NCBI RefSeq assembly: GCF_005239135.1
Contig: NZ_QKNX01000001.1
Span: 558,001 to 622,000, forward strand
Source of the DNA: Natronomonas salsuginis
Lineage (GTDB): Archaea; Halobacteriota; Halobacteria; Halobacteriales; Haloarculaceae
Direction of reading: 5' to 3'
Length of the DNA stretch: 64,000 bases
Below are positions 1-64,000 of this stretch, one piece after another. The first letter of the stretch is position 1. The number at the start of each line of letters is the position of its first letter. The notes beneath the pieces were generated by a model, which did no database searches, had not been told where the DNA came from, and saw nothing but the letters and a program-made list of their open reading frames with translations. The translations under genes and the position numbers were made by a program.

Positions 1-920
1 ACGAGGTCACGTCGGTATCGGGGCTCCACCCAGCGCTGGCGCTCGACGACGAACACCACGAGATCCTCTCTGGGCTCGACGGCGAACACAACTACAAGCC
101 GCCGGCGGCCTACGAGGTCGATCCGGGCACGTATCTCGAACAAATCGACGCGATGAGCGTCGACGGGGTTCACGTCCACTCGATGACGCCCGAAGAGGCC
201 TATCACGCCCGCCGCGGAACCGGCTGGAGCTACGAGGACGTGTTCGAGCGGTTGCGCGACGCGGGGCTGGACTCGGTCCCCGGCACCGCGGCCGAGATCC
301 TCGTCGAGGAGGTCAGAGAGGTCATCTGCCCCGGGAAAATCGGGACTGACGAGTGGCTCGAAGCGATGGAAGCGGCCGCGTCGGTGGGCCTCGGGACGAC
401 GGCGACGATCATGTACGGCCACGTCGAGAACGAGGCCCACCGGGCGCTGCATCTCGATCGAATCCGCGAGCTACAGGACAGAACTGACGCAATCACCGAG
501 TTCGTACCGTTGTCGTTCATCCATCACGAGACGCCGCTCAAAGAACAGGGGATGGTCGAAGACGGGGCGTCAATCCACGAGGACGAGCTGATGATCGCCG
601 TCTCGCGGCTGTATCTCGACAACATCGACCACATCCAGTCGTCGTGGGTTAAATACGGCGACGCGCAGGGGCTGAAGATGCTCACCTGCGGCGCGGACGA
701 CTTCATGGGGACGATCCTCTCCGAGGAGATCACGAAACGCGCCGGCGGCGAATTCGGCGAGTTCCGCTCCGTCCGCGAGTACGTAGACATGATCACCTCC
801 ATCGGGCGCGTGCCGGTCGAGCGATCGACCGATTATGAGATGCGTCGCCGGATCGATCCGAAGGCGGGGCCGTTCGGGCCGACGCTCGGGCCGAAAGCCG
901 ACGGCACGCCGCTTTTATAA
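1..920 (+). CDS. cofH: CofH, F420 FO-synthase subunit (5' end outside window)
   Basis: CofH is the radical-SAM partner that joins the tyrosine-derived part to the flavin ring in making FO (7,8-didemethyl-8-hydroxy-5-deazariboflavin), the chromophore of F420. The frame is open from base 3, and the first ATG inside the window (153) is internal, since residues upstream of it read as the conserved CofH segment (SGLHPALAL, then NYKPPAAYEV). The C-terminal half is typical of the family: MTPEEAYHARRG, the motif FVPLSFIHHETPL, and a C-terminus with AGGEFGEFRS. The radical-SAM cysteines lie upstream of the window. It converges on cofG across about 400 bp. Confidence 0.93.
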   Translation, partial: EVTSVSGLHPALALDDEHHEILSGLDGEHNYKPPAAYEVDPGTYLEQIDAMSVDGVHVHSMTPEEAYHARRGTGWSYEDVFERLRDAGLDSVPGTAAEILVEEVREVICPGKIGTDEWLEAMEAAASVGLGTTATIMYGHVENEAHRALHLDRIRELQDRTDAITEFVPLSFIHHETPLKEQGMVEDGASIHEDELMIAVSRLYLDNIDHIQSSWVKYGDAQGLKMLTCGADDFMGTILSEEITKRAGGEFGEFRSVREYVDMITSIGRVPVERSTDYEMRRRIDPKAGPFGPTLGPKADGTPLL

Positions 921-1320
921 CTCCTTCGACGGTGCGGACCCCTTCGATCGACGCGTGAACTGCCGCAAGCGTGTTCGGACCTGTTGAGATCCGTAGCCGT
1001 CGACGACGTTTCGGGTTGAATCGGCCAGCATATCTGCTGAGGGAGTGTGTCTTGTGCAACAGAAATCATCGGACATACGTTCTTTGAACCGATACCGACG
1101 TGGGAGGGGAAGCTATTCTTCTATTACGAAGTCCTCGGTGTCGTCAGTGGATTCTTCTCGGTGGTGGTGTTCGGTATCGTGCTGCCGCTCACCGAATGAC
1201 GAAGCCGGTCGACGAAAGCTGATTCTACCACTCGATTTGAATGGGCGAGTCCGAAAAGGTCACTCAACGGAATCGTGTATTCCGATGTTCTCGGAGGCTG
1301 GTCCGCGGCGACGGCGCGAT
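921..1320. other. Intergenic region between convergent cofH and cofG
   Basis: This 400 bp stretch separates two convergent genes. Apart from one possible 50-codon hydrophobic frame on the plus strand (1047-1199, listed separately) I see no gene, tRNA or strong repeat. The long open frames that cross it continue as antisense shadows of cofG. Confidence 0.5.
1047..1199 (+). CDS. Possible small membrane peptide or gene remnant
   Basis: A 50-codon frame from GTG 1047 to TGA 1197-1199 encodes a peptide with one hydrophobic stretch (around FFYYEVLGVVSGFFSVVVFG). The frame is open for only a few codons upstream (TGA at 1038). It could be a small single-pass membrane protein or the tail of a lost membrane gene. 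There is no clear ribosome-binding site and no recognisable family, so this is a weak call resting only on the hydrophobic pattern. Confidence 0.22.
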   Translation: MSCATEIIGHTFFEPIPTWEGKLFFYYEVLGVVSGFFSVVVFGIVLPLTE

Positions 1321-2409
1321 TTAGTCGGCGCGATCCAACAGCGCGCGATAGCGCCGGCCGGCCGGTCCGTCGGCCTCGATCGCCGCCTCGATTCGCGGCG
1401 AGAGCCACGCTTCGGAGACGTATCGCTCGTGGACGGGCAAGCGCTCGGAGAGCGGAACGCCGGCCGTCTCGGCGATATCCTCGAGTTCCCGAAGCGCCGG
1501 CCAGGCGTACTCGGGGTTGATATGGTCGTCAGTGACCGGCGACACGCCGCCGAAGTCGTCGACGCCGCAGTCGAGAAGGTCTTCGACCGGCGCGAGGTTC
1601 GGCGGCGACTGGATGCTGATCTCCGGGGGCAGCGCGACCCGAGCCATGGCCGTCACGCGACGAATCGTTTCGAGGTCGGGCGAGTCCTCGCGCCACCGCT
1701 CGTTCTGGACGACCGGCTGGACGATGATCTCCTGGACGTGCCCGTAGCGTTCGTGCAGTTCCCGAATCGCGAGCAGGCTTTCCGCGCGGTCGCGCATCGT
1801 CTCGCCGATCCCGACGAGGATCCCCGTCGTGAAGGGCATCCCCAACTCGCCGGCCGTCGCGATCGTTGCGAGCCGCTGTCCCGGATCCTTCGCGCGCGGG
1901 CCGCCGTGGGCTTGCACCTCGGCGGTTGTTTCGAGCATGACGCCCATCGAGGCGTTCACGTCGGCGACGAGTTCCATCTGCCAGCGGGTCTGATCGCCGG
2001 GGTTCGAGTGCGGGAGGAGTCCGCACTCGAGGGCGATTTCGCACGCCTCCCGGAGATACGAGTGGATCGAATCGTGCCCCCACTCCGAGAGCTGGTCGTG
2101 AACCTCGGTGTAGCGATCGTCGGGATCGTCACCGAAGGTGAAAAGCGCCTCCGTGCAGCCGGCAGCCGCGCCCCGCTCGCAGATGTCGCTGATCTCGTCG
2201 GGCGACAACAGCGACGCTGCTCCGGGCGGATCGTAGTAGGTACAGTACGTGCAGGTGTACCGGCACGCGGTCGTCAGCGGGACGAACACGTTTCGCGCGA
2301 AGGAGAGTTCGTCCGCAGGCTCGACCGCCGACGGCGTCACGTCTACCAACCGATCCACGTCCGCCGTCGGAATCTCGATATCGACCCCGTAGTCCTCCGC
2401 GCCAAACAC
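1321..2409 (-). CDS. cofG: CofG, F420 FO-synthase radical-SAM subunit
   Basis: CofG works with CofH to form FO from a tyrosine-derived adduct and the ribitylaminouracil intermediate of flavin synthesis. The radical-SAM cluster motif CX3CX2C is visible at residues 49-56 (CRYTCTYC), followed by the family-typical YYDPPG. The 362-residue length fits stand-alone archaeal CofG; bacteria and algae often have fused FbiC. The start is GTG at 2409; no better start lies nearby. It is the last gene of the minus-strand cetZ-3075-cofC-cofG run, with 57 bp to the cofC stop, so probably co-transcribed. Confidence 0.95.
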   Translation of the reverse strand: MFGAEDYGVDIEIPTADVDRLVDVTPSAVEPADELSFARNVFVPLTTACRYTCTYCTYYDPPGAASLLSPDEISDICERGAAAGCTEALFTFGDDPDDRYTEVHDQLSEWGHDSIHSYLREACEIALECGLLPHSNPGDQTRWQMELVADVNASMGVMLETTAEVQAHGGPRAKDPGQRLATIATAGELGMPFTTGILVGIGETMRDRAESLLAIRELHERYGHVQEIIVQPVVQNERWREDSPDLETIRRVTAMARVALPPEISIQSPPNLAPVEDLLDCGVDDFGGVSPVTDDHINPEYAWPALRELEDIAETAGVPLSERLPVHERYVSEAWLSPRIEAAIEADGPAGRRYRALLDRAD

Positions 2410-2466
2410 GTCTCCCAGTCGGGGGGAGGGGACATTAAAAGAATCGCTATCCGAGGGCGCTCGGAG

Positions 2467-3075
2467 CTACCGCGCTTGGCGGCGAACGGTTACGCGTCCG
2501 TCGGGGGTCGAGAGTTCGAAGCCGGCTGATCGGAGCCACTCGACGGATTCACCGGAGCCGTGTAACAACAGTTCGGCGAGATCCTCGGGTTCGTCGATGT
2601 CGACGGCGAGCCGAAACGAGTCGACCGCCGTCGCCTCGACGCCGACTTCTGACGCGATGCGCCGGTGATCGGCCACTGAGGCACCGTGATAATCGGTGTG
2701 AAAGTCTGGCTCCCGGACGACGAGCGCGTTCGTCCCGCCGCCGAGTCCCGGTGCGATAACGACCTCGCCCTCGGCTCCGAAGAGCCGCGAGAGCGCGTCC
2801 GGCGTCGCGAGCGCGAGGTCGGCCATGACGACCGCGACGGGGGGGTCCAGTCGGTCGTTGACCGCGGCGGTCAACGGTCGATCGTCGACGACGACCGGCC
2901 ATTCGCTGTCGATCGGGTCCGTCGAGAGCACCGTCGGCGACGCGTCGGTCGCATCGATCGCAGAACAGACATCGCGGAGCATCGTGCGGGCGAATTCGAC
3001 TCGTTCGTCCGGTTCGAGAACGGTCGCGAGTCGCGTCTTCGGCTCGCGGGCCGCGAACGGGACGAGGGCGTCCAT
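2467..3075 (-). CDS. cofC: CofC, 2-phospho-L-lactate guanylyltransferase
   Basis: CofC activates 2-phospholactate (or a related C3 acid) with GTP to give the dinucleotide donor that is attached to FO by CofD. The protein is about 202 residues and starts [17 protein letters not shown], the usual CofC start including the nucleotide-binding Lys-Thr-Arg segment. A GTG three bases upstream (3078) is possible, but the ATG at 3075 overlaps the stop of the upstream gene by one base (TGATG), the usual translational coupling, so I use the ATG. cofG follows after 57 bp. Confidence 0.93.
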
Positions 3076-3836
3076 CACCGGAGCCGGCTCGGTCCCTGCT
3101 GTCTGGATTTGTACACCCAGTAGCCGCCCCCGAGGAGAAGCGCCAGGACGATCACGGCACCGAGACCGAGGAGCGCGTTCCGGACGAGTTGACTCTGTGA
3201 TGCCTCGCCTTGGGCCCGTTCGGCGTTGTTGATCGCGTTCTCGAAGTTCCCGCTCTCGTACGCGGAGATCGAGCTGTCGAGCGAGGATTGCGCTTCGTCC
3301 GATCCCGATCCCTCGACGGCGTCTCGCGCGTTGTCGATCGCGTTTCGCGCGTCGTCACTCTCTTGGGTGAAGTGGTGACTCTCATGGGAGTCGACCGGCT
3401 GTTCGGTGCCACCCTCGCGCTCCAGCGTGAACGCGGCGGCGGTGAACCGGTCCGGCGGATCGTAGCTGAAGTTCTCGATCTCGGGTGTCGTCCCGGTAAC
3501 GCGGACCTCGATTCGGGCCGTTCCGTCGTCGATGTCAACCGATTGGGTCGCGTTCTGGCCGTCGATATCCTCGCGAGAGAGCTCGTCGTCGGCCTGGTTG
3601 TACTGTCTGATCGTCCACGTTGCGTTCTCGAGTTCCGTGCTCGAAACGAGCGTCCACCGTTCGAACTCGTCGAACAGTTCGGTTACTTCGAACGTCGCCT
3701 CGAAATCGGATCCGACTTCCGATTCCTCGGGAAGGTCGGTTGGCTCGCTCTGGACTGCCGCCGCCGGACCGGCGAACAGCGCGCTACACAACAGCACGGC
3801 AAAGAGAACGACGGCAAAAGACTTCCTACTGCTCAT
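3075..3836 (-). CDS. Secreted protein with C-terminal membrane anchor, between cetZ and cofC
   Basis: I do not recognise a named family. The 253-residue protein has an N-terminal signal peptide (residues 1-28, ending GPAAAVQ), an acidic extracellular domain of about 180 residues rich in beta-type sequence, a helical region around residues 160-210 ([28 protein letters not shown]), one C-terminal transmembrane helix (about 216-238) and a short basic tail ([12 protein letters not shown]). The helical part resembles a coiled stalk just outside the membrane. It overlaps the 3' end of cetZ by 11 bp and cofC by one base, so all three are translationally coupled. A role linking CetZ to the envelope is only an inference from position. 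Confidence 0.85.
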
Positions 3837-5001
3837 TGTCGCCGTATTCCAAGAGGTCCTCTAAATCACCTTCGCTCTGTGACTGGAGTTCCTTGCGCCG
3901 CTCTTCGGCCTCAATCGCCATCCGCTGCATCTCCTTGACGCGCGGCACGTCGGTGACGCCGGCCAAGACGACGATCGCGGCGACCTTCTGCTCGTTGGGG
4001 AGCGGGTAATCTCCGGCCCGAACCTCCATGCATTGGGTCTGGTCTTCGAGCCACTTGCGCGCTTTATCGATCCCCTTCCGGTTGAGCGCCTCCGGCGGTC
4101 CCGAAACTAACAGGAGCGCCCGCTCGGTGCTGTCGACCTCGCACTGAAGCGTCAGCTTCCCGAGCGTCGCCTTCCGGACGAGCGAGGTGATCCGATTCGT
4201 CGCATCGCCCGGCGTGGCAAAGCCGTTGTCCTCGTTTCGGCCGCGGAGTCGGTCGAGCAGCCCCTTGCTCTCGTTGTGGGGATCGACGAGTTCGCTCGCG
4301 TAACCGACGCTCGTGATCCCGTGGTCACCGAGCGTGTTGATTATCTCGGAGGCGTCGACGACGCTTTCGGCGACGTTGTCGCCGAGCGCCTCGACCTCGC
4401 CGGCCGAGAAGAGGGCTCCGAATCGGGTGATGATTTCGTCGTTGATCTCCGAGTATCCCTGGTCGAGACTCTCACCCCCCGTTTTGAACGCATCGTTGTC
4501 GAACGTCAACAGATTGTCGACCGATCCGGCGAAACGCTGGAACGACCGGGCGGCGTTGCGGTTGTAGATGCCCCCTTCATCCCGGCTCGGGAGAATCCCG
4601 AGGCCGTATACCGGTTCGACGTAGAGTCGTTGGAGATGCTCGGCCAGCACGGGCGCGCCGCCGCTGCCGGTCCCACCGCCGAGCCCGGCGATGATGAGAA
4701 ACGCGTCGATCTCGCTCGAGATCATTCGATCGATCGCGGTCTGGATCTCCTCGATGTCCTCGGTCGCGCACTCCTCTCCGAGTTCAGGCTCAGTACCCGC
4801 GCCGTGTCCTTTCACCACCGATTGGCCGATGAGCACCCGGTTTTCGTTCGGTACGTAGTCGAGACCCATCAGATCCGCCTTCGCCGAGTTGACCGCAACG
4901 GCGTGGCCGATGATCCCGGTCCCTCGGCTGGAATCGTACTCGAGGAACCGGTCGAGAACCTTCCCGCCGGCCTGCCCGAAGCCGATCATTGCAAGTTTCA
5001 T
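3826..5001 (-). CDS. cetZ: CetZ, archaeal tubulin/FtsZ-superfamily GTPase
   Basis: CetZ proteins are cytoskeletal GTPases that set cell shape in haloarchaea (CetZ1 controls rod formation and motility in Haloferax volcanii). The 391-residue protein has the N-terminal GFGQAGG loop (residues 7-13), the tubulin signature GGGTGSG at 108-114 and the FLIIAGLGGG lead-in typical of CetZ rather than FtsZ1/2. From memory, CetZ1 of Haloferax also lies next to cofC, which makes this the probable CetZ1 orthologue; phylogeny would be needed to be sure. A TATA-like CTTATC lies about 35 bp upstream of the ATG. It heads the operon with the anchored secreted protein, cofC and cofG. Confidence 0.92.
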   Translation of the reverse strand: MKLAMIGFGQAGGKVLDRFLEYDSSRGTGIIGHAVAVNSAKADLMGLDYVPNENRVLIGQSVVKGHGAGTEPELGEECATEDIEEIQTAIDRMISSEIDAFLIIAGLGGGTGSGGAPVLAEHLQRLYVEPVYGLGILPSRDEGGIYNRNAARSFQRFAGSVDNLLTFDNDAFKTGGESLDQGYSEINDEIITRFGALFSAGEVEALGDNVAESVVDASEIINTLGDHGITSVGYASELVDPHNESKGLLDRLRGRNEDNGFATPGDATNRITSLVRKATLGKLTLQCEVDSTERALLLVSGPPEALNRKGIDKARKWLEDQTQCMEVRAGDYPLPNEQKVAAIVVLAGVTDVPRVKEMQRMAIEAEERRKELQSQSEGDLEDLLEYGDNEQ

Positions 5002-5097
5002 ATCAGTCCTTGTGCAAATACCGACCTACGGAACTGATAAGCTTTCGGCTAACGTCAGACGCTGAGCCGACACAGTCATTCACGAGCACGGGTTGGT

Positions 5098-6063
5098 TCA
5101 CTCGGCAGCGCTGTCCGCAAGGTATGCGGCCAGCGTCAGGAGTTCACCCGGAGCGACGCCGAAGGCGGTCACGTCGTTTTCGTCGACGGTGTTATCGAAC
5201 TTCAACGATCGGTACTGGTCAGATCCCATTCGCGGAACTCCAGGGAGCGCATCGAGCACCGAGGCGGGGACGAAATCGAGCGATCTGAGGCCGACCGATG
5301 CGATCGGCATCGGGATCGAGACGACTTCGGCCGATCGACCGTCCGCACCGTGTGCGAGTTCGGCGATCTCGGCGAGCGTCAGGACCTCCGGGCCGCCGAT
5401 CTCGTAGACGTGGCCGACGTGCGGATTCCCGCCGGTTGCGCCGTCGCTTCGATCCGCGCCCTGCTCACCACCGTCGACGGCATCGGCGAGCATGGGGACG
5501 ATATCGCCGATCCAGATCGGTTGAAACCGGGTTTTACCGCCGCCGGGGAGCGGGGTGAGGTAGGGAAGGGCGAGCTGTTTCGTGTACCGGAGGAACTCGC
5601 CACCGTCGCCGAAGACGACCGAGGGGCGAAAGATGACCCACTCCAGATCCGACTCGCGAACGATTCCCTCCGCCAACCCCTTCGCACGGATCGACGCCGT
5701 CTCGCCGTTCGGATCAGCGCCGAGCGCGCTCATCTGGACGAGCAGCCCGACGCCGTGTTCTTCGGCCGCGCGGACGACGTTCGCCGTGCCCTCCTCGTGA
5801 ACGCGGTAGTGCATCTCGTTCCCGCCCGAGGGCCGAAACAGCGGCGACAGCGCGACGAGGTTGACGACCGCGTCCTGTCCCTCAAAAGCCCCCTCGATCG
5901 AGTCGTATGCGGTCACGTCGCCCATCGCCGTTCGAACGTCCGCGGGAAGGGTATCGTCCTCCGGCGACCGCGACAGCGCCGTCACCTCGTGGCCGCGTTC
6001 GTGGAGTTCCCGACAGAGATGCGCACCGATGAATCCGGTTCCGCCGACGACCAGTACTCGCAT
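5098..6063 (-). CDS. NAD-dependent epimerase, complex I NDUFA9-like family
   Basis: This is an atypical short-chain dehydrogenase with the Rossmann dinucleotide motif GGTGFIG at residues 7-13. Its NVVRAAEEHGVGLLVQMSALGA strand and FRPSVVFGDGGEF segment are typical of the NDUFA9-like group found widely in haloarchaea. About 321 residues from the ATG at 6063; an ATG at 6072 (MST before MRVLVVGG) is equally possible. Frames further upstream are open but unlike the family. The substrate is unknown. It is divergent from the thioesterase gene at 6191, with about 127 bp between them. Confidence 0.85.
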   Translation of the reverse strand: MRVLVVGGTGFIGAHLCRELHERGHEVTALSRSPEDDTLPADVRTAMGDVTAYDSIEGAFEGQDAVVNLVALSPLFRPSGGNEMHYRVHEEGTANVVRAAEEHGVGLLVQMSALGADPNGETASIRAKGLAEGIVRESDLEWVIFRPSVVFGDGGEFLRYTKQLALPYLTPLPGGGKTRFQPIWIGDIVPMLADAVDGGEQGADRSDGATGGNPHVGHVYEIGGPEVLTLAEIAELAHGADGRSAEVVSIPMPIASVGLRSLDFVPASVLDALPGVPRMGSDQYRSLKFDNTVDENDVTAFGVAPGELLTLAAYLADSAAE

Positions 6064-6190
6064 AGTGGACATTGGGGCGGTCGCCGTATAAACCATCGTG
6101 GCAGTTCGAGCGGTCGATAGCAGCGGACGGGAACGCACAAAGTTGGCGGTGGACGGGAACCGATACGGTCCGCGGCGGTCGAATCCGGGC

Positions 6191-6619
6191 ATGGATCACT
6201 ACCGGAAGCTCGAACGGATGTACCACGGCTCACGGTGTAACGATCACCTCGACATCGCGCTCTCCGTGACCGATGCCGGCGAGGCCGAAATCCGGTTGGG
6301 CGTCGACGGATCCGACCACCACGCCGCCGGCGGCGTCCACGGCTCGTATTACTTCAAGGCGCTCGACGACGCGACGTTCTTCGCCGCCAACTCGCTCGTC
6401 AAGGACGTGTTCGTGCTGACGACCGACGTTCACCTCCAGCTCACCCAGCCGGTCACCGAGGGCGACCTCGTCGCGGAGGCGACTGTGGTCAACGATCACC
6501 CGAAGCAGCTCATCGCCGACGGCGTTCTCTACGACGACGAGGGAACCCAACTGGCTCGCGGGACCGGTACGTTCGCGAAAAGCCGCGTCGAACTGGACGC
6601 CGAGATGGGGTACGAATAA
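6191..6619 (+). CDS. PaaI-type hotdog thioesterase
   Basis: A 142-residue hotdog-fold protein. The catalytic-region pattern of PaaI/YigI thioesterases is visible: HHAAGGVHGSYYFKALDDATFFAANS, with the Asp in the long central helix, then LTTDVHLQLTQPVTEGDL and the C-terminal strand ARGTGTFAKS. The start at ATG 6191 (MDHYRKLERMYHG) removes 31 basic, family-unlike residues of the longer open frame. It probably hydrolyses an acyl- or aryl-CoA; the substrate cannot be predicted. Confidence 0.85.
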   Translation: MDHYRKLERMYHGSRCNDHLDIALSVTDAGEAEIRLGVDGSDHHAAGGVHGSYYFKALDDATFFAANSLVKDVFVLTTDVHLQLTQPVTEGDLVAEATVVNDHPKQLIADGVLYDDEGTQLARGTGTFAKSRVELDAEMGYE

Positions 6620-6664
6620 CGCGATCGCGGCCGGACGCGACCCGGCGACGCGTCTCGGCGCGGC

Positions 6665-7081
6665 TCACTTCTCGGCGTATCGGTGCGCGTGCGGCGCGGC
6701 GAACGGCACCTCGTACGTCTCCCCCGAGTAGGCTTTGTACATCAAGAAAAGCCACGCCACGAGGCCGATCAGCGAGAGAACGGTCGTCACGAGGCCGACG
6801 AGCGCCCCGAAGATCCAGCCGACGACGGGGACGAACGCCAAGACGGTCACGACCACCGACAGCACGATCGAGAGCACGAACAGCCCCCCGAAGACGATGG
6901 TGCTCTGTGCGGCGTGAAATCGAACGAACTCGTCCTCGTCTTCCAACAGGTAAAACAGGATGCCGGTGATCGGGCCGAGCAGGTAGCTCAGCGCGCCGGC
7001 GAGGTTCGGTTCCAAGCCGCTCGCTGTGTGATCGGTTTCGATGTCTCGGTCGGTCGTCTCCTCAGCGGTTTTATTTGCCAT
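6665..7081 (-). CDS. DUF4870 family membrane protein
   Basis: A 138-residue protein with an acidic N-terminal 20 residues, then the DUF4870 pattern: ALSYLLGPITGILFYLLEDE, FVRFHAAQS, and two long hydrophobic segments (about residues 60-85 and 88-118). DUF4870 proteins are small Tic20-like membrane proteins of unknown function. The gene faces away from the integrative element that begins about 220 bp upstream and is the last chromosomal gene before it. Confidence 0.88.
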   Translation of the reverse strand: MANKTAEETTDRDIETDHTASGLEPNLAGALSYLLGPITGILFYLLEDEDEFVRFHAAQSTIVFGGLFVLSIVLSVVVTVLAFVPVVGWIFGALVGLVTTVLSLIGLVAWLFLMYKAYSGETYEVPFAAPHAHRYAEK

Positions 7082-7300
7082 TGTTGATCAACCCGGCTAA
7101 ATATGGACACCTGTCGGAATAAATCTATGTATGCGAAGTCAGTCCATAACTGGAGAATGTCGAGCTTAACGGCTCGAGCTGCGGAGATGTTCATCAGCTG
7201 AAGAGTATTCACCGAGGAATGATCGAGAAGTATATATGAATGAGGAAGACCTTCGTCGGAAGGGTGGAGGATGAGTGTATAAAAGATGTGTCGGCGAATC
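7082..7300. other. AT-richer spacer before the integrative element
   Basis: About 220 bp with lower GC than the flanks and several AT-rich hexamers (aaatat, tatatat, ataaaag). It must hold the promoter of the DUF4870 gene. No open frame here has haloarchaeal coding character. Confidence 0.4.
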
Positions 7301-7336
7301 AAGCCTAGGCCGGGATTTGAATCCGGGGTCTCGTCC
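7301..7336 (-). repeat. attL/attR copy: displaced 3' fragment of tRNA-Thr
   Basis: These 36 bases match 11471-11506, the 3' part of the intact tRNA-Thr(GGT), at 34 of 36 positions, with the first 21 bases identical (22 if the preceding c is counted). The mismatches are at 7322 (t for c) and 7328 (g for c). The match covers T arm, variable loop and part of the anticodon stem on the minus strand. Upstream of it the remaining tRNA half is absent: no 5' acceptor strand pairs with the 3' strand. It is therefore a displaced tRNA end, the usual footprint of a tyrosine-integrase insertion. Confidence 0.85.
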
Positions 7337-7337
7337 A

Positions 7338-7352
7338 CCGGGCGTTTCACGC
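7338..7352. repeat. Hairpin next to the att copy
   Basis: On the minus strand the sequence reads GGGCGTGAAACGCCC, a perfect 5 bp stem with a 5 base loop (plus strand gggcgtttcacgccc). It sits immediately beside the displaced tRNA end and about 50 bp before the integrase start. It may be an integrase arm site or part of a decayed tRNA; nothing shows which. Confidence 0.4.
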
Positions 7353-7405
7353 CCTGAGTCACCAACGGACGGGCCATTTACGCAGGCTGTACCCAGACAG
7401 CCACA

Positions 7406-8413
7406 ATGAGCCTAAAACCAACGCCGCCGCACGAAGCCAAGAACCGATTCCTCAACGACAAGAAGCCGGGCGTTACCCGGAAGACGCTCAAGAACTACCG
7501 TACCAGTCTCCGGCAGTTCTGCGACTGGCTGGACGACCAGCAACTCACGAACCTGAGCAACCTCGACAGCGAACTCATCCAGCGGTACAAGGAGTTCCGG
7601 CTGTCCAAGGTCAAGGTCATTACGGCACGACAGGATATGATGACCGTCAAGCAGTTCATCGAGTTCTGCGAACACATTGCCGCCGTCCCGCGTGGGATGG
7701 CCGATATGGTTCGGATACCCTCGGTCAGCGAGAACGACGAGATCTGTGACGACCTCCTCACGCGGGATGAGGCGGTCGCTGTACTAGACTTCCTCAACAA
7801 GTACGAGTACGCCAGTAACCGGCACGTCACTCTGCTTGTTCTCTGGAAAACCGGGATGCGAATGAGCGGGCTCCGGGCACTCGATATTGAAGACTTCGAT
7901 GAGGGACGGCCAGCGCTCGAACTTCGCCACCGACCCAACACTGGGACACCACTCAAGAACAAGGAGAGGGGCGAGCGGGACGTTCTCATCACACCCGAGA
8001 CCGCTGGTATTCTCTCCGACTACATCAAGCAGACTCGCCCAGACGTGACAGACGAACACGGCAGGAAGCCGCTCCTCGCCTCACAGAACGGGCGCGCCGT
8101 GGAGACAACCATCCAGCGGTACGTGTACACCGCCACCCGTCCCTGCTACTACAACGGCGGGAACTGCCCGTTTGACCGGAATCCCGAAGAGTGCGAGGCC
8201 ATGTCATGGAATGGCTCGTGCAAGTGTCCGGGCTCGGTCAGCCCGCACGCCCTTCGTCGGGGCTATGTCACGGCGGCGCGGAACGCAGGACAGCCCAAGG
8301 ACGTAACAGGAGAACGGGTCAATATGAGTGGAAAGGTACTAGAAAAACACTACGACAAGGGGACAAGTGCAGAGAAGGCGAATAGGAGAAAGGATTTTCT
8401 CAAAGACATATGA
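7406..8413 (+). CDS. Tyrosine recombinase (integrase) of the integrative element
   Basis: A 335-residue site-specific recombinase. Residues 5-105 form the SAM-like core-binding domain (TLKNYRTSLRQFCDWL). The catalytic domain shows Arg152 (TGMRMSGLRALD), His281 and Arg284 (SPHALRRGYVT) and the probable nucleophile Tyr316 (VLEKHYDKG), followed by a basic tail. Between them is a cysteine cluster of the form CX6CX7CX9CXC (about residues 249-275), seen in many haloarchaeal integrases and likely metal-binding. The ATG at 7406 lies 70 bp inside the left att copy, the standard place for an integrase acting on a tRNA site. All catalytic residues are present, so it may be active. Confidence 0.95.
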   Translation: MSLKPTPPHEAKNRFLNDKKPGVTRKTLKNYRTSLRQFCDWLDDQQLTNLSNLDSELIQRYKEFRLSKVKVITARQDMMTVKQFIEFCEHIAAVPRGMADMVRIPSVSENDEICDDLLTRDEAVAVLDFLNKYEYASNRHVTLLVLWKTGMRMSGLRALDIEDFDEGRPALELRHRPNTGTPLKNKERGERDVLITPETAGILSDYIKQTRPDVTDEHGRKPLLASQNGRAVETTIQRYVYTATRPCYYNGGNCPFDRNPEECEAMSWNGSCKCPGSVSPHALRRGYVTAARNAGQPKDVTGERVNMSGKVLEKHYDKGTSAEKANRRKDFLKDI

Positions 8414-8417
8414 GTGC

Positions 8418-9122
8418 CTATAACAACCTTAGGAAGATGAAACTGAAACCACCAAGAGTTGCTAGCGAAATAACGAGTATTGCAAATACCCCAATTCCAT
8501 AAATGTCAGACAGTCTATCACGGTTATCATTTATCAGTTGTTCGTTTCCTTGAATACATCCGGCATTGTATGAGATGATTCTCTCAACGATAGCATCACC
8601 AGACTCTTCTTTTCTTAGTATTTTTTGTATTTCCTCACTATCTACACCCGGTCGAAGTGACATTTGATCACCTTCTTCGTCCACAACTAAGAAGTCAGAG
8701 AATGGTTGTGGAAGGAAATATTGACGATAGAAGCTCAACAAAGGTGCCACAGGATTATTTATAAGTATCGAGAGACCTCCTGAATCTGGTGAAAGAACAA
8801 CTAGTGCTGACGCAAATATTTTGCCGAATATAATAAGAAGGAATAGAAATAGGTAGAGTCCAATAAGAGACATCAGCGCAAGGGTTGAAGTCTCTATATT
8901 CGACAAATTCCCTTGATTGGGGAACAAGGGTGATGAAACAAATATTGAGATACCTGTCAGAAGCAGACCGCCCACGGTCAACGCGACACGTATTATTCTC
9001 GTAGCTTGAGCTTGCTGTTCTTGCACTATGTTAATTTGTTCACCGAGAACACGCTGTGTCTCTTCTAAGAGAGAAGAATTTGTATTGTCAGGGAGATCGG
9101 CCTGCATAGAATTCTCGCTCAT
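8418..9122 (-). CDS. Three-TM membrane protein of unknown function (element cargo)
   Basis: A 234-residue protein of clearly lower GC than the chromosome. A short N-terminal helix (LLEETQRVLGEQINIVQEQQAQ) precedes two transmembrane helices (about residues 42-66 and 80-108), then an acidic soluble loop of about 100 residues and a third transmembrane helix at the very C-terminus (about 212-234). The pattern of an amphipathic helix plus a TM pair resembles SLATT-type membrane effectors of conflict systems, but I cannot claim membership. It lies 108 bp downstream of the HEPN-type gene on the same strand; its 3' end is 4 bp from the integrase stop (convergent). Confidence 0.75.
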   Translation of the reverse strand: MSENSMQADLPDNTNSSLLEETQRVLGEQINIVQEQQAQATRIIRVALTVGGLLLTGISIFVSSPLFPNQGNLSNIETSTLALMSLIGLYLFLFLLIIFGKIFASALVVLSPDSGGLSILINNPVAPLLSFYRQYFLPQPFSDFLVVDEEGDQMSLRPGVDSEEIQKILRKEESGDAIVERIISYNAGCIQGNEQLINDNRDRLSDIYGIGVFAILVISLATLGGFSFIFLRLL

Positions 9123-9229
9123 CGTGACATAGTGTATTGTCTTTCATTTTAAAATGTCCGCGATACCCATTTGTGTACTCCTTCGTAGGCAAAGGAGTGC
9201 TGTCATACCAAATGAAAATTAGCTGAATC

Positions 9230-9985
9230 TTATATCTCCCGAACGAGGTCTTCTGCTTGCTTGATCAGCCGTTCAACCTCCCGCTTATCTGGTTCTTCCT
9301 CATTTGCGTGAGCGCAGTTGTTTCTTATGTCCGCAAGATAGCCCAACTGACTCCTCTTTGCGTTCGTAATTTCGCCTGCATCAGATAGGGTTTCAGCAAG
9401 AGAACGAATCCCGTCCGAATACTCATATTTCAAATCCCGTTCAGATACATTACACAGAGTAAGTAAGTGGCGTTCAAGGGCTATTCCAGCGATTACTCCA
9501 GCGGCTCTAACATTTCCTTCATCCCAGAGGTCTTTGGCTTGATACAATTCTTCTGTGATGATTTCATCCGAGATTCCTTTTCTGACCTTCAGCCGTTCCG
9601 TCTCTAATTTTGACGGAATTGAAAGGAGTATGTTCTTTTGTTTGGAAATGACTCGTCGGAGAATCCCACAGTAGTTGTCTGCCTTTGTATACTCCATTCC
9701 ATCGAAATGTAGCAGTTCATCCATATCCGAATAAGTACGTCTAAAATCTCCCTCCCTTTCTGGCATATACTCAGAAACTAACGTTAAGGCTTGGTTGTAC
9801 CAAATCTCATACTCTTCATCAACTTCGTCAACAATTCCCCAGTCTATTCGGTCTGTTTTAATCTTCTTCGCAGAAGTCGAGTCCTGCGCGAGATTATACA
9901 ACGTACTATTTATCTCTTCAATCTCCTCAACAAGACGGTCTATCTTTTCCTCCACTTCTTCCAACTTCTCTCTGCTTGTGGCCAT
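9230..9985 (-). CDS. HEPN-type protein with RX4H motif (element cargo)
   Basis: A 251-residue protein from ATG 9985; a TTG nine codons upstream is less likely. An N-terminal coiled coil (about residues 5-32, EKLEEVEEKIDRLVEEIEE) is followed by a mid domain and a C-terminal all-helical domain. That domain has the pattern AAGVIAGIALERHLLTLC ... YLADIRNNCAHANE, with the RX4H signature of HEPN domains at about residues 221-226. HEPN domains are often RNases in toxin-antitoxin, abortive-infection and CRISPR systems. This form also resembles DUF4145-like proteins, some of them without known activity. Low GC and the neighbouring membrane protein suggest a two-gene cargo module. No nucleotidyltransferase antitoxin partner is visible. 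Confidence 0.75.
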   Translation of the reverse strand: MATSREKLEEVEEKIDRLVEEIEEINSTLYNLAQDSTSAKKIKTDRIDWGIVDEVDEEYEIWYNQALTLVSEYMPEREGDFRRTYSDMDELLHFDGMEYTKADNYCGILRRVISKQKNILLSIPSKLETERLKVRKGISDEIITEELYQAKDLWDEGNVRAAGVIAGIALERHLLTLCNVSERDLKYEYSDGIRSLAETLSDAGEITNAKRSQLGYLADIRNNCAHANEEEPDKREVERLIKQAEDLVREI

Positions 9986-10304
9986 TATTGTATCTGATAG
10001 TAGAACATCCAAAAAGATTCGTCCGGGTTTCAGTAATCAGCGGGAACGCTCTCTGCCGGTTGTAACATGAATCTGGAAGAGGTCTTCCGAATCAACGTTA
10101 CCTGCCTCGCGGAGATGGGCTGTTTACCGGGCGCGTAAGGGCTTCTTGGAGCAATATAAGCATCAGGAAGGGCTTCTCGTCCGATAAGACAGTACCGGTT
10201 CGACGTACTGATTGGGTGCCTCTGGTTGCCTTAGGCGGTAAGGTTATATTATCTGACGCGGTCGGGATGGGGGGTCGGATTCGACCAGTCCTCCTTAATT
10301 CACA
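9986..10304. other. Divergent intergenic region inside the element
   Basis: About 320 bp between the divergent HEPN gene and the gene at 10305. It holds the promoters of both: a gaatctttttgg box (minus strand) upstream of the HEPN gene, and a TATA-like aaggttatatta around 10240-10251 upstream of 10305. No gene is supported here. Confidence 0.4.
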
Positions 10305-10862
10305 ATGAGCACCAGCGACCAGCAACCGGTTTTTCGAGATTGGAGCGCCCTAGTTGGCGGGAACGCACCGACCAACGACAAGATAATTCAGTGGTTCGGA
10401 AATCCGATATACCGCCCAGATACTAACAACGCCACCAAGATCGTCCCAGAAGGGGGATTCAAAGATCAGAAAAACGCAAAGAAGTGGAAACGTCTTGACC
10501 TCTACAACAGCGGGATTAACCTCAAGTGGAACGACACAGCGCGAATAAATTGGCAGTTCAACCGTCACCTCATCCGAGCTGTCACTTCCCAACTTGAACT
10601 CCCGCGTTTACTCCGCAAGCGTGTCCACGCGGAATTTCTGCGGCTCAATCTTGGCGATAAGGGTGTGTTTGCGGGTCTCACGGCCTTCTCTGTCGCTACT
10701 GTGATTATGCATCACGGCGACTATTGCGACAGGAACTACCACCCGAATCAGCCCCGAGATCGCCGTGACGCTGTCTGTAATTGGTTTGCCGACACGGAGG
10801 GATTTACTGAGTCAGAAATTGCCAGCGAGTATACCAAGTTCCAAGCCCAATTCCTCACGTAG
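10305..10862 (+). CDS. Hypothetical protein of the integrative element
   Basis: I do not recognise this 185-residue protein. It has a soluble, helix-rich C-terminal half (FNRHLIRAVTSQLELPRLL, then FAGLTAFSVATVIMHHGDYC) that reads like a small helical bundle, and scattered Cys/His residues (MHHGDYCDRNYH, DAVCNWF). The N-terminal part (QWFGNPIYRPDTNNATKIVP) looks like a globular domain. Codon use is plausible and a TATA-like box lies upstream. Being in a 4 kb element next to an integrase, a replication or regulatory role is possible, but nothing in the sequence proves it. Confidence 0.65.
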   Translation: MSTSDQQPVFRDWSALVGGNAPTNDKIIQWFGNPIYRPDTNNATKIVPEGGFKDQKNAKKWKRLDLYNSGINLKWNDTARINWQFNRHLIRAVTSQLELPRLLRKRVHAEFLRLNLGDKGVFAGLTAFSVATVIMHHGDYCDRNYHPNQPRDRRDAVCNWFADTEGFTESEIASEYTKFQAQFLT

Positions 10863-11470
10863 AAGGGGCCTTACAGACTCGGCAGGAGACCCTATATATA
10901 CCCCCGGCTATTCGATAGGGCGGAAAGAGGGTGATGAGGTGGGAACCCCTTAGAGGGAAGGCCGGGATTTGGGCGTCCCTCGGTGTGTTCTATCGGAATA
11001 ATCACGGCGATCAGGATTCGGATTGACGAACTCGTGGACGCGGCGAGTTCCCGCTGTGCTAGACTCTCAGATCGGGACAAGCTTACTACCGTTATCGACC
11101 CAGTGAAACCCTATGATAAACCCAGTTCCTCATCGGTGACGGTCAGTTCGGGCAACCGTGGGTGACTCCATCGAGATTCTAGCCGATGTTGTGGCGAAGA
11201 TTCCCGCCCGATTCGGTTGTTTTCGGGGATTGACGAACCGCCCCTGTGCAGGATGCTCCGCAGTAATATCAAGTAGACCGTTTGGAGTTACTTTTCGTCA
11301 TTTTCCGAAACCGCCGCACGCACACGGGGGATTGCGCTTACGGGCTTCCTTTCCAGACGCTATTCACCGGCAAAACACGCCGAGAAACGGGTGGCATTCG
11401 CGGCTCTTATCGGCGATAGAGTTATGATAGAAGGGCGCTGTCTGTGAATTACAGTCTGCGCCGCAGGCGC
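10863..11470. other. Non-coding stretch at the right end of the element
   Basis: About 600 bp without a supported gene. Several short open frames (60-90 codons) exist on both strands but lack start signals, acidic bias or recognisable motifs. It holds a TATA-like ctatatatac at about 10893 and an inverted repeat just before the right att copy. It may contain element regulatory or replication sequence. Confidence 0.4.
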
Positions 11471-11471
11471 A
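11457..11471. repeat. Small perfect hairpin abutting the right att core
   Basis: tgcgcc-gca-ggcgca is a perfect 6 bp inverted repeat with a 3 base loop. It ends exactly where the att core begins. On the minus strand it follows the tRNA 3' end, so it could serve as a processing or termination structure, or as an integrase site. Confidence 0.4.
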
Positions 11472-11506
11472 AGCCTAGGCCGGGATTTGAACCCGGGCTC
11501 TCGTCC
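11471..11506 (-). repeat. Right att copy inside the intact tRNA-Thr gene
   Basis: This is the 3' half of the intact tRNA-Thr(GGT). It repeats 7301-7336 with 34 of 36 identities; the offset is 4170 bp, which gives the element length. Because the complete tRNA is at this end, the element inserted downstream of the tRNA and regenerated its 3' end. Confidence 0.87.
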
Positions 11507-11543
11507 TTACCAAGGACGCGCTTTACCGCTAAGCTACCCAGGC
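11472..11543 (-). tRNA. tRNA-Thr (anticodon GGT)
   Basis: On the minus strand the gene starts GCCTGGGTAGCTTAGC. The acceptor stem pairs GCCTGGG with CCTAGGC (one G-U). The anticodon stem is CGTCC/GGACG with loop TTGGTAA, so the anticodon is GGT (threonine). The T arm is CCCGG-GTTCAAAT-CCCGG-like. The discriminator base is U. The 3' half is the integration site of the adjacent element. Confidence 0.95.
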
Positions 11544-11630
11544 AGGCACTCTCTGGTAGCCGGGTTTTATTGTTAGTCGTTTCGATTCCCGCGCGCCGTG
11601 AGACGGTTTCGCCACCGCCAGGGACTCACA

Positions 11631-12302
11631 CTACGTCCCCGAGGACTGGGAGAACTCGCCGGGCGTGGTGGTGTCGGGGCTTGCGACCGCGGTCGAAAGT
11701 CGTTCGGAAACGCCGACGAGCGCCGTTTCCGAGCCCGGAAGCGGATCGGTCCCCAGTTCCTCGGCGAGCCCGTCGGCGACCGCGTCGATCGGATCGGTGA
11801 TCGTCCCGAAGGCGACGTCAGCTCCCGCACGGACCGCGGTACGGACGAAGTCGGCTTCGAGTCGTCGGTCGAGCGACGCACGCTCGGATTCGGCGGCCGT
11901 CTCGCGGCGCGTCTGGTCGCGGCCGAACTGCCGGACGGCCTCGACGACATCCATCGCGACGCCCGTGTGGGCGAGATACTCGAATCCGCGGGCGACGAGC
12001 ACCTCGGCGGCGATGACGTTCAGATCGCCCTCGGATCGATCGCCGGTCGTCCACGGGTCGGTGTGGATGAGCTCGCGTGAGAGTCGGAGCCCCTCGTAAC
12101 TCATCTGGACGCCGGCACTGCGACGTGCGGCCACGTCGAGTTCGACGGCGTCGTCGAGCGTCATCGCGGTCAGCACCGTGAGCGCACCGGGGGTCATCGA
12201 CGCCGACTCGAGCACCTCCTCGAGCCGCATCCGGAGGGCGTCGGGACCGATGTCGTCGATCCCCTCGCGGAACGCGGCCCGAGCGTGCGCGGTTTCGTCC
12301 AT
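11631..12302 (-). CDS. Conserved haloarchaeal hypothetical protein (DUF7114-like)
   Basis: A 223-residue, acidic, helix-rich soluble protein without signal peptide or TM segment. Repeated helical segments (DALRMRLEEVLESASMTPGA, VLVARGFEYLAHTGVAMD, EAVRQFGRDQTRRETAAE) resemble the all-alpha folds of polyprenyl synthase-like proteins, but the Asp-rich catalytic motifs are not present in recognisable form. I place it in a haloarchaea-only family that I recall as DUF7114, of unknown function. It is divergent from the enoyl-CoA hydratase gene. Confidence 0.75.
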   Translation of the reverse strand: MDETAHARAAFREGIDDIGPDALRMRLEEVLESASMTPGALTVLTAMTLDDAVELDVAARRSAGVQMSYEGLRLSRELIHTDPWTTGDRSEGDLNVIAAEVLVARGFEYLAHTGVAMDVVEAVRQFGRDQTRRETAAESERASLDRRLEADFVRTAVRAGADVAFGTITDPIDAVADGLAEELGTDPLPGSETALVGVSERLSTAVASPDTTTPGEFSQSSGT

Positions 12303-12451
12303 CTATCGCCGTGTAGGGACGGGAGAGCCAAATCAGTTTGGAAAGCGTTGATGCGTCGATTGCCGGATAGATCGCACGGACGGCCCATCGATCGGCCGAC
12401 GAGACCGGACGGATCGTAGCACTTACCCTCCTCACCGTCGGCCTTGTGGTA

Positions 12452-13153
12452 ATGATCGACATCGACGACCAGGGCGACGTTCGCGTCGTCACCCTCGATA
12501 GGGCCGACCGACGGAACGCGATCACGCTGGCTGGCCTCGAAGCGCTCAAAGTCGCGGTGCGCGACCCACCGACGCCCGTCATCTATCTCCGTGGTTCGGG
12601 TGTGGCGTTCTGTGCCGGTGCCGACCTCGAGACCGTTGGGAGCCTCGCGACCGAAGGCGGCGTCGAACCGTTCGTTCGGCAGGGGCAGCGGACCGCCGAC
12701 GCGATCGAGAGCAGCCCCGCAACCGTCATCGCCGGCATCGACGGGGCGGCTCGCGGCGGCGGGATCGAACTCGCGCTCGCCTGCGACCTGCGGGTGGCGA
12801 CCCTCGATGCGACGTTCGGCGAACCGGGCGTGACCTTCGGGTTGTTCGGGTCGTGGGGCGGGACGGTTCGCCTGCCCGAGATCGTCGGTATGGGAGACGC
12901 GCTCGATTTCTCCCTGTCTGGTCGGGTGTTGGACGCGGAGGAGGCGCTCCGGATCGGCCTCATCTCGCGGATCGTCGACGATCCTCGCTCGGTCGCTGAG
13001 GAAGTCGCCGACAACGATCCGGCGGCGCTCCGTCACATCAAAGCTCGGATCCGAGATCGGGGCGATAAGGAGGACAAGGAGGCTGCGGAGATCGAGTCAT
13101 TCCGGACGCTCGTCGAGACGCACGCGGAGAAACTCCAGCAGTTCGGCGAGTGA
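12452..13153 (+). CDS. Enoyl-CoA hydratase/isomerase family protein
   Basis: A 233-residue crotonase-fold protein, somewhat shorter than the usual 255-265. Oxyanion-hole segments are visible: FCAGADLETVG and IAGIDGAARGGGIELALACDLRVA, then DATFGEPGVTFGLFGSWGGT. Family members hydrate or isomerise enoyl-CoA esters. The position of the usual catalytic Glu is occupied in the GEPGVTFG stretch. The ATG at 12452 is preferred over the GTG at 12446. The exact substrate is unknown. Confidence 0.88.
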   Translation: MIDIDDQGDVRVVTLDRADRRNAITLAGLEALKVAVRDPPTPVIYLRGSGVAFCAGADLETVGSLATEGGVEPFVRQGQRTADAIESSPATVIAGIDGAARGGGIELALACDLRVATLDATFGEPGVTFGLFGSWGGTVRLPEIVGMGDALDFSLSGRVLDAEEALRIGLISRIVDDPRSVAEEVADNDPAALRHIKARIRDRGDKEDKEAAEIESFRTLVETHAEKLQQFGE

Positions 13154-13166
13154 CGGGACGGTCGGT

Positions 13167-13994
13167 TTACAGCGGCTCCGGGGCCGGTGGCATCGATCGC
13201 TTGTGCGCGCTCGTCTCGTGGAGTTCGACGACGCGATCGACCGCCGTTTCGGGCACGTCGAGCGTCTCGATCGTCGCGTGTTTCGAGAGCGGACCGTGGA
13301 CGTGCAGCGCCAAGATAGCGTCGAGATCGTCGTAGCTCAGTCCCATCTCCTCCTCGTCGGTCTGGCCCTCCCACATCGCCGCCGTGGGTGTTCGGGTCAC
13401 GAGGTCGTCCGGCACGCCGAGATCGCGGGCGAGTTGGCGAACCTGACACTTGTAGAGGTTGCCGATGGGGTTGCAGTCGACCGCCTGATCTCCGTACTTC
13501 GTGAAGTAGCCCGTCGCCGCCTCGGATCGGTTCCCCGTCCCGAGGACGAGCCGACTCTCGGCGTTGGCGACGAAATAGTTCAACACCCCACGAGTGCGGA
13601 CTCGAACGTTGCCGAGCGCCATCCGGTCTTCGGCGGCGTGCTCCGGCGCCGCCTCGACGAACGCATTGACGATCGGGCCGATCTCGATCGTGTCGTATTC
13701 GATACCCAGCGTCTCGGCGACCTGCTCGGCGTCCGTCTCGTCCGCGTCGGGGTTGACCGAACTCGGCAATACGAGTCCGTGAACGTTCTCCGCACCGAGC
13801 GCCTCGGCTGCGAGGTAGGCGATGGTCGTCGAGTCGATCCCGCCCGACAGTCCGAGTACCGCGCCGTCAGCGCCGGCGTCCTCGACGAGATCAGCGATGA
13901 ACTGGACGATGTGCTCGCGATATGCTTCGAGTTCGGTGTCGGAAAAGCGCAGTTCGATCCCCGTTTTCTCCACGAAGGCTTTCGAATCCGTCAT
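13167..13994 (-). CDS. nadE: NAD+ synthase, ammonia-dependent type
   Basis: NadE adenylates deamido-NAD+ and transfers ammonia to make NAD+. The 275-residue protein has the PP-loop SGGIDST at residues 50-56, and the substrate-binding stretches LVLGTGNRSEAATGYFTKYG and GNLYKCQVRQLARDLG typical of NadE. There is no glutaminase domain, so it uses free ammonia. The start is the ATG at 13994 (MTDSKAFVEK); the TTG two codons earlier is unlikely. The gene converges on the hydratase gene with 13 bp between stops. Confidence 0.95.
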   Translation of the reverse strand: MTDSKAFVEKTGIELRFSDTELEAYREHIVQFIADLVEDAGADGAVLGLSGGIDSTTIAYLAAEALGAENVHGLVLPSSVNPDADETDAEQVAETLGIEYDTIEIGPIVNAFVEAAPEHAAEDRMALGNVRVRTRGVLNYFVANAESRLVLGTGNRSEAATGYFTKYGDQAVDCNPIGNLYKCQVRQLARDLGVPDDLVTRTPTAAMWEGQTDEEEMGLSYDDLDAILALHVHGPLSKHATIETLDVPETAVDRVVELHETSAHKRSMPPAPEPL

Positions 13995-14136
13995 TGCCAA
14001 CCAGTTCGGCCGCTCGGCACTAATACCCTATCGTTCGCGCAATCTTTCTGGACGCCCGTCCGGTTCGGCTGCCGGCAGGGTGCCCTAACGCCGAGACGCT
14101 ACGTTCAAGTACGGCCGGTCGGTATCGTTCGAGTGC

Positions 14137-14207
14137 GCGCCGTTGGTCCAGTGGTAGGACATTGGCTTCCCAAGCCAATAGCCCGGGTTCAATTCCCGGA
14201 CGGCGCA
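14137..14207 (+). tRNA. tRNA-Gly (anticodon CCC)
   Basis: Acceptor strands GCGCCGT and ACGGCGC pair perfectly, with discriminator A at 14207. The D arm contains GGTCCAGTGGTAGGAC. The anticodon stem is TTGGC/GCCAA with loop TTCCCAA, giving anticodon CCC (glycine). The T arm is CCGGG-TTCAATT-CCCGG. Sequences resembling its 3' end recur twice just downstream (see repeats). Confidence 0.95.
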
Positions 14208-14219
14208 CTTCTTTCGGTC

Positions 14220-14272
14220 GTTTACCGCCCGACTTCTCGTTCGTTTCACTCACGAGAATCCCGGCTGGCGCA
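14220..14272 (+). repeat. 53 bp direct repeat, copy 1, ending like the tRNA-Gly 3' end
   Basis: This copy matches 14286-14338 at 50 of 53 positions (offset 66 bp). It ends aatcccggctggcgca, which resembles the last bases of the tRNA-Gly gene (aattcccggacggcgca). The middle part (cttctcgttcgtttcactca) is a sequence often seen near haloarchaeal tRNAs. Confidence 0.75.
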
Positions 14273-14285
14273 ATCCCCCCCAGCC

Positions 14286-14338
14286 GTTTGCCGTCCGACT
14301 TCTCGTTCGTTTCACTCACGAGAATCCCGGATGGCGCA
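14286..14338 (+). repeat. 53 bp direct repeat, copy 2, ending like the tRNA-Gly 3' end
   Basis: Second copy, with mismatches at 14290, 14294 and 14331 relative to copy 1. It ends aatcccggatggcgcacttct; the tRNA-Gly end and its flank read aattcccggacggcgcacttctt. The shared flank beyond the tRNA end indicates duplication of a tRNA-end segment, such as repeated integration and excision scars, rather than chance. Confidence 0.75.
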
Positions 14339-14757
14339 CTTCTACCGAACGAAGTGGGTAACTTGACCTCCTCGACGCCCTGAACGACGTGGGATCCGGC
14401 CACCGGAGTTCCGCCGAGTGTGGCGTTCGAGGTACCAACCCGCACGCAAGCGGAACCGGCAGCACACCCGAGGAACTCTCGTTTCCTCCCCTGTATAGGG
14501 CTGTGGCCCGCTCAAAGAGGTCGTTCGAAAATCAGAGATGTTCGTGACCACGAGAGACTCCGTCTCTCGGACGACCCCTCGGAATCCGTGTCATTGCCGT
14601 ACGAACCACCGCTGGTTCGCCACCCCTTGTGGCTCGGGGACGGCATCTCACCGAACCCGTAGCACCCCATGCTACACGAGACCACAACAAAACGATTGAA
14701 ACTGGCCGAAAACGCCGTCGTCAGAAACACTATCAGCCCGGTTGCCGAACCACGTCT

Positions 14758-16119
14758 ATGGACGTCGTCAACCCCGCGACCGGCGAAACAGTCGAGACGT
14801 ACGAAACTGACAGCAGCGCAGAGGTAGAAGCCAAACTCGATCGCGCAACCGACGCGTTCGAGACGTGGCGGGATCGCCCGCTCCGCGAACGCGAGGAGCT
14901 CCTCGCGCGCGCCGGCGAGGTGCTGCGCGAGAACAAACACGAGTACGCCGAGACGATGACCGAGGAGATGGGCAAGCCGATCTCCCAGTCGATTGGCGAG
15001 GTGGAAAAGTGCGCGTGGGTGTGCGATCACTACGCCGAACACGCGAGCGCGTATCTCGAACCCGACGGCCACCCCAGTCCGCCGGGAACACGGGTCAAAA
15101 CGGTGTACGATCCGCTCGGCCCCGTGCTCGCGGTGATGCCGTGGAACTTCCCGCTCTGGCAGGTGTTTCGGTTCGCCGCCCCCTACCTCGTGGCCGGGAA
15201 CGTCGGCCTCTTGAAACACGCCTCGAACGTCCCCGGCTCGGCGCTCGCGATCGAGGAGGTGTTCCGGGAGGCCGGGTTCCCCGAGGGTGTGTTCCAGACG
15301 CTGTTGATCCCGTCGAGCGCCGTCGAGGACGTGCTCGTTGACCACCGGGTTCGGGCCGCCACGCTGACCGGGAGCGGCCCCGCTGGTCGAGCGGTCGCGT
15401 CGACCGCGGGCGATAATTTGAAAAAGACCGTCCTCGAGTTAGGCGGCAGCGACCCGTTCGTCGTTCTCGACGACGCCGACATCGAGGCCGCCGTCGAGAC
15501 CGGCACGTGGGCGCGAAACCTGAACGGCGGACAGTCCTGTATCGCCGCGAAGCGCTTCATCGTCCACACCGACGTGTACGACGCGTTCGTCGACCGGTTC
15601 GTCTCGGAGGTCGAAGCGCTCGTCGTGGGCGATCCGACCGACGAGGACACCGACGTGGGGCCGCAGGCCCGCGCGGGGCTTATGACGGAGCTCCACGAGC
15701 AGGTCGAAGCGAGCGTCGAGGCCGGCGCGACCGTGCTGACGGGCGGCGAACCGCTCGACGGCGACGGGGCGTTTTATCCGCCGACGGTGCTCGCCGACGT
15801 CCCCGAGGGCTGTCCGGCCGACACCGAGGAGACGTTCGGCCCGGTGGCGTCCGTCTACGAGGTCGACGACGAGGCGGCCGCGATCGAGAAGGCCAACGAC
15901 ACCGAGTTCGGGCTCGGCGCGAGCGTCTGGACGGAGGACCGCCACCGCGGCGAGGCGATCGCCCGACGGATCGACGCGGGCTGCGTCTACGTCAACGAAC
16001 TGGTGAAATCCGACCCGCGGGTCCCGTTCGGCGGCATCAAGGAGTCGGGCTACGGGCGGGAGCTCTCCGAACCCGGGATCAAGGAGTTCGTCAACCGAAA
16101 GACCGTCTGGGTGAACTGA
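14758..16119 (+). CDS. NAD(P)-dependent aldehyde (succinate-semialdehyde type) dehydrogenase
   Basis: A 453-residue aldehyde dehydrogenase that oxidises an aldehyde to the acid. The N-terminus MDVVNPATGETVETY and the segments VMPWNFPLWQVFRFAAPYL and TLTGSGPAGRAVA are typical of the succinate-semialdehyde group. The general base Glu227 (LELGGSDPF) and nucleophile Cys261 (NGGQSCIAAKR) are both present. The ATG at 14758 fits the family; 43 upstream codons in the same frame do not. It precedes the 2-oxoacid dehydrogenase operon by 225 bp. The physiological aldehyde is unknown. Confidence 0.93.
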   Translation: MDVVNPATGETVETYETDSSAEVEAKLDRATDAFETWRDRPLREREELLARAGEVLRENKHEYAETMTEEMGKPISQSIGEVEKCAWVCDHYAEHASAYLEPDGHPSPPGTRVKTVYDPLGPVLAVMPWNFPLWQVFRFAAPYLVAGNVGLLKHASNVPGSALAIEEVFREAGFPEGVFQTLLIPSSAVEDVLVDHRVRAATLTGSGPAGRAVASTAGDNLKKTVLELGGSDPFVVLDDADIEAAVETGTWARNLNGGQSCIAAKRFIVHTDVYDAFVDRFVSEVEALVVGDPTDEDTDVGPQARAGLMTELHEQVEASVEAGATVLTGGEPLDGDGAFYPPTVLADVPEGCPADTEETFGPVASVYEVDDEAAAIEKANDTEFGLGASVWTEDRHRGEAIARRIDAGCVYVNELVKSDPRVPFGGIKESGYGRELSEPGIKEFVNRKTVWVN

Positions 16120-16344
16120 TCTCGAGGGTGGTGTAGCGGCGAACTGCTTCGTTTGTGATCGCCCCCGTGGCGTTTCGAACGGACGGGCGTTCGAACGCGA
16201 ACCGGTCACTCGGTATTCACACCTGGGCGAACCTGACGACGAATCGACCGACGACCTGTCTGTTTCCATCAGTATCACGGCGTGAGAACGTCGGAGCGAT
16301 ATATCTCGACAGGGGCTGTGGTTCTCCCCAACGGGAGAGACACA

Positions 16345-17385
16345 ATGCCAAGCACAGCAGTACTCACCGGGATGTACGACGACATGGTAACGGCCAGATA
16401 CTACGAGGAGCGCTTACAGGAGGAGTACCTGGAGGGAAAACAGCCGGCGTTCGACATCTCGGCGGGGCCGATTCCGGGGGAACTCCACCTCGCCGCCGGT
16501 CACGAGGCATCGGGGGCGGGCGTCTGCCGGCACCTTCGCGATGTGGACACGGTCACCGCGCCGCATCGGCCACACCACGTCGCGATCGCCAAGGGAGTCG
16601 ATCTCAAGCGGATGACCGCCGAGATATTCGGACGACAGACCGGCCTCGGAAAGGGGAAAGGCGGCCACATGCACCTGTTCGATCCGGACGTGAACTTCGC
16701 CTGTAGCGGGATCATCGCCCAGGGCTGTCCGCCGGCGGTGGGGGCCGCGTTGGCCTCGAAAAAGCGCAATCAGGACAGCGTCGCCGTGGCGTTCCTCGGG
16801 GAAGGAGCAATCGATCAGGGCGGCTTCTTCGAATCGCTGAACCTCGCGAGCGTCCAAGAGCTGCCGGTCGTGTTCGTCGTCGAGGACAACGACTGGGCGA
16901 TCAGCATGCCGAAATCGCGCGTCACCGACGTCGAGGACGGTTCCCGACGGGCGGACGGGTTCGACCTGCCGGGCGTTCGGGTCGACCACGACGACGCCGT
17001 CGCCGTCTACGAGGCCGCCGGAGAGGCGATCGGCCGCGCACGGGACGGGAACGGCCCGACGCTCATCGAGGTGCAAGTCCACCGGCGGATGGGACACTTC
17101 ATGGGCGACGCGCAGGCGTATCGTCCCGACGAGGACAAAGAGCGCGCGACGGAACGCGATTCGATCGAACGTATAGAAGCGGATCTGCGCGAGCAGGGCG
17201 TCGAGGACCATGAGATCGAATCGATACGCGAGAAGGCGCACGACCGCGTCAACGAGGCCATCGAGTGGGCCAAGGACCAACCCGAACCGGACCCTGAGGA
17301 AGCCTACGAGGACGTGTTCACGAACTCACCGTCGGGCGTCGAGGAGATCGAGCCGATGCTCGAAGCCACGGGGGGTGACGAGTGA
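16345..17385 (+). CDS. 2-oxoacid dehydrogenase complex, E1 component alpha subunit
   Basis: A thiamine-diphosphate enzyme subunit that decarboxylates a 2-oxoacid (or acetoin-like substrate) and passes the acyl group to lipoyl-E2. It has 346 residues, with the ThDP motif starting GEG at 152-154 and ending at the VEDNDWAISMP stretch (about 178-188), and the cofactor-region GLGKGKGGHMHLF. An ATG at 16345 with aggag-less context is used; upstream codons are unconserved. It overlaps the E1 beta gene by one base. Pairing with a stand-alone lipoyl protein and a small E2 is the haloarchaeal OADHC arrangement, whose substrate is often unknown. No E3 is nearby. Confidence 0.92.
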   Translation: MPSTAVLTGMYDDMVTARYYEERLQEEYLEGKQPAFDISAGPIPGELHLAAGHEASGAGVCRHLRDVDTVTAPHRPHHVAIAKGVDLKRMTAEIFGRQTGLGKGKGGHMHLFDPDVNFACSGIIAQGCPPAVGAALASKKRNQDSVAVAFLGEGAIDQGGFFESLNLASVQELPVVFVVEDNDWAISMPKSRVTDVEDGSRRADGFDLPGVRVDHDDAVAVYEAAGEAIGRARDGNGPTLIEVQVHRRMGHFMGDAQAYRPDEDKERATERDSIERIEADLREQGVEDHEIESIREKAHDRVNEAIEWAKDQPEPDPEEAYEDVFTNSPSGVEEIEPMLEATGGDE

Positions 17386-18407
17386 TGGCGCAGAAGACCC
17401 AGTCGGCCGAGCGCGAACTGACGATGAGCCGGGCGATGGTTGAGGCGATCGCGACCGAGATGCGCGAGAGCGAGGAGGTGTTCGTGATGGGCGAGGACAT
17501 CGCCGACTACGGTGGCATCTTCGACTCCACGCAGGGGCTTCTCGATGAGTTCGGTCACGAGCGAATCATGGACGTCCCGATCGCCGAGACGGGGTTCATC
17601 GGGGCCGGCGTCGGCGCGGCGCAGTCGGGAATGCGACCGATTGTCGAGTTGATGTTCGCCGACTTCTTCGGCGTCTGCATGGATCAGATCTACAACAACA
17701 TGGCGAAGAACACCTACATGTCCGGCGGGGCGTTCAGCGTCCCGATGGTGTTGATGACGGCCGTCGGCGGTACCTACAACGACGCCGCCCAGCACTCCCA
17801 GACGCTGTACGGAACCTTCGCGCATCTCCCGGGCATGAAGGTGGTCGTCCCGAGCACGGCCTACGACGCCAAGGGGCTGATGCACAACGCCATCCGCGAC
17901 GACGATCCGGTCGTCTTCATGTTCCACAAGCGGCTCATGGGGATCGGCTGGATGCCTGCCCCGGATGGACCGAAGACGGGCGTACCGGAGGATCCCTACA
18001 CGATTCCGTTCGGCGAGGCGAGCGTGCAACGCGAGGGGAGCGACGTGACCGTCGTGACGCTCGGGTTGCACGTCCACCGCGCTCTGGATGCCGCCGAGAC
18101 GCTCGCCGATGACGGGATCGACGCCGAAGTGATCGATCTCCGGACGCTGAAACCGCTCGACACCGATACCGTACTCGAGTCCGTCAGGAAGACGGGGCGG
18201 CTGGTCGTCGTCGACGAGGATTACCGATCGTACGGCGTCACCGGCGAAATCGTGGCGACCGTGGCCGAAGACGCGCTCGCGGATCTCGAAGCGGTCGAGC
18301 GACTCGCGCTCCCCGACGTGCCGATCCCGTATTCGCGGCCCCTCGAAGACGAGGTCATCCCCGGCGTCGAGGACATCGCGGACGCCGTTCGCATGGTCCA
18401 AGGATGA
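17385..18407 (+). CDS. 2-oxoacid dehydrogenase complex, E1 component beta subunit
   Basis: The 340-residue partner of E1 alpha, with transketolase pyrimidine-binding and C-terminal domains. Typical features are GEDIADYGGIFDSTQGLLDEFG, DVPIAETGFIGAGVGAAQSG and GLHVHRALDAAETLADDGI, plus VIDLRTLKPLDTDTVLESV in the C-terminal domain. The ATG at 17385 overlaps the E1 alpha stop (TGATG). Its own TGA overlaps the start of the lipoyl protein by four bases (ATGA), so the operon is translationally coupled. Confidence 0.94.
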   Translation: MAQKTQSAERELTMSRAMVEAIATEMRESEEVFVMGEDIADYGGIFDSTQGLLDEFGHERIMDVPIAETGFIGAGVGAAQSGMRPIVELMFADFFGVCMDQIYNNMAKNTYMSGGAFSVPMVLMTAVGGTYNDAAQHSQTLYGTFAHLPGMKVVVPSTAYDAKGLMHNAIRDDDPVVFMFHKRLMGIGWMPAPDGPKTGVPEDPYTIPFGEASVQREGSDVTVVTLGLHVHRALDAAETLADDGIDAEVIDLRTLKPLDTDTVLESVRKTGRLVVVDEDYRSYGVTGEIVATVAEDALADLEAVERLALPDVPIPYSRPLEDEVIPGVEDIADAVRMVQG

Positions 18408-18661
18408 GCGACGAGCGCGTCGCCGTCGCCGTCGACGACATCTGGCCCGAGGACACCGATGAGGACGAGGGGGTCGTGGTCAACTGGTTCGTCCGCGAGG
18501 GCGCGAGCGTCGAGGAGGGTGACACCCTCTGTGAGATCCAGGTCGAGAAAGTGAGCGTCGACGTGCTCGCGCCCGCGAGCGGCGAGCTCGTCGAGGTCGT
18601 CCGCGGCGAAGATTCGGAGTTCGGCCGTGGCGACACGCTCGCGTGGATTCGTTCGGAATGA
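18404..18661 (+). CDS. Stand-alone lipoyl-carrier protein
   Basis: An 85-residue protein that is essentially a single biotinyl/lipoyl domain: GVVVNWFVREGASVEEGDTL, then the hairpin with the modified lysine (Lys49, in IQVEKVSVDV), then APASGELVEVV. It would carry the acyl group between E1, E2 and E3. In most complexes this domain is the N-terminus of E2; here it is a separate gene, and the following E2 lacks one. It starts within the last four bases of the E1 beta gene and ends 34 bp before the E2 start. Confidence 0.92.
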   Translation: MSDERVAVAVDDIWPEDTDEDEGVVVNWFVREGASVEEGDTLCEIQVEKVSVDVLAPASGELVEVVRGEDSEFGRGDTLAWIRSE

Positions 18662-18695
18662 GCGACCTCAATCGAATTTCAGGAGCCACCGATCC

Positions 18696-19460
18696 ATGAC
18701 CGCAGACGACACCGATTCGAACGCAGGAACCGAGCCGACGGCGAGCCGCACCGCGCCCGCCCCGCGAACGCTCAGAGACGAGCGCGAGCTGGGACCGATG
18801 CGCCGGACGATCGCTAAACGTCTCCAGGAGAGCTACCGGGAGGCCGTCCACGTGACGGTGAGTCGCGAACTCGACGTCGAGGCGCTTTTGACGGCCACCG
18901 AGGCCGCCGAGAACTGATTCGACGTCGACGTATCGGTGCTCGACGTTCTGTTGGGAGCGCTCTCGGAGACGCTCGACGAACACACGGAGTTCAACGCCAC
19001 GTTCGAGGACGGCGTTCACCGTCGATACGTAGAGCACAACGTCGGCGTCGCCGTCGACATCGACGCGGGACTGGTGACGCCGGTTCTCGGGGACGTCGCC
19101 TCGATGTCAGTCGCCGAGATCGCCCGCGAACGGCGTCGGTTGACGGAACTGGTGCAGGCCGATGATCACTCGATGAGCGACCTCCGGGGCGGGACGATCA
19201 CGGTCACGAATCTCGGCGTCCTCAACGTCGACTCGTTCACGCCGATCATCAACCCACCGGAGGTGGCTATCCTCGGCGTGAACCGGATTCGCGAGCGCGC
19301 TCGTTCGACCGGTGAGGGGGTCGAATTCCGGTCGACGATGAACGTCGACCTAACCTTCGATCACCGAATCGTCGACGGGGCTGACGCCGGACGGTTCCTC
19401 GAATCGCTCGCTGGACACGTCGAGAATCCCGAGCGGCTGGTGGCCGAAGCGGAGATGTGA
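18696..19460 (+). pseudogene. 2-oxoacid dehydrogenase E2 acyltransferase, interrupted by an in-frame TGA
   Basis: The full frame would encode a 254-residue E2 catalytic domain with no lipoyl or peripheral-subunit-binding domain. The start is ATG 18696, with aggag at 18681. The catalytic HX3DG motif is at His223-Asp227-Gly228 (FDHRIVDGADAG). Codon 74 (18915-18917) is TGA. The same frame continues FDVDVSVLDVLLGALSETLD, exactly the expected E2 sequence, so this is one gene with a nonsense codon, not two genes. CGA to TGA is the simplest origin. Re-initiation at GTG 18936 would give an active-site-containing fragment lacking the first helices. A sequencing error is the alternative. Confidence 0.85.
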
Positions 19461-19762
19461 AGAGGGGCTCCGAAGTCGAGATTCAGATGACCGTTGAGAT
19501 AGCCGTTGAATGGCCGCGGGAGGCTCCTCGACACGACTGCGACGACCACATCGACGGATAGCGGACCGATCCCGTCCGCCACGGGACTTCGTTCTCCAGA
19601 TAGTTGGGTGTCGCTGAGTCGTCATCGATGATCGTGGCTGGACCGGTGGTTACCACGCCGTGACCGCACCGGGTCGTTTTGATAAAAATAATTCTTCAAT
19701 AGTCTTTTAAGATGAGTTATCGACATTGTTAAGTTCAATGAGTTGTGAACTAGCTTCAATAT
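19461..19762. promoter_or_regulatory. AT-rich promoter region of the DUF3311/symporter operon
   Basis: The last 90 bp are strikingly AT-rich for this genome (gataaaaataattcttcaat and following), with TATA-like boxes. An inverted repeat gttca-N8-tgaac at 19733-19750 lies 12 bp before the ATG, and ttcaat occurs three times. This is the probable promoter and operator region. The first 200 bp show no gene. Confidence 0.45.
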
Positions 19763-19987
19763 ATGAGTTCGAAAGTGAAGCGTTATGGATGGATTGCGTT
19801 GATGGCTTTATTAATAGCATTTACCATCCCCTGGTTCCTCTGGGGTGACGCCCGACTCCTGCTCGGACTACCGCTGTGGCTGTGGTGGCACGTCGGCTGG
19901 ATGGTTCTCGCTTCGGCCGTATTCTGGCTATTCACACGGCACGCGTGGGGCGTCTGGATCGTCGACGAACGAGGGGAGAAAGCATGA
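19763..19987 (+). CDS. DUF3311 small membrane protein
   Basis: A 74-residue protein with two transmembrane helices (about residues 8-28 and 36-60). The pattern LLIAFTIPWFLWG ... LPLWLWWHVGWMVLASAVFWLF is typical of DUF3311. Such proteins are regularly encoded just before a sodium:solute symporter and are probably its small accessory subunit. Its stop overlaps the symporter start (ATGA). Confidence 0.9.
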   Translation: MSSKVKRYGWIALMALLIAFTIPWFLWGDARLLLGLPLWLWWHVGWMVLASAVFWLFTRHAWGVWIVDERGEKA

Positions 19988-21516
19988 GCGCGACCATCCA
20001 GCTGGCGATCATCGTCGGCTACCTGTTTCTTGCGCTCGGCGTGGGGCTGGCCGCCTACCGGGTCACCGAGCGCGTCGCTGAGGACTACTACCTAGCGAGT
20101 CGGACGTTCGGAACCGTGGTGTTGCTTTTCACCGTCTTTGCGACGCTTCTGTCGGCGTTCACCTTCTTCGGCGGACCGGACACCGCTTACTCGTTCGGCC
20201 CCGAGTGGATCCTCGTGATGGGGCTCATGGACGGGGTCATATTCGCCGTCCTCTGGTACGTCGTCGGATACAAACAGTGGCTGCTCGGTCAGCGATACGG
20301 CTACGTCACGCTGGGTGAGATGCTCGGCGATCGGTTCGGCTCGCGAGCCATCCGCGCGCTCGTCGCCGTCGTCTCGTTGTTTTGGCTCTTCCCGTATGTG
20401 ATGCTCCAGCAGATCGGGGCGGGCGGGGCGTTGGCCGCGCTGACCGAGGGTGCCGTTCCCTTCGCCGCCGGGGCGACACTCGTGACCGTCTTCATGATCC
20501 TCTACGTGGTGTTGGCCGGAATGCGCGGCATCGCCTGGACTGACACGCTGCAGGGCGCGTTCATGATGACGATGGTCTGGGCCGCGTTCCTGTGGGTGCT
20601 CGTCGCCGTCGACGGGGGGCTCGGGACGATCAACGCGGGACTCGAAGCGACGAATCCCGAGTTCCTCGCGCTGGGCAGCGACTTCTACACGCCTGGCACG
20701 ATGCTCACGTTCGCCATCTCGATCGCCTTCGGCGTGGCGATGTTCCCGCAGGTCAACCAGCGCTTTTTCGCCGCGTCCTCGGAGACCGTGCTCAAACGCT
20801 CGTTCGCGCTGTGGCCCGTCCTCGTGTTGTTGCTCTTCGTGCCCGCGTTCCTCCTCGGAACGTGGGCCCGCGGACTCGGGTTGGAGGCCGAGGTCGGAGC
20901 CGGCGAGAGCATTCTGCCGGTCCTGCTGGCGGAGTTCACCCCGGCGTGGTTCGCTGCGCTCGTCGTCGCCGGCGCGATCGCCGCCATGATGTCATCGTCG
21001 GACTCGATGTTGCTCTCTGGGTCGTCGTACTTCACGCGCGACGTGTACCGCACGCTCGTCGAGGATGGGATCACCGAATCGCAGGAAGATCGGTTGGGTC
21101 GGATCGGTGTCGTGGTCTTCGCCACTGGCGCGCTCGCGGCGAGTATCTGGGCCGAGGCCGAGGCCTTCGGGGCGGCGACGGTCGGCTCGATCCTCGTCGA
21201 GATCGGCGATCTGGCTTTCGGCGGGTTCGCCCAGCTCGCCCTTCCCGTGATCGTCGCCCTCTACTGGCGGCGAACGACCCGGAGCGGACTCGCCGCGGGG
21301 ATCGTCGTCTCGCAGGTCGTCTATCTCGCGTTCAATTTCCTCCCCGAGACCGCCGTCGGCTCGGTCGTCCTGTTCTCGGACACCTATCTCGGCTGGGGGA
21401 TCTCGATCTACGGTATGCTGGTGGGACTCGTCGTGACGGTCCTCGTCTCCGCGGTGACGTCGCAGACGGCAGCGTCGGACACCGAGATATACTTCGAGGG
21501 GCTACGCGCCGACTGA
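19984..21516 (+). CDS. Sodium:solute symporter (SSS family)
   Basis: A 510-residue secondary transporter with about 13 transmembrane helices. Family features include EDYYLASRTFG and TLLSAFTFFGGPDTAYSFG near the N-terminus and the MSSSDSMLLSGSSYFTRDVY stretch, which holds the sodium-site serines. Its substrate cannot be predicted; DUF3311-linked members are often annotated for small carboxylates or amino acids. The start at ATG 19984 overlaps the DUF3311 stop. The C-terminus is a short acidic tail. Confidence 0.92.
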   Translation: MSATIQLAIIVGYLFLALGVGLAAYRVTERVAEDYYLASRTFGTVVLLFTVFATLLSAFTFFGGPDTAYSFGPEWILVMGLMDGVIFAVLWYVVGYKQWLLGQRYGYVTLGEMLGDRFGSRAIRALVAVVSLFWLFPYVMLQQIGAGGALAALTEGAVPFAAGATLVTVFMILYVVLAGMRGIAWTDTLQGAFMMTMVWAAFLWVLVAVDGGLGTINAGLEATNPEFLALGSDFYTPGTMLTFAISIAFGVAMFPQVNQRFFAASSETVLKRSFALWPVLVLLLFVPAFLLGTWARGLGLEAEVGAGESILPVLLAEFTPAWFAALVVAGAIAAMMSSSDSMLLSGSSYFTRDVYRTLVEDGITESQEDRLGRIGVVVFATGALAASIWAEAEAFGAATVGSILVEIGDLAFGGFAQLALPVIVALYWRRTTRSGLAAGIVVSQVVYLAFNFLPETAVGSVVLFSDTYLGWGISIYGMLVGLVVTVLVSAVTSQTAASDTEIYFEGLRAD

Positions 21517-21533
21517 GAACCGGAACAAGAGAC

Positions 21534-21929
21534 CTACGGCTTCGGAACGATCGTCACGGGCACTCGACACTCCTCGAGCAGTCGATCCTCGACCCGCTTT
21601 CCCCGCGCCCGGTCGAAAAACGACGACAGTTCGTGTCCGAGCACGACCAGATCGGAGTCTCTGGCGTTCGTCTCGGCGATGATGCCGTCGCGGACGCTCG
21701 CTTTCGTCTCCTTCGACAACCGTTTCACCACCGTCTCGACCTCGAACGCGTGTTTGTCGCTCTTCGATTCGATCTCCTTGGTCGCGACGTCCGCGGGTGG
21801 ATCCGGATCCCGGTCGGTGAAGTGGATCGCGGTGACCGTCACCGACGGATCGTCGCCGTACGTCTCCACGAGGTATCGGAGCGCGCCCTCGCCGGACGGC
21901 GCGACGCGAAATGGAAAGAGAATGTGCAC
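21534..21929 (-). CDS. Universal stress protein (UspA family)
   Basis: A 131-residue UspA-domain protein. HILFPFRVAPSGEGALRYLV is the N-terminal strand and helix, AIHFTD the second strand, and NARDSDLVVLGHELSSFF with RLLEECRVPVTIVP the C-terminal Usp pattern. The consensus GX2GX9GS ATP-binding loop is degenerate (GHELSSFF in place of G-x-x-G), so nucleotide binding is doubtful. GTG at 21929 is the best start; the longer open frame upstream is arginine-rich and unlike Usp. The role is a presumed stress response. Confidence 0.82.
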   Translation of the reverse strand: MHILFPFRVAPSGEGALRYLVETYGDDPSVTVTAIHFTDRDPDPPADVATKEIESKSDKHAFEVETVVKRLSKETKASVRDGIIAETNARDSDLVVLGHELSSFFDRARGKRVEDRLLEECRVPVTIVPKP

Positions 21930-22015
21930 AGCGGCGCTAATCGACGACCGGATATATCGCTTGTCCCGGATGCGACGCGGTGGGAACGCGCTCCCGAGCG
22001 TCGATTCGACCGGGG

Positions 22016-22210
22016 TCAGTCGTCGGCCGCCGCGACCGCCTCCCCGTGGGTCACCTCGTCGCCGAGCAGTTCGATGAACCCCGCGAGCCACTCGGGGTGA
22101 TCCGGCCACGCCTGCCCCGTCACGAGGTTTCGGTCCGTGACGACGCCGTCAACCCACGAGTAGCCTGCCGCCTCGCACTCGGCTCTGACCGCGGGGTAGG
22201 AGGTGAAAGC
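22016..22210 (-). pseudogene. DJ-1/PfpI family protein, C-terminal fragment
   Basis: Minus-strand codons from about 22210 to TGA 22018-22016 read FTSYPAVRAECEAAGYSWVD, then VVTDRNLVTGQAWPDHPEWL and AGFIELLGDEVTHGEAVAAAD. These are the conserved last 60 residues of DJ-1/PfpI (GATase1-like) proteins. The catalytic Cys domain and start are missing, and homology ends abruptly at about 22210, where the unrelated toxin-antitoxin-like region begins. It is a gene truncated by insertion or deletion. Confidence 0.75.
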
Positions 22211-22396
22211 AGCTATGAGCCAGCCGCCTCTGGGACGAATACAAAGCCATTAGTCACGATTAGTTCAGTTGCAGTCGACGCATTCGAGGAGATGGCCCAC
22301 CGTTCGGTCAACGGCGGCGTTGGCGCACTCGTCGGTGAAACTTTCTTGATAGTGGTAATATACAGCCGCGAGTCAGCCCCAGTCACGCTCCTTGAA

Positions 22397-22840
22397 TCAC
22401 GATTTGGCGGTGAGAGTCGGAATTCGCTCCTCGAACAGCCGGTCAAGTGCCGTCCAGAGGATTTCCGTTGGAACTGTTTTGCTGAACCGCGCCCGCTCGT
22501 GGCCGTCGTCGCCGTTCTGCGGATTCTCGTATTGGAAATGCAGTGGGCCAAGCTCTGGATGGTCGTCGTCTCGGTGCCACCCACAATTGAATCCGGTATT
22601 CGGATTGGCGTAGTGAACCCGATAGAACGCTTCCTCACCGGTGAATCGCCATTCGACAGCCAGCGTCGGTGTCTCAGGTCCGGCGGGCGGAATGACACGG
22701 TCGGGATCGACTTCGGCCTGCAGATACCGTTTGGCGATACTATCTGGCTTGTAGACGACGTTCGTGGTGACAGGATGGCGTTTCAGCACATCTCGGAGTC
22801 CCTCGTAGACTGAACTGTCTGTGGTTCCTGATAGCCCCAT
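22397..22840 (-). CDS. Putative toxin of a haloarchaeal TA pair (TumE/DUF6516-like)
   Basis: A 147-residue protein with TLAVEWRFTGEEAFYRVHYA, CGWHRDDDHPELGPLHFQY and PTEILWTALDRLFEERIPTL. The combination of a WRF/RVHYA sheet, a His-rich HRDDDHPELGP loop and a closing helix resembles DUF6516 (TumE-type toxins), but I assign it only tentatively. It follows the helix-turn-helix gene by 5 bp in an obvious operon with an operator-like palindrome upstream. ATG 22840 (MGLSGTTDSS) is the start. Toxin function is inferred. Confidence 0.65.
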   Translation of the reverse strand: MGLSGTTDSSVYEGLRDVLKRHPVTTNVVYKPDSIAKRYLQAEVDPDRVIPPAGPETPTLAVEWRFTGEEAFYRVHYANPNTGFNCGWHRDDDHPELGPLHFQYENPQNGDDGHERARFSKTVPTEILWTALDRLFEERIPTLTAKS

Positions 22841-22845
22841 CTGCG

Positions 22846-23361
22846 CTAGGCGGGGAGGCTGTCGCGTTCGTCGGCCCAGTCGTATTCGTTGAGCGCTGCC
22901 TGAACGACGGGGATGCGGTCGGCGAGGTGTTCCCACTCGCTGGATATCTCCCGCCGCCGTGCGATTTCGTCGGCACCTTCGAGGTCGGCGATACTGCCGC
23001 GGAGTTCTCCCGGCGTCTCGACGTCGTAGGTGGCGTTCCACTCGGTGATTTTGTTGCGCATCGATTCGAGGGCATCGGTGAGCGATTCGCGGTCGTGCTC
23101 CCGTTGGAGGGAGGCGACCTCACGGTAGGTGGCCATCAACTGGTCGACACAGTAGAGGGTTTGTCCACCTTGTTCGATGCGTCGGAGGACGTTGTCCTGG
23201 ACGAGTTGGTCGAGGTACTTCTGGGCAGTCTTCATCGATACCTCGGTTTCGTCGGCGACCCATGAAGCACTTCGCGGGGTTCGAAGCGTTCGGGCAGCGG
23301 CCCGAATCCGTTCGCCACGAGTCATCGACCCACTTGCGTCGTCGGTTGTGTCCGTGGTCAT
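22846..23361 (-). CDS. Winged-helix regulator, probable antitoxin (DUF7342-like)
   Basis: A 171-residue protein with an N-terminal winged helix (about residues 12-70): RGERIRAAARTLRTPRSASWVADET, then the recognition-helix region VSMKTAQKYLDQLVQDNVLRRIEQ. A helical coiled region follows (REHDRESLTDALESMRNKI) with a short C-terminal dimer- or partner-binding tail. It is the usual upstream partner of the small protein encoded next (5 bp gap). ATG 23361 is preferred over GTG 23367. The 7 bp palindrome at 23394-23426 is a likely autoregulatory operator. Confidence 0.78.
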   Translation of the reverse strand: MTTDTTDDASGSMTRGERIRAAARTLRTPRSASWVADETEVSMKTAQKYLDQLVQDNVLRRIEQGGQTLYCVDQLMATYREVASLQREHDRESLTDALESMRNKITEWNATYDVETPGELRGSIADLEGADEIARRREISSEWEHLADRIPVVQAALNEYDWADERDSLPA

Positions 23362-23393
23362 ACTCACGAGTACACGCCACTAGAACATATATC

Positions 23394-23426
23394 TGATGTG
23401 GTGGAAATATATACTAAATCACATCA
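23394..23426 (-). promoter_or_regulatory. Palindromic operator and promoter of the TA-like pair
   Basis: tgatgtg at 23394-23400 and cacatca at 23420-23426 form a perfect 7 bp inverted repeat with a 19 base spacer, 32 bp upstream of the regulator's ATG. The spacer contains the AT-rich aatatatac, a plausible TATA box on the minus strand. A palindrome enclosing the TATA box fits repression by the encoded winged-helix protein. Confidence 0.6.
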
Positions 23427-23561
23427 AATATCCCTATATCGACCCACGATTCACGACGGGGAGGATGTCACTACATATCCACTCTCTTCGTAGTCACCGT
23501 CTGTCTCGCGTCAACTCAGCCGGATATCCTCGCCGTCCCTGCCAGCCCGTTCATCCACGTG

Positions 23562-23771
23562 CTACTCGGATTCCGTCACTGGATGAAGCCCCACGGTCAC
23601 TTCCGTTCCGCGGGGGTAATCGTCAGCGAACGAGATCTCGCCGTCGACCTGTTCGAGCACGGACGTCGCGAGGTACAGCCCTGTCCCAATCCCGGAGCGA
23701 CCCTCATAGCGCCTCTCGGAATCGTTGAGCATCTCCTTTCCGTCGTCGGGAATTCCGACGCCATCAACCAT
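23562..23771 (-). pseudogene. Histidine kinase, C-terminal ATPase fragment
   Basis: About 69 residues on the minus strand carry the end of a HATPase_c domain: VDGVGIPDDGKEML (N/G1-box region), GRSGIGTGLYLATSVLEQVD (G2 box), DGEISFADDYPRGTEVTVGL and a TAG stop at 23564-23562. Everything upstream is missing; at about 23765 the sequence changes into the tail of an IS6-type transposase read on the other strand. The kinase gene was evidently cut by the insertion. Confidence 0.7.
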
Positions 23772-24131
23772 AAACGCTACTGGCTGTACGCCGCTGTCGA
23801 TCCTGAAACAAATGAATTACTCCACGCAAAGCTTGAAGCAACCAGAACAAACGTTCTCGCTCACGCGTTCTTTGCCGAGCTCCGCGAGAAACACGACGGT
23901 TCTGATGCGGTGTTTCTCATCGACGGCTCACACTCGTTGAAAGGCGCCTGCCGTCGTCACGGCCTCGATTTCAGATACGAAAAACACGGAAATCGGAACA
24001 GCGTCGAACGTGTCTTTCGAGAGATAAAACGTCGAACGACCAGCATCTCAAACTGTTTCAGCAACACCAACGCGGAAACTGCCGACGACTGGCTCAGATC
24101 GTTCAGCTTCGCATGGAATCAGCTTATTTGA
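23763..24131 (+). pseudogene. IS6-family transposase, C-terminal fragment
   Basis: About 122 residues of a DDE transposase: RYWLYAAVDPETNELLHAKL with the first catalytic Asp region already lost, FLIDGSHSLKGACRRHGLDF with the second Asp, and NRNSVERVFREIKRRT with the catalytic Glu, ending SFAWNQLI. The N-terminal DNA-binding half is absent. The frame is open upstream but there encodes antisense kinase sequence. No inverted terminal repeat could be recognised, so this is a dead remnant. Confidence 0.78.
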
Positions 24132-24196
24132 ACACTACCCCACTCCCGCGGGGTGGAGTCTGACCCTTTTTGTGAGTGGGCGTCGCTCGTTCGCGT

Positions 24197-25093
24197 ATGC
24201 AGACCCACATCGTCCCGGTCGGGTTCGATTACGACCGGCTCATCGCGCCGCTGGTCCGCGATCAACTCGACGTCGACCGGGTCGTCCTGCTCGAGGGTGC
24301 GGTCGGCAGCGAAGCGAACGTCGAGTACTCGAAAAACCTCGCGAGCAAGCTCAAGAAGGACTTCCGGAACCTACTGGGCGCCGAAACCGAGGAGTACGTC
24401 GTCGAGGACGTCTACGACTACGACGCCGCGTTCGAGCAGGCCTACGACCTGATCAACGGCGAGTTGGACACTGGCAGCGAGGTGTGGGTCAACGTCTCGG
24501 CGATGCCGCGGACGGTCTCCTTCGCGTTCGCCACCGCCGCCCACTCGATCATGGTCGAACGCGAGGGCGACCGCGACCGGATCCACACCTACTATACGGT
24601 CCCCGAGAAGTACCTCGAAACGGAACTCGCCGAGGAGCTCCGAAGCCAGTGTGAACTCCTCTCGGAACTTCTCGACGGTACCGTCGAAGAGGAGCGAATC
24701 GCCGATCGGCTCGAGAGCAATCGGGAACTGCTCGCGGAGTTCGACGAACGCGGGACCACGATCGGAGCCAAGCGGTTCGGCGACGGCCACATCATCGAGC
24801 TCCCGGTCGCCTCCTTCTCGAACGTCAAACCGTTCGAGGAGCTGATCCTCTTCACGCTCGGCGATCACGGCGAGTTCGAATCGGTCTCCGAGCTGGCCGG
24901 AACGCTCGCGCGCGAGCTCGGGGAGGAGTACACCGACGCGTTCCGTTCGAAGGTCATCTACAACGTGGATCGGCTCGGTCCCGGCGGCAAGGGCTACATC
25001 GAGCGCGAGGAGCACGGCAAGTCCTATCGGACGAGGCTTTCGCGCATCGGCGAGCTGTGGGTTCGGTCGCACGCCGACGAGTCGGAGCTGTAA
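24197..25093 (+). CDS. HFX_2341-type transcriptional regulator, CARF-like domain plus winged helix (DUF6293)
   Basis: A 298-residue protein. The N-terminal 130 residues have a Rossmann-like CARF pattern: strand THIVPVGFDYDRLIAPLV, VDRVVLLEGA, and VNVSAMPRTVSFAFATAAHS (about 98-117), equivalent to the CARF strand-4 NxSxGTR motif. A linker helix region follows, then a C-terminal winged helix (LILFTLGDHGEFESVSELAGTL and RSKVIYNVDRLGPGGKGYIE). CARF domains bind cyclic or linear nucleotides, so a ligand-controlled regulator similar in design to Csa3 is likely. No CRISPR genes are in the window. ATG 24197 is the start. Confidence 0.8.
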   Translation: MQTHIVPVGFDYDRLIAPLVRDQLDVDRVVLLEGAVGSEANVEYSKNLASKLKKDFRNLLGAETEEYVVEDVYDYDAAFEQAYDLINGELDTGSEVWVNVSAMPRTVSFAFATAAHSIMVEREGDRDRIHTYYTVPEKYLETELAEELRSQCELLSELLDGTVEEERIADRLESNRELLAEFDERGTTIGAKRFGDGHIIELPVASFSNVKPFEELILFTLGDHGEFESVSELAGTLARELGEEYTDAFRSKVIYNVDRLGPGGKGYIEREEHGKSYRTRLSRIGELWVRSHADESEL

Positions 25094-25138
25094 TCGCTGC
25101 CGCTCCTCCGCGATGGAGCGTCTCGAAGCGCGCCCCGA

Positions 25139-25615
25139 CTACTGTTGACCGACGCTGATCGCCGCACCCTCGGTCGCGTTGAGCACGTCGTCTAGGTGTC
25201 GTGGATCGATCCAGACGACGAATCCCGACTCGCGCCGTATGAGTCCGCGGATGTAGTCGCCGTCGATCGGGGCGTCGTCAACGGGACTGTCGCCGATCTC
25301 GGCCACCTCCTCGACACGATCGACGGCCCAGCCGATCGAGCGCTCGTCATCGAAAATCGCGGGATCGAAGATGACGACTCGATCGCCGAGGTCGCCGTCG
25401 ACGTCGAGGCCGACCTTCGGATCGATGATCGACGTCGTCGTCCCGCGGAGATCGATGATGCCCTCGACGTGCGACGGGGCGTTCGGGACCGGCGTCACCG
25501 AGCCCATGTCGACGATCTCCACAACGGCGTCGATACTGACGCAGTAGCGTTCATCGCCGAGGCGAAATTCGAGCACCTGTTCCGCGTCCGTGTGTTGGGT
25601 CTGTTCTGGAGTCAT
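25139..25615 (-). CDS. cheW: CheW, chemotaxis coupling protein
   Basis: CheW links transducer proteins to the kinase CheA in taxis arrays. The 158-residue protein has the CheW fold signatures VLEFRLGDERYCVSIDAVVE, VTPVPNAPSHVEGIIDLRGT and IDPKVGLDV, and a final GLIRRESGFVVWID segment. ATG 25615 is preferred over GTG 25633. It stands alone here, away from other che genes, so it could serve the main cluster or be an accessory copy. Confidence 0.9.
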   Translation of the reverse strand: MTPEQTQHTDAEQVLEFRLGDERYCVSIDAVVEIVDMGSVTPVPNAPSHVEGIIDLRGTTTSIIDPKVGLDVDGDLGDRVVIFDPAIFDDERSIGWAVDRVEEVAEIGDSPVDDAPIDGDYIRGLIRRESGFVVWIDPRHLDDVLNATEGAAISVGQQ

Positions 25616-25781
25616 CGTTTTCGGGGGGCTCACGCGCTGCCGATCCCAGAGAATCGACGGGCGGGCGCACGAGTTCGGTTATCCGCCCTTCGTCGGGGGA
25701 CGTACTTAACCCTGCGAACGTTTCACCGCTGGATACGCCGAGAGCGGAAACGCTTTGATCCCGGGTGCCGGACTGGATAAC

Positions 25782-26084
25782 ATGGAGTGGCCCCACGATC
25801 CCGACGGAGAGGAAGGCTCCGAAGGAATGCGAAAGTACGGACAGGCCGTGTTGGCGAAGAAGCTCGACGAAGAGGAGGGATTTCCGCTCTCGGCGGCGGA
25901 GTTCGTCGAAGAGCACGGCGACGAACCCGTTCGATTGAACCACGCTCGCGTCGTCAGCGTCGCCGACATCTTCGAACACGTCGAGGAGGACGAGTTCGAG
26001 GACATCGTCGCGTTTCACAAGGCCGTCGGTCGCGCGATGCGTGCGGCCGATATGTGGGAAATCGACGTCGACGCCCACGCCTGA
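25782..26084 (+). CDS. DUF5785 family protein
   Basis: A 100-residue, very acidic soluble protein starting MEWPHDPDGEEGSEGMRKYG, with FPLSAAEFVEEHGDEPVRLN and VVSVADIFEHVEEDEFEDI. This matches the haloarchaeal DUF5785 family, of unknown function; the C-terminal part reads as a small helical domain. The ATG at 25782 is nine codons inside the open frame and fits the family start. It precedes the GTP cyclohydrolase gene by 74 bp. Confidence 0.8.
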   Translation: MEWPHDPDGEEGSEGMRKYGQAVLAKKLDEEEGFPLSAAEFVEEHGDEPVRLNHARVVSVADIFEHVEEDEFEDIVAFHKAVGRAMRAADMWEIDVDAHA

Positions 26085-26158
26085 GCCGCGCTCGCCCCGA
26101 GTCGGTAGCCCCGTCGTCGATGGCAAGGCAAATATTGACCGGGGCGTAACCACCACGC

Positions 26159-26917
26159 GTGACAAACGCGCAGGTAACGCTCATCCAGATCGATAACTAC
26201 GGGCCGTGGACGGTCACCCCCGAACCGCGCCGGGAAGTCGATCTGCAGACCCTTCAATCGCGGCTGTACGCCGACCTCTCACAGCTGTTCGGCAACCGCG
26301 AGGGCTACGTCTTCTTCACTCGTTTCGACAACATGGTCGCCGTCACCAACGGGCTCGACGCCGACGCACATGCCCTGATACAGGAATCCGTCGGGAACCG
26401 CTATCCGGTGACGGTGAGCCTCAGTATCGCCGTCGATCCGGCCCCCGCGGCGGCGCTCGGGACCGCGACGAGTCAGCTACAGGACGCCGGAAGCGCCCAA
26501 GACGGCGAACGGACCGAGGTTCTACGAGGAGAACCGCTCCCACCCGAACGCCGGACCGACGACGACGTTCAGATCGCGCACTTCGACGTCAACGACGCGA
26601 CCGGCAAGTATACCGATCAGCTCAACGAGTTCGACTCGTTCATCAACATCGAACAGGGGTACGCCGAGCTGATGCGCTATATGCGGCGAGCGCACGACTC
26701 GCTCTCGTTTTTCGTCGGTGGTGACAACATCATCGTCGTCTGCGATGCGGTCGACGAAACCGGATATCTCGACGCGATCGAACACGTCCGCGAGGCCGTC
26801 GGCGTCGATCTGAAGGTCGGTGTCGGCACCGATCGGACCGCACAGGCAGCCGGGATGGCTGCCAAACACGCGCTCGAAACCTGTCGGGACGAGCGGACAG
26901 ACGTCGAATTCGCCTGA
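26159..26917 (+). CDS. gch3: GTP cyclohydrolase III
   Basis: This archaeal enzyme opens the imidazole ring of GTP to give 2-amino-5-formylamino-6-ribosylaminopyrimidinone phosphate (FAPy), an entry to riboflavin and F420 synthesis. The 252-residue protein has the duplicated cyclase-like fold: TLIQIDNYGPWTVTPEPRRE and FFTRFDNMVAVTNG in the first half, and AHFDVNDATG and FFVGGDNIIVVC in the second. The metal-binding GGDN motif is intact. The start is GTG at 26159. Its product feeds the pathway that CofG/CofH draw on. Confidence 0.93.
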   Translation: MTNAQVTLIQIDNYGPWTVTPEPRREVDLQTLQSRLYADLSQLFGNREGYVFFTRFDNMVAVTNGLDADAHALIQESVGNRYPVTVSLSIAVDPAPAAALGTATSQLQDAGSAQDGERTEVLRGEPLPPERRTDDDVQIAHFDVNDATGKYTDQLNEFDSFINIEQGYAELMRYMRRAHDSLSFFVGGDNIIVVCDAVDETGYLDAIEHVREAVGVDLKVGVGTDRTAQAAGMAAKHALETCRDERTDVEFA

Positions 26918-27061
26918 GACTCGACCGGCGGTGATCCGTCAGGCGAGAGGCGTAGCACACGCTCCGCTGATGGGTGGACGTGCGTGTATATATTTCGGTT
27001 TTTGCAACTATTTCGGAGTATCTGAGATTTATTTCTCCCGTGGCTGCTCGGAATGTGAATA

Positions 27062-27072
27062 CATTTATACCC
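27062..27072 (+). promoter_or_regulatory. TATA-like box and ribosome-binding site of the binding-protein gene
   Basis: catttatacc around 27062-27071 is a good archaeal TATA box about 30 bp before the coding start, in an AT-rich stretch (26985-27075). A ggagg at 27084-27088 precedes the ATG at 27097 by 8 bases and favours that start over the ATG at 27079. Confidence 0.5.
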
Positions 27073-27096
27073 ACAGATATGGTAGGAGGCCACAGC

Positions 27097-28485
27097 ATGG
27101 TCCGAAAGATCCAACGTCGAGACGTACTCAAGGGTGCGGGTGCTGCGGGAATCGCCACCATCGCCGGGTGTACGACCGACGACGGCAGCGGCAACGGGAA
27201 TGGAAACGGAAACGGGAACGGAAACGGCGGGAACGGAAACGGAAGTGGCGGGAACGAAAATGGCAACGGCAACGGTGGTGCCAACGCGCCAGACGCCGTG
27301 ATGGTCGTCGGGTTCCCGCAGTCCGGAATCCAACTGTTCCGCGATTTCTACTCTGATTTCGCCGACCAGGTGCCGGATCTCGATATCGTCGTCCCCGACG
27401 GACTCATCGACTCCGAACTCCCTGGTGAGGTCGACAACGACATGAACAACGTCATCGGGACCGCCCCCTCCGCGGCCGGTCCCGGTGCGGAGTTCTTCCA
27501 GTCCGAGTACGAAGCCACCTATGACTCTGAACCGGGCGTATTCACCGCGCAGGCGTACGACGCGATGGCGGTCAACGTCCTCGCGGCGACGGCTGCCGGC
27601 GAGAACGACGGCACGGCGATCCGTGATCGCGTTAGAACCGTCGCGAATCCCGACGGCGAGGAGTTCGGTCCTGAGAACCTCGTCGGCGCGGTCGAGGCCG
27701 TCGCTGCCGGCGACGACATCAATTACATCGGCGCGTCGTCGAGCGTCAACTTCGATGTCAACGGTGACATCGCTACCGCCGCCTACGACGTCATCGACTT
27801 CCAGGACGGCGAGTTGGAGACCCTCGAAACCCTCGAGTTCGGCGCGGGACTCACCGAAGAAGATCAGAACGCGACGGCCGAAGCCCCCGTCGGCGTCGAC
27901 AGCTTCGAAGCGATGGTCGGCGTCCTGATGCCCGAGACCGGCGACCTCGGTCCGCTCGGCGGACCGATCCGCGACGGTGCGCTACTCGCAGCGGAGCAGG
28001 TCAACAACGCGGACATCAACGTCACCGTCGACACCCGTGTCGAGGACACGCAGACGGATCCGCAGGCCGGGATCTCCGGGGCGGAAGCGCTCGTCAACGC
28101 CGGCTACCCCGCCGTCGTCGGGCCCGCGGCGTCGAACGTCAACCTTCAGGTGGCCGATCAGGTGTTCATCCCGAACGCCGTCGTCGGTATCTCGCCGTCC
28201 TCGACGGACCCCGACGTGACCAACCTCGACGACAACGACTTCATCTACCGGACGTGTCCGTCCGACCTCCTGCAGGGTCCGGCGATGGCCCAACTCGCAC
28301 GCGGGGACCGCGTCGGCGCGGAAAGCTCCGGCACCATGTACCTCAACGACGCCTACGGACAGGCGCTCGAGGAGCAGTACTCCGCCGCGTTCGAGGAGGA
28401 GGGCGGCGAGGTTCGAGAGCGCATCTCTTTCGAACCCGAGCAGCCGTCCTACTCGAGCCAGTGGACGAACGTGCTGGAACTGTAG
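27097..28485 (+). CDS. Branched-chain amino-acid type ABC substrate-binding lipoprotein, apparently circularly permuted
   Basis: A 462-residue Tat lipoprotein: RRDVLKGAGAAGIATIAGC with lipid-anchor Cys25, then a Gly/Asn-rich linker (about 26-64). In type I periplasmic-binding proteins the order is a first-lobe start (GVLMPETGDLGPLGGPIRDG), then SSQWTNVLEL, then PDAVMVVGFPQSGIQLFRDF to the end. Here residues 65-255 are the C-terminal half (PDAVMVVGFP to ETLEFGAG) and residues 272-462 the N-terminal half (VGVLMPETGD to SQWTNVLEL, stop). Both halves are complete (about 190 residues each) and simply swapped. It should capture amino acids or amides for the LivHMGF permease encoded opposite. The function of the permuted form is untested. 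Confidence 0.85.
   Translation: MVRKIQRRDVLKGAGAAGIATIAGCTTDDGSGNGNGNGNGNGNGGNGNGSGGNENGNGNGGANAPDAVMVVGFPQSGIQLFRDFYSDFADQVPDLDIVVPDGLIDSELPGEVDNDMNNVIGTAPSAAGPGAEFFQSEYEATYDSEPGVFTAQAYDAMAVNVLAATAAGENDGTAIRDRVRTVANPDGEEFGPENLVGAVEAVAAGDDINYIGASSSVNFDVNGDIATAAYDVIDFQDGELETLETLEFGAGLTEEDQNATAEAPVGVDSFEAMVGVLMPETGDLGPLGGPIRDGALLAAEQVNNADINVTVDTRVEDTQTDPQAGISGAEALVNAGYPAVVGPAASNVNLQVADQVFIPNAVVGISPSSTDPDVTNLDDNDFIYRTCPSDLLQGPAMAQLARGDRVGAESSGTMYLNDAYGQALEEQYSAAFEEEGGEVRERISFEPEQPSYSSQWTNVLEL
27180..27288 (+). repeat. Low-complexity Gly/Asn linker repeat
   Basis: Imperfect repeats of aacggg/aatgga-type hexamers encode the Asn-Gly linker between the lipid anchor and the binding domain. Such linkers are common in haloarchaeal lipoproteins and tend to vary in length by slippage. 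Confidence 0.7.
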
Positions 28486-28511
28486 AGGCGACTCGGACGA
28501 ACGCGACCCGA

Positions 28512-28517
28512 TTTTTT
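28512..28517 (+). terminator. Poly-T terminator candidate after the binding-protein gene
   Basis: A run of six T lies 27 bp after the stop codon, the usual form of archaeal transcription stop. Confidence 0.4.
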
Positions 28518-28519
28518 CG

Positions 28520-28590
28520 CTCTGTTGAAACCCTCAGCCGCTGTTAGTTTGGCGGAGCCCTGCTGGATACAGGGCGCGTATCTTGCACGG
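28520..28590. mobile_element. Possible end remnant of an insertion sequence
   Basis: The segment from ctctgttgaaaccctcagcc to gggcgcgtatcttgcac has the look of the terminal sequence of haloarchaeal IS elements, and contains a perfect hairpin gccctg-N7-cagggc (28557-28575). No transposase or second end is present. The assignment rests on remembered similarity only and is weak. Confidence 0.25.
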
Positions 28591-28657
28591 GAGTGAACGT
28601 CGATGGGAATTGTCGAAGCGCCCACGACAGACAGATCACACGTTGAGCGAAAACTAC

Positions 28658-29137
28658 CTAGACCCACACGAGGAGCAGAAACCCGACGAGCATCGAGACG
28701 GTGAGCAGGACTTGTATCGCCGTTGACGCAAGCATCCCGATGGCTGTGACCGCCGCAGTCTGGGCCCCTCGACGGACATCTCCGTGTCGAAGATACTCTA
28801 AGGAGAACACCACCCCGACGACCCCGAGGAGCGCGCCAAGCGGACCCAGGACGAACAGGAGTCCGATCGCCGCGACAGCGGCGACAATGGTCGTTCGCAT
28901 CGATGCCCCGCCGATCTGTGCCGAGAGTGCGCTTTCGAGGAGATCGACGGCGACGGTTAAGACGCCCACAATGACGAACCCGAGAAACGCGATGGTTCCG
29001 AGGTCCCCTGTTACCATCCAGTAGTATGCAACCCCGAGTGTCGACACCGCACCTCCCGGAATCAGCGGCGCGAAGCTCGCGACGATGCCGACGAGCAACA
29101 GTATGATCGCGACGACGATCGGATCGATCGGGAGCAT
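28658..29137 (-). CDS. DUF456 family membrane protein
   Basis: A 159-residue, very hydrophobic protein with about five transmembrane helices. The DUF456 pattern is seen in LLLVGIVASFAPLIPGGAVSTLGVAYYWM and in VLGPLGALLGVVGVVFSLEYL near the C-terminus (PLGxxxG). DUF456 proteins have no established function. ATG 29137 is preferred over TTG 29149. It sits between the binding-protein gene and the end of the liv operon without obvious functional linkage. Confidence 0.85.
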   Translation of the reverse strand: MLPIDPIVVAIILLLVGIVASFAPLIPGGAVSTLGVAYYWMVTGDLGTIAFLGFVIVGVLTVAVDLLESALSAQIGGASMRTTIVAAVAAIGLLFVLGPLGALLGVVGVVFSLEYLRHGDVRRGAQTAAVTAIGMLASTAIQVLLTVSMLVGFLLLVWV

Positions 29138-29319
29138 CGACACAGACAACGATGAGGAACGACGAAACGGTGTCGGAGTGGTTCTCGCAAAAGCGACCGC
29201 CCCCCGGCAATGTCCTCATGATGATCGGCGGACGGATACGACGGCAGCGGCGCTTCTCTACCTGAGAAACAAACCATTGAATTGACGATATTATTACAAA
29301 TCAGCAGGCGATCAGGTTC

Positions 29320-30096
29320 TCAGCCGCCGAGGAAGTCCTGTCGAACGTCGTCGTCGCCCAACAGTACGTCCCCGCGGTCGGTGTAGCGGTTCTCGCCGTC
29401 GACGAGGACGTAGCCGCGATCGCAGCGTCGAAGGGCCTCCTTCGCGTTCTGTTCGACCATCAGAATTGCCGTCCCCGAGTCGTTGATCCGATCGATACGG
29501 TCGAACATGTCGGCGACGAGATCGGGTGCGAGCCCGGCCGAGGGCTCGTCGAGGAGCAGCAAGTCAGGATCGAGCATCAGTGCCCGACCCATCGCGACCA
29601 TCTGCTGTTGGCCGCCAGAAAGGGTGCCGGCCTTCTGCTGCTCACGCTCGCGCAGGATGGGGAACCGGTCGTAGATCGCCTCGATCTGATCCTCCGGAAC
29701 GCTATCGAGGATGTACGCTCCCATCTCGAGGTTCTCCCGGACACTCAGTCCAGGAAAGACGTTGTCGTTCTGCGGGACAAACCCGATCCCCTTGCTGATG
29801 ATCTGTTCGGGGGAAAGCCCGTGGATCGACTCACCGGCGAACTCGACCGTGCCGGCCATGTAGGTCGTGAGGCCGAACACCGTCTTCATCACCGTCGATT
29901 TTCCGGCACCGTTCGGGCCGACGATAGTTGCGTACTCGCCGTTCGCGACGTCGAGATCCACGTCTGAGAGAATTTGGAGGTCGCCGTATCCGGCGTCGAG
30001 GTCGCGGATCCGGAGGAGCGCGTCCTCGTCGATGGTGTGAGTCGTGCCGGCGACGATTTCGGAATCATCGGATCGTCCCGTCGATTCAGCGCTCAT
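29320..30096 (-). CDS. livF: LivF-type ABC transporter ATPase
   Basis: The second ATPase of a hydrophobic amino-acid uptake (HAAT/Liv) transporter, 258 residues. Walker A is GPNGAGKST, the signature LSGGQQQM, Walker B LLLLDEPSAGLAP, followed by MVEQNAKEALRRCDRGYVL, which is LivF-type. A 35-residue acidic N-terminal extension precedes the ABC core. ATG 30096 overlaps the livG stop (ATGA). It is the last gene of the livHMGF operon. Confidence 0.94.
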   Translation of the reverse strand: MSAESTGRSDDSEIVAGTTHTIDEDALLRIRDLDAGYGDLQILSDVDLDVANGEYATIVGPNGAGKSTVMKTVFGLTTYMAGTVEFAGESIHGLSPEQIISKGIGFVPQNDNVFPGLSVRENLEMGAYILDSVPEDQIEAIYDRFPILREREQQKAGTLSGGQQQMVAMGRALMLDPDLLLLDEPSAGLAPDLVADMFDRIDRINDSGTAILMVEQNAKEALRRCDRGYVLVDGENRYTDRGDVLLGDDDVRQDFLGG

Positions 30097-30953
30097 ATGT
30101 CCTCCCCGAGGTACGCCTCGATGACCTGCTCGTTGTTTCGGATATCCTCGGCGGTTCCCTCGGCCAACACGCTTCCTTGATGCATAACGATGATGTGCCC
30201 GCAGTTGTTCATGATGACGTCCATGTCGTGTTCGACGAGGAGGAACGTGTATCCGTCCTCGCGCAACTCGTGAATCCGTTCGAGGAGTTTCTCCTCGAGC
30301 GTCGGGTTGACACCCGCGAGCGGCTCGTCGAGCAGCACCACCTCCGGATCGGTCATGAGCGCTCGAGCCATCTCGAGGAGTTTCCGCTGCCCGCCGGAGA
30401 GGTTTTCGGCGTGTTCGGTGGCGACGTGGTCGATCTCGAAGAACTCCAACATCTCCCACGCGCGCTCTCGAAGCGCGCGCTCCTCTTCGACGACGGCCCC
30501 TCGAAGCCACGGCGTCACCGACCGAATGGCCGACTCGCCGAGTTGGTTCTTCGGTGCCAACATCACGTTCTCGAGGACGGTCATCTCGCCGAGCTCGCGG
30601 GCGATTTGGAACGTACGGACCAGCCCCTTCCGAGCGATCTGGTAGGGATCGAGTCCCGTTATCTCTTCGTCCTTGAAGTAGATGTGGCCCGCCGTCGGTT
30701 CGTGAACGCCGGTGATGCAGTTGAACGTGGTCGACTTCCCAGCCCCGTTCGGACCAATAAGCCCGGTCAGAGAGCCCTCCTCGACCTCGAAGGTCGCTCC
30801 GTCGACGGCGGTGACGCCGCCGAACTTCTTGACGAGACCGTCCACGCGGAGCGGGAGTCCGGGCGGCGTCGTCTGGGCGGCCTCCTCGGTGAGTGAGTCC
30901 TCCGTTTCGGGGAGCTCGTCCGGGGATTTCGCCTCCGGGCTCGGATCACTCAT
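30093..30953 (-). CDS. livG: LivG-type ABC transporter ATPase
   Basis: A 286-residue ATPase partner of LivF. An acidic leader of about 35 residues precedes the core. Walker A is GPNGAGKST, and the LivG-type Q-loop region is LVRTFQIARELGEMTVLENVM. The signature is LSGGQRKL, Walker B VVLLDEPLAGVNPTLEEKLL, and the H-loop is in LVEHDMDVIM. ATG 30953 overlaps the livM stop by 8 bp (a GTG at 30962 is possible). The gene is translationally coupled to both neighbours. Confidence 0.94.
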   Translation of the reverse strand: MSDPSPEAKSPDELPETEDSLTEEAAQTTPPGLPLRVDGLVKKFGGVTAVDGATFEVEEGSLTGLIGPNGAGKSTTFNCITGVHEPTAGHIYFKDEEITGLDPYQIARKGLVRTFQIARELGEMTVLENVMLAPKNQLGESAIRSVTPWLRGAVVEEERALRERAWEMLEFFEIDHVATEHAENLSGGQRKLLEMARALMTDPEVVLLDEPLAGVNPTLEEKLLERIHELREDGYTFLLVEHDMDVIMNNCGHIIVMHQGSVLAEGTAEDIRNNEQVIEAYLGEDI

Positions 30954-32256
30954 CGCCGTCACCTCCGTTGGAACGCGACCGTTCGGAGAGATCGACCGCC
31001 GCCGCCGTCTCGATTCGGTGGCCGAGGAGCCCGTCGGGCCGGCGATGCATGATGAAGATCAAGACGATGCCGAGAAAGACGAACTGCAGCGGCGCGATGT
31101 TGTCAGTCGCGAACGCCAGAAACGCCACGGGGTCGAGCGAGGCGAGGGCGTCGGCGAACGAGTTCGGCGTCGGCGCATCGATCGTGTCCCGGACGACCGA
31201 CCCGACGCGCCGCGGCCCTTCGAAGAGGACGGCCGCGAAGACGATCCCGCCGACAACGGCCCCCGTGTTCGAGCCGGAGCCGCCGATGATGACGGCGACG
31301 AAGATGTAGAACGTCAACAGCGGCATGAACTGCGGAGTCGGCGAGACGTTCCCCTGGCTGCCGAACCAGAGGATGCCGGCGAGTCCCATCAGCGCACAGC
31401 CGATCATGAACACCTTGATCTTGATCAGATCGACGTTCTTCCCGAGCGAGTCCGCGACGAGTTCGTCCTCCCGAATCGCCTTGAGAATCCGACCGAACGG
31501 CGATTTCCCGAGCCGTTCGAGAATGACGTAGAAGGCGACAACAAACGCGGCGAGGACGAAGATGTATCCCCAGCCGATGAGGATGTTGTTCGAGATACCG
31601 AGCCCGTCCTGACCGAGCGTCCCGAAGACGAGTTCTCCGAGCGCGGTCGGGGTTCCGGCCTGTCCGTCGACGAGAAACAGCTCGCGGACCGGATTCCTCG
31701 GCATTCCCATGCCGCCACCGCCCCCGGTTCCGACGTTGAACGTCTCTCGAAGGAAGGTGTCGAACGTGGCCGATTGCAGCGTCAGGCGGATGATCTCCGA
31801 GAGGCCGAGAGTCACGATCGCGAGGTAGTCCGCCCGCAGCCGAAGCGCCGGCAGAGCGGCGAAAAACCCGATGAGCGCCGCGACCGCCATGCCTGCGACG
31901 ATCCCGACCGGCAACGGGAGCCCCAGACCCGGCGGACCGAACGCCGGATCGGGTGGTCGGACGACGATCCCCATCGTGTACACGCCGACGGCCATGAACC
32001 CGGCGACGCCGATGTTGAACAGGCCCGTGTAGCCCCAGTGGAGGTTGAGCGCGAGCGCCGAGAGTGCGTACACCAACCCGAGAAATGTGAGCGTCCGCAT
32101 CAGCCCGACGACGCTGTTGAGGCCGTTCGTGAAGGTCAAAAGCGTCGCGGCGACGTAGATGAGTCCGAGCGTGAGGAGGACGACCCCAAGACTGCTCTCC
32201 TGTACAGCGTTCCACAGGGCGCGCGTCGCGCTCGTCGGTTCGTCCCGGTCGGTCAT
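30946..32256 (-). CDS. livM: LivM-type ABC transporter permease
   Basis: A 436-residue membrane permease with about ten transmembrane helices. Typical LivM stretches are ALNLHWGYTGLFNIGVAGFMAVGVY, ALRLRADYLAIVTLGLSEIIRL, the coupling segment GRILKAIREDELVADSLGKN and FVAVIIGGSGSNTGAVVGG. ATG 32256 overlaps the livH stop (ATGA). A long acidic and basic C-terminal tail follows the last helix. It forms the translocation pore with LivH. Confidence 0.93.
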   Translation of the reverse strand: MTDRDEPTSATRALWNAVQESSLGVVLLTLGLIYVAATLLTFTNGLNSVVGLMRTLTFLGLVYALSALALNLHWGYTGLFNIGVAGFMAVGVYTMGIVVRPPDPAFGPPGLGLPLPVGIVAGMAVAALIGFFAALPALRLRADYLAIVTLGLSEIIRLTLQSATFDTFLRETFNVGTGGGGGMGMPRNPVRELFLVDGQAGTPTALGELVFGTLGQDGLGISNNILIGWGYIFVLAAFVVAFYVILERLGKSPFGRILKAIREDELVADSLGKNVDLIKIKVFMIGCALMGLAGILWFGSQGNVSPTPQFMPLLTFYIFVAVIIGGSGSNTGAVVGGIVFAAVLFEGPRRVGSVVRDTIDAPTPNSFADALASLDPVAFLAFATDNIAPLQFVFLGIVLIFIMHRRPDGLLGHRIETAAAVDLSERSRSNGGDGDE

Positions 32257-33374
32257 GCCGTCGAAACACCTCCGAAGATGCCCTGCGGACGGAACAGTAA
32301 CACGAGGATCATCACCGCGAAGACGGCGGCGTCGTTGAAGTCCGAGGGGAGCCAGATCGTCGAGGTGGTGAAGACGATCCCGATAACGAGCCCGCCGGCG
32401 ATCGCGCCGTAGATCGACCCGATCCCGCCGAGGATCACCGCCGCGAAGATGAGCAAGAGGAGCAGCCACCCGAAGTCGAACTGGATCGTCCCACGCAACA
32501 TCACGTAGAGATACCCGGAGGCACCCGCGAGCCCGCCGCCGAGAATCCAGGTTGCCGTGACGACCCGTTCGGCCGGGATCCCGGTGATGAGCGCGAGGTC
32601 CTTGTTGTCCGCCATCGCCCGCATCGCGGTCCCGAGTTTCGTGTTCTGTAGCATGAAGTGCATCGCGAGCATCAACAGGACGGCTGAGACGGCGAGCGTC
32701 AACTGGTGGGCGTTGACCGACAGTCCGAGAGGGGCAAAGGCGAGGTTCGACGCCTCGACGCTCGCGGTGACCCCGCGGCTGCTGGCGCCGTAGACGAACT
32801 GGAGCAGGTATCTGACGATCAACGCGGCACCGATCGACGCGATGAGTATCGAGATGCCGCTCCGGTCTCGCATCGGCTTGTAGAACGCCCGATCAAGCGC
32901 GAGCGCGATGAGCGCGGTGGCGACGAACGCCACGAGCAAGCCGAGCAAGATCGCCAGGGGCGTGGTGAGAATGTGCGCGCCGATATCGCCCGGCGTCGCA
33001 TCGCCCGCGCCGCGAACCGTCAAGAGCGCACGAAGCGGGATCTCGCTCCCGGCGGCGACGACGAACGCGACGCCCCAGCCGGTGAACGCGCCGGTCGTGA
33101 TGAGGTCGCCGTGAGAAAAGTTCGCGAAGTTGAGAATGCTGTACGTCATCGAGAGCCCGATTCCGGCCAGTCCGATCACGAGCCCGATGACGATGCCGTT
33201 CCAGAGATTCGACCTGAGTCGCCCCGTCGAGAGCGCGCCGCCGATCGGCCCGACCTCGATTCCGGCGAGTTTCGCCACGAGATCGACGAGAAGGAGTGCG
33301 CCGAACAGCACAGCGACGACGAGCCCCGGCCGTTCCCGTATCGACCCGGTGACTGTTGATTCAGTTGTGCCCAT
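32253..33374 (-). CDS. livH: LivH-type ABC transporter permease
   Basis: A 373-residue permease with about eight to nine transmembrane helices. LivH features include SMTYSILNFANFSHGDLITTGAF near the N-terminus, GTAMRAMADNKDLALITGIPAERV as the cytoplasmic coupling loop and ILGGIGSIYGAIAGGLVIGI near the end. It heads livHMGF and starts at ATG 33374. The substrate-binding gene normally found beside livH is absent here and lies beyond livF on the other strand. The upstream region is shared with the divergent pgk gene. Confidence 0.93.
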   Translation of the reverse strand: MGTTESTVTGSIRERPGLVVAVLFGALLLVDLVAKLAGIEVGPIGGALSTGRLRSNLWNGIVIGLVIGLAGIGLSMTYSILNFANFSHGDLITTGAFTGWGVAFVVAAGSEIPLRALLTVRGAGDATPGDIGAHILTTPLAILLGLLVAFVATALIALALDRAFYKPMRDRSGISILIASIGAALIVRYLLQFVYGASSRGVTASVEASNLAFAPLGLSVNAHQLTLAVSAVLLMLAMHFMLQNTKLGTAMRAMADNKDLALITGIPAERVVTATWILGGGLAGASGYLYVMLRGTIQFDFGWLLLLLIFAAVILGGIGSIYGAIAGGLVIGIVFTTSTIWLPSDFNDAAVFAVMILVLLFRPQGIFGGVSTA

Positions 33375-33407
33375 GTATGCGCGTCACTTGCTGGTGGTGG
33401 GACACCC

Positions 33408-33424
33408 AAGAGTAAATAACTCTT
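33408..33424. promoter_or_regulatory. Palindrome around a TATA-like core between livH and pgk
   Basis: aagagt-aaata-actctt is a perfect 6 bp inverted repeat around an AT core, 34 bp upstream of livH and 66 bp upstream of pgk. It is placed to be a divergent promoter and operator. The regulator is unknown. Confidence 0.45.
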
Positions 33425-33489
33425 TGTTCCGCTTCGACGGCGGAATCCGAACGGAAAGGACTTTGCTCGGTCCGTCGGGAACTCCGAGC

Positions 33490-34680
33490 ATGATACGGTT
33501 GCTCGACGATCTCGATGCCGAGGGGGCCGCGGTTGGGGTCCGCGTTGACATCAACAGCCCGATCGGCGAAGACGGGGGGCTTGCCGACGATGCGCGGCTG
33601 CTCGCGCACGTCGATACGATCTCCGAACTGTGTCGGCGTGGGGCGCGCGTCGCGCTTCTCGCTCATCAGGGACGACCGGGCGGTGAGGATTTTACTGAAC
33701 TACGCGCCCACGCGAAACGCCTCGACGAACTCGTCGATGCGCCGATCGAGTACTGCGATTCGACGTTCTCGTCGGACGCCCGAGCACGGATCGATGCGCT
33801 CGATTCTGGGACGGCGGTGCTGTTGGAGAACACTCGCTTTTATTCGGAGGAGTATATGTCGTTCACCCCCGACGACGCTGTGAACACCTACCTCGTCTGC
33901 AGACTCGCCCCCGCACTCGACGCGTACGTCAACGACGCCTTCGCGACGTCTCATCGTCGGCAGCCGTCGATCATCGGCTTCCCCCAGCGACTCCCGTCGT
34001 TCGCCGGTCGGGTGATGGAACGCGAGCTCGACGTGCTCGGGAACATTGCGAGGAGCCCCGAACCGCGGATCTACGTCCTCGGCGGTGCGAAGGTCGACGA
34101 CTCGATCGACGTGGCGAGATCCGTGCTCGAACGCGGTCTCGCGGACGCGGTCCTGACGGCGGGGATCGTCGGTAACGCGTTCTTGCTCGCGGACGGCGTC
34201 TCACTCGGGGCGGCGTCGGCAGCGGTCGTCAATGAACGGAGTCACGATGCGGTCAAGAACGCCGGTGACCTCCTCGACGACTTCAGCCATCGCATCTACA
34301 TGCCCCGCGATGTCGCCATCGAACGGGATGGCGAACGGTGCGAACTCGACCTCGAAGAACTGCCGAGCGACAGTTCGGCGATGGACATCGGCGCTCGAAC
34401 CGTCGCCACGTACGCCGAAATTCTCGAGGACGCTGGCACCGCGATACTCAACGGCCCCGCGGGGGTGTTCGAGGACGACCGCTTCGAGACCGGAACGCTC
34501 GAACTGTACAAAGCGGCGACGCGGGCCGAAACGAGCATCGTCGGCGGTGGTGACACCGCCTCCGCGCTCCGAAAGCTCGGGCTCTTGGACGGGTTCGACC
34601 ACGTTTCGACGGGGGGCGGCGCCGCGCTACAGATGCTGACCGGCGACACGCTGGTGGGCGTTGAAGCGCTCGACCGATAG
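33490..34680 (+). CDS. pgk: Phosphoglycerate kinase
   Basis: It interconverts 1,3-bisphosphoglycerate plus ADP and 3-phosphoglycerate plus ATP in glycolysis and gluconeogenesis. The 396-residue protein starts MIRLLDDLDAEGAAVGVRVD. VRVDINSPIGEDG is the substrate-binding loop (bacterial consensus RVDFNVP), LLAHQGRPGG, ENTRFY and FVNDAF-like AYVNDAFATSHRRQPS follow, and YVLGGAKVDDS and IVGGGDTASALRKLG form the nucleotide-binding domain. The acidic composition is haloarchaeal. It is divergent from livH; a GNAT gene follows 4 bp after its stop. Confidence 0.95.
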   Translation: MIRLLDDLDAEGAAVGVRVDINSPIGEDGGLADDARLLAHVDTISELCRRGARVALLAHQGRPGGEDFTELRAHAKRLDELVDAPIEYCDSTFSSDARARIDALDSGTAVLLENTRFYSEEYMSFTPDDAVNTYLVCRLAPALDAYVNDAFATSHRRQPSIIGFPQRLPSFAGRVMERELDVLGNIARSPEPRIYVLGGAKVDDSIDVARSVLERGLADAVLTAGIVGNAFLLADGVSLGAASAAVVNERSHDAVKNAGDLLDDFSHRIYMPRDVAIERDGERCELDLEELPSDSSAMDIGARTVATYAEILEDAGTAILNGPAGVFEDDRFETGTLELYKAATRAETSIVGGGDTASALRKLGLLDGFDHVSTGGGAALQMLTGDTLVGVEALDR

Positions 34681-34684
34681 CCGT

Positions 34685-35185
34685 ATGCAGCACCCGACCG
34701 ACGTGACGATCGAACCGGCGGACGCTTCGGATGTCGACACACTCGCCGAGCTGTGGGTCGAACTCGCGGCTGATCAGCGTCGATACGGCTCGCATCTGCT
34801 CGCGGCCGACAACGGATCACGGATTTTGGAGGCGATGCGGCATCACGTCGCCACCGACACGGCGATCGTCGCGCGGCGTGACGGCGACCTCGTCGGGTTC
34901 GTGACGTTCGGGGTGGAGACGGGACGCTACCGCCAAGATGCGGTCCGCGGGATCGTTCACAACATCTACGTGCGCGATCCCGACCGCAGCGAGGGGATCG
35001 GCAGCGGCCTGCTGGACGCGGCGGAGGACGCGCTACGTGATATGGGAGTCGACATCGTCGCGTTGCAGGCGATGGCCGACAACGCCGACGCACGGGCGTT
35101 TTACGACCGACACGGCTATGCGGCCCACCGGATCGAACTCGAAAAGCCCATCAACGACGACCTCGTCACGTCCGATAGCGGTTAA
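34685..35185 (+). CDS. GNAT family N-acetyltransferase
   Basis: A 166-residue acetyltransferase. The acetyl-CoA-binding loop is seen in IYVRDPDRSEGIGSGLLDAAE (RxxGxGxxL variant with Glu) and the C-terminal strand in MADNADARAFYDRHGY. The substrate is unknown. ATG 34685 is four bases after the pgk stop, so it is probably co-transcribed with pgk. Confidence 0.9.
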   Translation: MQHPTDVTIEPADASDVDTLAELWVELAADQRRYGSHLLAADNGSRILEAMRHHVATDTAIVARRDGDLVGFVTFGVETGRYRQDAVRGIVHNIYVRDPDRSEGIGSGLLDAAEDALRDMGVDIVALQAMADNADARAFYDRHGYAAHRIELEKPINDDLVTSDSG

Positions 35186-35193
35186 TGCGCAGC

Positions 35194-35267
35194 GCCAGGG
35201 GAGCTTGGGTGGTTCAAGCACCCGACTTGTAATCGGGAGTTCGAGGGTTCAAATCCCTCCCCTGGCT
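35194..35267 (+). tRNA. tRNA-Thr (anticodon TGT)
   Basis: Acceptor strands GCCAGGG and CCCTGGC pair perfectly, with discriminator U. The anticodon stem is CCCGA/TCGGG with loop CTTGTAA, giving anticodon TGT (threonine). The T arm is GAGGG-TTCAAAT-CCCTC. It is a second threonine isoacceptor in the window; no att-like duplication was found at this one. Confidence 0.95.
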
Positions 35268-35515
35268 TATTCTTCTGAGTCCCCGCGGTGGAGGGGCGAG
35301 CGAACCCTGACGCCAGTCGAGGCGAGCCACCAGCGGAGTTCGGCTCCGCCCCACGTGACTGTGCACGGATGGTAGCCCTTGCGGCGGCGAAAGTCGACAA
35401 AAGCGGCAGCGACCGACGACGCTGGGCTCGACGAGGAGTACCTCTGGGAACCACGTTCGCCGGACGAGCATGCTGTCGCTCGATCCTAGACTGACGATCA
35501 CTCCGAAGAACGCCG

Positions 35516-36601
35516 CTATTCGTCGGCAAGTTCCAGATCCGCGCTCACCGTTGGGGCGTGGTCGGGCGACGAACGGACGCCGTCGTAGATCGACATGAGG
35601 TTCGACACCGTGTGGCGAATGTCGTAGGGGTCGATAGCCGCCCTCGGATCAGACGTCGAATCGAGGCACGCTCGGATCGCGTCGGCCATCGATTCGAGAT
35701 TCCCGTACTCGAACCGCCGGCCGTTGGCAGATCCGATCGTTTGATCGAACGGCGCGACGTCGGCCGCCGCAACCGGGGTTCCACAGGCGTTCGCTTCCAA
35801 GGGCGACAACCCGAGCGTATCGGCCGTTGAGGCGGTCACGAACGCGTCGATGGACGAGTAGAACACCGGCAGGGATTCGCGGGGAAGAAAGTCGCGAACC
35901 TCGACGTTCGACGGTGCGTTCCCCTCGATCCAGGCTCGCCGGGGACCCTCTCCGACGATGACGAACTCGTGTTCCGGCAGCGTCTCCGCGACACGAAGGA
36001 TCTCCTCGACGTTCTTCTCCATGCTGAGCCGCCCGCTGTAGCCGATCACCGTGCGGTCGGGATACCAGTCCTTTGCGGTCGGCGAAAAGAACTCCGTGTC
36101 GATCCCCACGGGGAGTCGAACGTGCGGTACGTCTCGGTCGATCCGATCCGTGGACGCCGTCACGACGTCGAAACTCCGGAGAAACGACGTTTCGACGGGG
36201 ACGTAAAGCCGCTTGAGGGCGTTCGCGACCGCTTCGAACCTGACGTTCTGGTAGAAGTACTCCTCGATCGGAGTGTGGTGAGTGTAGATGGACGGCAGAT
36301 CGCGTTTTTTCGCGTAGTATCGTCCGAGTCGACCGACAGTTGCCGGGCCGTGACAGTGGACGATATCCAGTTCGGGAAGCGTCGACGGACGCCGAACGAG
36401 CGGGATCCGATACCCCGGATAAAACGGGTTGGGAACCGACCGAACTGGGAGCTCTCGATCGCTGGGGGCGTAGTCGCCGTCGGGGTAGACGACGTACACC
36501 TCGTGGCCCTCGCCTTCGAGCGCCTCACGCCACAGTTTGATCGTGTACGTCACGCCGTCGATCTCGGGAAAGTAACTGTCAGTGAAAAAGCCGATCCTCA
36601 T
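35516..36601 (-). CDS. GT4-family glycosyltransferase
   Basis: A 361-residue retaining glycosyltransferase of the GT-B fold. The start MRIGFFTDSYFPEIDGVTYT and the acceptor-domain segment PELDIVHCHGPATVGRLG are typical of the alpha-mannosyl or glucosyl-diacylglycerol transferase branch. The C-terminal donor domain shows VIGYSGRLSMEKNVEEIL, FVIVGEGP and the EX7E region in TADTLGLSPLEANACGTPV. It begins immediately after the stop of the preceding GT4 gene (TGA then ATG), so the two are an operon. It probably adds sugar to a lipid or glycan at the membrane. Confidence 0.92.
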   Translation of the reverse strand: MRIGFFTDSYFPEIDGVTYTIKLWREALEGEGHEVYVVYPDGDYAPSDRELPVRSVPNPFYPGYRIPLVRRPSTLPELDIVHCHGPATVGRLGRYYAKKRDLPSIYTHHTPIEEYFYQNVRFEAVANALKRLYVPVETSFLRSFDVVTASTDRIDRDVPHVRLPVGIDTEFFSPTAKDWYPDRTVIGYSGRLSMEKNVEEILRVAETLPEHEFVIVGEGPRRAWIEGNAPSNVEVRDFLPRESLPVFYSSIDAFVTASTADTLGLSPLEANACGTPVAAADVAPFDQTIGSANGRRFEYGNLESMADAIRACLDSTSDPRAAIDPYDIRHTVSNLMSIYDGVRSSPDHAPTVSADLELADE

Positions 36602-37639
36602 TCAGACCGCCTCCGAGTACAGCGTTCGATACTCCGCTGCGATCGATTCGAGCGAGAACGATTCGCTCCGAGCGGCGGCGTTCGAGCCGAGCCGACGGCG
36701 CAGCTCGGGGTCGTCGAGTCGCTCCAGTGCGTCCACGAACGGGTCGAGGTCTCCGAACGGGGCATCGACCTTGAGACACTCCTCGCCGTCGTCGAGCCAC
36801 GAGAACGGTTCGATGTCGCGGACGACGATCGGTTTTCCGGCCGCCATCGCCTCCAACAGCGCGATGCCCTCGTTCTCCTCGTGGGTGGGAAAACAGAAGA
36901 TGTCGCCCGCCGCGTACGCGCCGCGAACGTCGTCGACGTAGCCCGTGAACGTGCAGTTGTCCGGCGACTCGCGGATCAATCGGGTGGTGTCTCGACCTTT
37001 CATCTCCAAATCGAGCGGACCGAACCACGCGAAATCGATCTCCGGGCGGCGACGGGCGAGTTCGACGAAGGTTTCGAGCCCCTTGCGTTTGAGGACGTGG
37101 CCGACGAGGAAGACGACGGGCGGTTCGAGCCCGTATCGTCGACGATACTCGTCGGCAAGCGACTCGAAGCCGTCGAGTTTTTCCAGATCGACCCCGTTGG
37201 AGATGACAGTCGTCGGCGTATCGGTGTACGTTTCGATCAACCGACGGTTGTAGTCGGACGGACAGACCAACAGATCCGCCTGTCCGTACGCCCATTCGAG
37301 ATAGGGTTTCAGCGGCTTCGAGATGGCGTTTGTGAACCGGAAGCTGTCTCCGAAGTCCTCCGCAGTGACGTGCGTGTGTGCGATGACTGGGATTCCGTTC
37401 GATCGGGCCCGTTTCGCGTACCACAGCGATCGGGGCCCCACGAGATTGCAGTGAAACACGTCGACATCGAGCGATGGATCGGTCGTGTAGTGAATGCCCA
37501 GTTCGTCGAGCATTTTCCGCTGGTGGGCGACCGATTCTCGGATACCGCCGGTGACGTGGGACTCGAACTCTAGATAATGGCTTACGACCGGTGCGTGATC
37601 GGGGGGTATCGACCCGGTGTCCGAGCGCTCCAAACTCAT
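36602..37639 (-). CDS. GT4-family glycosyltransferase
   Basis: A 345-residue GT-B fold enzyme. The N-terminal part has VVSHYLEFESHVTGGIRESV and DVFHCNLVGPRSLWYAKRAR. The donor domain has VVFLVGHVLKRKGLETFVEL, FAWFGPLDLEM and the EX7E motif in HEENEGIALLEAMAAGKPIV. It is the first gene of a two-gene transferase operon, with the second adjacent and no spacer. The sulfatase-like gene lies 61 bp upstream. Donor and acceptor are unknown. Confidence 0.92.
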   Translation of the reverse strand: MSLERSDTGSIPPDHAPVVSHYLEFESHVTGGIRESVAHQRKMLDELGIHYTTDPSLDVDVFHCNLVGPRSLWYAKRARSNGIPVIAHTHVTAEDFGDSFRFTNAISKPLKPYLEWAYGQADLLVCPSDYNRRLIETYTDTPTTVISNGVDLEKLDGFESLADEYRRRYGLEPPVVFLVGHVLKRKGLETFVELARRRPEIDFAWFGPLDLEMKGRDTTRLIRESPDNCTFTGYVDDVRGAYAAGDIFCFPTHEENEGIALLEAMAAGKPIVVRDIEPFSWLDDGEECLKVDAPFGDLDPFVDALERLDDPELRRRLGSNAAARSESFSLESIAAEYRTLYSEAV

Positions 37640-37700
37640 GGATGAATCCGATACTGGCGTCCGATCCGGGGCGTTGTCGTCGCGTGACTGTCACCGGCCG

Positions 37701-38555
37701 TCAATCGAGTTCGAGCCATGGCACCTCCATGAGCGGTGCGATGTGCGTCTCGATGTGATGTTCCCAAACACCCTGTTCGCCGAACGCTTCACCGTGGTCG
37801 GCGGTCACTACGACTCGCCCGTCGAGCTCCGAAGACAGATCTGCGATCGCATCGAGTGCGATTCGGAGATTCTCCTCGTACAGCTCCAGTGCGGCCTCTC
37901 GGGTGCCGTTTCGGAGCAGGTCGGTCGGGTCGAGTTCGAGCCAGAGGCCGATCTTCTGGGCGAGTTCGCTCGAATCGAGGGCGCTCTCGACGCTCTGCCG
38001 GATCGACGCTCCGATCGACGAGCGCTTCCCGCGGGCGGCGGCCGTCTCCGCCTCGTCCTGTCTTCGGATCCCCTTCTGGATCTGTTTCAGCTTCTTTCCC
38101 TTGCCACGAGAGAGATAGGGTGCGTGCGGTTGCATGTAGTGGAAGACGGTTCTGTCCGCGCGTTCGACGGCGTCCTGATTGGCACGATACGCCGCTTCGA
38201 GACTCTCTGGAGGGACGGTTCCGAGATCGTCGTCCCATCCGGTCTTCCACACGTCAAACACGTCGCTGATGTGATTCGTCGCCGTCCACTCGTAATCACA
38301 GCTTGCCCCCCACTTGAGCTCGTTCAGCGGGATTCCGAGGCTGTTGATGAACGGGTTTCCGGAGAAGTACGCGATGTCGTGGTCGCCGGTGAACGTTCGG
38401 TAGGCCCATTCTGGGGTCGACGAGCCGGTGCTCCGGCGCTTTTCCAGCGTCCCGTCGAGATACTCGTCGTACACGTCGCTGAAGGTGTCGTACCGACACG
38501 CATCCAACACGATGCAGTGATCCCAGTCCGAACCCAGAAAGTCCTGATCGTCCAT
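37701..38555 (-). CDS. Short alkaline phosphatase/sulfatase-superfamily protein
   Basis: A 284-residue protein. The N-terminal WDHCIVLDACRYDTFSDVYD holds the first metal-binding Asp of the superfamily and RVVVTADHGEAFGEQGVWEH the second Asp-His metal site; the segment FHYMQPHAPYL resembles the substrate pocket. It is shorter than ordinary sulfatases (450-550) and matches haloarchaeal sulfatase-like proteins found in glycosylation clusters. It may transfer or remove a sulfate or phosphate group from a surface glycan. ATG 38555 is used; GTG 38558 precedes it. Confidence 0.82.
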   Translation of the reverse strand: MDDQDFLGSDWDHCIVLDACRYDTFSDVYDEYLDGTLEKRRSTGSSTPEWAYRTFTGDHDIAYFSGNPFINSLGIPLNELKWGASCDYEWTATNHISDVFDVWKTGWDDDLGTVPPESLEAAYRANQDAVERADRTVFHYMQPHAPYLSRGKGKKLKQIQKGIRRQDEAETAAARGKRSSIGASIRQSVESALDSSELAQKIGLWLELDPTDLLRNGTREAALELYEENLRIALDAIADLSSELDGRVVVTADHGEAFGEQGVWEHHIETHIAPLMEVPWLELD

Positions 38556-38684
38556 CACTTGGGTCGCAGTTTGTGGCAGCGTATTTTATGTGTATTGATA
38601 CTCCCTGCGACCCGTGAACACGGCCGCGTTCGATGTGGATTCAACGAGATGGCGTGGGCGAGTTGGACCGAATCGGACGGAGCG

Positions 38685-40253
38685 TTACTCGAGATACCCG
38701 AGTTCTCGGAGCCGGTCGCGCGTCCCCTCGTCGGCTTCGGCCAGCACGTCTTCCCCGTCCGACGGCGCGTCCGTCGGGCCGTCCCACGCGCCCCCGACGG
38801 CCGCTTCGAACCGTGAGAGGGAGCGTTCTGCGTCGGCGACGAGGTCGTCGTCCGCCGCGTCGATCGGGGAGGACTCGTCGGGATCCTCGTCGAGTCGATA
38901 CCCCTCCTCGGGGATCCGATCCGCCCGAACGTACTTCGCGTCGAGGCTTCGAGCGGCGCGGAGGCGAGCGTACGCCCGATGGTCGTCGGGGAGTTCGATC
39001 CCCGCCTCGCTGGCCTTCTGCTCGAGGTGGTGGAGTTCGATGACCGGCTGGGCGTACTCGACGAACGCGTGATCGCGCTCGCCGCCGACGACCGCTCGCT
39101 GCCCCGGATCGAGGTCGGCCGACCCGGCGTCGTCGAACTCGCGGTACGACTTGGAGAGTAGCGAACGCGTCGGGTCGCGGTCGAGGGCGTCGCCGGCGAT
39201 CTCGACAGCGTTCGCATCCACGCCGAGAGCGTCGAGGACGGTGTGGTAGCAATCGAGCAACTCGACGAGGTCGTCGCGTCGATCCCCCTCGATGTCGGGG
39301 TGTTTTATCAACAGCGGAACGTTGATCAGTTCGTCGTAGAGGGCGAACTCGTGGCCGTACAGCGAGTGCTCGCCGTGAAGTTCGCCGTGGTCCGCACAGA
39401 CGACCACCGTCGTCTCCGACCACTGGCCCGTCTCGCGAAGCCACTCGAACAGCCGGCCGAGTTCGGCGTCCATGTGCGCGATTTCGGCGTCGTAGAGCCC
39501 GCGAATGGCGTCCCACTCCTCGTCGTCGATCCCTCTCGCTCCCGAGTTGTACTCCTTCGAATTCTGGCACACCTCATCGGGATCGACGCCGGGCGCGAAG
39601 CGCTCGCGATACGTCTCCGGCGGATAGTACGGGAGATGAGCGTCCATCAGGTTGACGAACGCGAACCACCCCTCCTCGCTCTCGCTCCCGTCGATGAACG
39701 CCTTGGTTCGGTCGATGACCGCCGGCGTCTTCGAGTCGGCACTCTCCCCGCTCGCGAGTTTGGCGTGGGCGACCGCCCCGAGTCGGACGAGTTTCGACGC
39801 CAGCGTTCGCAGGTACTCGTTGTCGTTGATCGTCTTCCAGACGCTCGCCAGCGGTCCCGAGAGGACGTCACCGGGGAGTGCCTCGAAGAACGAATCGTGA
39901 TCGTCGAAGCCGTCGACGAGCCCGGTGTATGGCGTGATCCAGGCGTTCGAGGAGTAACACGCGGTATCGTACCCGGCCGCTGAGAGGATAGCGGCCAGCG
40001 TGGTGTGGCCATCGAGGTACGGACTCCCCTGATCGGCCCCGTGTTGGCTCGGATAGCGCCCGGTGAAAAGCGACGCGTGAACCGGAAGCGTCCACGGGGC
40101 GGGCGCGACCGCGGAGCCGAACACCGTCGCCTCCTCGGCGAACGCCGATAGCTCGGGCGTCGTGTCCCGGTCGTAGCCGTACGGCCCGAGGCGGTCCTTC
40201 CGAACCGTATCGAGGACGACGAAGAGTACGTTGGACTGACGAGAATCGTCCAT
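38685..40253 (-). CDS. Sulfatase-family protein
   Basis: A 522-residue alkaline phosphatase-superfamily enzyme. NVLFVVLDTVRKDRLGPYGY holds the first metal Asp, and WTLPVHASLFTGRYPSQHG the nucleophile loop, with Thr in the place where classical sulfatases have the Cys or Ser converted to formylglycine. LMDAHLPYYPPE and VVVCADHGELHGEHSLYGHE carry further metal ligands. A Thr nucleophile suggests phosphatase or phosphotransferase-type chemistry rather than formylglycine sulfatase. The acidic 100-residue tail is haloarchaeal. It lies in the surface-glycan region, 129 bp upstream of the shorter homologue. Confidence 0.88.
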   Translation of the reverse strand: MDDSRQSNVLFVVLDTVRKDRLGPYGYDRDTTPELSAFAEEATVFGSAVAPAPWTLPVHASLFTGRYPSQHGADQGSPYLDGHTTLAAILSAAGYDTACYSSNAWITPYTGLVDGFDDHDSFFEALPGDVLSGPLASVWKTINDNEYLRTLASKLVRLGAVAHAKLASGESADSKTPAVIDRTKAFIDGSESEEGWFAFVNLMDAHLPYYPPETYRERFAPGVDPDEVCQNSKEYNSGARGIDDEEWDAIRGLYDAEIAHMDAELGRLFEWLRETGQWSETTVVVCADHGELHGEHSLYGHEFALYDELINVPLLIKHPDIEGDRRDDLVELLDCYHTVLDALGVDANAVEIAGDALDRDPTRSLLSKSYREFDDAGSADLDPGQRAVVGGERDHAFVEYAQPVIELHHLEQKASEAGIELPDDHRAYARLRAARSLDAKYVRADRIPEEGYRLDEDPDESSPIDAADDDLVADAERSLSRFEAAVGGAWDGPTDAPSDGEDVLAEADEGTRDRLRELGYLE

Positions 40254-40364
40254 CGCTAGGCATAGCCAGAGCCAGCCAGATAAAACGATTGGAGTCCGTG
40301 GCGAACGACCTCCCTAATGGACGGCAATCAGACGTTTCAAGCCCTGGAGTGCGATACACGTAGC

Positions 40365-41381
40365 ATGGACGGACGAAAACGGCGGGCATTCGTCACCGGG
40401 CTCTTCGGCACGATTCTCATCTTCGTCGTGTTGGCCGCCGTTATCGGCGTTGATCGCGTTTTGAGTGCTTTGAACTCGGCAGAGCCGACGACGGTCGCGC
40501 TCACCTTCCTCTTGGCGCTCTGTTGGCTGGCGGCGTGGAGCCTCATGCTTCGGACGGTGCTGGCCACCCTCGATGCGGAGATCTCGATCCCGGAGTCGTT
40601 TTTCGTCTACACGGGCGCGGTCTTCGCCAACAATGTGACCCCGTTCGGGCAGGCCGGTGGCGAACCGGTCGCCGCGGCGCTCATCTCGAAGGTGTCAGGG
40701 ACGCGCTACGAAACCGCGCTCGTCAGTATCGCGAGCGTCGACGTGCTCAACGTCGTGCCGTCCATCTCGCTCATCCTCGTCGGGGTCGGCTACTACGCGA
40801 CGGCGTCCGCGGTGAGCGATCGAGTCGAAACCGCTGTCGGTTCAGCGATCGTACTCATCGGAGCCATCGCCCTCGCCATGGTGCTCGTGTGGCGATATCG
40901 CCACGTCCTGGTCGAGCGTCTACCGAGCAGACTGGCACCGTACATCCGGCGGATAAGGCGGGGGCGCGTTGAGACCGCGACCGTCGAAGCCGACATCACC
41001 AATCGGCTGCAGCGGTTCTTCGAGAACATCGAGCGGATCGCGACGAACCGGCGCAACGTCACCGTCGTCGTCGCGCTCTCGCTGGCCGGCTGGCTCTTTC
41101 AAGCGGCTGCGCTCATGGCGGCCTTCGACGCGGTCGGATACAGCGTCCCGCTTTCCGTGTTGGTGTTCGTCATTCCGCTCGCAAACCTCGCCGGAGCGGC
41201 GCCGCTTCCGGGGGGGTTGGGTGGGATCGAAGCCGCGTTCATAGCCCTCTTGATACCGACGACAGGTATCGGCGCAGCGTCGATCACCGCCGCCGTCCTC
41301 ATCTTTCGGGGGGCGATCTACTGGATGCCGGTCGTGATCGGCGGCACGACTGTCTCGGTGCTCGGCATCAGGGCGGTGTGA
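40365..41381 (+). CDS. UPF0104 / LPG-synthase-TM-type flippase-like membrane protein
   Basis: A 338-residue protein with about eight transmembrane helices. Signature segments are FFVYTGAVFANNVTPFGQAGGEPVAA near residue 85 and LANLAGAAPLPGGLGGIEAAFIAL near residue 280, the hallmark of the UPF0104 (lysylphosphatidylglycerol synthase TM region) family. Members are suspected lipid or polyprenyl-glycan flippases. The ATG at 40365 fits the family; an earlier ATG at 40317 adds unconserved residues. Divergent from the sulfatase gene, in the surface-glycan region. Confidence 0.88.
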   Translation: MDGRKRRAFVTGLFGTILIFVVLAAVIGVDRVLSALNSAEPTTVALTFLLALCWLAAWSLMLRTVLATLDAEISIPESFFVYTGAVFANNVTPFGQAGGEPVAAALISKVSGTRYETALVSIASVDVLNVVPSISLILVGVGYYATASAVSDRVETAVGSAIVLIGAIALAMVLVWRYRHVLVERLPSRLAPYIRRIRRGRVETATVEADITNRLQRFFENIERIATNRRNVTVVVALSLAGWLFQAAALMAAFDAVGYSVPLSVLVFVIPLANLAGAAPLPGGLGGIEAAFIALLIPTTGIGAASITAAVLIFRGAIYWMPVVIGGTTVSVLGIRAV

Positions 41382-41477
41382 CGACGCGCAACCGTTCGAG
41401 CGCGGCCGTCGATTCCCATCGCCACGCTCCGCTCTCCACCACCAACTCTTATACTCGATAGCGTCTACCCTTCGGTG

Positions 41478-41999
41478 ATGGTCCCGCTGCAAATCGGACG
41501 GATTCCGTCCTGGACGGAATCGTTCTTCGCCTCGGAGTTGGCGTTCGCCGTCCTGTTCGGGCTCTGCGTTCTCGAGGGGATCATGATGCTGCGGTTCATG
41601 CCGAGCGAACTCGTCGTCCCGAGCGCGCTGGCGCTGATCGGCACCTCGACCACGGAGGTGATCGCGATCGTCGTCATCGCAGTCGTCGGAACGACGATCG
41701 GACAGTTCCTCCTGTTCAGTCTCGTTCGGTGCGCTGGACGGGAGTACGTCCTGCAAAAGCGGTGGTTCCCGGCGACGGAGTCGCGGCTCGATCGGTTCGA
41801 TGGCTGGTTCGATCGCTGGGGTGCGGTGGCCGTCGCCGGCAGCAACACGATGCTGTTCGTCCGCGGGCTGCTCACGATCCCCGCCGGCCTGTCCGAGATG
41901 AACGCTCGCTCGTTCGTCGTCCTCTCAGCGCTCGGCTCGCTGTCCTTTCAGTCGATCCTCGCCGGGCTCTATCTCGTCGGCGGACATCTGGTCGTGTGA
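41478..41999 (+). CDS. DedA family membrane protein
   Basis: A 173-residue SNARE-associated (DedA/VTT) protein. LEGIMMLRFMPSELVVPSALALIG is the conserved re-entrant segment (F/Y-x-P-x-E-x-x-x-P), and the second one is FVRGLLTIPAGLSEMNARSF (R-x-x-x-x-x-P-A-G). Four to five transmembrane helices. DedA proteins scramble or flip polyprenyl phosphates and lipids, which fits the glycan context. ATG 41478 follows a GTG at 41475. Confidence 0.9.
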   Translation: MVPLQIGRIPSWTESFFASELAFAVLFGLCVLEGIMMLRFMPSELVVPSALALIGTSTTEVIAIVVIAVVGTTIGQFLLFSLVRCAGREYVLQKRWFPATESRLDRFDGWFDRWGAVAVAGSNTMLFVRGLLTIPAGLSEMNARSFVVLSALGSLSFQSILAGLYLVGGHLVV

Positions 42000-42021
42000 A
42001 CTCCCCGTTCGCCGGCCCGGA

Positions 42022-43353
42022 TCACTCGTTTCGATACAGCCAGATACCCTCCCAGACGAGCCCGAGAAGCGACGCGACCATGGCGGCGATAACGGCGACG
42101 CCAGGGAGTCCGACCCATTGCGGAAGGACGAAGCCGAGCCACGACTCGGCGAACGCGGCTCGCTCGGAGACGCCGCCGCTGTAGTTCGTGCCGTCGAGTT
42201 CGTCACCAGCCGGGACGGCTTCGGGCTCCTCCGATAGCTCGCGGTTCGGACCGAGTGGATCGACATCGTAGATGATTCCCCGTTCGTCGCCGAGGTCGTG
42301 GCCCCACACGACGGACCCCGTCTCGTTCACCTCGATCACCCGGAATCGTCTGGAGTCGGCGATCAGCGTGTTACCGTTCGGGAGGCGGTCGGCATCGCGC
42401 GGCCACTGCAGTCGTTCCTGCGAGCCGGGCCCGGTTCCCTCGTAGCGCCAGACTTCCTCCATCGTGTCGACGTCGTACTCGACGATCCGGTTGTTCTCGC
42501 TGTCGGAGACGATCACGTGATCGTGCGCTTCGAGGTAGTTCGGATCGTGCTGTTCGTGCATGATCGAGTGGTTCCCCGGCTCGCCGATCACCCGCACGGT
42601 GTCGTCGGTCTCGGGATCGACCTCGATGAGGACGTCGAAGTTCCGGATGGACATGAGGAAGTTGCCGTTGTCGAGTCGGTCGACGTCGTTCATATGCGTC
42701 CAGTCCTGACTCCCCCCGGTGTAGTGGTGGTCCTCGCGGGAGGTCCCCTCGACGTGTGACGCCCAAAACTCCGTTCCCTCGTCGAGGTGTTCGGTCGCGG
42801 ACCACTCCCACGTGACCTCGCCGGACTCGTCGACGATGAACGTCCGGTGCTTGCCCATGTCGATGATGACCGTCTCGCCGTTGTCGAGTCGGTCGGCGTC
42901 GTGGACCTCGTGGTAGGACATGAAGTGATCGTACCAGGTGTAGGCCCACACCCGCTCGTTCGTCTCCCGATCGACCTCCTCGACGACGTTTCGAATGCAG
43001 TGATCGTCCGCGACGCCGCCTCGGAACGCCTCGGGGCAGTCTGCAGCGGGAATCCGCTGCCCGTAGGAGACCATTACGTTACCGTCGCCGACGATTTCCG
43101 CGTCGAAGACGGTCGCGTCATCCGGTTGGTACTCCCAGACCCGTTCGCCGCTCTCGCCGACAATGAATGCGTCACCGTTGTGATTGCCGAACCAACCGTA
43201 CGACTGGACCGTGATCAGCGTGTCGCCAGGGTACCGCTCGCTCTCGTCGCCGTCTATTTCGACCGGATCGTCCGCGGTGACTGCGAGCGCGCCGAGGGCG
43301 GCAGCACAGAGGAGGAATATGGAGAGAAGGACCAGAACGCGGCGTCGTCTCAT
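42022..43353 (-). CDS. Arylsulfotransferase (ASST)-like membrane-anchored protein
   Basis: A 443-residue protein with an N-terminal signal or anchor (residues 1-25, RRRRVLVLLSIFLLCAAALG), a beta-propeller domain and a C-terminal transmembrane helix (about 415-437). Propeller blades repeat patterns such as DADRLDNGETVIIDMG, DVDRLDNGNFLMS and DADRLPNGNTLIADS; ASST-type markers are YHEVHDADRL and HMNDVDRL. ASST enzymes move sulfate between aryl groups via a His; the archaeal role is unproven. It may sulfate surface glycans or simply be a propeller adaptor. ATG 43353 is used (MRRRRVLV). Confidence 0.85.
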   Translation of the reverse strand: MRRRRVLVLLSIFLLCAAALGALAVTADDPVEIDGDESERYPGDTLITVQSYGWFGNHNGDAFIVGESGERVWEYQPDDATVFDAEIVGDGNVMVSYGQRIPAADCPEAFRGGVADDHCIRNVVEEVDRETNERVWAYTWYDHFMSYHEVHDADRLDNGETVIIDMGKHRTFIVDESGEVTWEWSATEHLDEGTEFWASHVEGTSREDHHYTGGSQDWTHMNDVDRLDNGNFLMSIRNFDVLIEVDPETDDTVRVIGEPGNHSIMHEQHDPNYLEAHDHVIVSDSENNRIVEYDVDTMEEVWRYEGTGPGSQERLQWPRDADRLPNGNTLIADSRRFRVIEVNETGSVVWGHDLGDERGIIYDVDPLGPNRELSEEPEAVPAGDELDGTNYSGGVSERAAFAESWLGFVLPQWVGLPGVAVIAAMVASLLGLVWEGIWLYRNE

Positions 43354-43481
43354 ACCGTCTCTAATCGGGGTCGGATGCAAATTACTGACGGTTGGGGTCG
43401 GTCTCGGACGACCGACCGTCGGGGACACACGACCGGTCGTCGAAGTGCCACGGTTATGTACCACGGGGCCCTAGCGGGATC

Positions 43482-44135
43482 ATGAAACGTTCACGCGGGA
43501 CGACGCGTCTGTCCCGGCGGCGGCTCTTGCAGACGGGAGCACTGCTCGGCGTCTCGGGAATCGCTGGCTGTCTCGGTGGGGGCAACGGTGGCACCGGCAA
43601 CGGCGAACAGGAAACGACCGAGCGACCCACGCTCGGCGATTCCGACGCCCCGGTGACGGTCGCGGTGTACGAGGACTTCGCGTGTCCGCACTGTCGGACG
43701 TTCAACGAGGACGTGACACCCCAACTCGTATCCGAGTACGTCGAACCGGGCGACGTCGCCTACGAACACTACGATTTCCCGATTCCCGTCGACGAAACGG
43801 TTTCGTGGCAGGCACCGCAGGCCGCTCGTTCGGTGATGAAGCAGGCGGGCTCCGAGACGTTCTTCGAGTATTCGGAGCTGCTCTTCGCGAATCAGGGATC
43901 GCTCGGTATGGAAACGTACGTCGATCTCGCCGCTGAAGTCGGCGTCGACGGCGATGTCGTTGAGTCGGCCGTCTCCGAGGGCCGCTATCGGCAGACCGTC
44001 GAAACAGATCGCGATAACGGGATCGACCGCGGTGTCGGAGGCACACCGACGGTGTTCGTCAACGGTGAAAATCCCGCGCCGGACGGTCGACTCGGCTACT
44101 CGGGCATCGTTCAGGCGATCGAATCACAGCTGTGA
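43482..44135 (+). CDS. DsbA-like thioredoxin-fold lipoprotein
   Basis: A 217-residue exported protein with a Tat lipoprotein signal (SRRRLLQTGALLGVSGIAGC) and a Gly/Asn linker. A DsbA/DSBA-like oxidoreductase domain follows: VTVAVYEDFACPHCRTFNED with CPHC at residues 68-71, an inserted helical region, and the cis-Pro loop GGTPTVFVNGE. It probably forms or isomerises disulfides, or reduces substrates, outside the cell. ATG 43482 is the start. Divergent from the ASST-like gene. Confidence 0.9.
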   Translation: MKRSRGTTRLSRRRLLQTGALLGVSGIAGCLGGGNGGTGNGEQETTERPTLGDSDAPVTVAVYEDFACPHCRTFNEDVTPQLVSEYVEPGDVAYEHYDFPIPVDETVSWQAPQAARSVMKQAGSETFFEYSELLFANQGSLGMETYVDLAAEVGVDGDVVESAVSEGRYRQTVETDRDNGIDRGVGGTPTVFVNGENPAPDGRLGYSGIVQAIESQL

Positions 44136-44198
44136 ACGCGGAGCGGCCCGTCTCAGCTTCCCGGTAGAACAAAGTTCTCGCTCCGCCTTTGAGGCGCG

Positions 44199-45008
44199 AT
44201 GGCAAATTCCGCACTTCCACAAATCGGACTCGGAACGGTCTCGGACGACCCGCCCGAGTGGACCCAGGCCGTTAGGACAGCGCTCGATATCGGCTACCGC
44301 CACATCGACACCGCCCAGATGTACGACAACGAGGCGTACGTTGGGGAGGGTATTCGAACCTCCGCCGTCGATCGCGATGACGTGTTCGTCGCAACCAAGA
44401 CGGTCTACCCGGACGGACCCGATCGGCCGGAGGGCGTCCGCGACGCCATCGACGAGAGCGTCGATCGCCTCGGCCTCGACTCCGTGGATCTGTTTTACGT
44501 CCACTGGCCGAGCGACGTCTACGAGCCGGAGACCGTCCTCCCGCAGTTCGACGCCGCGCGCGATGACGGCGTCATCGGCCGCGTCGGCGTCTGCAACTTC
44601 ACCCCGGAACTGCTCGACGAGGCGCGAGAGATCCTCGACGCGCCGCTCACCGCACACCAAGTCGAGTTCCACCCGCTGCTCCAACAGGACGAGCTGCTTG
44701 AATACGCCCAAGAACACGGCCACTGGCTCGTCGCCTACTGCCCAATCGCCCGCGGAAAGGTCTACGACGTGCCGGAGATACAGGACATAGCGGAGAAACA
44801 CGACGCGACGCCGGCGCAGGTGAGTCTCGCGTGGCTCCTCTCGAAGGAGAACGTGGCCGTCATCCCGAAATCCAGCGGCGAAGCCCACCAGCGCGAGAAC
44901 TTCGCCGCTGCGGACCTCGCCCTCGACGACGAAGACATCGCGACGATCGATTCACTCGAGTACGACGAGCGGATCATCGATCCGGATCACGGTCCGTGGA
45001 ACTGGTAG
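44199..45008 (+). CDS. Aldo/keto reductase
   Basis: A 269-residue NAD(P)H-dependent reductase. The (beta/alpha)8 catalytic residues are visible: Asp and Tyr in GYRHIDTAQMYDNEAYVG, Lys in VFVATKTVYP, and His in LFYVHWPSDVY. The C-terminal cofactor motif is VIPKSSGEAHQRENFAA. It probably reduces small aldehydes or sugars. It is convergent with the downstream carboxymuconolactone-decarboxylase-like gene. Confidence 0.93.
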   Translation: MANSALPQIGLGTVSDDPPEWTQAVRTALDIGYRHIDTAQMYDNEAYVGEGIRTSAVDRDDVFVATKTVYPDGPDRPEGVRDAIDESVDRLGLDSVDLFYVHWPSDVYEPETVLPQFDAARDDGVIGRVGVCNFTPELLDEAREILDAPLTAHQVEFHPLLQQDELLEYAQEHGHWLVAYCPIARGKVYDVPEIQDIAEKHDATPAQVSLAWLLSKENVAVIPKSSGEAHQRENFAAADLALDDEDIATIDSLEYDERIIDPDHGPWNW

Positions 45009-45031
45009 TCGTCAGCTCGAATCGCGGGTAG

Positions 45032-45658
45032 CTACACCGGCTCGGTCCACGTCTCCTTGCTCATTCCGGGGTAGACGATCCCTGACATGCCCTGGATGAA
45101 CGCCGTGTAAACGTGGAGGGCGATGCAGTCGATGATTTCGAGTATTTCCGGCTCGGAGAACCCCAACTCCCGGAGCGCGAAGAAGTCGTCGTCGGTGATG
45201 GCGTGGGGATCGGTGGCCGCCTTCTGCGAGAAGCGCAGAACGATCTCCTCGGCGGGTTCGAAGCCGGTTTCCGCGATCTCGAGTTCGGAGAGCGCGTCGA
45301 TCTCCGCCGCGTCCGCGCCCAGCTCCGAGAGCGCCGACTCGTGGAAGAACTGACACCCCTCGCACTCGAGGACCGAAGCGACGACCAGCGAGATCTTCGA
45401 TTTGAGCTCGAAGGGGAGCGATCCTCGGTTGTACGTCCAGTCCATGTGCTGCCAGACGATATCTAGCAGATCAGCGTCGTTGCCGTACATCAACCAGAGC
45501 TTGCTGAGGCTGAGATCCTCCTCGAGCTCGCCGTCGCGCGCCTCGCGAATCTCCCGGTACAGCTCGTCGACGCGTCCGGTCGCCTCGGCCTCGCTGACGA
45601 GTTCGATGACCGCCTCGCGCGGCTGAACGTCCGCCGCCTCGGTACCTTCGAGTGACAT
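45032..45658 (-). CDS. Carboxymuconolactone decarboxylase (AhpD-like) family protein
   Basis: A 208-residue helical protein of the CMD/AhpD fold with the redox motif in LECEGCQFFHESAL (CX2CX3H). AhpD-like members are peroxidase-linked disulfide reductases; others act on muconolactones. The CXXC-H motif argues for the redox class. The N-terminal 60 residues are acidic and helical. Next to an oxidoreductase gene (46 bp upstream), it may be in the same transcript. Confidence 0.88.
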   Translation of the reverse strand: MSLEGTEAADVQPREAVIELVSEAEATGRVDELYREIREARDGELEEDLSLSKLWLMYGNDADLLDIVWQHMDWTYNRGSLPFELKSKISLVVASVLECEGCQFFHESALSELGADAAEIDALSELEIAETGFEPAEEIVLRFSQKAATDPHAITDDDFFALRELGFSEPEILEIIDCIALHVYTAFIQGMSGIVYPGMSKETWTEPV

Positions 45659-45704
45659 TGTGTATCACGTACATACGGGGACGGTAATGAGCGTCCCGGT
45701 CGAG

Positions 45705-46670
45705 TCAGCCCCACGCGTCGAGCAGTTCCGCCGTGAGTAGCTCCATCTGGGCCGCGAGGTCGTCGGGAGCGTGAGCCGGCGTACCAGCGATCACCTGATC
45801 GAACCCGAACTCCTCGTACGCCGTCAGTTGCTCGTGGATGTCCGAAAGCGAGCCGGTGAGGCAGTTCTCGCGGGCGTGATCGAACCCCCGCTCGGGGCTG
45901 AAGAACTCGGCGGAGGCCTCGCGCTGGCGTTCGTACGCGGCCTCGCTGTCCTCGGTGTCGACCACGTAGCAGTAGTTGAGCGTGACGCGGTCGAGGCCGT
46001 CCGGGTCCACGCCGCGCTCCTCGGCGTGGGCGGTGATCGCCGCCCAGTCTTTCTCGGCCCGTTCGGGGGCGAGCGGTGGGGCGATCCAGCCGTCGGAACG
46101 GACGATGCGATCCAACATCGGCTTGGGCATCTCGCCGCCGGTGTACAGCGAGGAGCCGCCGGCGAGAACGCGCGGCGGGTCGTCCAAGACCGGGTCCATC
46201 GCGATGTCCTCGAACTGATGGAATCGGCCGTCGTAGGAGCCGTTTCCGGAGAACAGTTCCTGGAGGACATCGATCCCCTCGGAGAGCCGCGGGCCGCGCT
46301 CGTTTCGGGGGACGCCCGTGACCTCGAACTCGTCGGGGACGTAGCCCGCGCCGAGCCCCAACGTGACCTGACGCTCCGCGAGATACTGCAGCGAGAGCGC
46401 CGCGTCGGCGGTGTTCGTGGCCCCGCGAAGCGGCAACAGCAGAATCGACGTTCCGAGTGGGATGTCGTCCGTGACGGCCGCGGCGTGCGACAGCGCAACG
46501 AGCGGGTTCAGCACGCTCGTGACGTAGGGCTCGGGCGTGACGAGGTGATCGAGCGTCCACAGTCCGGCGAACCCGGCGTCGTCCGCGGCGGTCGCCCAGT
46601 CTCGAAGCGCGTCCGGGGCGACCTGGTAGTCCCCCGTACAGCCGGTCGGCAGCGTGGTTCCGATGTCCAT
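45705..46670 (-). CDS. LLM-class (luciferase-like) flavin- or F420-dependent oxidoreductase
   Basis: A 321-residue TIM-barrel enzyme of the bacterial-luciferase superfamily. DDAGFAGLWTLDHLVTPEPY, LGTSILLLPLRGATNTADA and VTLGLGAGYVPDEFEVTGVP are typical, as is the inserted RVLAGGSSLYTG. Archaeal members generally use F420 instead of FMN, which fits the cof genes in this window. ATG 46670 (MDIGTTLPTG) is chosen; a longer open frame upstream reads as nonsense in the SnoaL-like region. The substrate is unknown. Confidence 0.9.
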   Translation of the reverse strand: MDIGTTLPTGCTGDYQVAPDALRDWATAADDAGFAGLWTLDHLVTPEPYVTSVLNPLVALSHAAAVTDDIPLGTSILLLPLRGATNTADAALSLQYLAERQVTLGLGAGYVPDEFEVTGVPRNERGPRLSEGIDVLQELFSGNGSYDGRFHQFEDIAMDPVLDDPPRVLAGGSSLYTGGEMPKPMLDRIVRSDGWIAPPLAPERAEKDWAAITAHAEERGVDPDGLDRVTLNYCYVVDTEDSEAAYERQREASAEFFSPERGFDHARENCLTGSLSDIHEQLTAYEEFGFDQVIAGTPAHAPDDLAAQMELLTAELLDAWG

Positions 46671-46728
46671 ACGGGCCGTTTGAGCGAGGCGTTGATAATT
46701 CCTCACCCGCGCTCTGTCGGCAGAGCGC

Positions 46729-47154
46729 TCACTCGATCGCGTCGGCGCTGACCTCCCGCGTGATGCGCCGTCTCGCCGATGTCGACGAGAGCTTCCACCC
46801 ATCATCGGTCCGGACGAACTCGACGTCGTCGTGCCCGTGACTCGTCTCGGCGTTCCTTCCCGGGAGCGTGTACAAGACCATGTAGTACCACTCCCCGGTG
46901 GCCGTGTCGCGGTCAACGTCGATGACGTGGTTGAACACGTTGTGCGCCCGAGTTTGGTACTCCCGTTCGGCGAACCACTCGAAGTACGCCGCGAGCCCGT
47001 CGTGTCCCTCGATGTGCTCGTGGATCGGGACATCCAACACGCCGTCGGGGGTGAACGTCGCGACGATCCGATCGACATCGAGGTCGTCCGTCGCGTAGCA
47101 GTACTCGTGTTTCAGCTCCTAAATCTCGAATCGATCCGCGAGTTCCGAGTCCAT
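46729..47154 (-). pseudogene. SnoaL-like (NTF2-fold) protein with premature TAG
   Basis: Codons from ATG 47154 read MDSELADRFEI, then TAG (47121-47119), then ELKHEYCYATDDLDVDRIVA and onward through GLAAYFEWFAEREYQTRAHN to the end at 46729. The N-terminal helix before the stop is the expected start of a SnoaL_4-type protein, so a 141-residue gene has a nonsense codon at position 12 (CAG to TAG would explain it). Internal TTG or GTG starts near 47040 could still make a shortened 103-residue product lacking the first helices. A sequencing error is possible. Confidence 0.75.
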
Positions 47155-47230
47155 GCACGCGGGTCGTCCGCACACCGACGTATACTCTCGTCTCGAGGCG
47201 ACGGTGGGGCCACCGCGACTGGGTCACGCG

Positions 47231-47563
47231 TTACGGCTTGGCCTCAACCCGCTCCCACAACGACGGCAGCCCGTCGATGCGTTCCCACCCGGCACTCTCG
47301 TCGACATCCGGGTCGACGATCGTGATCGCCCCGAAGTGGTCGTCCAGCACTGCCTCCCGCTCCATCGCGAGCGGCGGCGTGCAGTAATCCTCCTCGATCC
47401 AGACCGCGTCGCCGGTGTCGGGATCGTACTTGGCGTCGTTCAACGCGGTCGTCATCCCCGTTCCGAACGGCTTCATCTCCGCTATTTCGCCGCTGTCCAA
47501 CCGCTCGCGTAACTCGGCCAGTCGGTCCGTGATCGGTCGCGCTCGGACGAATCGGTACGCCAT
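47231..47563 (-). CDS. Conserved hypothetical haloarchaeal protein
   Basis: I do not recognise a named family. The 110-residue acidic protein starts MAYRFVRARPITDRLAELRE (helical), followed by a beta-rich part with ALNDAKYDPDTGDAVWIEED, CTPPLAMEREAVLDDHFGAI and a tryptophan-rich end. It is soluble without signal or TM. Good codon use and a sensible start support a real gene. It lies 43 bp upstream of the SLC13 gene's stop side on the same strand. Confidence 0.7.
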   Translation of the reverse strand: MAYRFVRARPITDRLAELRERLDSGEIAEMKPFGTGMTTALNDAKYDPDTGDAVWIEEDYCTPPLAMEREAVLDDHFGAITIVDPDVDESAGWERIDGLPSLWERVEAKP

Positions 47564-47606
47564 ACGCGCATCTACGGCCCGAACGGGCATAAACAGACGC
47601 TCGGGG

Positions 47607-49454
47607 TTACACTCCCCAGCGGAAGGCGATGCCGAGAGTCGTCACGACCGAAATGAGGAGTTGCAGCGGCCCGCCGACCCGCAGGAAGTCGCTGAATCGG
47701 TACCCACCGGGGCCGTACACCATGAGATTGGTCTGGTAGCCGACCGGCGTCATGAACGATGTCGCGGCGGCGAACATCGCGGCGAGGACAAAGGAAAACG
47801 CGTTGGCGTCCAGCCTGACCGCGGCGTCGACGGCGACGGGTATCATCAGCACGATCGTCGCGACTGGCGTAATGACGCTGGCGAGCAGCCCCGTCACGAG
47901 ATAGAACAGGAACAACACGGCGAGAAGCGGGACGAACCCGGCGGCGACGACGACCAGTTCCGCCAGCAACGCCGCCCCGCCTGTCGCCTCCATTGCGACT
48001 CCGAGCGGTATCACGCCGGCCAGCAGAAAGATCACGTTCCAGGAGACGGCGTCGTAGGCGTCGGGTGCGGAGAGACAGCCGGTGACGATCATCGCGAAGA
48101 CGCCGACGAGAGCGGCGATCACGATCGGCAGTAGACCGAGCGCCGTCGCGCCCACGACGCCCGCCATGATCCCCACGGCGATCGGCGTCTTCGACGACAG
48201 TGGGGCGATATTTGCCACATCGGCTTTGGCGAGCTTGTCGTAAGCCTCCTCGTGGGCGATCACGAGTTCGCCTGAGTCGGTGAAGTACTCGATCGAAGTC
48301 GGTGTCGTCCACACCAAGAGGAGGTCCCCGGGGCGGAGCGTCCGTTCGTCGAGGTCCGTCCGAAGCAGTTCGTCCCCGCGGCGTATCGCGAGCACCGTCG
48401 TGTCGTGAAACGCCGCGATCCGGGCTTCGGCGATCGTCTCGCCGACGTAGGCGGACTCCTCAGGGACGACAGCCCGCGCGAGCGTCTCGTCGACCGTCGG
48501 TTCGATGAACGTCTCCTCGGTGACGTCCTCTCTGAGGATCTGTTTGAGGCCGGTAACTTTGCCAAGTCGGTTGACGGCTTGCAGGGTGCCGTGAACGACG
48601 AGCTGGTCGCCGGCCTCGATCCGCTGGTCGGTGCGCGGTGCCGCGAACACCTCTCCGTTGCGCCTGATCTGGAGGATCCGTGTCTCCACGAGATACTCGG
48701 CGCTGAACGCCTCGACGCTCATCCCGACGGCGGGTGAGTCGGGCGAGACCGAGACGACGGCGAGGTGATCGTCGAGATCGAACTCCTCGACGAGATCCGA
48801 TTCGGCGGGGATTCGGGCGGGCGTGAGCCGACGGCCGATGGTCAACAGGTACGCGAGGCCGACGGCGAGGATGACGATCCCGAGCGGTGTGAACTCGAAC
48901 ATCCCGATTCCGGATCGACCGTCGATCAGCGTTCGAGCGTACTCGCTCGCAAGGATGTTCGTCGACGTGCCGATCAGCGTCAGGGTGCCGCCGAGGATGG
49001 CGGCATACGAAAGCGGTAGGAGGAGCTTCGAGGGTGACACCGCCGCCTCGTCGGCGAGATCGGAGATCATCGGAATGAAGACGGCGACAACTGGCGTGTT
49101 GTTGATGAAGCCAGCGATCGGCCCCGTCGTCCCGACCGTCGCGACGAGCGCTCTGAACTCATTTCCGGCGGTGAAGTCGGCGAGGTACACGCCGAGCCGG
49201 TGGACGATGCCGGTGTCTTGGATAGCCGCGCTCAGCATATACATCGCGACGATCGTCACCGTCGCAGGGTTGGCGAACCCGGAGATCGCTGCCCGGGCTC
49301 CGACGCCCGTCCACGGCTCGAAGATCACGAGTGCCCCGATGACGCCGATCGCCGTGACGTCGTTCGGGATCACCTCCGAGACGAAGAGCGCGAGCGCCGC
49401 GAGAATGATACAGAGGACGACCACCACGCCGGTGGTCACCCCATCGACGACCAT
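47607..49454 (-). CDS. SLC13-type permease with two TrkA-C domains
   Basis: A 615-residue transporter. The N-terminal membrane half has the SLC13/ArsB-type SGFANPATVTIVAMYML, GFINNTPVVAVFIPM and GGTLTLIGTSTNI (Na+ and anion-binding SNT-like motif). Two cytosolic RCK_C (TrkA-C) domains follow (about residues 205-290 and 295-380; EAGDQLVVHG, RPGDLLLVW), then a second membrane half with VSWNVIFLLAGVIPLGVAME and TSFMTPVGYQTNLMVYGPGG. Members carry sulfate, dicarboxylates or similar anions; RCK domains suggest nucleotide control. ATG 49454 is used. Confidence 0.92.
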   Translation of the reverse strand: MVVDGVTTGVVVVLCIILAALALFVSEVIPNDVTAIGVIGALVIFEPWTGVGARAAISGFANPATVTIVAMYMLSAAIQDTGIVHRLGVYLADFTAGNEFRALVATVGTTGPIAGFINNTPVVAVFIPMISDLADEAAVSPSKLLLPLSYAAILGGTLTLIGTSTNILASEYARTLIDGRSGIGMFEFTPLGIVILAVGLAYLLTIGRRLTPARIPAESDLVEEFDLDDHLAVVSVSPDSPAVGMSVEAFSAEYLVETRILQIRRNGEVFAAPRTDQRIEAGDQLVVHGTLQAVNRLGKVTGLKQILREDVTEETFIEPTVDETLARAVVPEESAYVGETIAEARIAAFHDTTVLAIRRGDELLRTDLDERTLRPGDLLLVWTTPTSIEYFTDSGELVIAHEEAYDKLAKADVANIAPLSSKTPIAVGIMAGVVGATALGLLPIVIAALVGVFAMIVTGCLSAPDAYDAVSWNVIFLLAGVIPLGVAMEATGGAALLAELVVVAAGFVPLLAVLFLFYLVTGLLASVITPVATIVLMIPVAVDAAVRLDANAFSFVLAAMFAAATSFMTPVGYQTNLMVYGPGGYRFSDFLRVGGPLQLLISVVTTLGIAFRWGV

Positions 49455-49519
49455 ACCGACCGCAAACGCGCCCGAACCTTTAGCATACCGGGTGGCTCCG
49501 GTCGGCGCGGGGGGTGCCT

Positions 49520-50890
49520 TCAGTACTTCGCGTCGGCGCCGGTTCTGGCGTAGATTTCGTCCATGATGCGATCGCGCTCGCGCTGCCACGCGTCGAACCC
49601 GTCAGGTGAGGAGGGGTAGGTTCCGTAGTGATCGAGCAGGCGGTCGGCGAGCGATTTCGTGTCGTAGAGGTTCTTCAGCGTTCCCCAGTGGCCGAAGCTC
49701 TTTATTAGCACCTGCAGTTTGAGACCGAGTCCGACCTTCGCGGAGCCCGAGTAGAGCGCGTCCGAGAGCTTCTCGGCGGGGAGGGCGGCCAACAGCCCGA
49801 GCAGGTCGTCGAGATCGTACGCCGTCGAGAAGATGTTGTAGATGTCCAACGCGGCGTACCGCCCGCCGTAGTGATCCATGACGCGCTCGTTGTACCGCCA
49901 CAGCGCGTTCTCGCTCACGTCATCGGACTCGATCGCCTCGATCACCTGTTCGCCCGCGTACTGACCCGCGTAGGCGGCGCCAGCGATCCCGCCGCCTGTG
50001 ACCGGATTGACGTGAGCGGCGGCGTCGCCGATCGCCATGTATCCGGGCGCGACCGCCGAGTCGTAGGGACGGCGCGTCGGCAGCGCCGCACCGAGTTTGT
50101 CCGTCACCGTCGCCCCCTTGAGTTCGGGCCGTTGGCTGATGTCCTCGCGCAGGTCGGTGATGAGCTGCATCGGCTCCTCGTTCATCTGAAAGCCCAATCC
50201 AACGTTGATCTCCGTCGGCGTTCGCGGGAAGTACCACAGGTAGCCGGCGGATCGCTTCGTCGGTTTGAACACGAGCGCGTCGGACCACTCCACCGGTTCG
50301 TCGACCTCGATGATCTCCCGGTACGCCGAGGAGAACTGCGAGTACCGGACGTTCGTGTCGAACGTCGTTCCCTCGAAGTCGGCTTTGTCCTGTAATAGCG
50401 AGAGCGCGCCCGCGCCGTCGAGGACGACCCCGGCCTCGTATCGTGCGTGGTCGCCCTTCCTCGTCGCCTCGAAGCCGTACACCCGCCCGTCGTCGTCCTG
50501 CAGGACGTCCTGGACGACGGTGTCGTAGTGGAACTCCGTCCCGGCGCGCTCGGCACCCCCGATGATCCGCCGGCCGTAGGCGTAGCGGTCGATAACGGCG
50601 AGTTCGCCCGGCACCGGAATGTCCAGGACGGCGTTCTCCTGGGGGATCTCGAACTGGCCGTGGTCGACCTCGGTGTTGGTAAAGGAGTCTTCGATCTGCG
50701 ATTTGGGGATCGATTCTGGGAACTTGTCGGCACCCTTGAGCGCGTCGCCGCAGGCGATGTGACCCGCCTCGGCCTCGTCCTTGCGCTCGACAATGACGAC
50801 GTCGTATCCGGCGTCGGCGAGGGTCGCCCCGGCGTAGCAGCCGGCGGTCCCCGCCCCGACGATGGCGACATCGTACTCGAATGTGGTCAT
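49520..50890 (-). CDS. Geranylgeranyl reductase family flavoprotein
   Basis: A 456-residue FAD-dependent reductase. The dinucleotide motif is DVAIVGAGTAGCYAG, followed by RKDEAEAGHIACGDALKG (a C-containing active-site loop) and PGYMAIGDAAAHVNPVTGGGI (FAD-binding DG motif). Archaeal members saturate the isoprenoid chains of digeranylgeranylglycerol phospholipids; others act on quinones or carotenoids. The length and motifs fit the lipid reductase group, but paralogues are common in haloarchaea. It may use reduced F420 or ferredoxin as donor. Confidence 0.9.
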   Translation of the reverse strand: MTTFEYDVAIVGAGTAGCYAGATLADAGYDVVIVERKDEAEAGHIACGDALKGADKFPESIPKSQIEDSFTNTEVDHGQFEIPQENAVLDIPVPGELAVIDRYAYGRRIIGGAERAGTEFHYDTVVQDVLQDDDGRVYGFEATRKGDHARYEAGVVLDGAGALSLLQDKADFEGTTFDTNVRYSQFSSAYREIIEVDEPVEWSDALVFKPTKRSAGYLWYFPRTPTEINVGLGFQMNEEPMQLITDLREDISQRPELKGATVTDKLGAALPTRRPYDSAVAPGYMAIGDAAAHVNPVTGGGIAGAAYAGQYAGEQVIEAIESDDVSENALWRYNERVMDHYGGRYAALDIYNIFSTAYDLDDLLGLLAALPAEKLSDALYSGSAKVGLGLKLQVLIKSFGHWGTLKNLYDTKSLADRLLDHYGTYPSSPDGFDAWQRERDRIMDEIYARTGADAKY

Positions 50891-50975
50891 GTCCGTGTTT
50901 CAACGCCGGGGGCGCAAAACTCTTTACTAGTGGCGGGGGGTCGACGCTGAACGGTCGACGCCTCGCGTTCGAGAC

Positions 50976-51731
50976 CTACCGTGCCGTCCAGCCGCCGTCG
51001 ACGGCGAACGTCTCGCCGGTCGCGTACGAGGCCAGATCGCTCGCCAAGAAGACCGCCGGGCCGGCGATCTCTTCGGGGTCGGCGAACCGGTCGAGCGGCG
51101 TCCGGCGTTCGATCGACGCCCGCAGATCGTCGTTCTCCTGCAGGCCGGTGGTGAGGTCCGTCGCGACGTACCCTGGCGCGAGACAGTTGACCCGGACGTT
51201 CGGAGCCCAATCGAGCGCGAGGCTCTTCGTCAACCCGACGAGCCCGTGTTTCGAGGCGACGTAGGGGTGTTGTCGCGGGAGGCCGACGAGCCCGCCGACC
51301 GACGCGACGTTGATCAGCACGCCGCCGGACGCCTTCAGCGGCGATTCGGCGGCGCGGGCGCAGGCGAACGCGCCGTCTAGGTTCACGTCGGTCACCAGTT
51401 CGAACCCCTCGTCTGAGACGTCCTCAGGATCTCCGAGCGCGCTGGCGGGGTTGATCCCGGCGTTGTTAACGACCACGTCGATGCCGAGGTTGTCGTCGAT
51501 CCGATCGAAACAGGCTTCCACGGCGTCGGTGTCGGCAACGTCGAGCGTCTCGACGCGGCTGTCGACGCCGCGCTCGCGGACCTCCCCGACGACGGCTTCG
51601 ACGTCCGACTCCGTCCGCGAGAGCGGCACGACGTTCGCCCCCGCGTCGGCGAAACCGAGCGTTATTGCGCGTCCGATGCCCCGCGAGCCGCCGGTCACCA
51701 CGGCGGTCCGACCGGAGAGATCGAGTTCCAT
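50976..51731 (-). CDS. Short-chain dehydrogenase (SDR), FabG-like
   Basis: A 251-residue classical SDR. The cofactor motif is TAVVTGGSRGIGRAI (TGxxxGxG), the NNAG motif NNAGINPASA, the catalytic Ser in INVASVGG and the YxxxK in HPYVASKHGLVGLTK. The C-terminal VFLASDLASYATGETFAVDG is FabG-like. It probably reduces a 3-oxoacyl or similar ketone with NAD(P)H. Acidic surface; the start at ATG 51731 is unambiguous. Confidence 0.94.
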   Translation of the reverse strand: MELDLSGRTAVVTGGSRGIGRAITLGFADAGANVVPLSRTESDVEAVVGEVRERGVDSRVETLDVADTDAVEACFDRIDDNLGIDVVVNNAGINPASALGDPEDVSDEGFELVTDVNLDGAFACARAAESPLKASGGVLINVASVGGLVGLPRQHPYVASKHGLVGLTKSLALDWAPNVRVNCLAPGYVATDLTTGLQENDDLRASIERRTPLDRFADPEEIAGPAVFLASDLASYATGETFAVDGGWTAR

Positions 51732-51890
51732 ACCTGCGCCTCGGATCGGGATGCAAAAGTTCGTACGGTCCCTCCCGACGGAGCTACCGGGGTGTCGCAG
51801 TCGGACGCAACACCGGCGTGGCAGGACGACTCCTCACGTATCGTCGCGGCTCCGTAACGCTCATACGGGCGATACACATACGGTTCGATA

Positions 51891-52175
51891 ATGGATCTAC
51901 GCGTCATTGAGAACCTGGAGAACGAACTGTCGATCGAGATTCAGGGCGAGGATCACACATTCGTGAACGTGCTAAAGGGGGCGCTCTTGGAGGTCGACGG
52001 CGTCACCACTGCGACCTACGACATGAACCCCGAGCAGTCTGGCGGCCAGACCGATCCCGTCGTGACTATCAAGACCGACGGCAGCATCGACCCGCTCGAC
52101 GCGCTCGAAGCCGGCGCGGCGGGCGTCAAATCGAAGACCGACGCCTTCCGCGATTCCTTCGAGTCCGCGGCGTGA
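51891..52175 (+). CDS. rpoL: DNA-directed RNA polymerase subunit L (Rpo11)
   Basis: A 94-residue subunit, homologous to eukaryotic Rpb11, which pairs with subunit D in the RNA polymerase assembly platform. Family features are [40 protein letters not shown] and the C-terminal helix. The start ATG at 51891 is preceded by an AT-rich stretch (gatacacata). It stands alone here. Confidence 0.96.
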
Positions 52176-52276
52176 CTCATCGGGAGTATCGTAGCTAACC
52201 GGAGGCCCGATACGTGTTCTTAAGTAGCAGGGTCTGCTTCTTCACGGAGATCCACGAATACCTACGATGATCCCGA

Positions 52277-53092
52277 TCAACAGGCGATATAGCCGACGAA
52301 CACGGTCCCGTTCGGGCCGGCGTGAACGTCTATTCCTTCCGACCGACGATCGTCGACGACAAGTTCCGCAAACCGCTCGTCGCCCAACAGCGCCTCGGCC
52401 AACGTATCGGCGGCGGCCGCGTCGTCGTGCTCCGAGAGGTCGACGGATGGTTCCGCGATCCCGAACGCGGGCGAGACTGTACACCGTGGGTCGAACGCAT
52501 CGAGTTCGGGTACCGAGCCGTCGTAGGAGGGGTCGTACCGCTCGGCGACGTGATGTCGCGTCGCGTACTCGGCGTACGCGTCAAGTCCGGCGTCGCGCTC
52601 ACGGCCCGTCGAACCGGCGTCGGTTCGGGCCGCCTCGAAGCGATCGTAAAGCTCAGATTCGACGGCGGCGAGTTCCACTCCGGCGCTTCGGTCCGCATCG
52701 CCGGGAGCGTCCGGCGGAGCGGGTGGCCCGGAGAGCCCTGGGATTGGGATGACGCCCGTCAGGGCGAGCGCGACGAGCGCGACGACGGCGATGACGCCGA
52801 GGATGTACGGCTTGCCGACGGCGAGGTAGCTCGGGATCGACAGCTCTCCCGGCTCGACGTCCGCGGCTTCGCGGCGTTCGAGATCGTGGTTGCCACAGCG
52901 GGCGCACGGTGGCGAGTGTTTGACGTGTTCGCGGCCGCAGCTCCTACAGACCCACACGAACGCGTCAGCGTCGAACGGCGACGTCGAATCCGAATCCTCC
53001 GAGACCGCCTCGACGCGCTCGTGACCGCAGGTGTCACACGCGTCGACCTCGGCGTCGTACTCACGGCCGCACCACGCACACCGCCACTTCAC
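52277..53092 (-). CDS. Zinc-ribbon membrane protein with extracellular domain
   Basis: A 271-residue protein. The N-terminal cytosolic part has two zinc ribbons (WCAWC-like CAWC and CDTC at about 5-22; CRSC and CARC at about 49-67). One transmembrane helix (about 95-115, LGVIAVVALVALALTGVIPI) and a Pro-rich linker follow, then an outward-facing acidic alpha/beta domain (ESELYDRFEAARTDAGSTGR). The C-terminal part resembles a SCP/CAP-like or conserved haloarchaeal domain (YAEYATRHHVAERYDP), with catalytic residues not identified. Function unknown. Confidence 0.82.
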   Translation of the reverse strand: MKWRCAWCGREYDAEVDACDTCGHERVEAVSEDSDSTSPFDADAFVWVCRSCGREHVKHSPPCARCGNHDLERREAADVEPGELSIPSYLAVGKPYILGVIAVVALVALALTGVIPIPGLSGPPAPPDAPGDADRSAGVELAAVESELYDRFEAARTDAGSTGRERDAGLDAYAEYATRHHVAERYDPSYDGSVPELDAFDPRCTVSPAFGIAEPSVDLSEHDDAAAADTLAEALLGDERFAELVVDDRRSEGIDVHAGPNGTVFVGYIAC

Positions 53093-53141
53093 GGCTCACC
53101 GGAGGGGCTACGGGAGAATAAAGGCTTTCGCACGTGGACGC

Positions 53142-53957
53142 TCACAGGCGCATCGGGATTCCCAGCTCGGCGAGGTATCGTTTCACTTCGTCGACGGAGT
53201 ACTCCTCGAAATGGAAGATCGATGCGGCGAGCGCGGCGTCAGCGCCCGCCTCGCTGAACACCTCCTCCATGTGCGCCGGTGATCCGCACCCCGAGGAGGC
53301 GATGACGGGCGTCGAGACGTTGTCGCAGACCGCCTTCGTGAGAGGGATGTCGTAGCCGTCCTTCGTCCCGTCGGCGTCGATCGAGTTGACGAACAGTTCG
53401 CCGGCACCGCGGTCGGCCGACTCTCGGGCCCACTCGACGACATCGATACCGGTTCCCTCCCGACCCCCTTTGACGGTGCACTCGAACCAGCAGGACTCCC
53501 CGTCGACCTCGGCGTAGTACTCGCCGTCCCCGTCGAACCGCCGGCGAGCGTCGACGGAGATGACGACACACTGGCTGCCGAACGCCGCCGCGCCCTCCTC
53601 GATCAGTTCGGGGCGCTCGATCGCTCCGGTGTTGATCGACACCTTGTCCGCGCCGGCGCGGAGCGTCTCCTTGATGTCGGCTTTCGTTCGGATGCCGCCG
53701 CCGACCGTCAGCGGGATGAAACACTCGTCTGCGACCGCCGAGACGGTGTCGAGCATAGTCTCCCGCCCCTCCGCCGACGCGGTGATATCGAGAAAGACGA
53801 ACTCGTCGGCGCCCGCCTCGTTGTACTTTTTCGCGAGTTCGACGGGATCGCCCGTGTACTCGAGGTTCTCGAAGTTGACACCGGTGTAGACGGCCGCGTT
53901 CCCGTCGTCGTCGAGATCGACGTCGATGCAGGGGATGATCCGTTTCGTGAGCGTCAT
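53142..53957 (-). CDS. hisF: HisF, imidazole glycerol phosphate synthase cyclase subunit
   Basis: HisF makes imidazole glycerol phosphate and AICAR from PRFAR plus ammonia supplied by HisH, in histidine synthesis. The 271-residue barrel begins [20 protein letters not shown] with the first catalytic Asp (CIDV). [20 protein letters not shown] is the phosphate-binding loop, and the second catalytic Asp is in [15 protein letters not shown]. The C-terminus is [14 protein letters not shown] and [12 protein letters not shown]. Other his genes are not in the window. Confidence 0.96.
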
Positions 53958-54052
53958 TCGTTGGATACGAATTGGCCACGTCCGGGTTTGACGGTTTCGG
54001 AAAGGGCGACGCCGATCGATACTGCTTTTCGCGTCCCGGCGTCACGACCGGT

Positions 54053-54472
54053 ATGCAGTATCTCTGGTACGCGCTGGTCGCCCTCCTCGCCTACACGCTG
54101 GTCGCGCCGCTGACGAAGCTCGCGACCCAAGAGATCCCCTCGGACACCGTCGCGTTCGTGACGAACGGGATGCTCGCGGTCTCCGCGCTCGCGCTCGTGA
54201 TCGCGACGGATCGGCCGGTCGCGTCGGCGTTGACCCACGAGCACGCCCCCTATATGTACGCCGCCGGAATCTGTCTCACCGTCGGAATCATCGCGTACTA
54301 TCGGGCGCTCGCTGCCGGACCGGTCAGCGTCGTCGTGCCGATCTTCGGACTGTTCTTGGTCGCCAGTTCCGTCGTCGGAATCGCCTTTCTCGACGAGACC
54401 CTGACCGCCCGAAAGATCGCCGGAGTCGCCCTCGCGCTCGTCGCGGTCTTTTTGACGACGTTCGAGGGGTAG
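54053..54472 (+). CDS. EamA/DMT-family small membrane transporter
   Basis: A 139-residue protein with four to five transmembrane helices. It covers one EamA unit (LVAPLTKLATQEIPSDTVAF, AYYRALAAGPVSVVVPIFGL and the final AGVALALVAVFLTTFEG). DMT transporters with a single unit act as homodimers; the substrate is unknown. The ATG at 54053 is the family start; 27 upstream codons are unconserved. Confidence 0.85.
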   Translation: MQYLWYALVALLAYTLVAPLTKLATQEIPSDTVAFVTNGMLAVSALALVIATDRPVASALTHEHAPYMYAAGICLTVGIIAYYRALAAGPVSVVVPIFGLFLVASSVVGIAFLDETLTARKIAGVALALVAVFLTTFEG

Positions 54473-54502
54473 TTTTTCTCCACGGAGCGCGAACGGTACC
54501 AC

Positions 54503-55072
54503 ATGGCACTCGAATCCGAACCGGACGTGTTGGAGTACAATGAACGCGCGCCGGACTTCGAACTCGTGGGAACCGACGAACGGACGTACTCGCTCGGTGA
54601 CTTCGACGATTACGACGCGCTCTTGATCGTCTTCACGTGTAACCACTGCCCGTACGCGAAGGCGAAGTTCGAGACGATGAACGAGATCGCTGCCGGGTAC
54701 GACGGGGTCGCCGTCGTCGGCATCAATCCCAACGACGACACCGAGTATCCGGAGGACTCCTTCGAGACGATGATCGAGTACGTCGAGCGCGGGGAGATCG
54801 ACATCACGGCGTACCTCCGAGACGAGACGGGCGATGTAGCGCGTGCGTACGGCGCGGTCTGTACGCCCGACCCGTTCTTGCTTCGCAACGACGATGATAT
54901 CTTCCGGCTGGCGTACCACGGCCGGTTCGACGACGCGTTGAACCCGGACGACGAGCCGTCGGGCGAGCCGGGACTGGACATGCGCGACGCGATCGACTCC
55001 GTCCTCGCCGGTGAGACGCCCGAGGTGACCTTCGAGCCGTCGCGCGGCTGTTCGATCAAGCGACGCGAGTGA
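54503..55072 (+). CDS. Thioredoxin-like redoxin (AhpC/TSA type)
   Basis: A 189-residue protein. APDFELVGTDERTYSLGDFD is the redoxin start, and the active-site motif VFTCNHCPYAKAKFE carries the CX2C pair. NDDDIFRLAYHGRFDDALN and the C-terminal Cys (SRGCSIKR) are typical of the resolving end of this haloarchaeal redoxin group. It probably reduces peroxides or disulfides. Located 30 bp after the EamA gene on the same strand. Confidence 0.9.
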   Translation: MALESEPDVLEYNERAPDFELVGTDERTYSLGDFDDYDALLIVFTCNHCPYAKAKFETMNEIAAGYDGVAVVGINPNDDTEYPEDSFETMIEYVERGEIDITAYLRDETGDVARAYGAVCTPDPFLLRNDDDIFRLAYHGRFDDALNPDDEPSGEPGLDMRDAIDSVLAGETPEVTFEPSRGCSIKRRE

Positions 55073-55194
55073 AAACGGCCGTCGAGAGCGGATCACTCCC
55101 ACGTTCGAACGACCATCCGGACGAGCTGCCGCTCGGTCGCAGCCGACGCCCGGTCGGGAGCAGAGTATAAATTCGCCGGGCGTCGTGTTACGGT

Positions 55195-55866
55195 ATGGCC
55201 GTTCCCGACGCCGTTGAAGCATTCGCCGCGACCGTTGGTCCCGAACCGGACGAGGTCCTCGTGGAGATGGATCGGCGCGCCGAGGAAACCGGCTTTCCGA
55301 CCGTCGGTCCCGCGATCGGCGGCTGGCTCCAACAGCTCGCCGGCCTGCTCGGTGCCAAGCGGGTCTTCGAGTTCGGCTCCGGCTTCGGTTACTCGGCGTA
55401 CTGGTTCCTCCGCGGAATGAACGAATCCGGACAGATCGTGCTTACGGAGATCGACTCCGAGGAGCTCGACGACGCCCGACGCAACCTCGAGCGTGGCGGG
55501 GTCGCCGGGCGAGCCCGATTCGAACACGGCGATGCGATCGAGATCATCGACGAGTACGATGGGCCGTTCGACATCGCGTTGATCGACAACGAGAAGCGCC
55601 GGTACACGGAGGCGTTCGAGGCCATCAGATCGAAGATACCGATCGGCGGGATCGTGGTCGCCGACAACGCGGTTCGCGGCCCCTTCGAGTTCGAGGCGCT
55701 TTCGGCGTTGGTCGACGATGTCGATGCCGACGGGATCGACGATCCGAACGTCGGCGCGGCGCGAGGGGTCGCCGCGTATCTCGATCACGTCCGGTCGGCA
55801 GACGCGTTCGAGACCACGCTTTTGCCCCTCGGAGAAGGGCTCGCGGTCAGCCGGCGCGTGGCCTGA
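55195..55866 (+). CDS. O-methyltransferase (class I, SAM-dependent)
   Basis: A 223-residue SAM methyltransferase. KRVFEFGSGFGYSAYWFLRG is motif I, with LTEIDSEELDDARRNLE, GDAIEIIDEYDGPFDIALID (metal and catalytic Asp) and GGIVVADNAVRG typical of the catechol-O-methyltransferase-like group. It needs a divalent metal. The substrate is not known. Confidence 0.93.
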   Translation: MAVPDAVEAFAATVGPEPDEVLVEMDRRAEETGFPTVGPAIGGWLQQLAGLLGAKRVFEFGSGFGYSAYWFLRGMNESGQIVLTEIDSEELDDARRNLERGGVAGRARFEHGDAIEIIDEYDGPFDIALIDNEKRRYTEAFEAIRSKIPIGGIVVADNAVRGPFEFEALSALVDDVDADGIDDPNVGAARGVAAYLDHVRSADAFETTLLPLGEGLAVSRRVA

Positions 55867-56026
55867 TCACGGCGGGACAGCCGAATCGACCATCCGCAAG
55901 TATCGCTTGGCGGTCACAACGTCGGAAGGCAGCACCCTTTGGCAGCGTTCTCTCGGGGAAATGTGACCCACGAATCACGGCATATTTTGTAAAGAATGAA
56001 GTCATCGTTGGCCGTATTCGCCGAGT

Positions 56027-57676
56027 ATGCCAGGAGGAACAGACCAGACGTTGCGGCCGTTCTTGTGGCGTGCGGCAAATCTCTATCCGGACCGCGAGAT
56101 CGTCTCGCGAACCCACAACGGGATCGAGCGCTACACGTACAGCGAGTACGACGACCGGACGGCGCAGTTGGCAAACGCCCTCGACAAGTACGGCATCGAG
56201 GAGGGCGACCGAGTCGGGACGTTCTGTTGGAACCACCACCGTCACTTCGAGACGTACTTTTCGGTCCCCTCGATCGGCGCGCAGCTGCACACGATCAACC
56301 CGCTGTTGCCCGACGAGCACATCCAGTACATCGTCGATAACGCCGACGATCAGCTGATCTTCGTCGACCCGTCGCTCGCGCCGAAACTCGCCGGGGCGGC
56401 GGCCGACGCGCCGGAGTTCGACGGCGTCGACTTCGTCGTCATGGGCGAAACGGCGGTCGACGCGATCGACGCGACCCCCTACGAGGAGTTCGTCGGCGAG
56501 CACTCGACCGAGTACGACTGGCCGCAACTCTCTGAGGACCAGCCGGCCGGCATGTGTTACACCTCCGGGACGACCGGCAACCCGAAGGGCGTCGAGTACA
56601 CCCAGCAGATGCTGTGGAGCCACACGATGACCACCCTCTCGCCGCACGGGATCCCGATGAACGACGACGACGTCGTCATGCCCGTCGTCCCAATGTTCCA
56701 CGTCAACGCGTGGGGGATGCCCTTCACCGCGACGGCCGCCGGATCGAAGCACGTCTACCCCGGCCCGTCGCCGAACCCCGAGGACCTCGCGATGCTCATC
56801 GAAGAGGAAGGCGTCACCATCACCTCCGGCGTCCCGACCGTCTGGCTCGGCCTCATGGACTACGCCGAGGACAACGATCTCGATCTCTCCTCGCTCGATA
56901 CCGTCATCGTCGGCGGCTCCGCGGCTCCTGAATCGATGATCCGCTGGTTCGACGACCGCGACGTCGAACTCCTCCACGCGTGGGGGATGACTGAGATGTC
57001 GCCGATCGGCTCGGCGGCGCACCTCAAACACAACCTCGAGGACGCCGACTACGAGACCCAGCTCGAACACCGATCCAAGCAGGGGATCCTCGTTCCCGGC
57101 CTCGAGATGCGCGTCGTCGACGAGGACGGCAACGAGGCCGCCTGGGACGGCGAGGAGTTCGGCGAACTGTGGATCCGCGGCCCCTCGGTCACCACCGAGT
57201 ACTTCAAACGCCCCGACGCCAACGAGAAGGACTTCGAGGACGGCTGGCTGAAGACCGGCGACGTCGTCACGGTCGACGAGGAGGGGTACATCAAGATCGT
57301 CGACCGCGCGAAGGACGTCATCAAATCCGGCGGCGAGTGGATCTCTTCGGTCGAACTCGAGAACGCGATCATGGCGCACGACGACGTCGCCGAAGCGGCC
57401 GTCGTCGGCGTTCCCCACGAGAAGTGGCAGGAACGACCGGTCGCGTTCGTCGTTCCGACGGAGCGCGCCGACGAGGCGACGCTCGACGACGAGATCATGG
57501 CCCTCCTGCGCGAGGAGTACCCCAAGTGGTGGCTCCCGGACGCCATCGAGTACATCGACGAGATTCCCAAGACCGCGACGGGCAAGTTCTCGAAGAAAGA
57601 CATTCGCGAGAGCTACACCGACGAGTCGCTACTCGACGGCTCCGTCCCCGAGGACGCCGCACCCGGCGAGGAGTGA
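56027..57676 (+). CDS. Long-chain fatty-acid--CoA ligase (AMP-forming)
   Basis: A 549-residue ANL-superfamily enzyme that activates a carboxylate with ATP and attaches CoA. The P-loop-like [18 protein letters not shown] is at about residue 178, and [19 protein letters not shown] is the A5 motif. [20 protein letters not shown] and [20 protein letters not shown] are A7/A8, and [13 protein letters not shown] has the adenylation Lys. The long-chain type is likely; fatty acids are scarce in archaeal lipids, so a catabolic or protein-linked role is plausible. Confidence 0.95.
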
Positions 57677-57797
57677 CGGAACGACCACCATCCGCAACGT
57701 CTGGCAGATTCGGTTCGACATCATTTTTAACGCGATCTACACGCCAGCCGGGGAGTCCGGCCAATAAATAAATATGATGGCAAACGGTACACATACC

Positions 57798-58283
57798 ATG
57801 CCTAACCGACGAACCGTGATCATCAGCGGATTGCTGGTGATGACGCTGCTCATGTTTCCCGTGGGGACGGTGTCCGCCCAAGAGTGCAGTCTCGATGCGG
57901 ACCAACTGAATCCGCTCGTCGACGTGTACAACGAGAATCTCGATCAGGTGCCCGGGCTCGTCAAGGGGCAACTCTCCGATCAACGCATCGACGTTCGGAT
58001 AGACGCCGCCGACGGGGAGCGGCGATTCGCCGTCTCGACCGATTCTGACGGGCGCGTAACACAGTTCGAAGAGGCCGTCGCCGAGGATCCGACGGTCCGC
58101 GTGGAGACGGACGAGTCGACGACGTGTGACGTTATCACCTCGGACGATCCGGCTGCGACGTTCAACCAAGCGTACGAGAACGGCGACATCGAGGTCACCG
58201 GCGTCGGCGTCACGAACCGAGTGAAGATCGGCGCGGTGAAGGTCGGCGTCAGCGTGGTGAAGTCGCTGTCGGGACTGTTCTGA
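57798..58283 (+). CDS. Secreted hypothetical protein
   Basis: A 161-residue protein with an N-terminal signal (PNRRTVIISGLLVMTLLMFPVGTVSA, cleaved after Ala). The mature part is acidic: NENLDQVPGLVKGQLSDQRI, VDVRIDAADGERRFAVSTDS, and an internal FNQAYENGDIEVTGVGVTNR. It ends KVGVSVVKSLSGLF with no C-terminal anchor, and two Cys (SAQECSL and TTCDV) may form a disulfide. It resembles haloarchaeal DUF proteins with a SCP2-like appearance but I cannot name the family. ATG 57798 or 57774 are both possible starts. Confidence 0.75.
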   Translation: MPNRRTVIISGLLVMTLLMFPVGTVSAQECSLDADQLNPLVDVYNENLDQVPGLVKGQLSDQRIDVRIDAADGERRFAVSTDSDGRVTQFEEAVAEDPTVRVETDESTTCDVITSDDPAATFNQAYENGDIEVTGVGVTNRVKIGAVKVGVSVVKSLSGLF

Positions 58284-58421
58284 TCGGCGCGATTCGGTTA
58301 TAGATACGCGCTCCGCGTGATTGTTTCCCCTCGACAGTCAGGGGCTTTCGAACTGCTCAGCACGCACGTCGAAACAGAAACGTTTGAGCCACCTAACTAA
58401 CTCGAGCGGTTTCGGAGCAGC

Positions 58422-60521
58422 TCAGCGCCGGAGGAACCCTAGGCCACCGAGCAGGATTACCGCGGCACCTGCCGCAATCACGATTGACGTGGGCACACTG
58501 CCACTTTCGTCGGGGGTCTCAGACTCGTCGGCTACGTTCGAGGAACTCGAGGGAGTGCTCACATCTATTTCTTCTTTCGTCTTCCGAACGATCCCGCGGT
58601 CGTCTCTCACGCTCAACTCGACCGTGTACGTGCCTGGGGATTCGAACTCGTGGACGACACGTTCTCCAGTCGCGTTTGTCCCGTCCCCGAACTCCCAGCC
58701 GTACGCCTGCAGTTTCCCGTCGGGATCGACTGAACTCGATGCGTCGAACTCGATCCGTGAGTCGGCTCCCGAGTCTGCCTTCGACACGTCGAACGATGCG
58801 GAGGGTGGGTCGTTCGGCACACGGACGGAGATCGTTCTCGTTACAGTCGCCGTGGTTCCGCTCGAATCGGCAACGGTGAGCGTAACGTCGTAGTCTCCAG
58901 CGGACGCGTAGCTGTGACGTTGTGTCGCCCCATTGCGAACGGTGCCGTCTCCGAAGTCCCACTCGTAGCTCGTAATCGAGCCCTCTTGATCGAACGATCC
59001 GGAACCGTTGAACCGTACCTGCTGGCCGGCTTCGACAGTCCCGTGCGAAGAGACGAACACTGCATTCGGAGATCTGTCTTCGACTGTGATCCGGTCGTGG
59101 ACCGTGTCCCGGTTCCCTTCCGTGTCTTCGATCTCGATTTCAACGTCGTATGTCCCCGGTGTGTCGAAGCTATGAGTGACACGCCGCCCGCGATCAGTCG
59201 TCCCGTCTCCAAACGTCCAGCTATACCTGTCGACGGACCCGAAGAGCGAATACGAGTCTGACGCATCGAAGGTAACGGTCTCCGAGGAAAGCGGTTCAGC
59301 GGGAGTAGATGTCACACTGGCGCTGATCGCGTCGTCGATCGCGGACGTGGTGTCGACGATGCGCGGGAGGTATTCGGGGAGATCGACCGTCGAACTGCCG
59401 GTGACGATCGGCGACGAATCGAGCGCACCGGTGTCGATGACCTGTCTCTCGTTTTGCGACGCGCTCGAATCGTTCGTGTCCGAACTGTTGTCGAAAGTGA
59501 CGTTTGTATAGACGGCGTTCGGGTAATAAACGCTCGAGAGTTGCGGACTCGACGACAGCAGCGAGGCGTGGATCGTTCGGGAATGTGAGACGTTCGTGAA
59601 CTCCTGGCTGTGGTATCCCGATTTCTCGACTCGAACGGTGTGCGAACCTTTTACCCAGAACTCGCCGATCCAGGGTGTTGTCCCGACCGCCTGTCCATCG
59701 ACGTAGACGGTCGATCCGTCCGGTTCCGACGTGACAGCAACTGGCCTGGTCCGTTTCTCCATGGTGAAGCTAACCTGCGATGAGTCCAGTTTTACCCGCT
59801 TGCCCGCCGTCTCATAGCCGTCCTTGCGTACTTCGATCCGCGTATCACCGTATCGATCACCGTGGTCGACAGCGAACGACCCCGTCCACGGCGTTTTTCC
59901 CCGTCGTTCGCCATCGACGTAGACGTCCGCACTGTCCACGTTTGAGGTCACCGTCACGTCTCTGTATTCGTCATCGGACGGTCGTTCGATCTTGAGCGGA
60001 TCGGACACAAGCAGGTGATTCAGACTAGTGACGCTCTGGTAGGTGAGCACGTCCTCATCGAGCAATCGTACCTCCACGACCGAGAATGTGGGATTGACAG
60101 CTATCGGATCGGTGTCGCCGCCGCCCTGCGCAAAGACCTCGTCACCGTCAATCTGGAAGATAAACGTCCCGTCGCGGTCCCTCCCGACGGGTGCTTTCTT
60201 CGCGACTGAGCTTCCGCCGTCCTCAAGATGCAGTACGACCTCCATCACCGGATTCGCTTTCCCCACTCCGCCGACTTCGGGGAAGTCCGTATCGGCTTCC
60301 ACTCTGATCTGGAACGAGGACACGTAGCCATCCCCATCTACGTCTTCCCTGTTGAATATTGTTGTATCCTCGATCTTCGCGTCCGACTCGTCCGCCAATG
60401 CGACCCCGACACCTGCGCCAAACAGGGTACTGACGAGTAGACTGATAACCATCGCACTGACGGCGAGCCACCGTAAGATCGGTCTCGACCCCGTCCGCAG
60501 TGTAGTTCCATCGTAAGTCAT
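58422..60521 (-). CDS. PEGA/PKD-domain surface protein with C-terminal anchor
   Basis: A 699-residue exported protein. Signal or anchor at about 14-42 (ILRWLAVSAMVISLLVSTLF); N-terminal domain with DVDGDGYVSSFQIRV; two PEGA repeats (about 185-260 and 260-320, VTSNVDSADVYVDGERRGKT and SEPDGSTVYVDGQAVGTTPW); a linker; three PKD domains (about 420-500, 505-580, 595-660; each with WTFGDG or WDFGDG). An STPSSSSNVADESETPDESG tail and a final TM helix with LRR (LLGGLGFLRR) complete it. PKD and PEGA domains serve in surface adhesion or binding. The start is ATG 60521; a longer frame to 60569 exists. Confidence 0.88.
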   Translation of the reverse strand: MTYDGTTLRTGSRPILRWLAVSAMVISLLVSTLFGAGVGVALADESDAKIEDTTIFNREDVDGDGYVSSFQIRVEADTDFPEVGGVGKANPVMEVVLHLEDGGSSVAKKAPVGRDRDGTFIFQIDGDEVFAQGGGDTDPIAVNPTFSVVEVRLLDEDVLTYQSVTSLNHLLVSDPLKIERPSDDEYRDVTVTSNVDSADVYVDGERRGKTPWTGSFAVDHGDRYGDTRIEVRKDGYETAGKRVKLDSSQVSFTMEKRTRPVAVTSEPDGSTVYVDGQAVGTTPWIGEFWVKGSHTVRVEKSGYHSQEFTNVSHSRTIHASLLSSSPQLSSVYYPNAVYTNVTFDNSSDTNDSSASQNERQVIDTGALDSSPIVTGSSTVDLPEYLPRIVDTTSAIDDAISASVTSTPAEPLSSETVTFDASDSYSLFGSVDRYSWTFGDGTTDRGRRVTHSFDTPGTYDVEIEIEDTEGNRDTVHDRITVEDRSPNAVFVSSHGTVEAGQQVRFNGSGSFDQEGSITSYEWDFGDGTVRNGATQRHSYASAGDYDVTLTVADSSGTTATVTRTISVRVPNDPPSASFDVSKADSGADSRIEFDASSSVDPDGKLQAYGWEFGDGTNATGERVVHEFESPGTYTVELSVRDDRGIVRKTKEEIDVSTPSSSSNVADESETPDESGSVPTSIVIAAGAAVILLGGLGFLRR

Positions 60522-60971
60522 GATGAGTCGCTCGTCAAGCGACCGTTTTCTTGGTGCGGTAACATACACACGTCTCTCCGGGTGATCTCGATAAAGAGGG
60601 GGGCGCTACGTGATTAGCGTTATCCTACGCGGAGAAACACCAGAGGTGGTTCCCACAACTGTCTGACATTTAATATGACATTAATTCGTCTTCCCGCTAT
60701 GTTCACCCCGGCTCGATTCCACGTATTTTTGCTGTCCATCGCAGCAGTGATTTCGGGTGGACTCACGGGTCACGCGTGGCATCACCGCGGGGGCCTGGGA
60801 GAAGACCGCTCTCGGCGGCGATGGTGGCCGTCACCGCATGGACGACTCCGGCGATGGATCGCGAGTTAACGGCCAAACTCGATACGATCGCCCCCTGATT
60901 CCCCATTGGAAGACGATTTCGGAGGCCCTGTTGAAAATCGCTGAAATTGGTGGAAAGAACGTGATGACTCG
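60522..60971. other. Intergenic region, no supported gene
   Basis: About 450 bp upstream of the surface-protein gene. It includes the AT-rich tttaatatgacattaattcg near 60668-60690, a plausible promoter. The only coding-looking frame (60757-60993) is arginine-rich and unconvincing. The stretch ccctgttgaaaatcgctgaa near 60928 is superficially similar to the possible IS remnant at 28520, which is too weak to call. Confidence 0.4.
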
Positions 60972-61319
60972 ATGGGAAAATCTGCTCCCATAGCCAGGGC
61001 AGTGTCCAGGCATGAGGCAAGCGATGAATACCCCGAGGAGGGGTTCCTCGAGGAGATGCGGACCAGCGGCAACTGCGACCACGTGGGCTACGAGTACGAC
61101 GACGGGGATCGGACCGCCCTCGTCTCGTCGCCGTCTTCGGCAGCCTACGGAACCGCCGCCCACGCTACCGTCACCCACGGGGAGCGTCTGGCCCACGTGG
61201 AGTTCGTCTCAACGTTCAAAACGACCTGTGACAGCCAGCCACGACCGGACTACGACATGGTCGTGGCGATGGTCGAATCGCTCGGCGCAAATCCCGAGAC
61301 GACCTTCTCGTTCGCGTAG
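60972..61319 (+). CDS. Hypothetical acidic protein
   Basis: I do not recognise this 115-residue protein. It is acidic and soluble, with GNCDHVGYEYDDGDRTALVS and a C-terminal half VEFVSTFKTTCDSQPRPDYD. Codon use fits the genome. The start is uncertain: the 28 residues before MRTSGNCDHVG may not be translated (alternative ATG 61056 with a purine-rich gaggag just before). It may be a domain-level remnant; no motif or neighbour supports a function. Confidence 0.5.
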   Translation: MGKSAPIARAVSRHEASDEYPEEGFLEEMRTSGNCDHVGYEYDDGDRTALVSSPSSAAYGTAAHATVTHGERLAHVEFVSTFKTTCDSQPRPDYDMVVAMVESLGANPETTFSFA

Positions 61320-61591
61320 CTAGACTGTGGGACTCGAGATAGGCTATTAGCAAACACAGTCGAGGTTATACCCGTGGCGTCCGTTTCGTTTCGCGGGAAA
61401 TTCGAGGGTAGCGGTTTTGCAGAGCCCGAGGAGTTACCAGGAAATCTCTCAGGAGCGCAATTGCAAAGGTTTAATTTGCACTCTCGATATTTATTCGCTC
61501 ACTTATCATCGGGTGACACTCACATCGATTGATACATGAACACGGACACGTGGTGGGACGCTACTGATCGATCCTGCCAAATGGTGAGGAC
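61320..61591. promoter_or_regulatory. Promoter region of the sensor-regulator gene
   Basis: About 270 bp with AT-rich elements, in particular tttaatttgcactctcgatatttattcgctc (61471-61501, given here only as location), including a TATA-like tttaat and atattta. They are about 90-120 bp before the ATG, which suggests a long leader or a further unrecognised start site. Confidence 0.4.
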
Positions 61592-63781
61592 ATGGTAGGT
61601 AGCGGTATCCTCGCCCAGATTAGCCTGCTCGCACTCTCCGCGGTAACGACGACCGCCCTGGCGGTCTACGCCTTCCACAACCGCCAGGAACCAGGTGCCA
61701 CGTGGTTTGGTATGTTGATGGTGTCGTTGACCATCTGGTCCGGCTGCTACGCCGTTGGCGCCATCACGTTCGACCCAATCTGGCGGGTGTTCTGGGCGCG
61801 CGTGCAGTGGTTTGGCGTCGCGACTGTCTACGTCTGGTTGTTCCTGTTCGCGCTCTCCTACACCGGCCACGACGAATTCATCACTAAACGGAATCTTATT
61901 GGCTTCTTTATTATTCCGTTACTCGCCATCATTGGCGCGTGGACGAATCCGCTCCACCATCTCCTCTGGCGTACCGCCCAGGTGAAAGTCGTAGACGGCA
62001 TTGCGCTGATCGATTTTACCTATGGACCGATTTTTTGGGTGGACATCATATACGGGTACACGTTGATCACGATTGCGATGGTTCTCTTGCTCCGCCTTGT
62101 TTTCCAATCTGATTATCTGTACACCGACCAGTCGGCACTCCTCCTCGTAGGAATCGTCACACCTTTGCTCGGGAACGTCGCCGATAACTTTTTCTGGGCG
62201 TCAAACGTTCTCATTGACCCAACGCCGTATGCATTCACGGTGACCGGCCTCACGTTCGGGTACGCTCTCTTTCGCCGACAGCTGTTCGATCTCGTCCCCG
62301 CAACCCGACAGCTCGGCCGAAACGCAGCTATCAGCCAGCTCGACACGGGGGTCGTGATCGTGGACAACGCCCGCCGCATCGTCTACGCCAATGGGGCTGC
62401 TGTCGACGTGATCGGCTGCGAACGTGCTGATGTACTCGGCCACGATATTCGGTCACTCGTCAACAGCACCGTGATTGATTTCGAGACTGAAGACGCCCTT
62501 GCGGAACTCGAAATCGACGCGAACGTCTACGAAGTCAGAACCTCACCGATCACCGACCAGATTGACCGTCAGATCGGCCACACGTTCATCATCAACGACA
62601 TCACCGACAGAAAGCGGCGGGTACGGGAACTGGCTGAGCAACGTAATGAACTTGCTACTGTCAACGAACTGAACGCTGTCATTCGTGGCGTCAACCAGGC
62701 ACTCGTTTCGGCGTCCAGCCGGGAAGCTGTCGAACGCGCCGTCTGCGAGCGGATCGCCGATTCCGAACTCTACCGGACCGCCTGTGTCGCCGATGTCACC
62801 ACGTGGACAGGCAAGGCCGATCGCTGGCTCGTCGCAGGAGATCAGGTCGATCTGTCCCCCCCTACTCTTGATGATGATTACATTGAAAACGGGGCACTCG
62901 AACGGAGCGAAAAGCAGACTATAGCACCCGAGTCGACGACCGGGGACGGTACCTGGGCAATTATTCCTGTCGTCTACGGCCGTACTGTGCATGGGGTCCT
63001 CGGCTTCTACACCGACCGCGGGAAAATTAGCGACCGTGAGCGAGCGGTCCTTGGTGAACTCGGCGAAATCGTCGGCTACGCTCTCAATTCCGCCGAGGTG
63101 CGCCAACTCCTCTCGGCCGAGGCAGTTACCGAGGTCGAACTGGAGAGTACTGACGATAGCGACTCGCTCATTTTCGTGTCGATTGCCGCAGAGTGCCACC
63201 TCGAACTCGCAGGTCTCGTTCCGGGGGGTGAGGCGGGTCACGTCGCCTATCTCCGCCTCGAGGATGGCGACATCTCGATGGTCGCCGACGAACTCGAGCA
63301 ATCGGGCGAAGTGCGAGTAATCCACGATGGCGAGACAGACGGGGTCCTCGAATGGCAGACAAGAGGCGACACACTCCTCGGAATGCTCGTCGGCATCGGC
63401 GCGAACGTCCAGCATGCCACTGTCGAGGATGGTCGTGCCAGCTACACCCTCGAAATCGCTTCCGAGTCGAACGTCAGAGCACTGGTCGACGCGGTCGAGA
63501 AGCAGTTCCCCGACACGTGGATAGTGGCGAAACGGGAACGCACTCATCCCGTCGAACGTGCCGACGAAATTTCCGAGCACAGTCTACAGAATCTCACGGA
63601 CCGGCAGGCGGAAGCGCTGGAAGCGGCCTATCGAGCCGGCTACTTCGGGTGGCCACGAGACTCCACGGCCGAGGAAGTTGCTGGCGTTCTTGACATTTCG
63701 GCATCGACCCTCCACGCCCACCTCAGGAAAGCCGAAAATCAGATCATGGCCGATCTGTTCGATCCAGAGGCTGCCGATTGA
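61592..63781 (+). CDS. Bacterio-opsin activator-type sensor/regulator (7TM, PAS, GAF, Bat, HTH_10)
   Basis: A 729-residue one-component regulator. The N-terminal 225 residues form a 7TM-type sensor region (WRVFWARVQWFGVATVYVWL, WVDIIYGYTLITIAMVLLLR) like histidine-kinase N-terminal domains. A PAS domain follows (about 240-345, VDNARRIVYANGAAVDVIGC), then a GAF-like domain (about 365-500, NQALVSASSREAVERAVCER), a Bat domain (about 515-660) and a C-terminal HTH_10 (about 670-720, LTDRQAEALEAAYRAGYFGW with STAEEVAGVLDISASTLHAHLRKAE). There is no kinase domain; signal passes directly to DNA binding. Target genes are unknown. Confidence 0.92.
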   Translation: MVGSGILAQISLLALSAVTTTALAVYAFHNRQEPGATWFGMLMVSLTIWSGCYAVGAITFDPIWRVFWARVQWFGVATVYVWLFLFALSYTGHDEFITKRNLIGFFIIPLLAIIGAWTNPLHHLLWRTAQVKVVDGIALIDFTYGPIFWVDIIYGYTLITIAMVLLLRLVFQSDYLYTDQSALLLVGIVTPLLGNVADNFFWASNVLIDPTPYAFTVTGLTFGYALFRRQLFDLVPATRQLGRNAAISQLDTGVVIVDNARRIVYANGAAVDVIGCERADVLGHDIRSLVNSTVIDFETEDALAELEIDANVYEVRTSPITDQIDRQIGHTFIINDITDRKRRVRELAEQRNELATVNELNAVIRGVNQALVSASSREAVERAVCERIADSELYRTACVADVTTWTGKADRWLVAGDQVDLSPPTLDDDYIENGALERSEKQTIAPESTTGDGTWAIIPVVYGRTVHGVLGFYTDRGKISDRERAVLGELGEIVGYALNSAEVRQLLSAEAVTEVELESTDDSDSLIFVSIAAECHLELAGLVPGGEAGHVAYLRLEDGDISMVADELEQSGEVRVIHDGETDGVLEWQTRGDTLLGMLVGIGANVQHATVEDGRASYTLEIASESNVRALVDAVEKQFPDTWIVAKRERTHPVERADEISEHSLQNLTDRQAEALEAAYRAGYFGWPRDSTAEEVAGVLDISASTLHAHLRKAENQIMADLFDPEAAD

Positions 63782-63858
63782 GCTCCCCCTCCAAGATGGG
63801 AGTTCCTGAGGTGACTCACTGGTGAGAGAAAACACACTTCGACGGGGGTAGATTGGAC

Positions 63859-64000
63859 TTACGAGTCTCCCCGTTCACGCCACGACAGTACGGCCCCGAT
63901 GAACAGAAACGCGGGGAGAATCGCGACGACGGGGGATGCGACACTGCCGACGAGGAACGGCGCCCCAACGATGAGTAGGATTGTAGTCGCAACGAGCCGA
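63859..64000 (-). CDS. Membrane protein, C-terminal end (continues beyond the window)
   Basis: Minus-strand codons from 64000 read RLVATTILLIVGAPFLVGSV, then ASPVVAILPAFLFIGAVLS and WRERGDS, ending in TAA at 63861-63859. It is the tail of a protein with at least two hydrophobic segments. Only about 46 residues are visible, so no family can be named; it converges on the sensor-regulator gene. Confidence 0.6.
   Translation of the reverse strand, partial: RLVATTILLIVGAPFLVGSVASPVVAILPAFLFIGAVLSWRERGDS

Follow-up and report, generated by a model that had tools for sequence, protein, structure and literature searches.

The gene at 27097–28485 (+) of the Natronomonas salsuginis window (the whole 64,000-nucleotide stretch of DNA analysed) encodes a Liv-type (Peripla_BP_6) solute-binding protein that has undergone natural circular permutation and is intact and under purifying selection; the homologous halves of the fold are swapped, and the orthologous locus of haloarchaea carries both half orders. 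The best-supported reading of the sequence comparisons is that at least three independent permutations, all at the same breakpoint, have occurred in haloarchaea. Taken as a whole, the explanation judged probable is that of a lipid-anchored Liv-type binding protein, permuted in place repeatedly and still working with the LivFGMH transporter.

Architecture of the permuted gene and its surroundings

The features of the locus are as follows.

26159–26917 (+): GTP cyclohydrolase III gene, an upstream neighbour conserved in many loci beside canonical and permuted versions (PF05165, 295.9 bits; NCBIfam PRK02240.1)
27097–28485 (+): circularly permuted Liv-type solute-binding lipoprotein gene, topology P1 (signal – B – linker – A), with an open frame and reversed Peripla_BP_6 halves; present in many genera
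27097–27171 (+): Tat signal and lipobox (MVRKIQRRDVLKGAGAAGIATIAGC, lipidated Cys25), read from the sequence
27172–27288 (+): Gly/Asn-rich spacer from lipid anchor to fold, read from the sequence
27289–27840 (+): half B, the second half of the canonical fold (Pfam, Peripla_BP_6 profile 189–312), which directly follows half A in canonical relatives
27841–27915 (+): new linker bridging the former C- and N-termini (GLTEEDQNATAEAPVGVDSFEAM region); canonical relatives lack it, and inside the Halorubrum-type clade it is conserved and differs from the linkers of other permuted clades
27916–28482 (+): half A, the first half of the canonical fold (Pfam, Peripla_BP_6 profile 4–185), with the new C-terminus ...SYSSQWTNVLEL
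27916–28026 (+): first beta-alpha unit 'a', relocated to the C-terminus in P2 relatives (by comparison with relatives)
28519–28594: degenerate repeat, an IS/MITE-like remnant outside the mechanism
29320–30096 (–): livF (ABC ATPase; PF00005), convergent with the binding-protein gene in a conserved locus
30093–30962 (–): livG (ABC ATPase with BCA_ABC_TP_C; PF00005 and PF12399)
30946–32268 (–): livM (permease; PF02653)
32253–33374 (–): livH (permease; PF02653)

The reading frame runs from an ATG at 27097 to a stop at 28483–28485 (462 amino acids) and is open from end to end, as a first-pass annotation made from the sequence had claimed; its description of the N-terminus was likewise accurate, with a Tat motif (RR, residues 7–8), a lipobox (TIAGC, Cys25) and a Gly/Asn linker. 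The signal matches PF10518 (TAT_signal) weakly (19.8 bits, below the cut-off of 22.7), and the same signal (MKRNIQRRDVLKGAGAAGLAGLAGC) is carried by the canonical sister protein L167. Across the whole protein, Peripla_BP_6 scores 103.8 bits against a cut-off of 31.7, the match falling into two stretches in reversed order: the first half of the chain corresponds to profile positions 189–312 (E 2.8e-7 when tested alone), and residues 274–458 correspond to profile positions 4–185 (E 1.6e-23 with the second half alone). Both halves are thus complete and swapped, and the canonical order of secondary structure is absent, the second half leading. Half A is also matched by the NCBIfam LivJ model and, in phmmer searches against the PDB, by the N-terminal half of leucine-binding proteins.

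The first-pass annotation had proposed a natural circular permutation of a Liv-type binding protein, naming a normal order of the profile halves as the outcome that would speak against it; separate Pfam searches of the two halves returned the reversed order, which bears the proposal out. Its junctions, placed near 27289 and 27916, correspond to the starts of the half-B core PDAVMVVGFP (27289) and the half-A core VGVLMPETGD (27916), and the succession it gave for the standard fold, SQWTNVLEL and then DPDAVMVVGFP, is directly visible in canonical relatives, which join A directly to B (in L167, ...SYSSQLGEALGDDPDVLMVVGFPQS...).

One locus, three topologies

A single conserved locus houses canonical, once-permuted (P1) and P2 genes in haloarchaea. 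Among loci with sufficient flanking sequence, nearly all have convergent livF-livG-livM-livH beside the binding-protein gene; GTP cyclohydrolase III often precedes that gene, and both features hold whatever the topology. The position of the gene apart from livH, beyond livF on the opposite strand, had been noted at first pass as unusual; the position is as described, but canonical and permuted loci have this layout in common, so that it is the rule rather than an oddity. In the present genome a DUF456 membrane protein gene (28658–29149, –) sits between the binding-protein gene and livF. The liv operon of the window groups with that of Halorubrum, which belongs to another family, suggesting that the whole operon may have been horizontally replaced. 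Within the genus of the window (g1, G000–G019), P1 genes of two clades, canonical genes and P2 genes are found at the same locus.

The three topologies are rotations of one circle, namely canonical (a-A'-B), P1 (B-a-A') and P2 (A'-B-a). All P1 clades begin with (P)D.L.V(I/V)G(Y/F)P and end after the preceding helix. P2, present in four genomes (L063, L164–L166), begins after the first beta-alpha unit and retains the B-to-a linker of P1 clade I, FEG(D/E)NP.G.GPSAD..PG.., and was therefore derived from a permuted ancestor; L063 and L164–L166 do not form one group in trees of the solute-binding protein (SBP), and P2 may go back to one event or to two. In L158 (G042) and L159 (G187) the same locus holds two diverged permuted genes in tandem, and paired matches occur also in G169, G111, G094, G154, G164, G183 and G149; tandem permuted pairs of this kind are a natural setting for fusion and trimming.

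Number of permutation events

An SBP tree was built from proteins rotated into canonical order with their blocks aligned, and a LivFGMH tree, independent of the SBP, from 1255 columns. The root was set with haloarchaeal paralogues and with canonical homologues of other archaea; with the very distant outgroups L036 and L037 it had fallen unreliably within the permuted grade, and nearer outgroups were used instead. Rooted in this way, the tree has the canonical order as the ancestral state and places the P1 proteins in four clades with 99–100% support each: I (large, including P2), II (L128, L129), III (L124–L127, L131) and IV (window/Halorubrum). The SBP and LivFGMH trees agree in nesting clade IV among canonical operons (G003, G142, G217, G218, G292).

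In AU tests, for which the groups were named after the trees had been seen, a single permuted group (canonical sequences as one clan) was rejected by both the SBP (p=0.011) and LivFGMH (p=1.8e-6). LivFGMH also rejected I+IV (3.8e-7), I+II+III (1e-5), III+IV (1.2e-8) and II+IV (5e-132), with SBP values of 0.007 for III+IV and 0.048 for I+IV. A joint II+III was not rejected (SBP p=0.065, LivFGMH p=0.465), nor was I+III on the SBP alone (p=0.13), and the claim is therefore one of at least three events, with four probable but not firm.

A single origin would likewise predict the identical breakpoints of all P1 clades. The strongest competing account has the permutation arise once, long ago, with the canonical order restored several times afterwards, or with both forms persisting side by side for long and being lost differentially. 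This account, which the joint groupings I+III and II+III spared by the SBP tests would also fit, is nevertheless improbable: it requires about eight or nine exact reversions on the rooted tree, against four gains, in a group surrounded by canonical outgroups and paralogues, and the operon data strongly reject a single permuted group and the groupings I+IV, I+II+III, III+IV and II+IV. The linkers of clades I and IV are, moreover, unrelated (mean z 0.54), and the junction windows of clade IV are nearer to those of its canonical sisters than to those of clade I, by +29 points where A starts, +29 where it ends, +17 where B starts and +9 where it ends, which together argue against one inherited permuted gene and against transfer of the junctions by recombination.

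Such a transfer, in which an incoming permuted gene gave the junctions only and the resident canonical gene supplied the domains by gene conversion, would account for both the identical breakpoints and the operon-like sequence relationships, yet we regard it as very unlikely, since the junction windows of clade IV lack clade-I signal, the two linkers differ, and several crossovers would have to fall within short stretches where protein identity is about 50%. Shuffling of domains between paralogues was rejected, as halves A and B give the same neighbours. No tandem, partial or split intermediates were found in the loci fetched.

Under repeated permutation at one breakpoint, the reuse of a single loop is most simply explained by structural constraint or selection. 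A more specific version, that permutation in place at this loop was favoured in haloarchaea by an anchor on the other lobe and a fourth inter-lobe strand, with P2 indicating that the termini could be moved again, is offered tentatively.

Predicted structure and proposed working

A two-lobed Venus-flytrap fold is confidently predicted for both permuted topologies by AlphaFold2 with alignments of natural sequences (P1, pLDDT 90.3, pTM 0.88; P2, pLDDT 89.6, pTM 0.87). In Foldseek searches, about 190 residues of the P1 model align to the leucine-binding proteins 4n0q and 3td9 (rmsd about 2 Å, TM 0.44), and about 330 residues of the P2 model align to 3td9; as Foldseek alignment is order-dependent, the partial match of P1 and longer match of P2 are those that the two cuts predict. 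The structural comparison suggested at first pass thus yielded the expected fold, with half-chain matches to leucine-binding proteins.

Ser285, Thr309 and Asp40 (mature numbering from 27280), three candidate pocket positions, do not vary across 43 P1 rows; the same holds in 22 canonical rows for the equivalent residues Ser78, Thr102 and Asp228. These Ser, Thr and acidic positions presumably correspond to S79, T102 and E226 of E. coli LivJ, which contact the amino acid, and on this equivalence the ligand is probably of amino-acid type.

The protein would act as the lipid-anchored binding protein of a Liv-type (branched-chain/hydrophobic amino-acid type) ABC importer, a predicted partnership in which the membrane and ATPase subunits would come from the convergent livF, livG, livM and livH genes downstream. 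In the rearranged chain, the linker of roughly 25 residues connects the canonical N- and C-termini, while the new ends lie in the loop that separates helix SYSSQWTNVLEL from strand DAVMVVGFP, inside the C-terminal lobe; the Tat export signal, lipobox and spacer were retained at the new N-terminus. The folded product would hold its ligand between the two lobes and pass it to LivHM. The lipid tether would be shifted to the other lobe, and by analogy with the treponemal lipoprotein Tp0684 (PMC4990184), P1 would be tethered through its C-lobe, the new linker presumably forming a fourth inter-lobe crossing. The change took place within an operon otherwise holding a canonical gene, with a second rearrangement in one permuted lineage carrying the first beta-alpha unit to the C-terminus; each event probably began with a tandem duplication, whose copies were then fused and trimmed.

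Because the gene lies convergent with the liv operon rather than inside it, one could imagine a permuted protein that has parted from LivFGMH and been repurposed, as a sensor or some other lipoprotein; this we consider highly doubtful, given that the convergent layout is kept for canonical and permuted genes alike, that the SBP and LivFGMH trees agree, and that the candidate pocket Ser, Thr and Asp are invariant in both forms. Continued service as the binding protein of LivFGMH is the preferred reading.

Distribution and intactness

The permuted order is found end to end in independent assemblies of more than 20 Halorubrum species, Halohasta, Haloferax and Halogeometricum, and a contiguous permuted match, with the same junctions as the protein of the window, is present in at least about 135 of the 392 genomes sampled across the order, spanning nine family-level groups. 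The search for the gene in relatives that was proposed at first pass thus recovers the permuted order in many of them. Beyond the haloarchaeal order, no permuted relative occurs among the matches listed, each of which is split in canonical order. Among Halorubrum-type permuted members dN/dS is 0.14–0.31, which, with the confidently predicted full-length fold, upholds the annotation's view that the rearrangement is not decay. In one species (L139:4800–5903, G161), a Halorubrum-type permuted gene is cut about halfway through its A part and continues into a foreign tail, and this broken copy is probably an insertion or pseudogene.

Misjoined repeats can produce such swaps, but the other objection raised at first pass, an assembly error between two binding-protein genes, and the related reading as a pseudogene are refuted by the same order in more than 100 independent assemblies, the absence of a second closely related copy from the present genome, and the dN/dS values and confident fold.

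The possible IS remnant noted behind the gene exists as a repeat of roughly 75 bp (28519–28594) with three other copies at 75–78% in the same genome, possibly an IS end or MITE. Its suggested role as the origin of the permutation did not hold up: the repeat is absent from the relatives' loci and restricted to the present genome, while the permutation is old and common to many genera, so the repeat is not its cause. Elsewhere in the window, 23396–24131 (+) may encode an IS240/IS6-type transposase (DDE_Tnp_IS240, 22.6 bits, just below the cut-off of 27).

Meaning and relation to known permuted proteins

As a rule, a natural circular permutation has been inferred from structures as a single event of the distant past. 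In the cultivable, genetically tractable archaea of the present case, three versions of one gene (canonical, once-permuted and twice-permuted) share an operon position, at sequence identities (about 50–68%) sufficient for tracing each event, which allows direct tests of how permutations originate, why one loop is reused, and whether the position of the tether alters transport. A rearrangement regarded as a rare accident thereby becomes open to study as a repeated evolutionary event; in practical terms, a protein family widespread in haloarchaea is misread by annotation and structure searches that depend on the order of the chain.

Circular permutation by duplication or by fission and fusion is known from saposin/swaposin and the transhydrogenases (PMC3320104). 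The haloarchaeal case is the same kind of event; as no intermediate was found, permutation by duplication is inferred rather than observed, and the repeats at one breakpoint in orthologous operons, together with a second-step permutation, are unusual beside those examples. Relative to canonical LivJ/LivK (PDB 4n0q, 3td9, 3ipc), the permuted proteins share the Pfam family, predicted fold, operon partners and, presumably, the conserved pocket positions, and differ in half order, termini, position of the lipid tether and the added linker. In the literature searched, no permuted haloarchaeal or archaeal binding proteins were found, and a preprint on permutation-invariant searching does not mention binding proteins (PMC12667903).

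A permuted type I binding protein is in itself already known. Treponema pallidum Tp0684 (MglB-2) and its relatives in spirochaetes and Gram-positives ('Type Ic / Cluster Bc') are natural circular permutations of the type I periplasmic-binding fold; Tp0684 is a tethered lipoprotein of an ABC importer that binds sugar and closes around it, and is cut in the N-lobe, with the first three N-lobe strands moved to the C-terminus (PMC4990184). Its permutation creates a fourth inter-lobe crossover, for which tethering has been suggested as the reason, and its permuted part aligns poorly with MglB (PMC4990184). The haloarchaeal protein is likewise a natural permutation of the type I fold in a tethered lipoprotein, predicted to serve an ABC importer. 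It falls outside the Type Ic (TpMglB-2-like) group, however, belonging to the Liv/Peripla_BP_6 family rather than the MglB sugar binders and being cut in the middle of the C-lobe; both of its parts are still clearly homologous to the canonical orthologues found at the same locus, and the rearrangement is recurrent. As far as the literature searched shows, the new elements are the different family and cut, the clear orthology at one locus, the parallel events and the second-step permutation.
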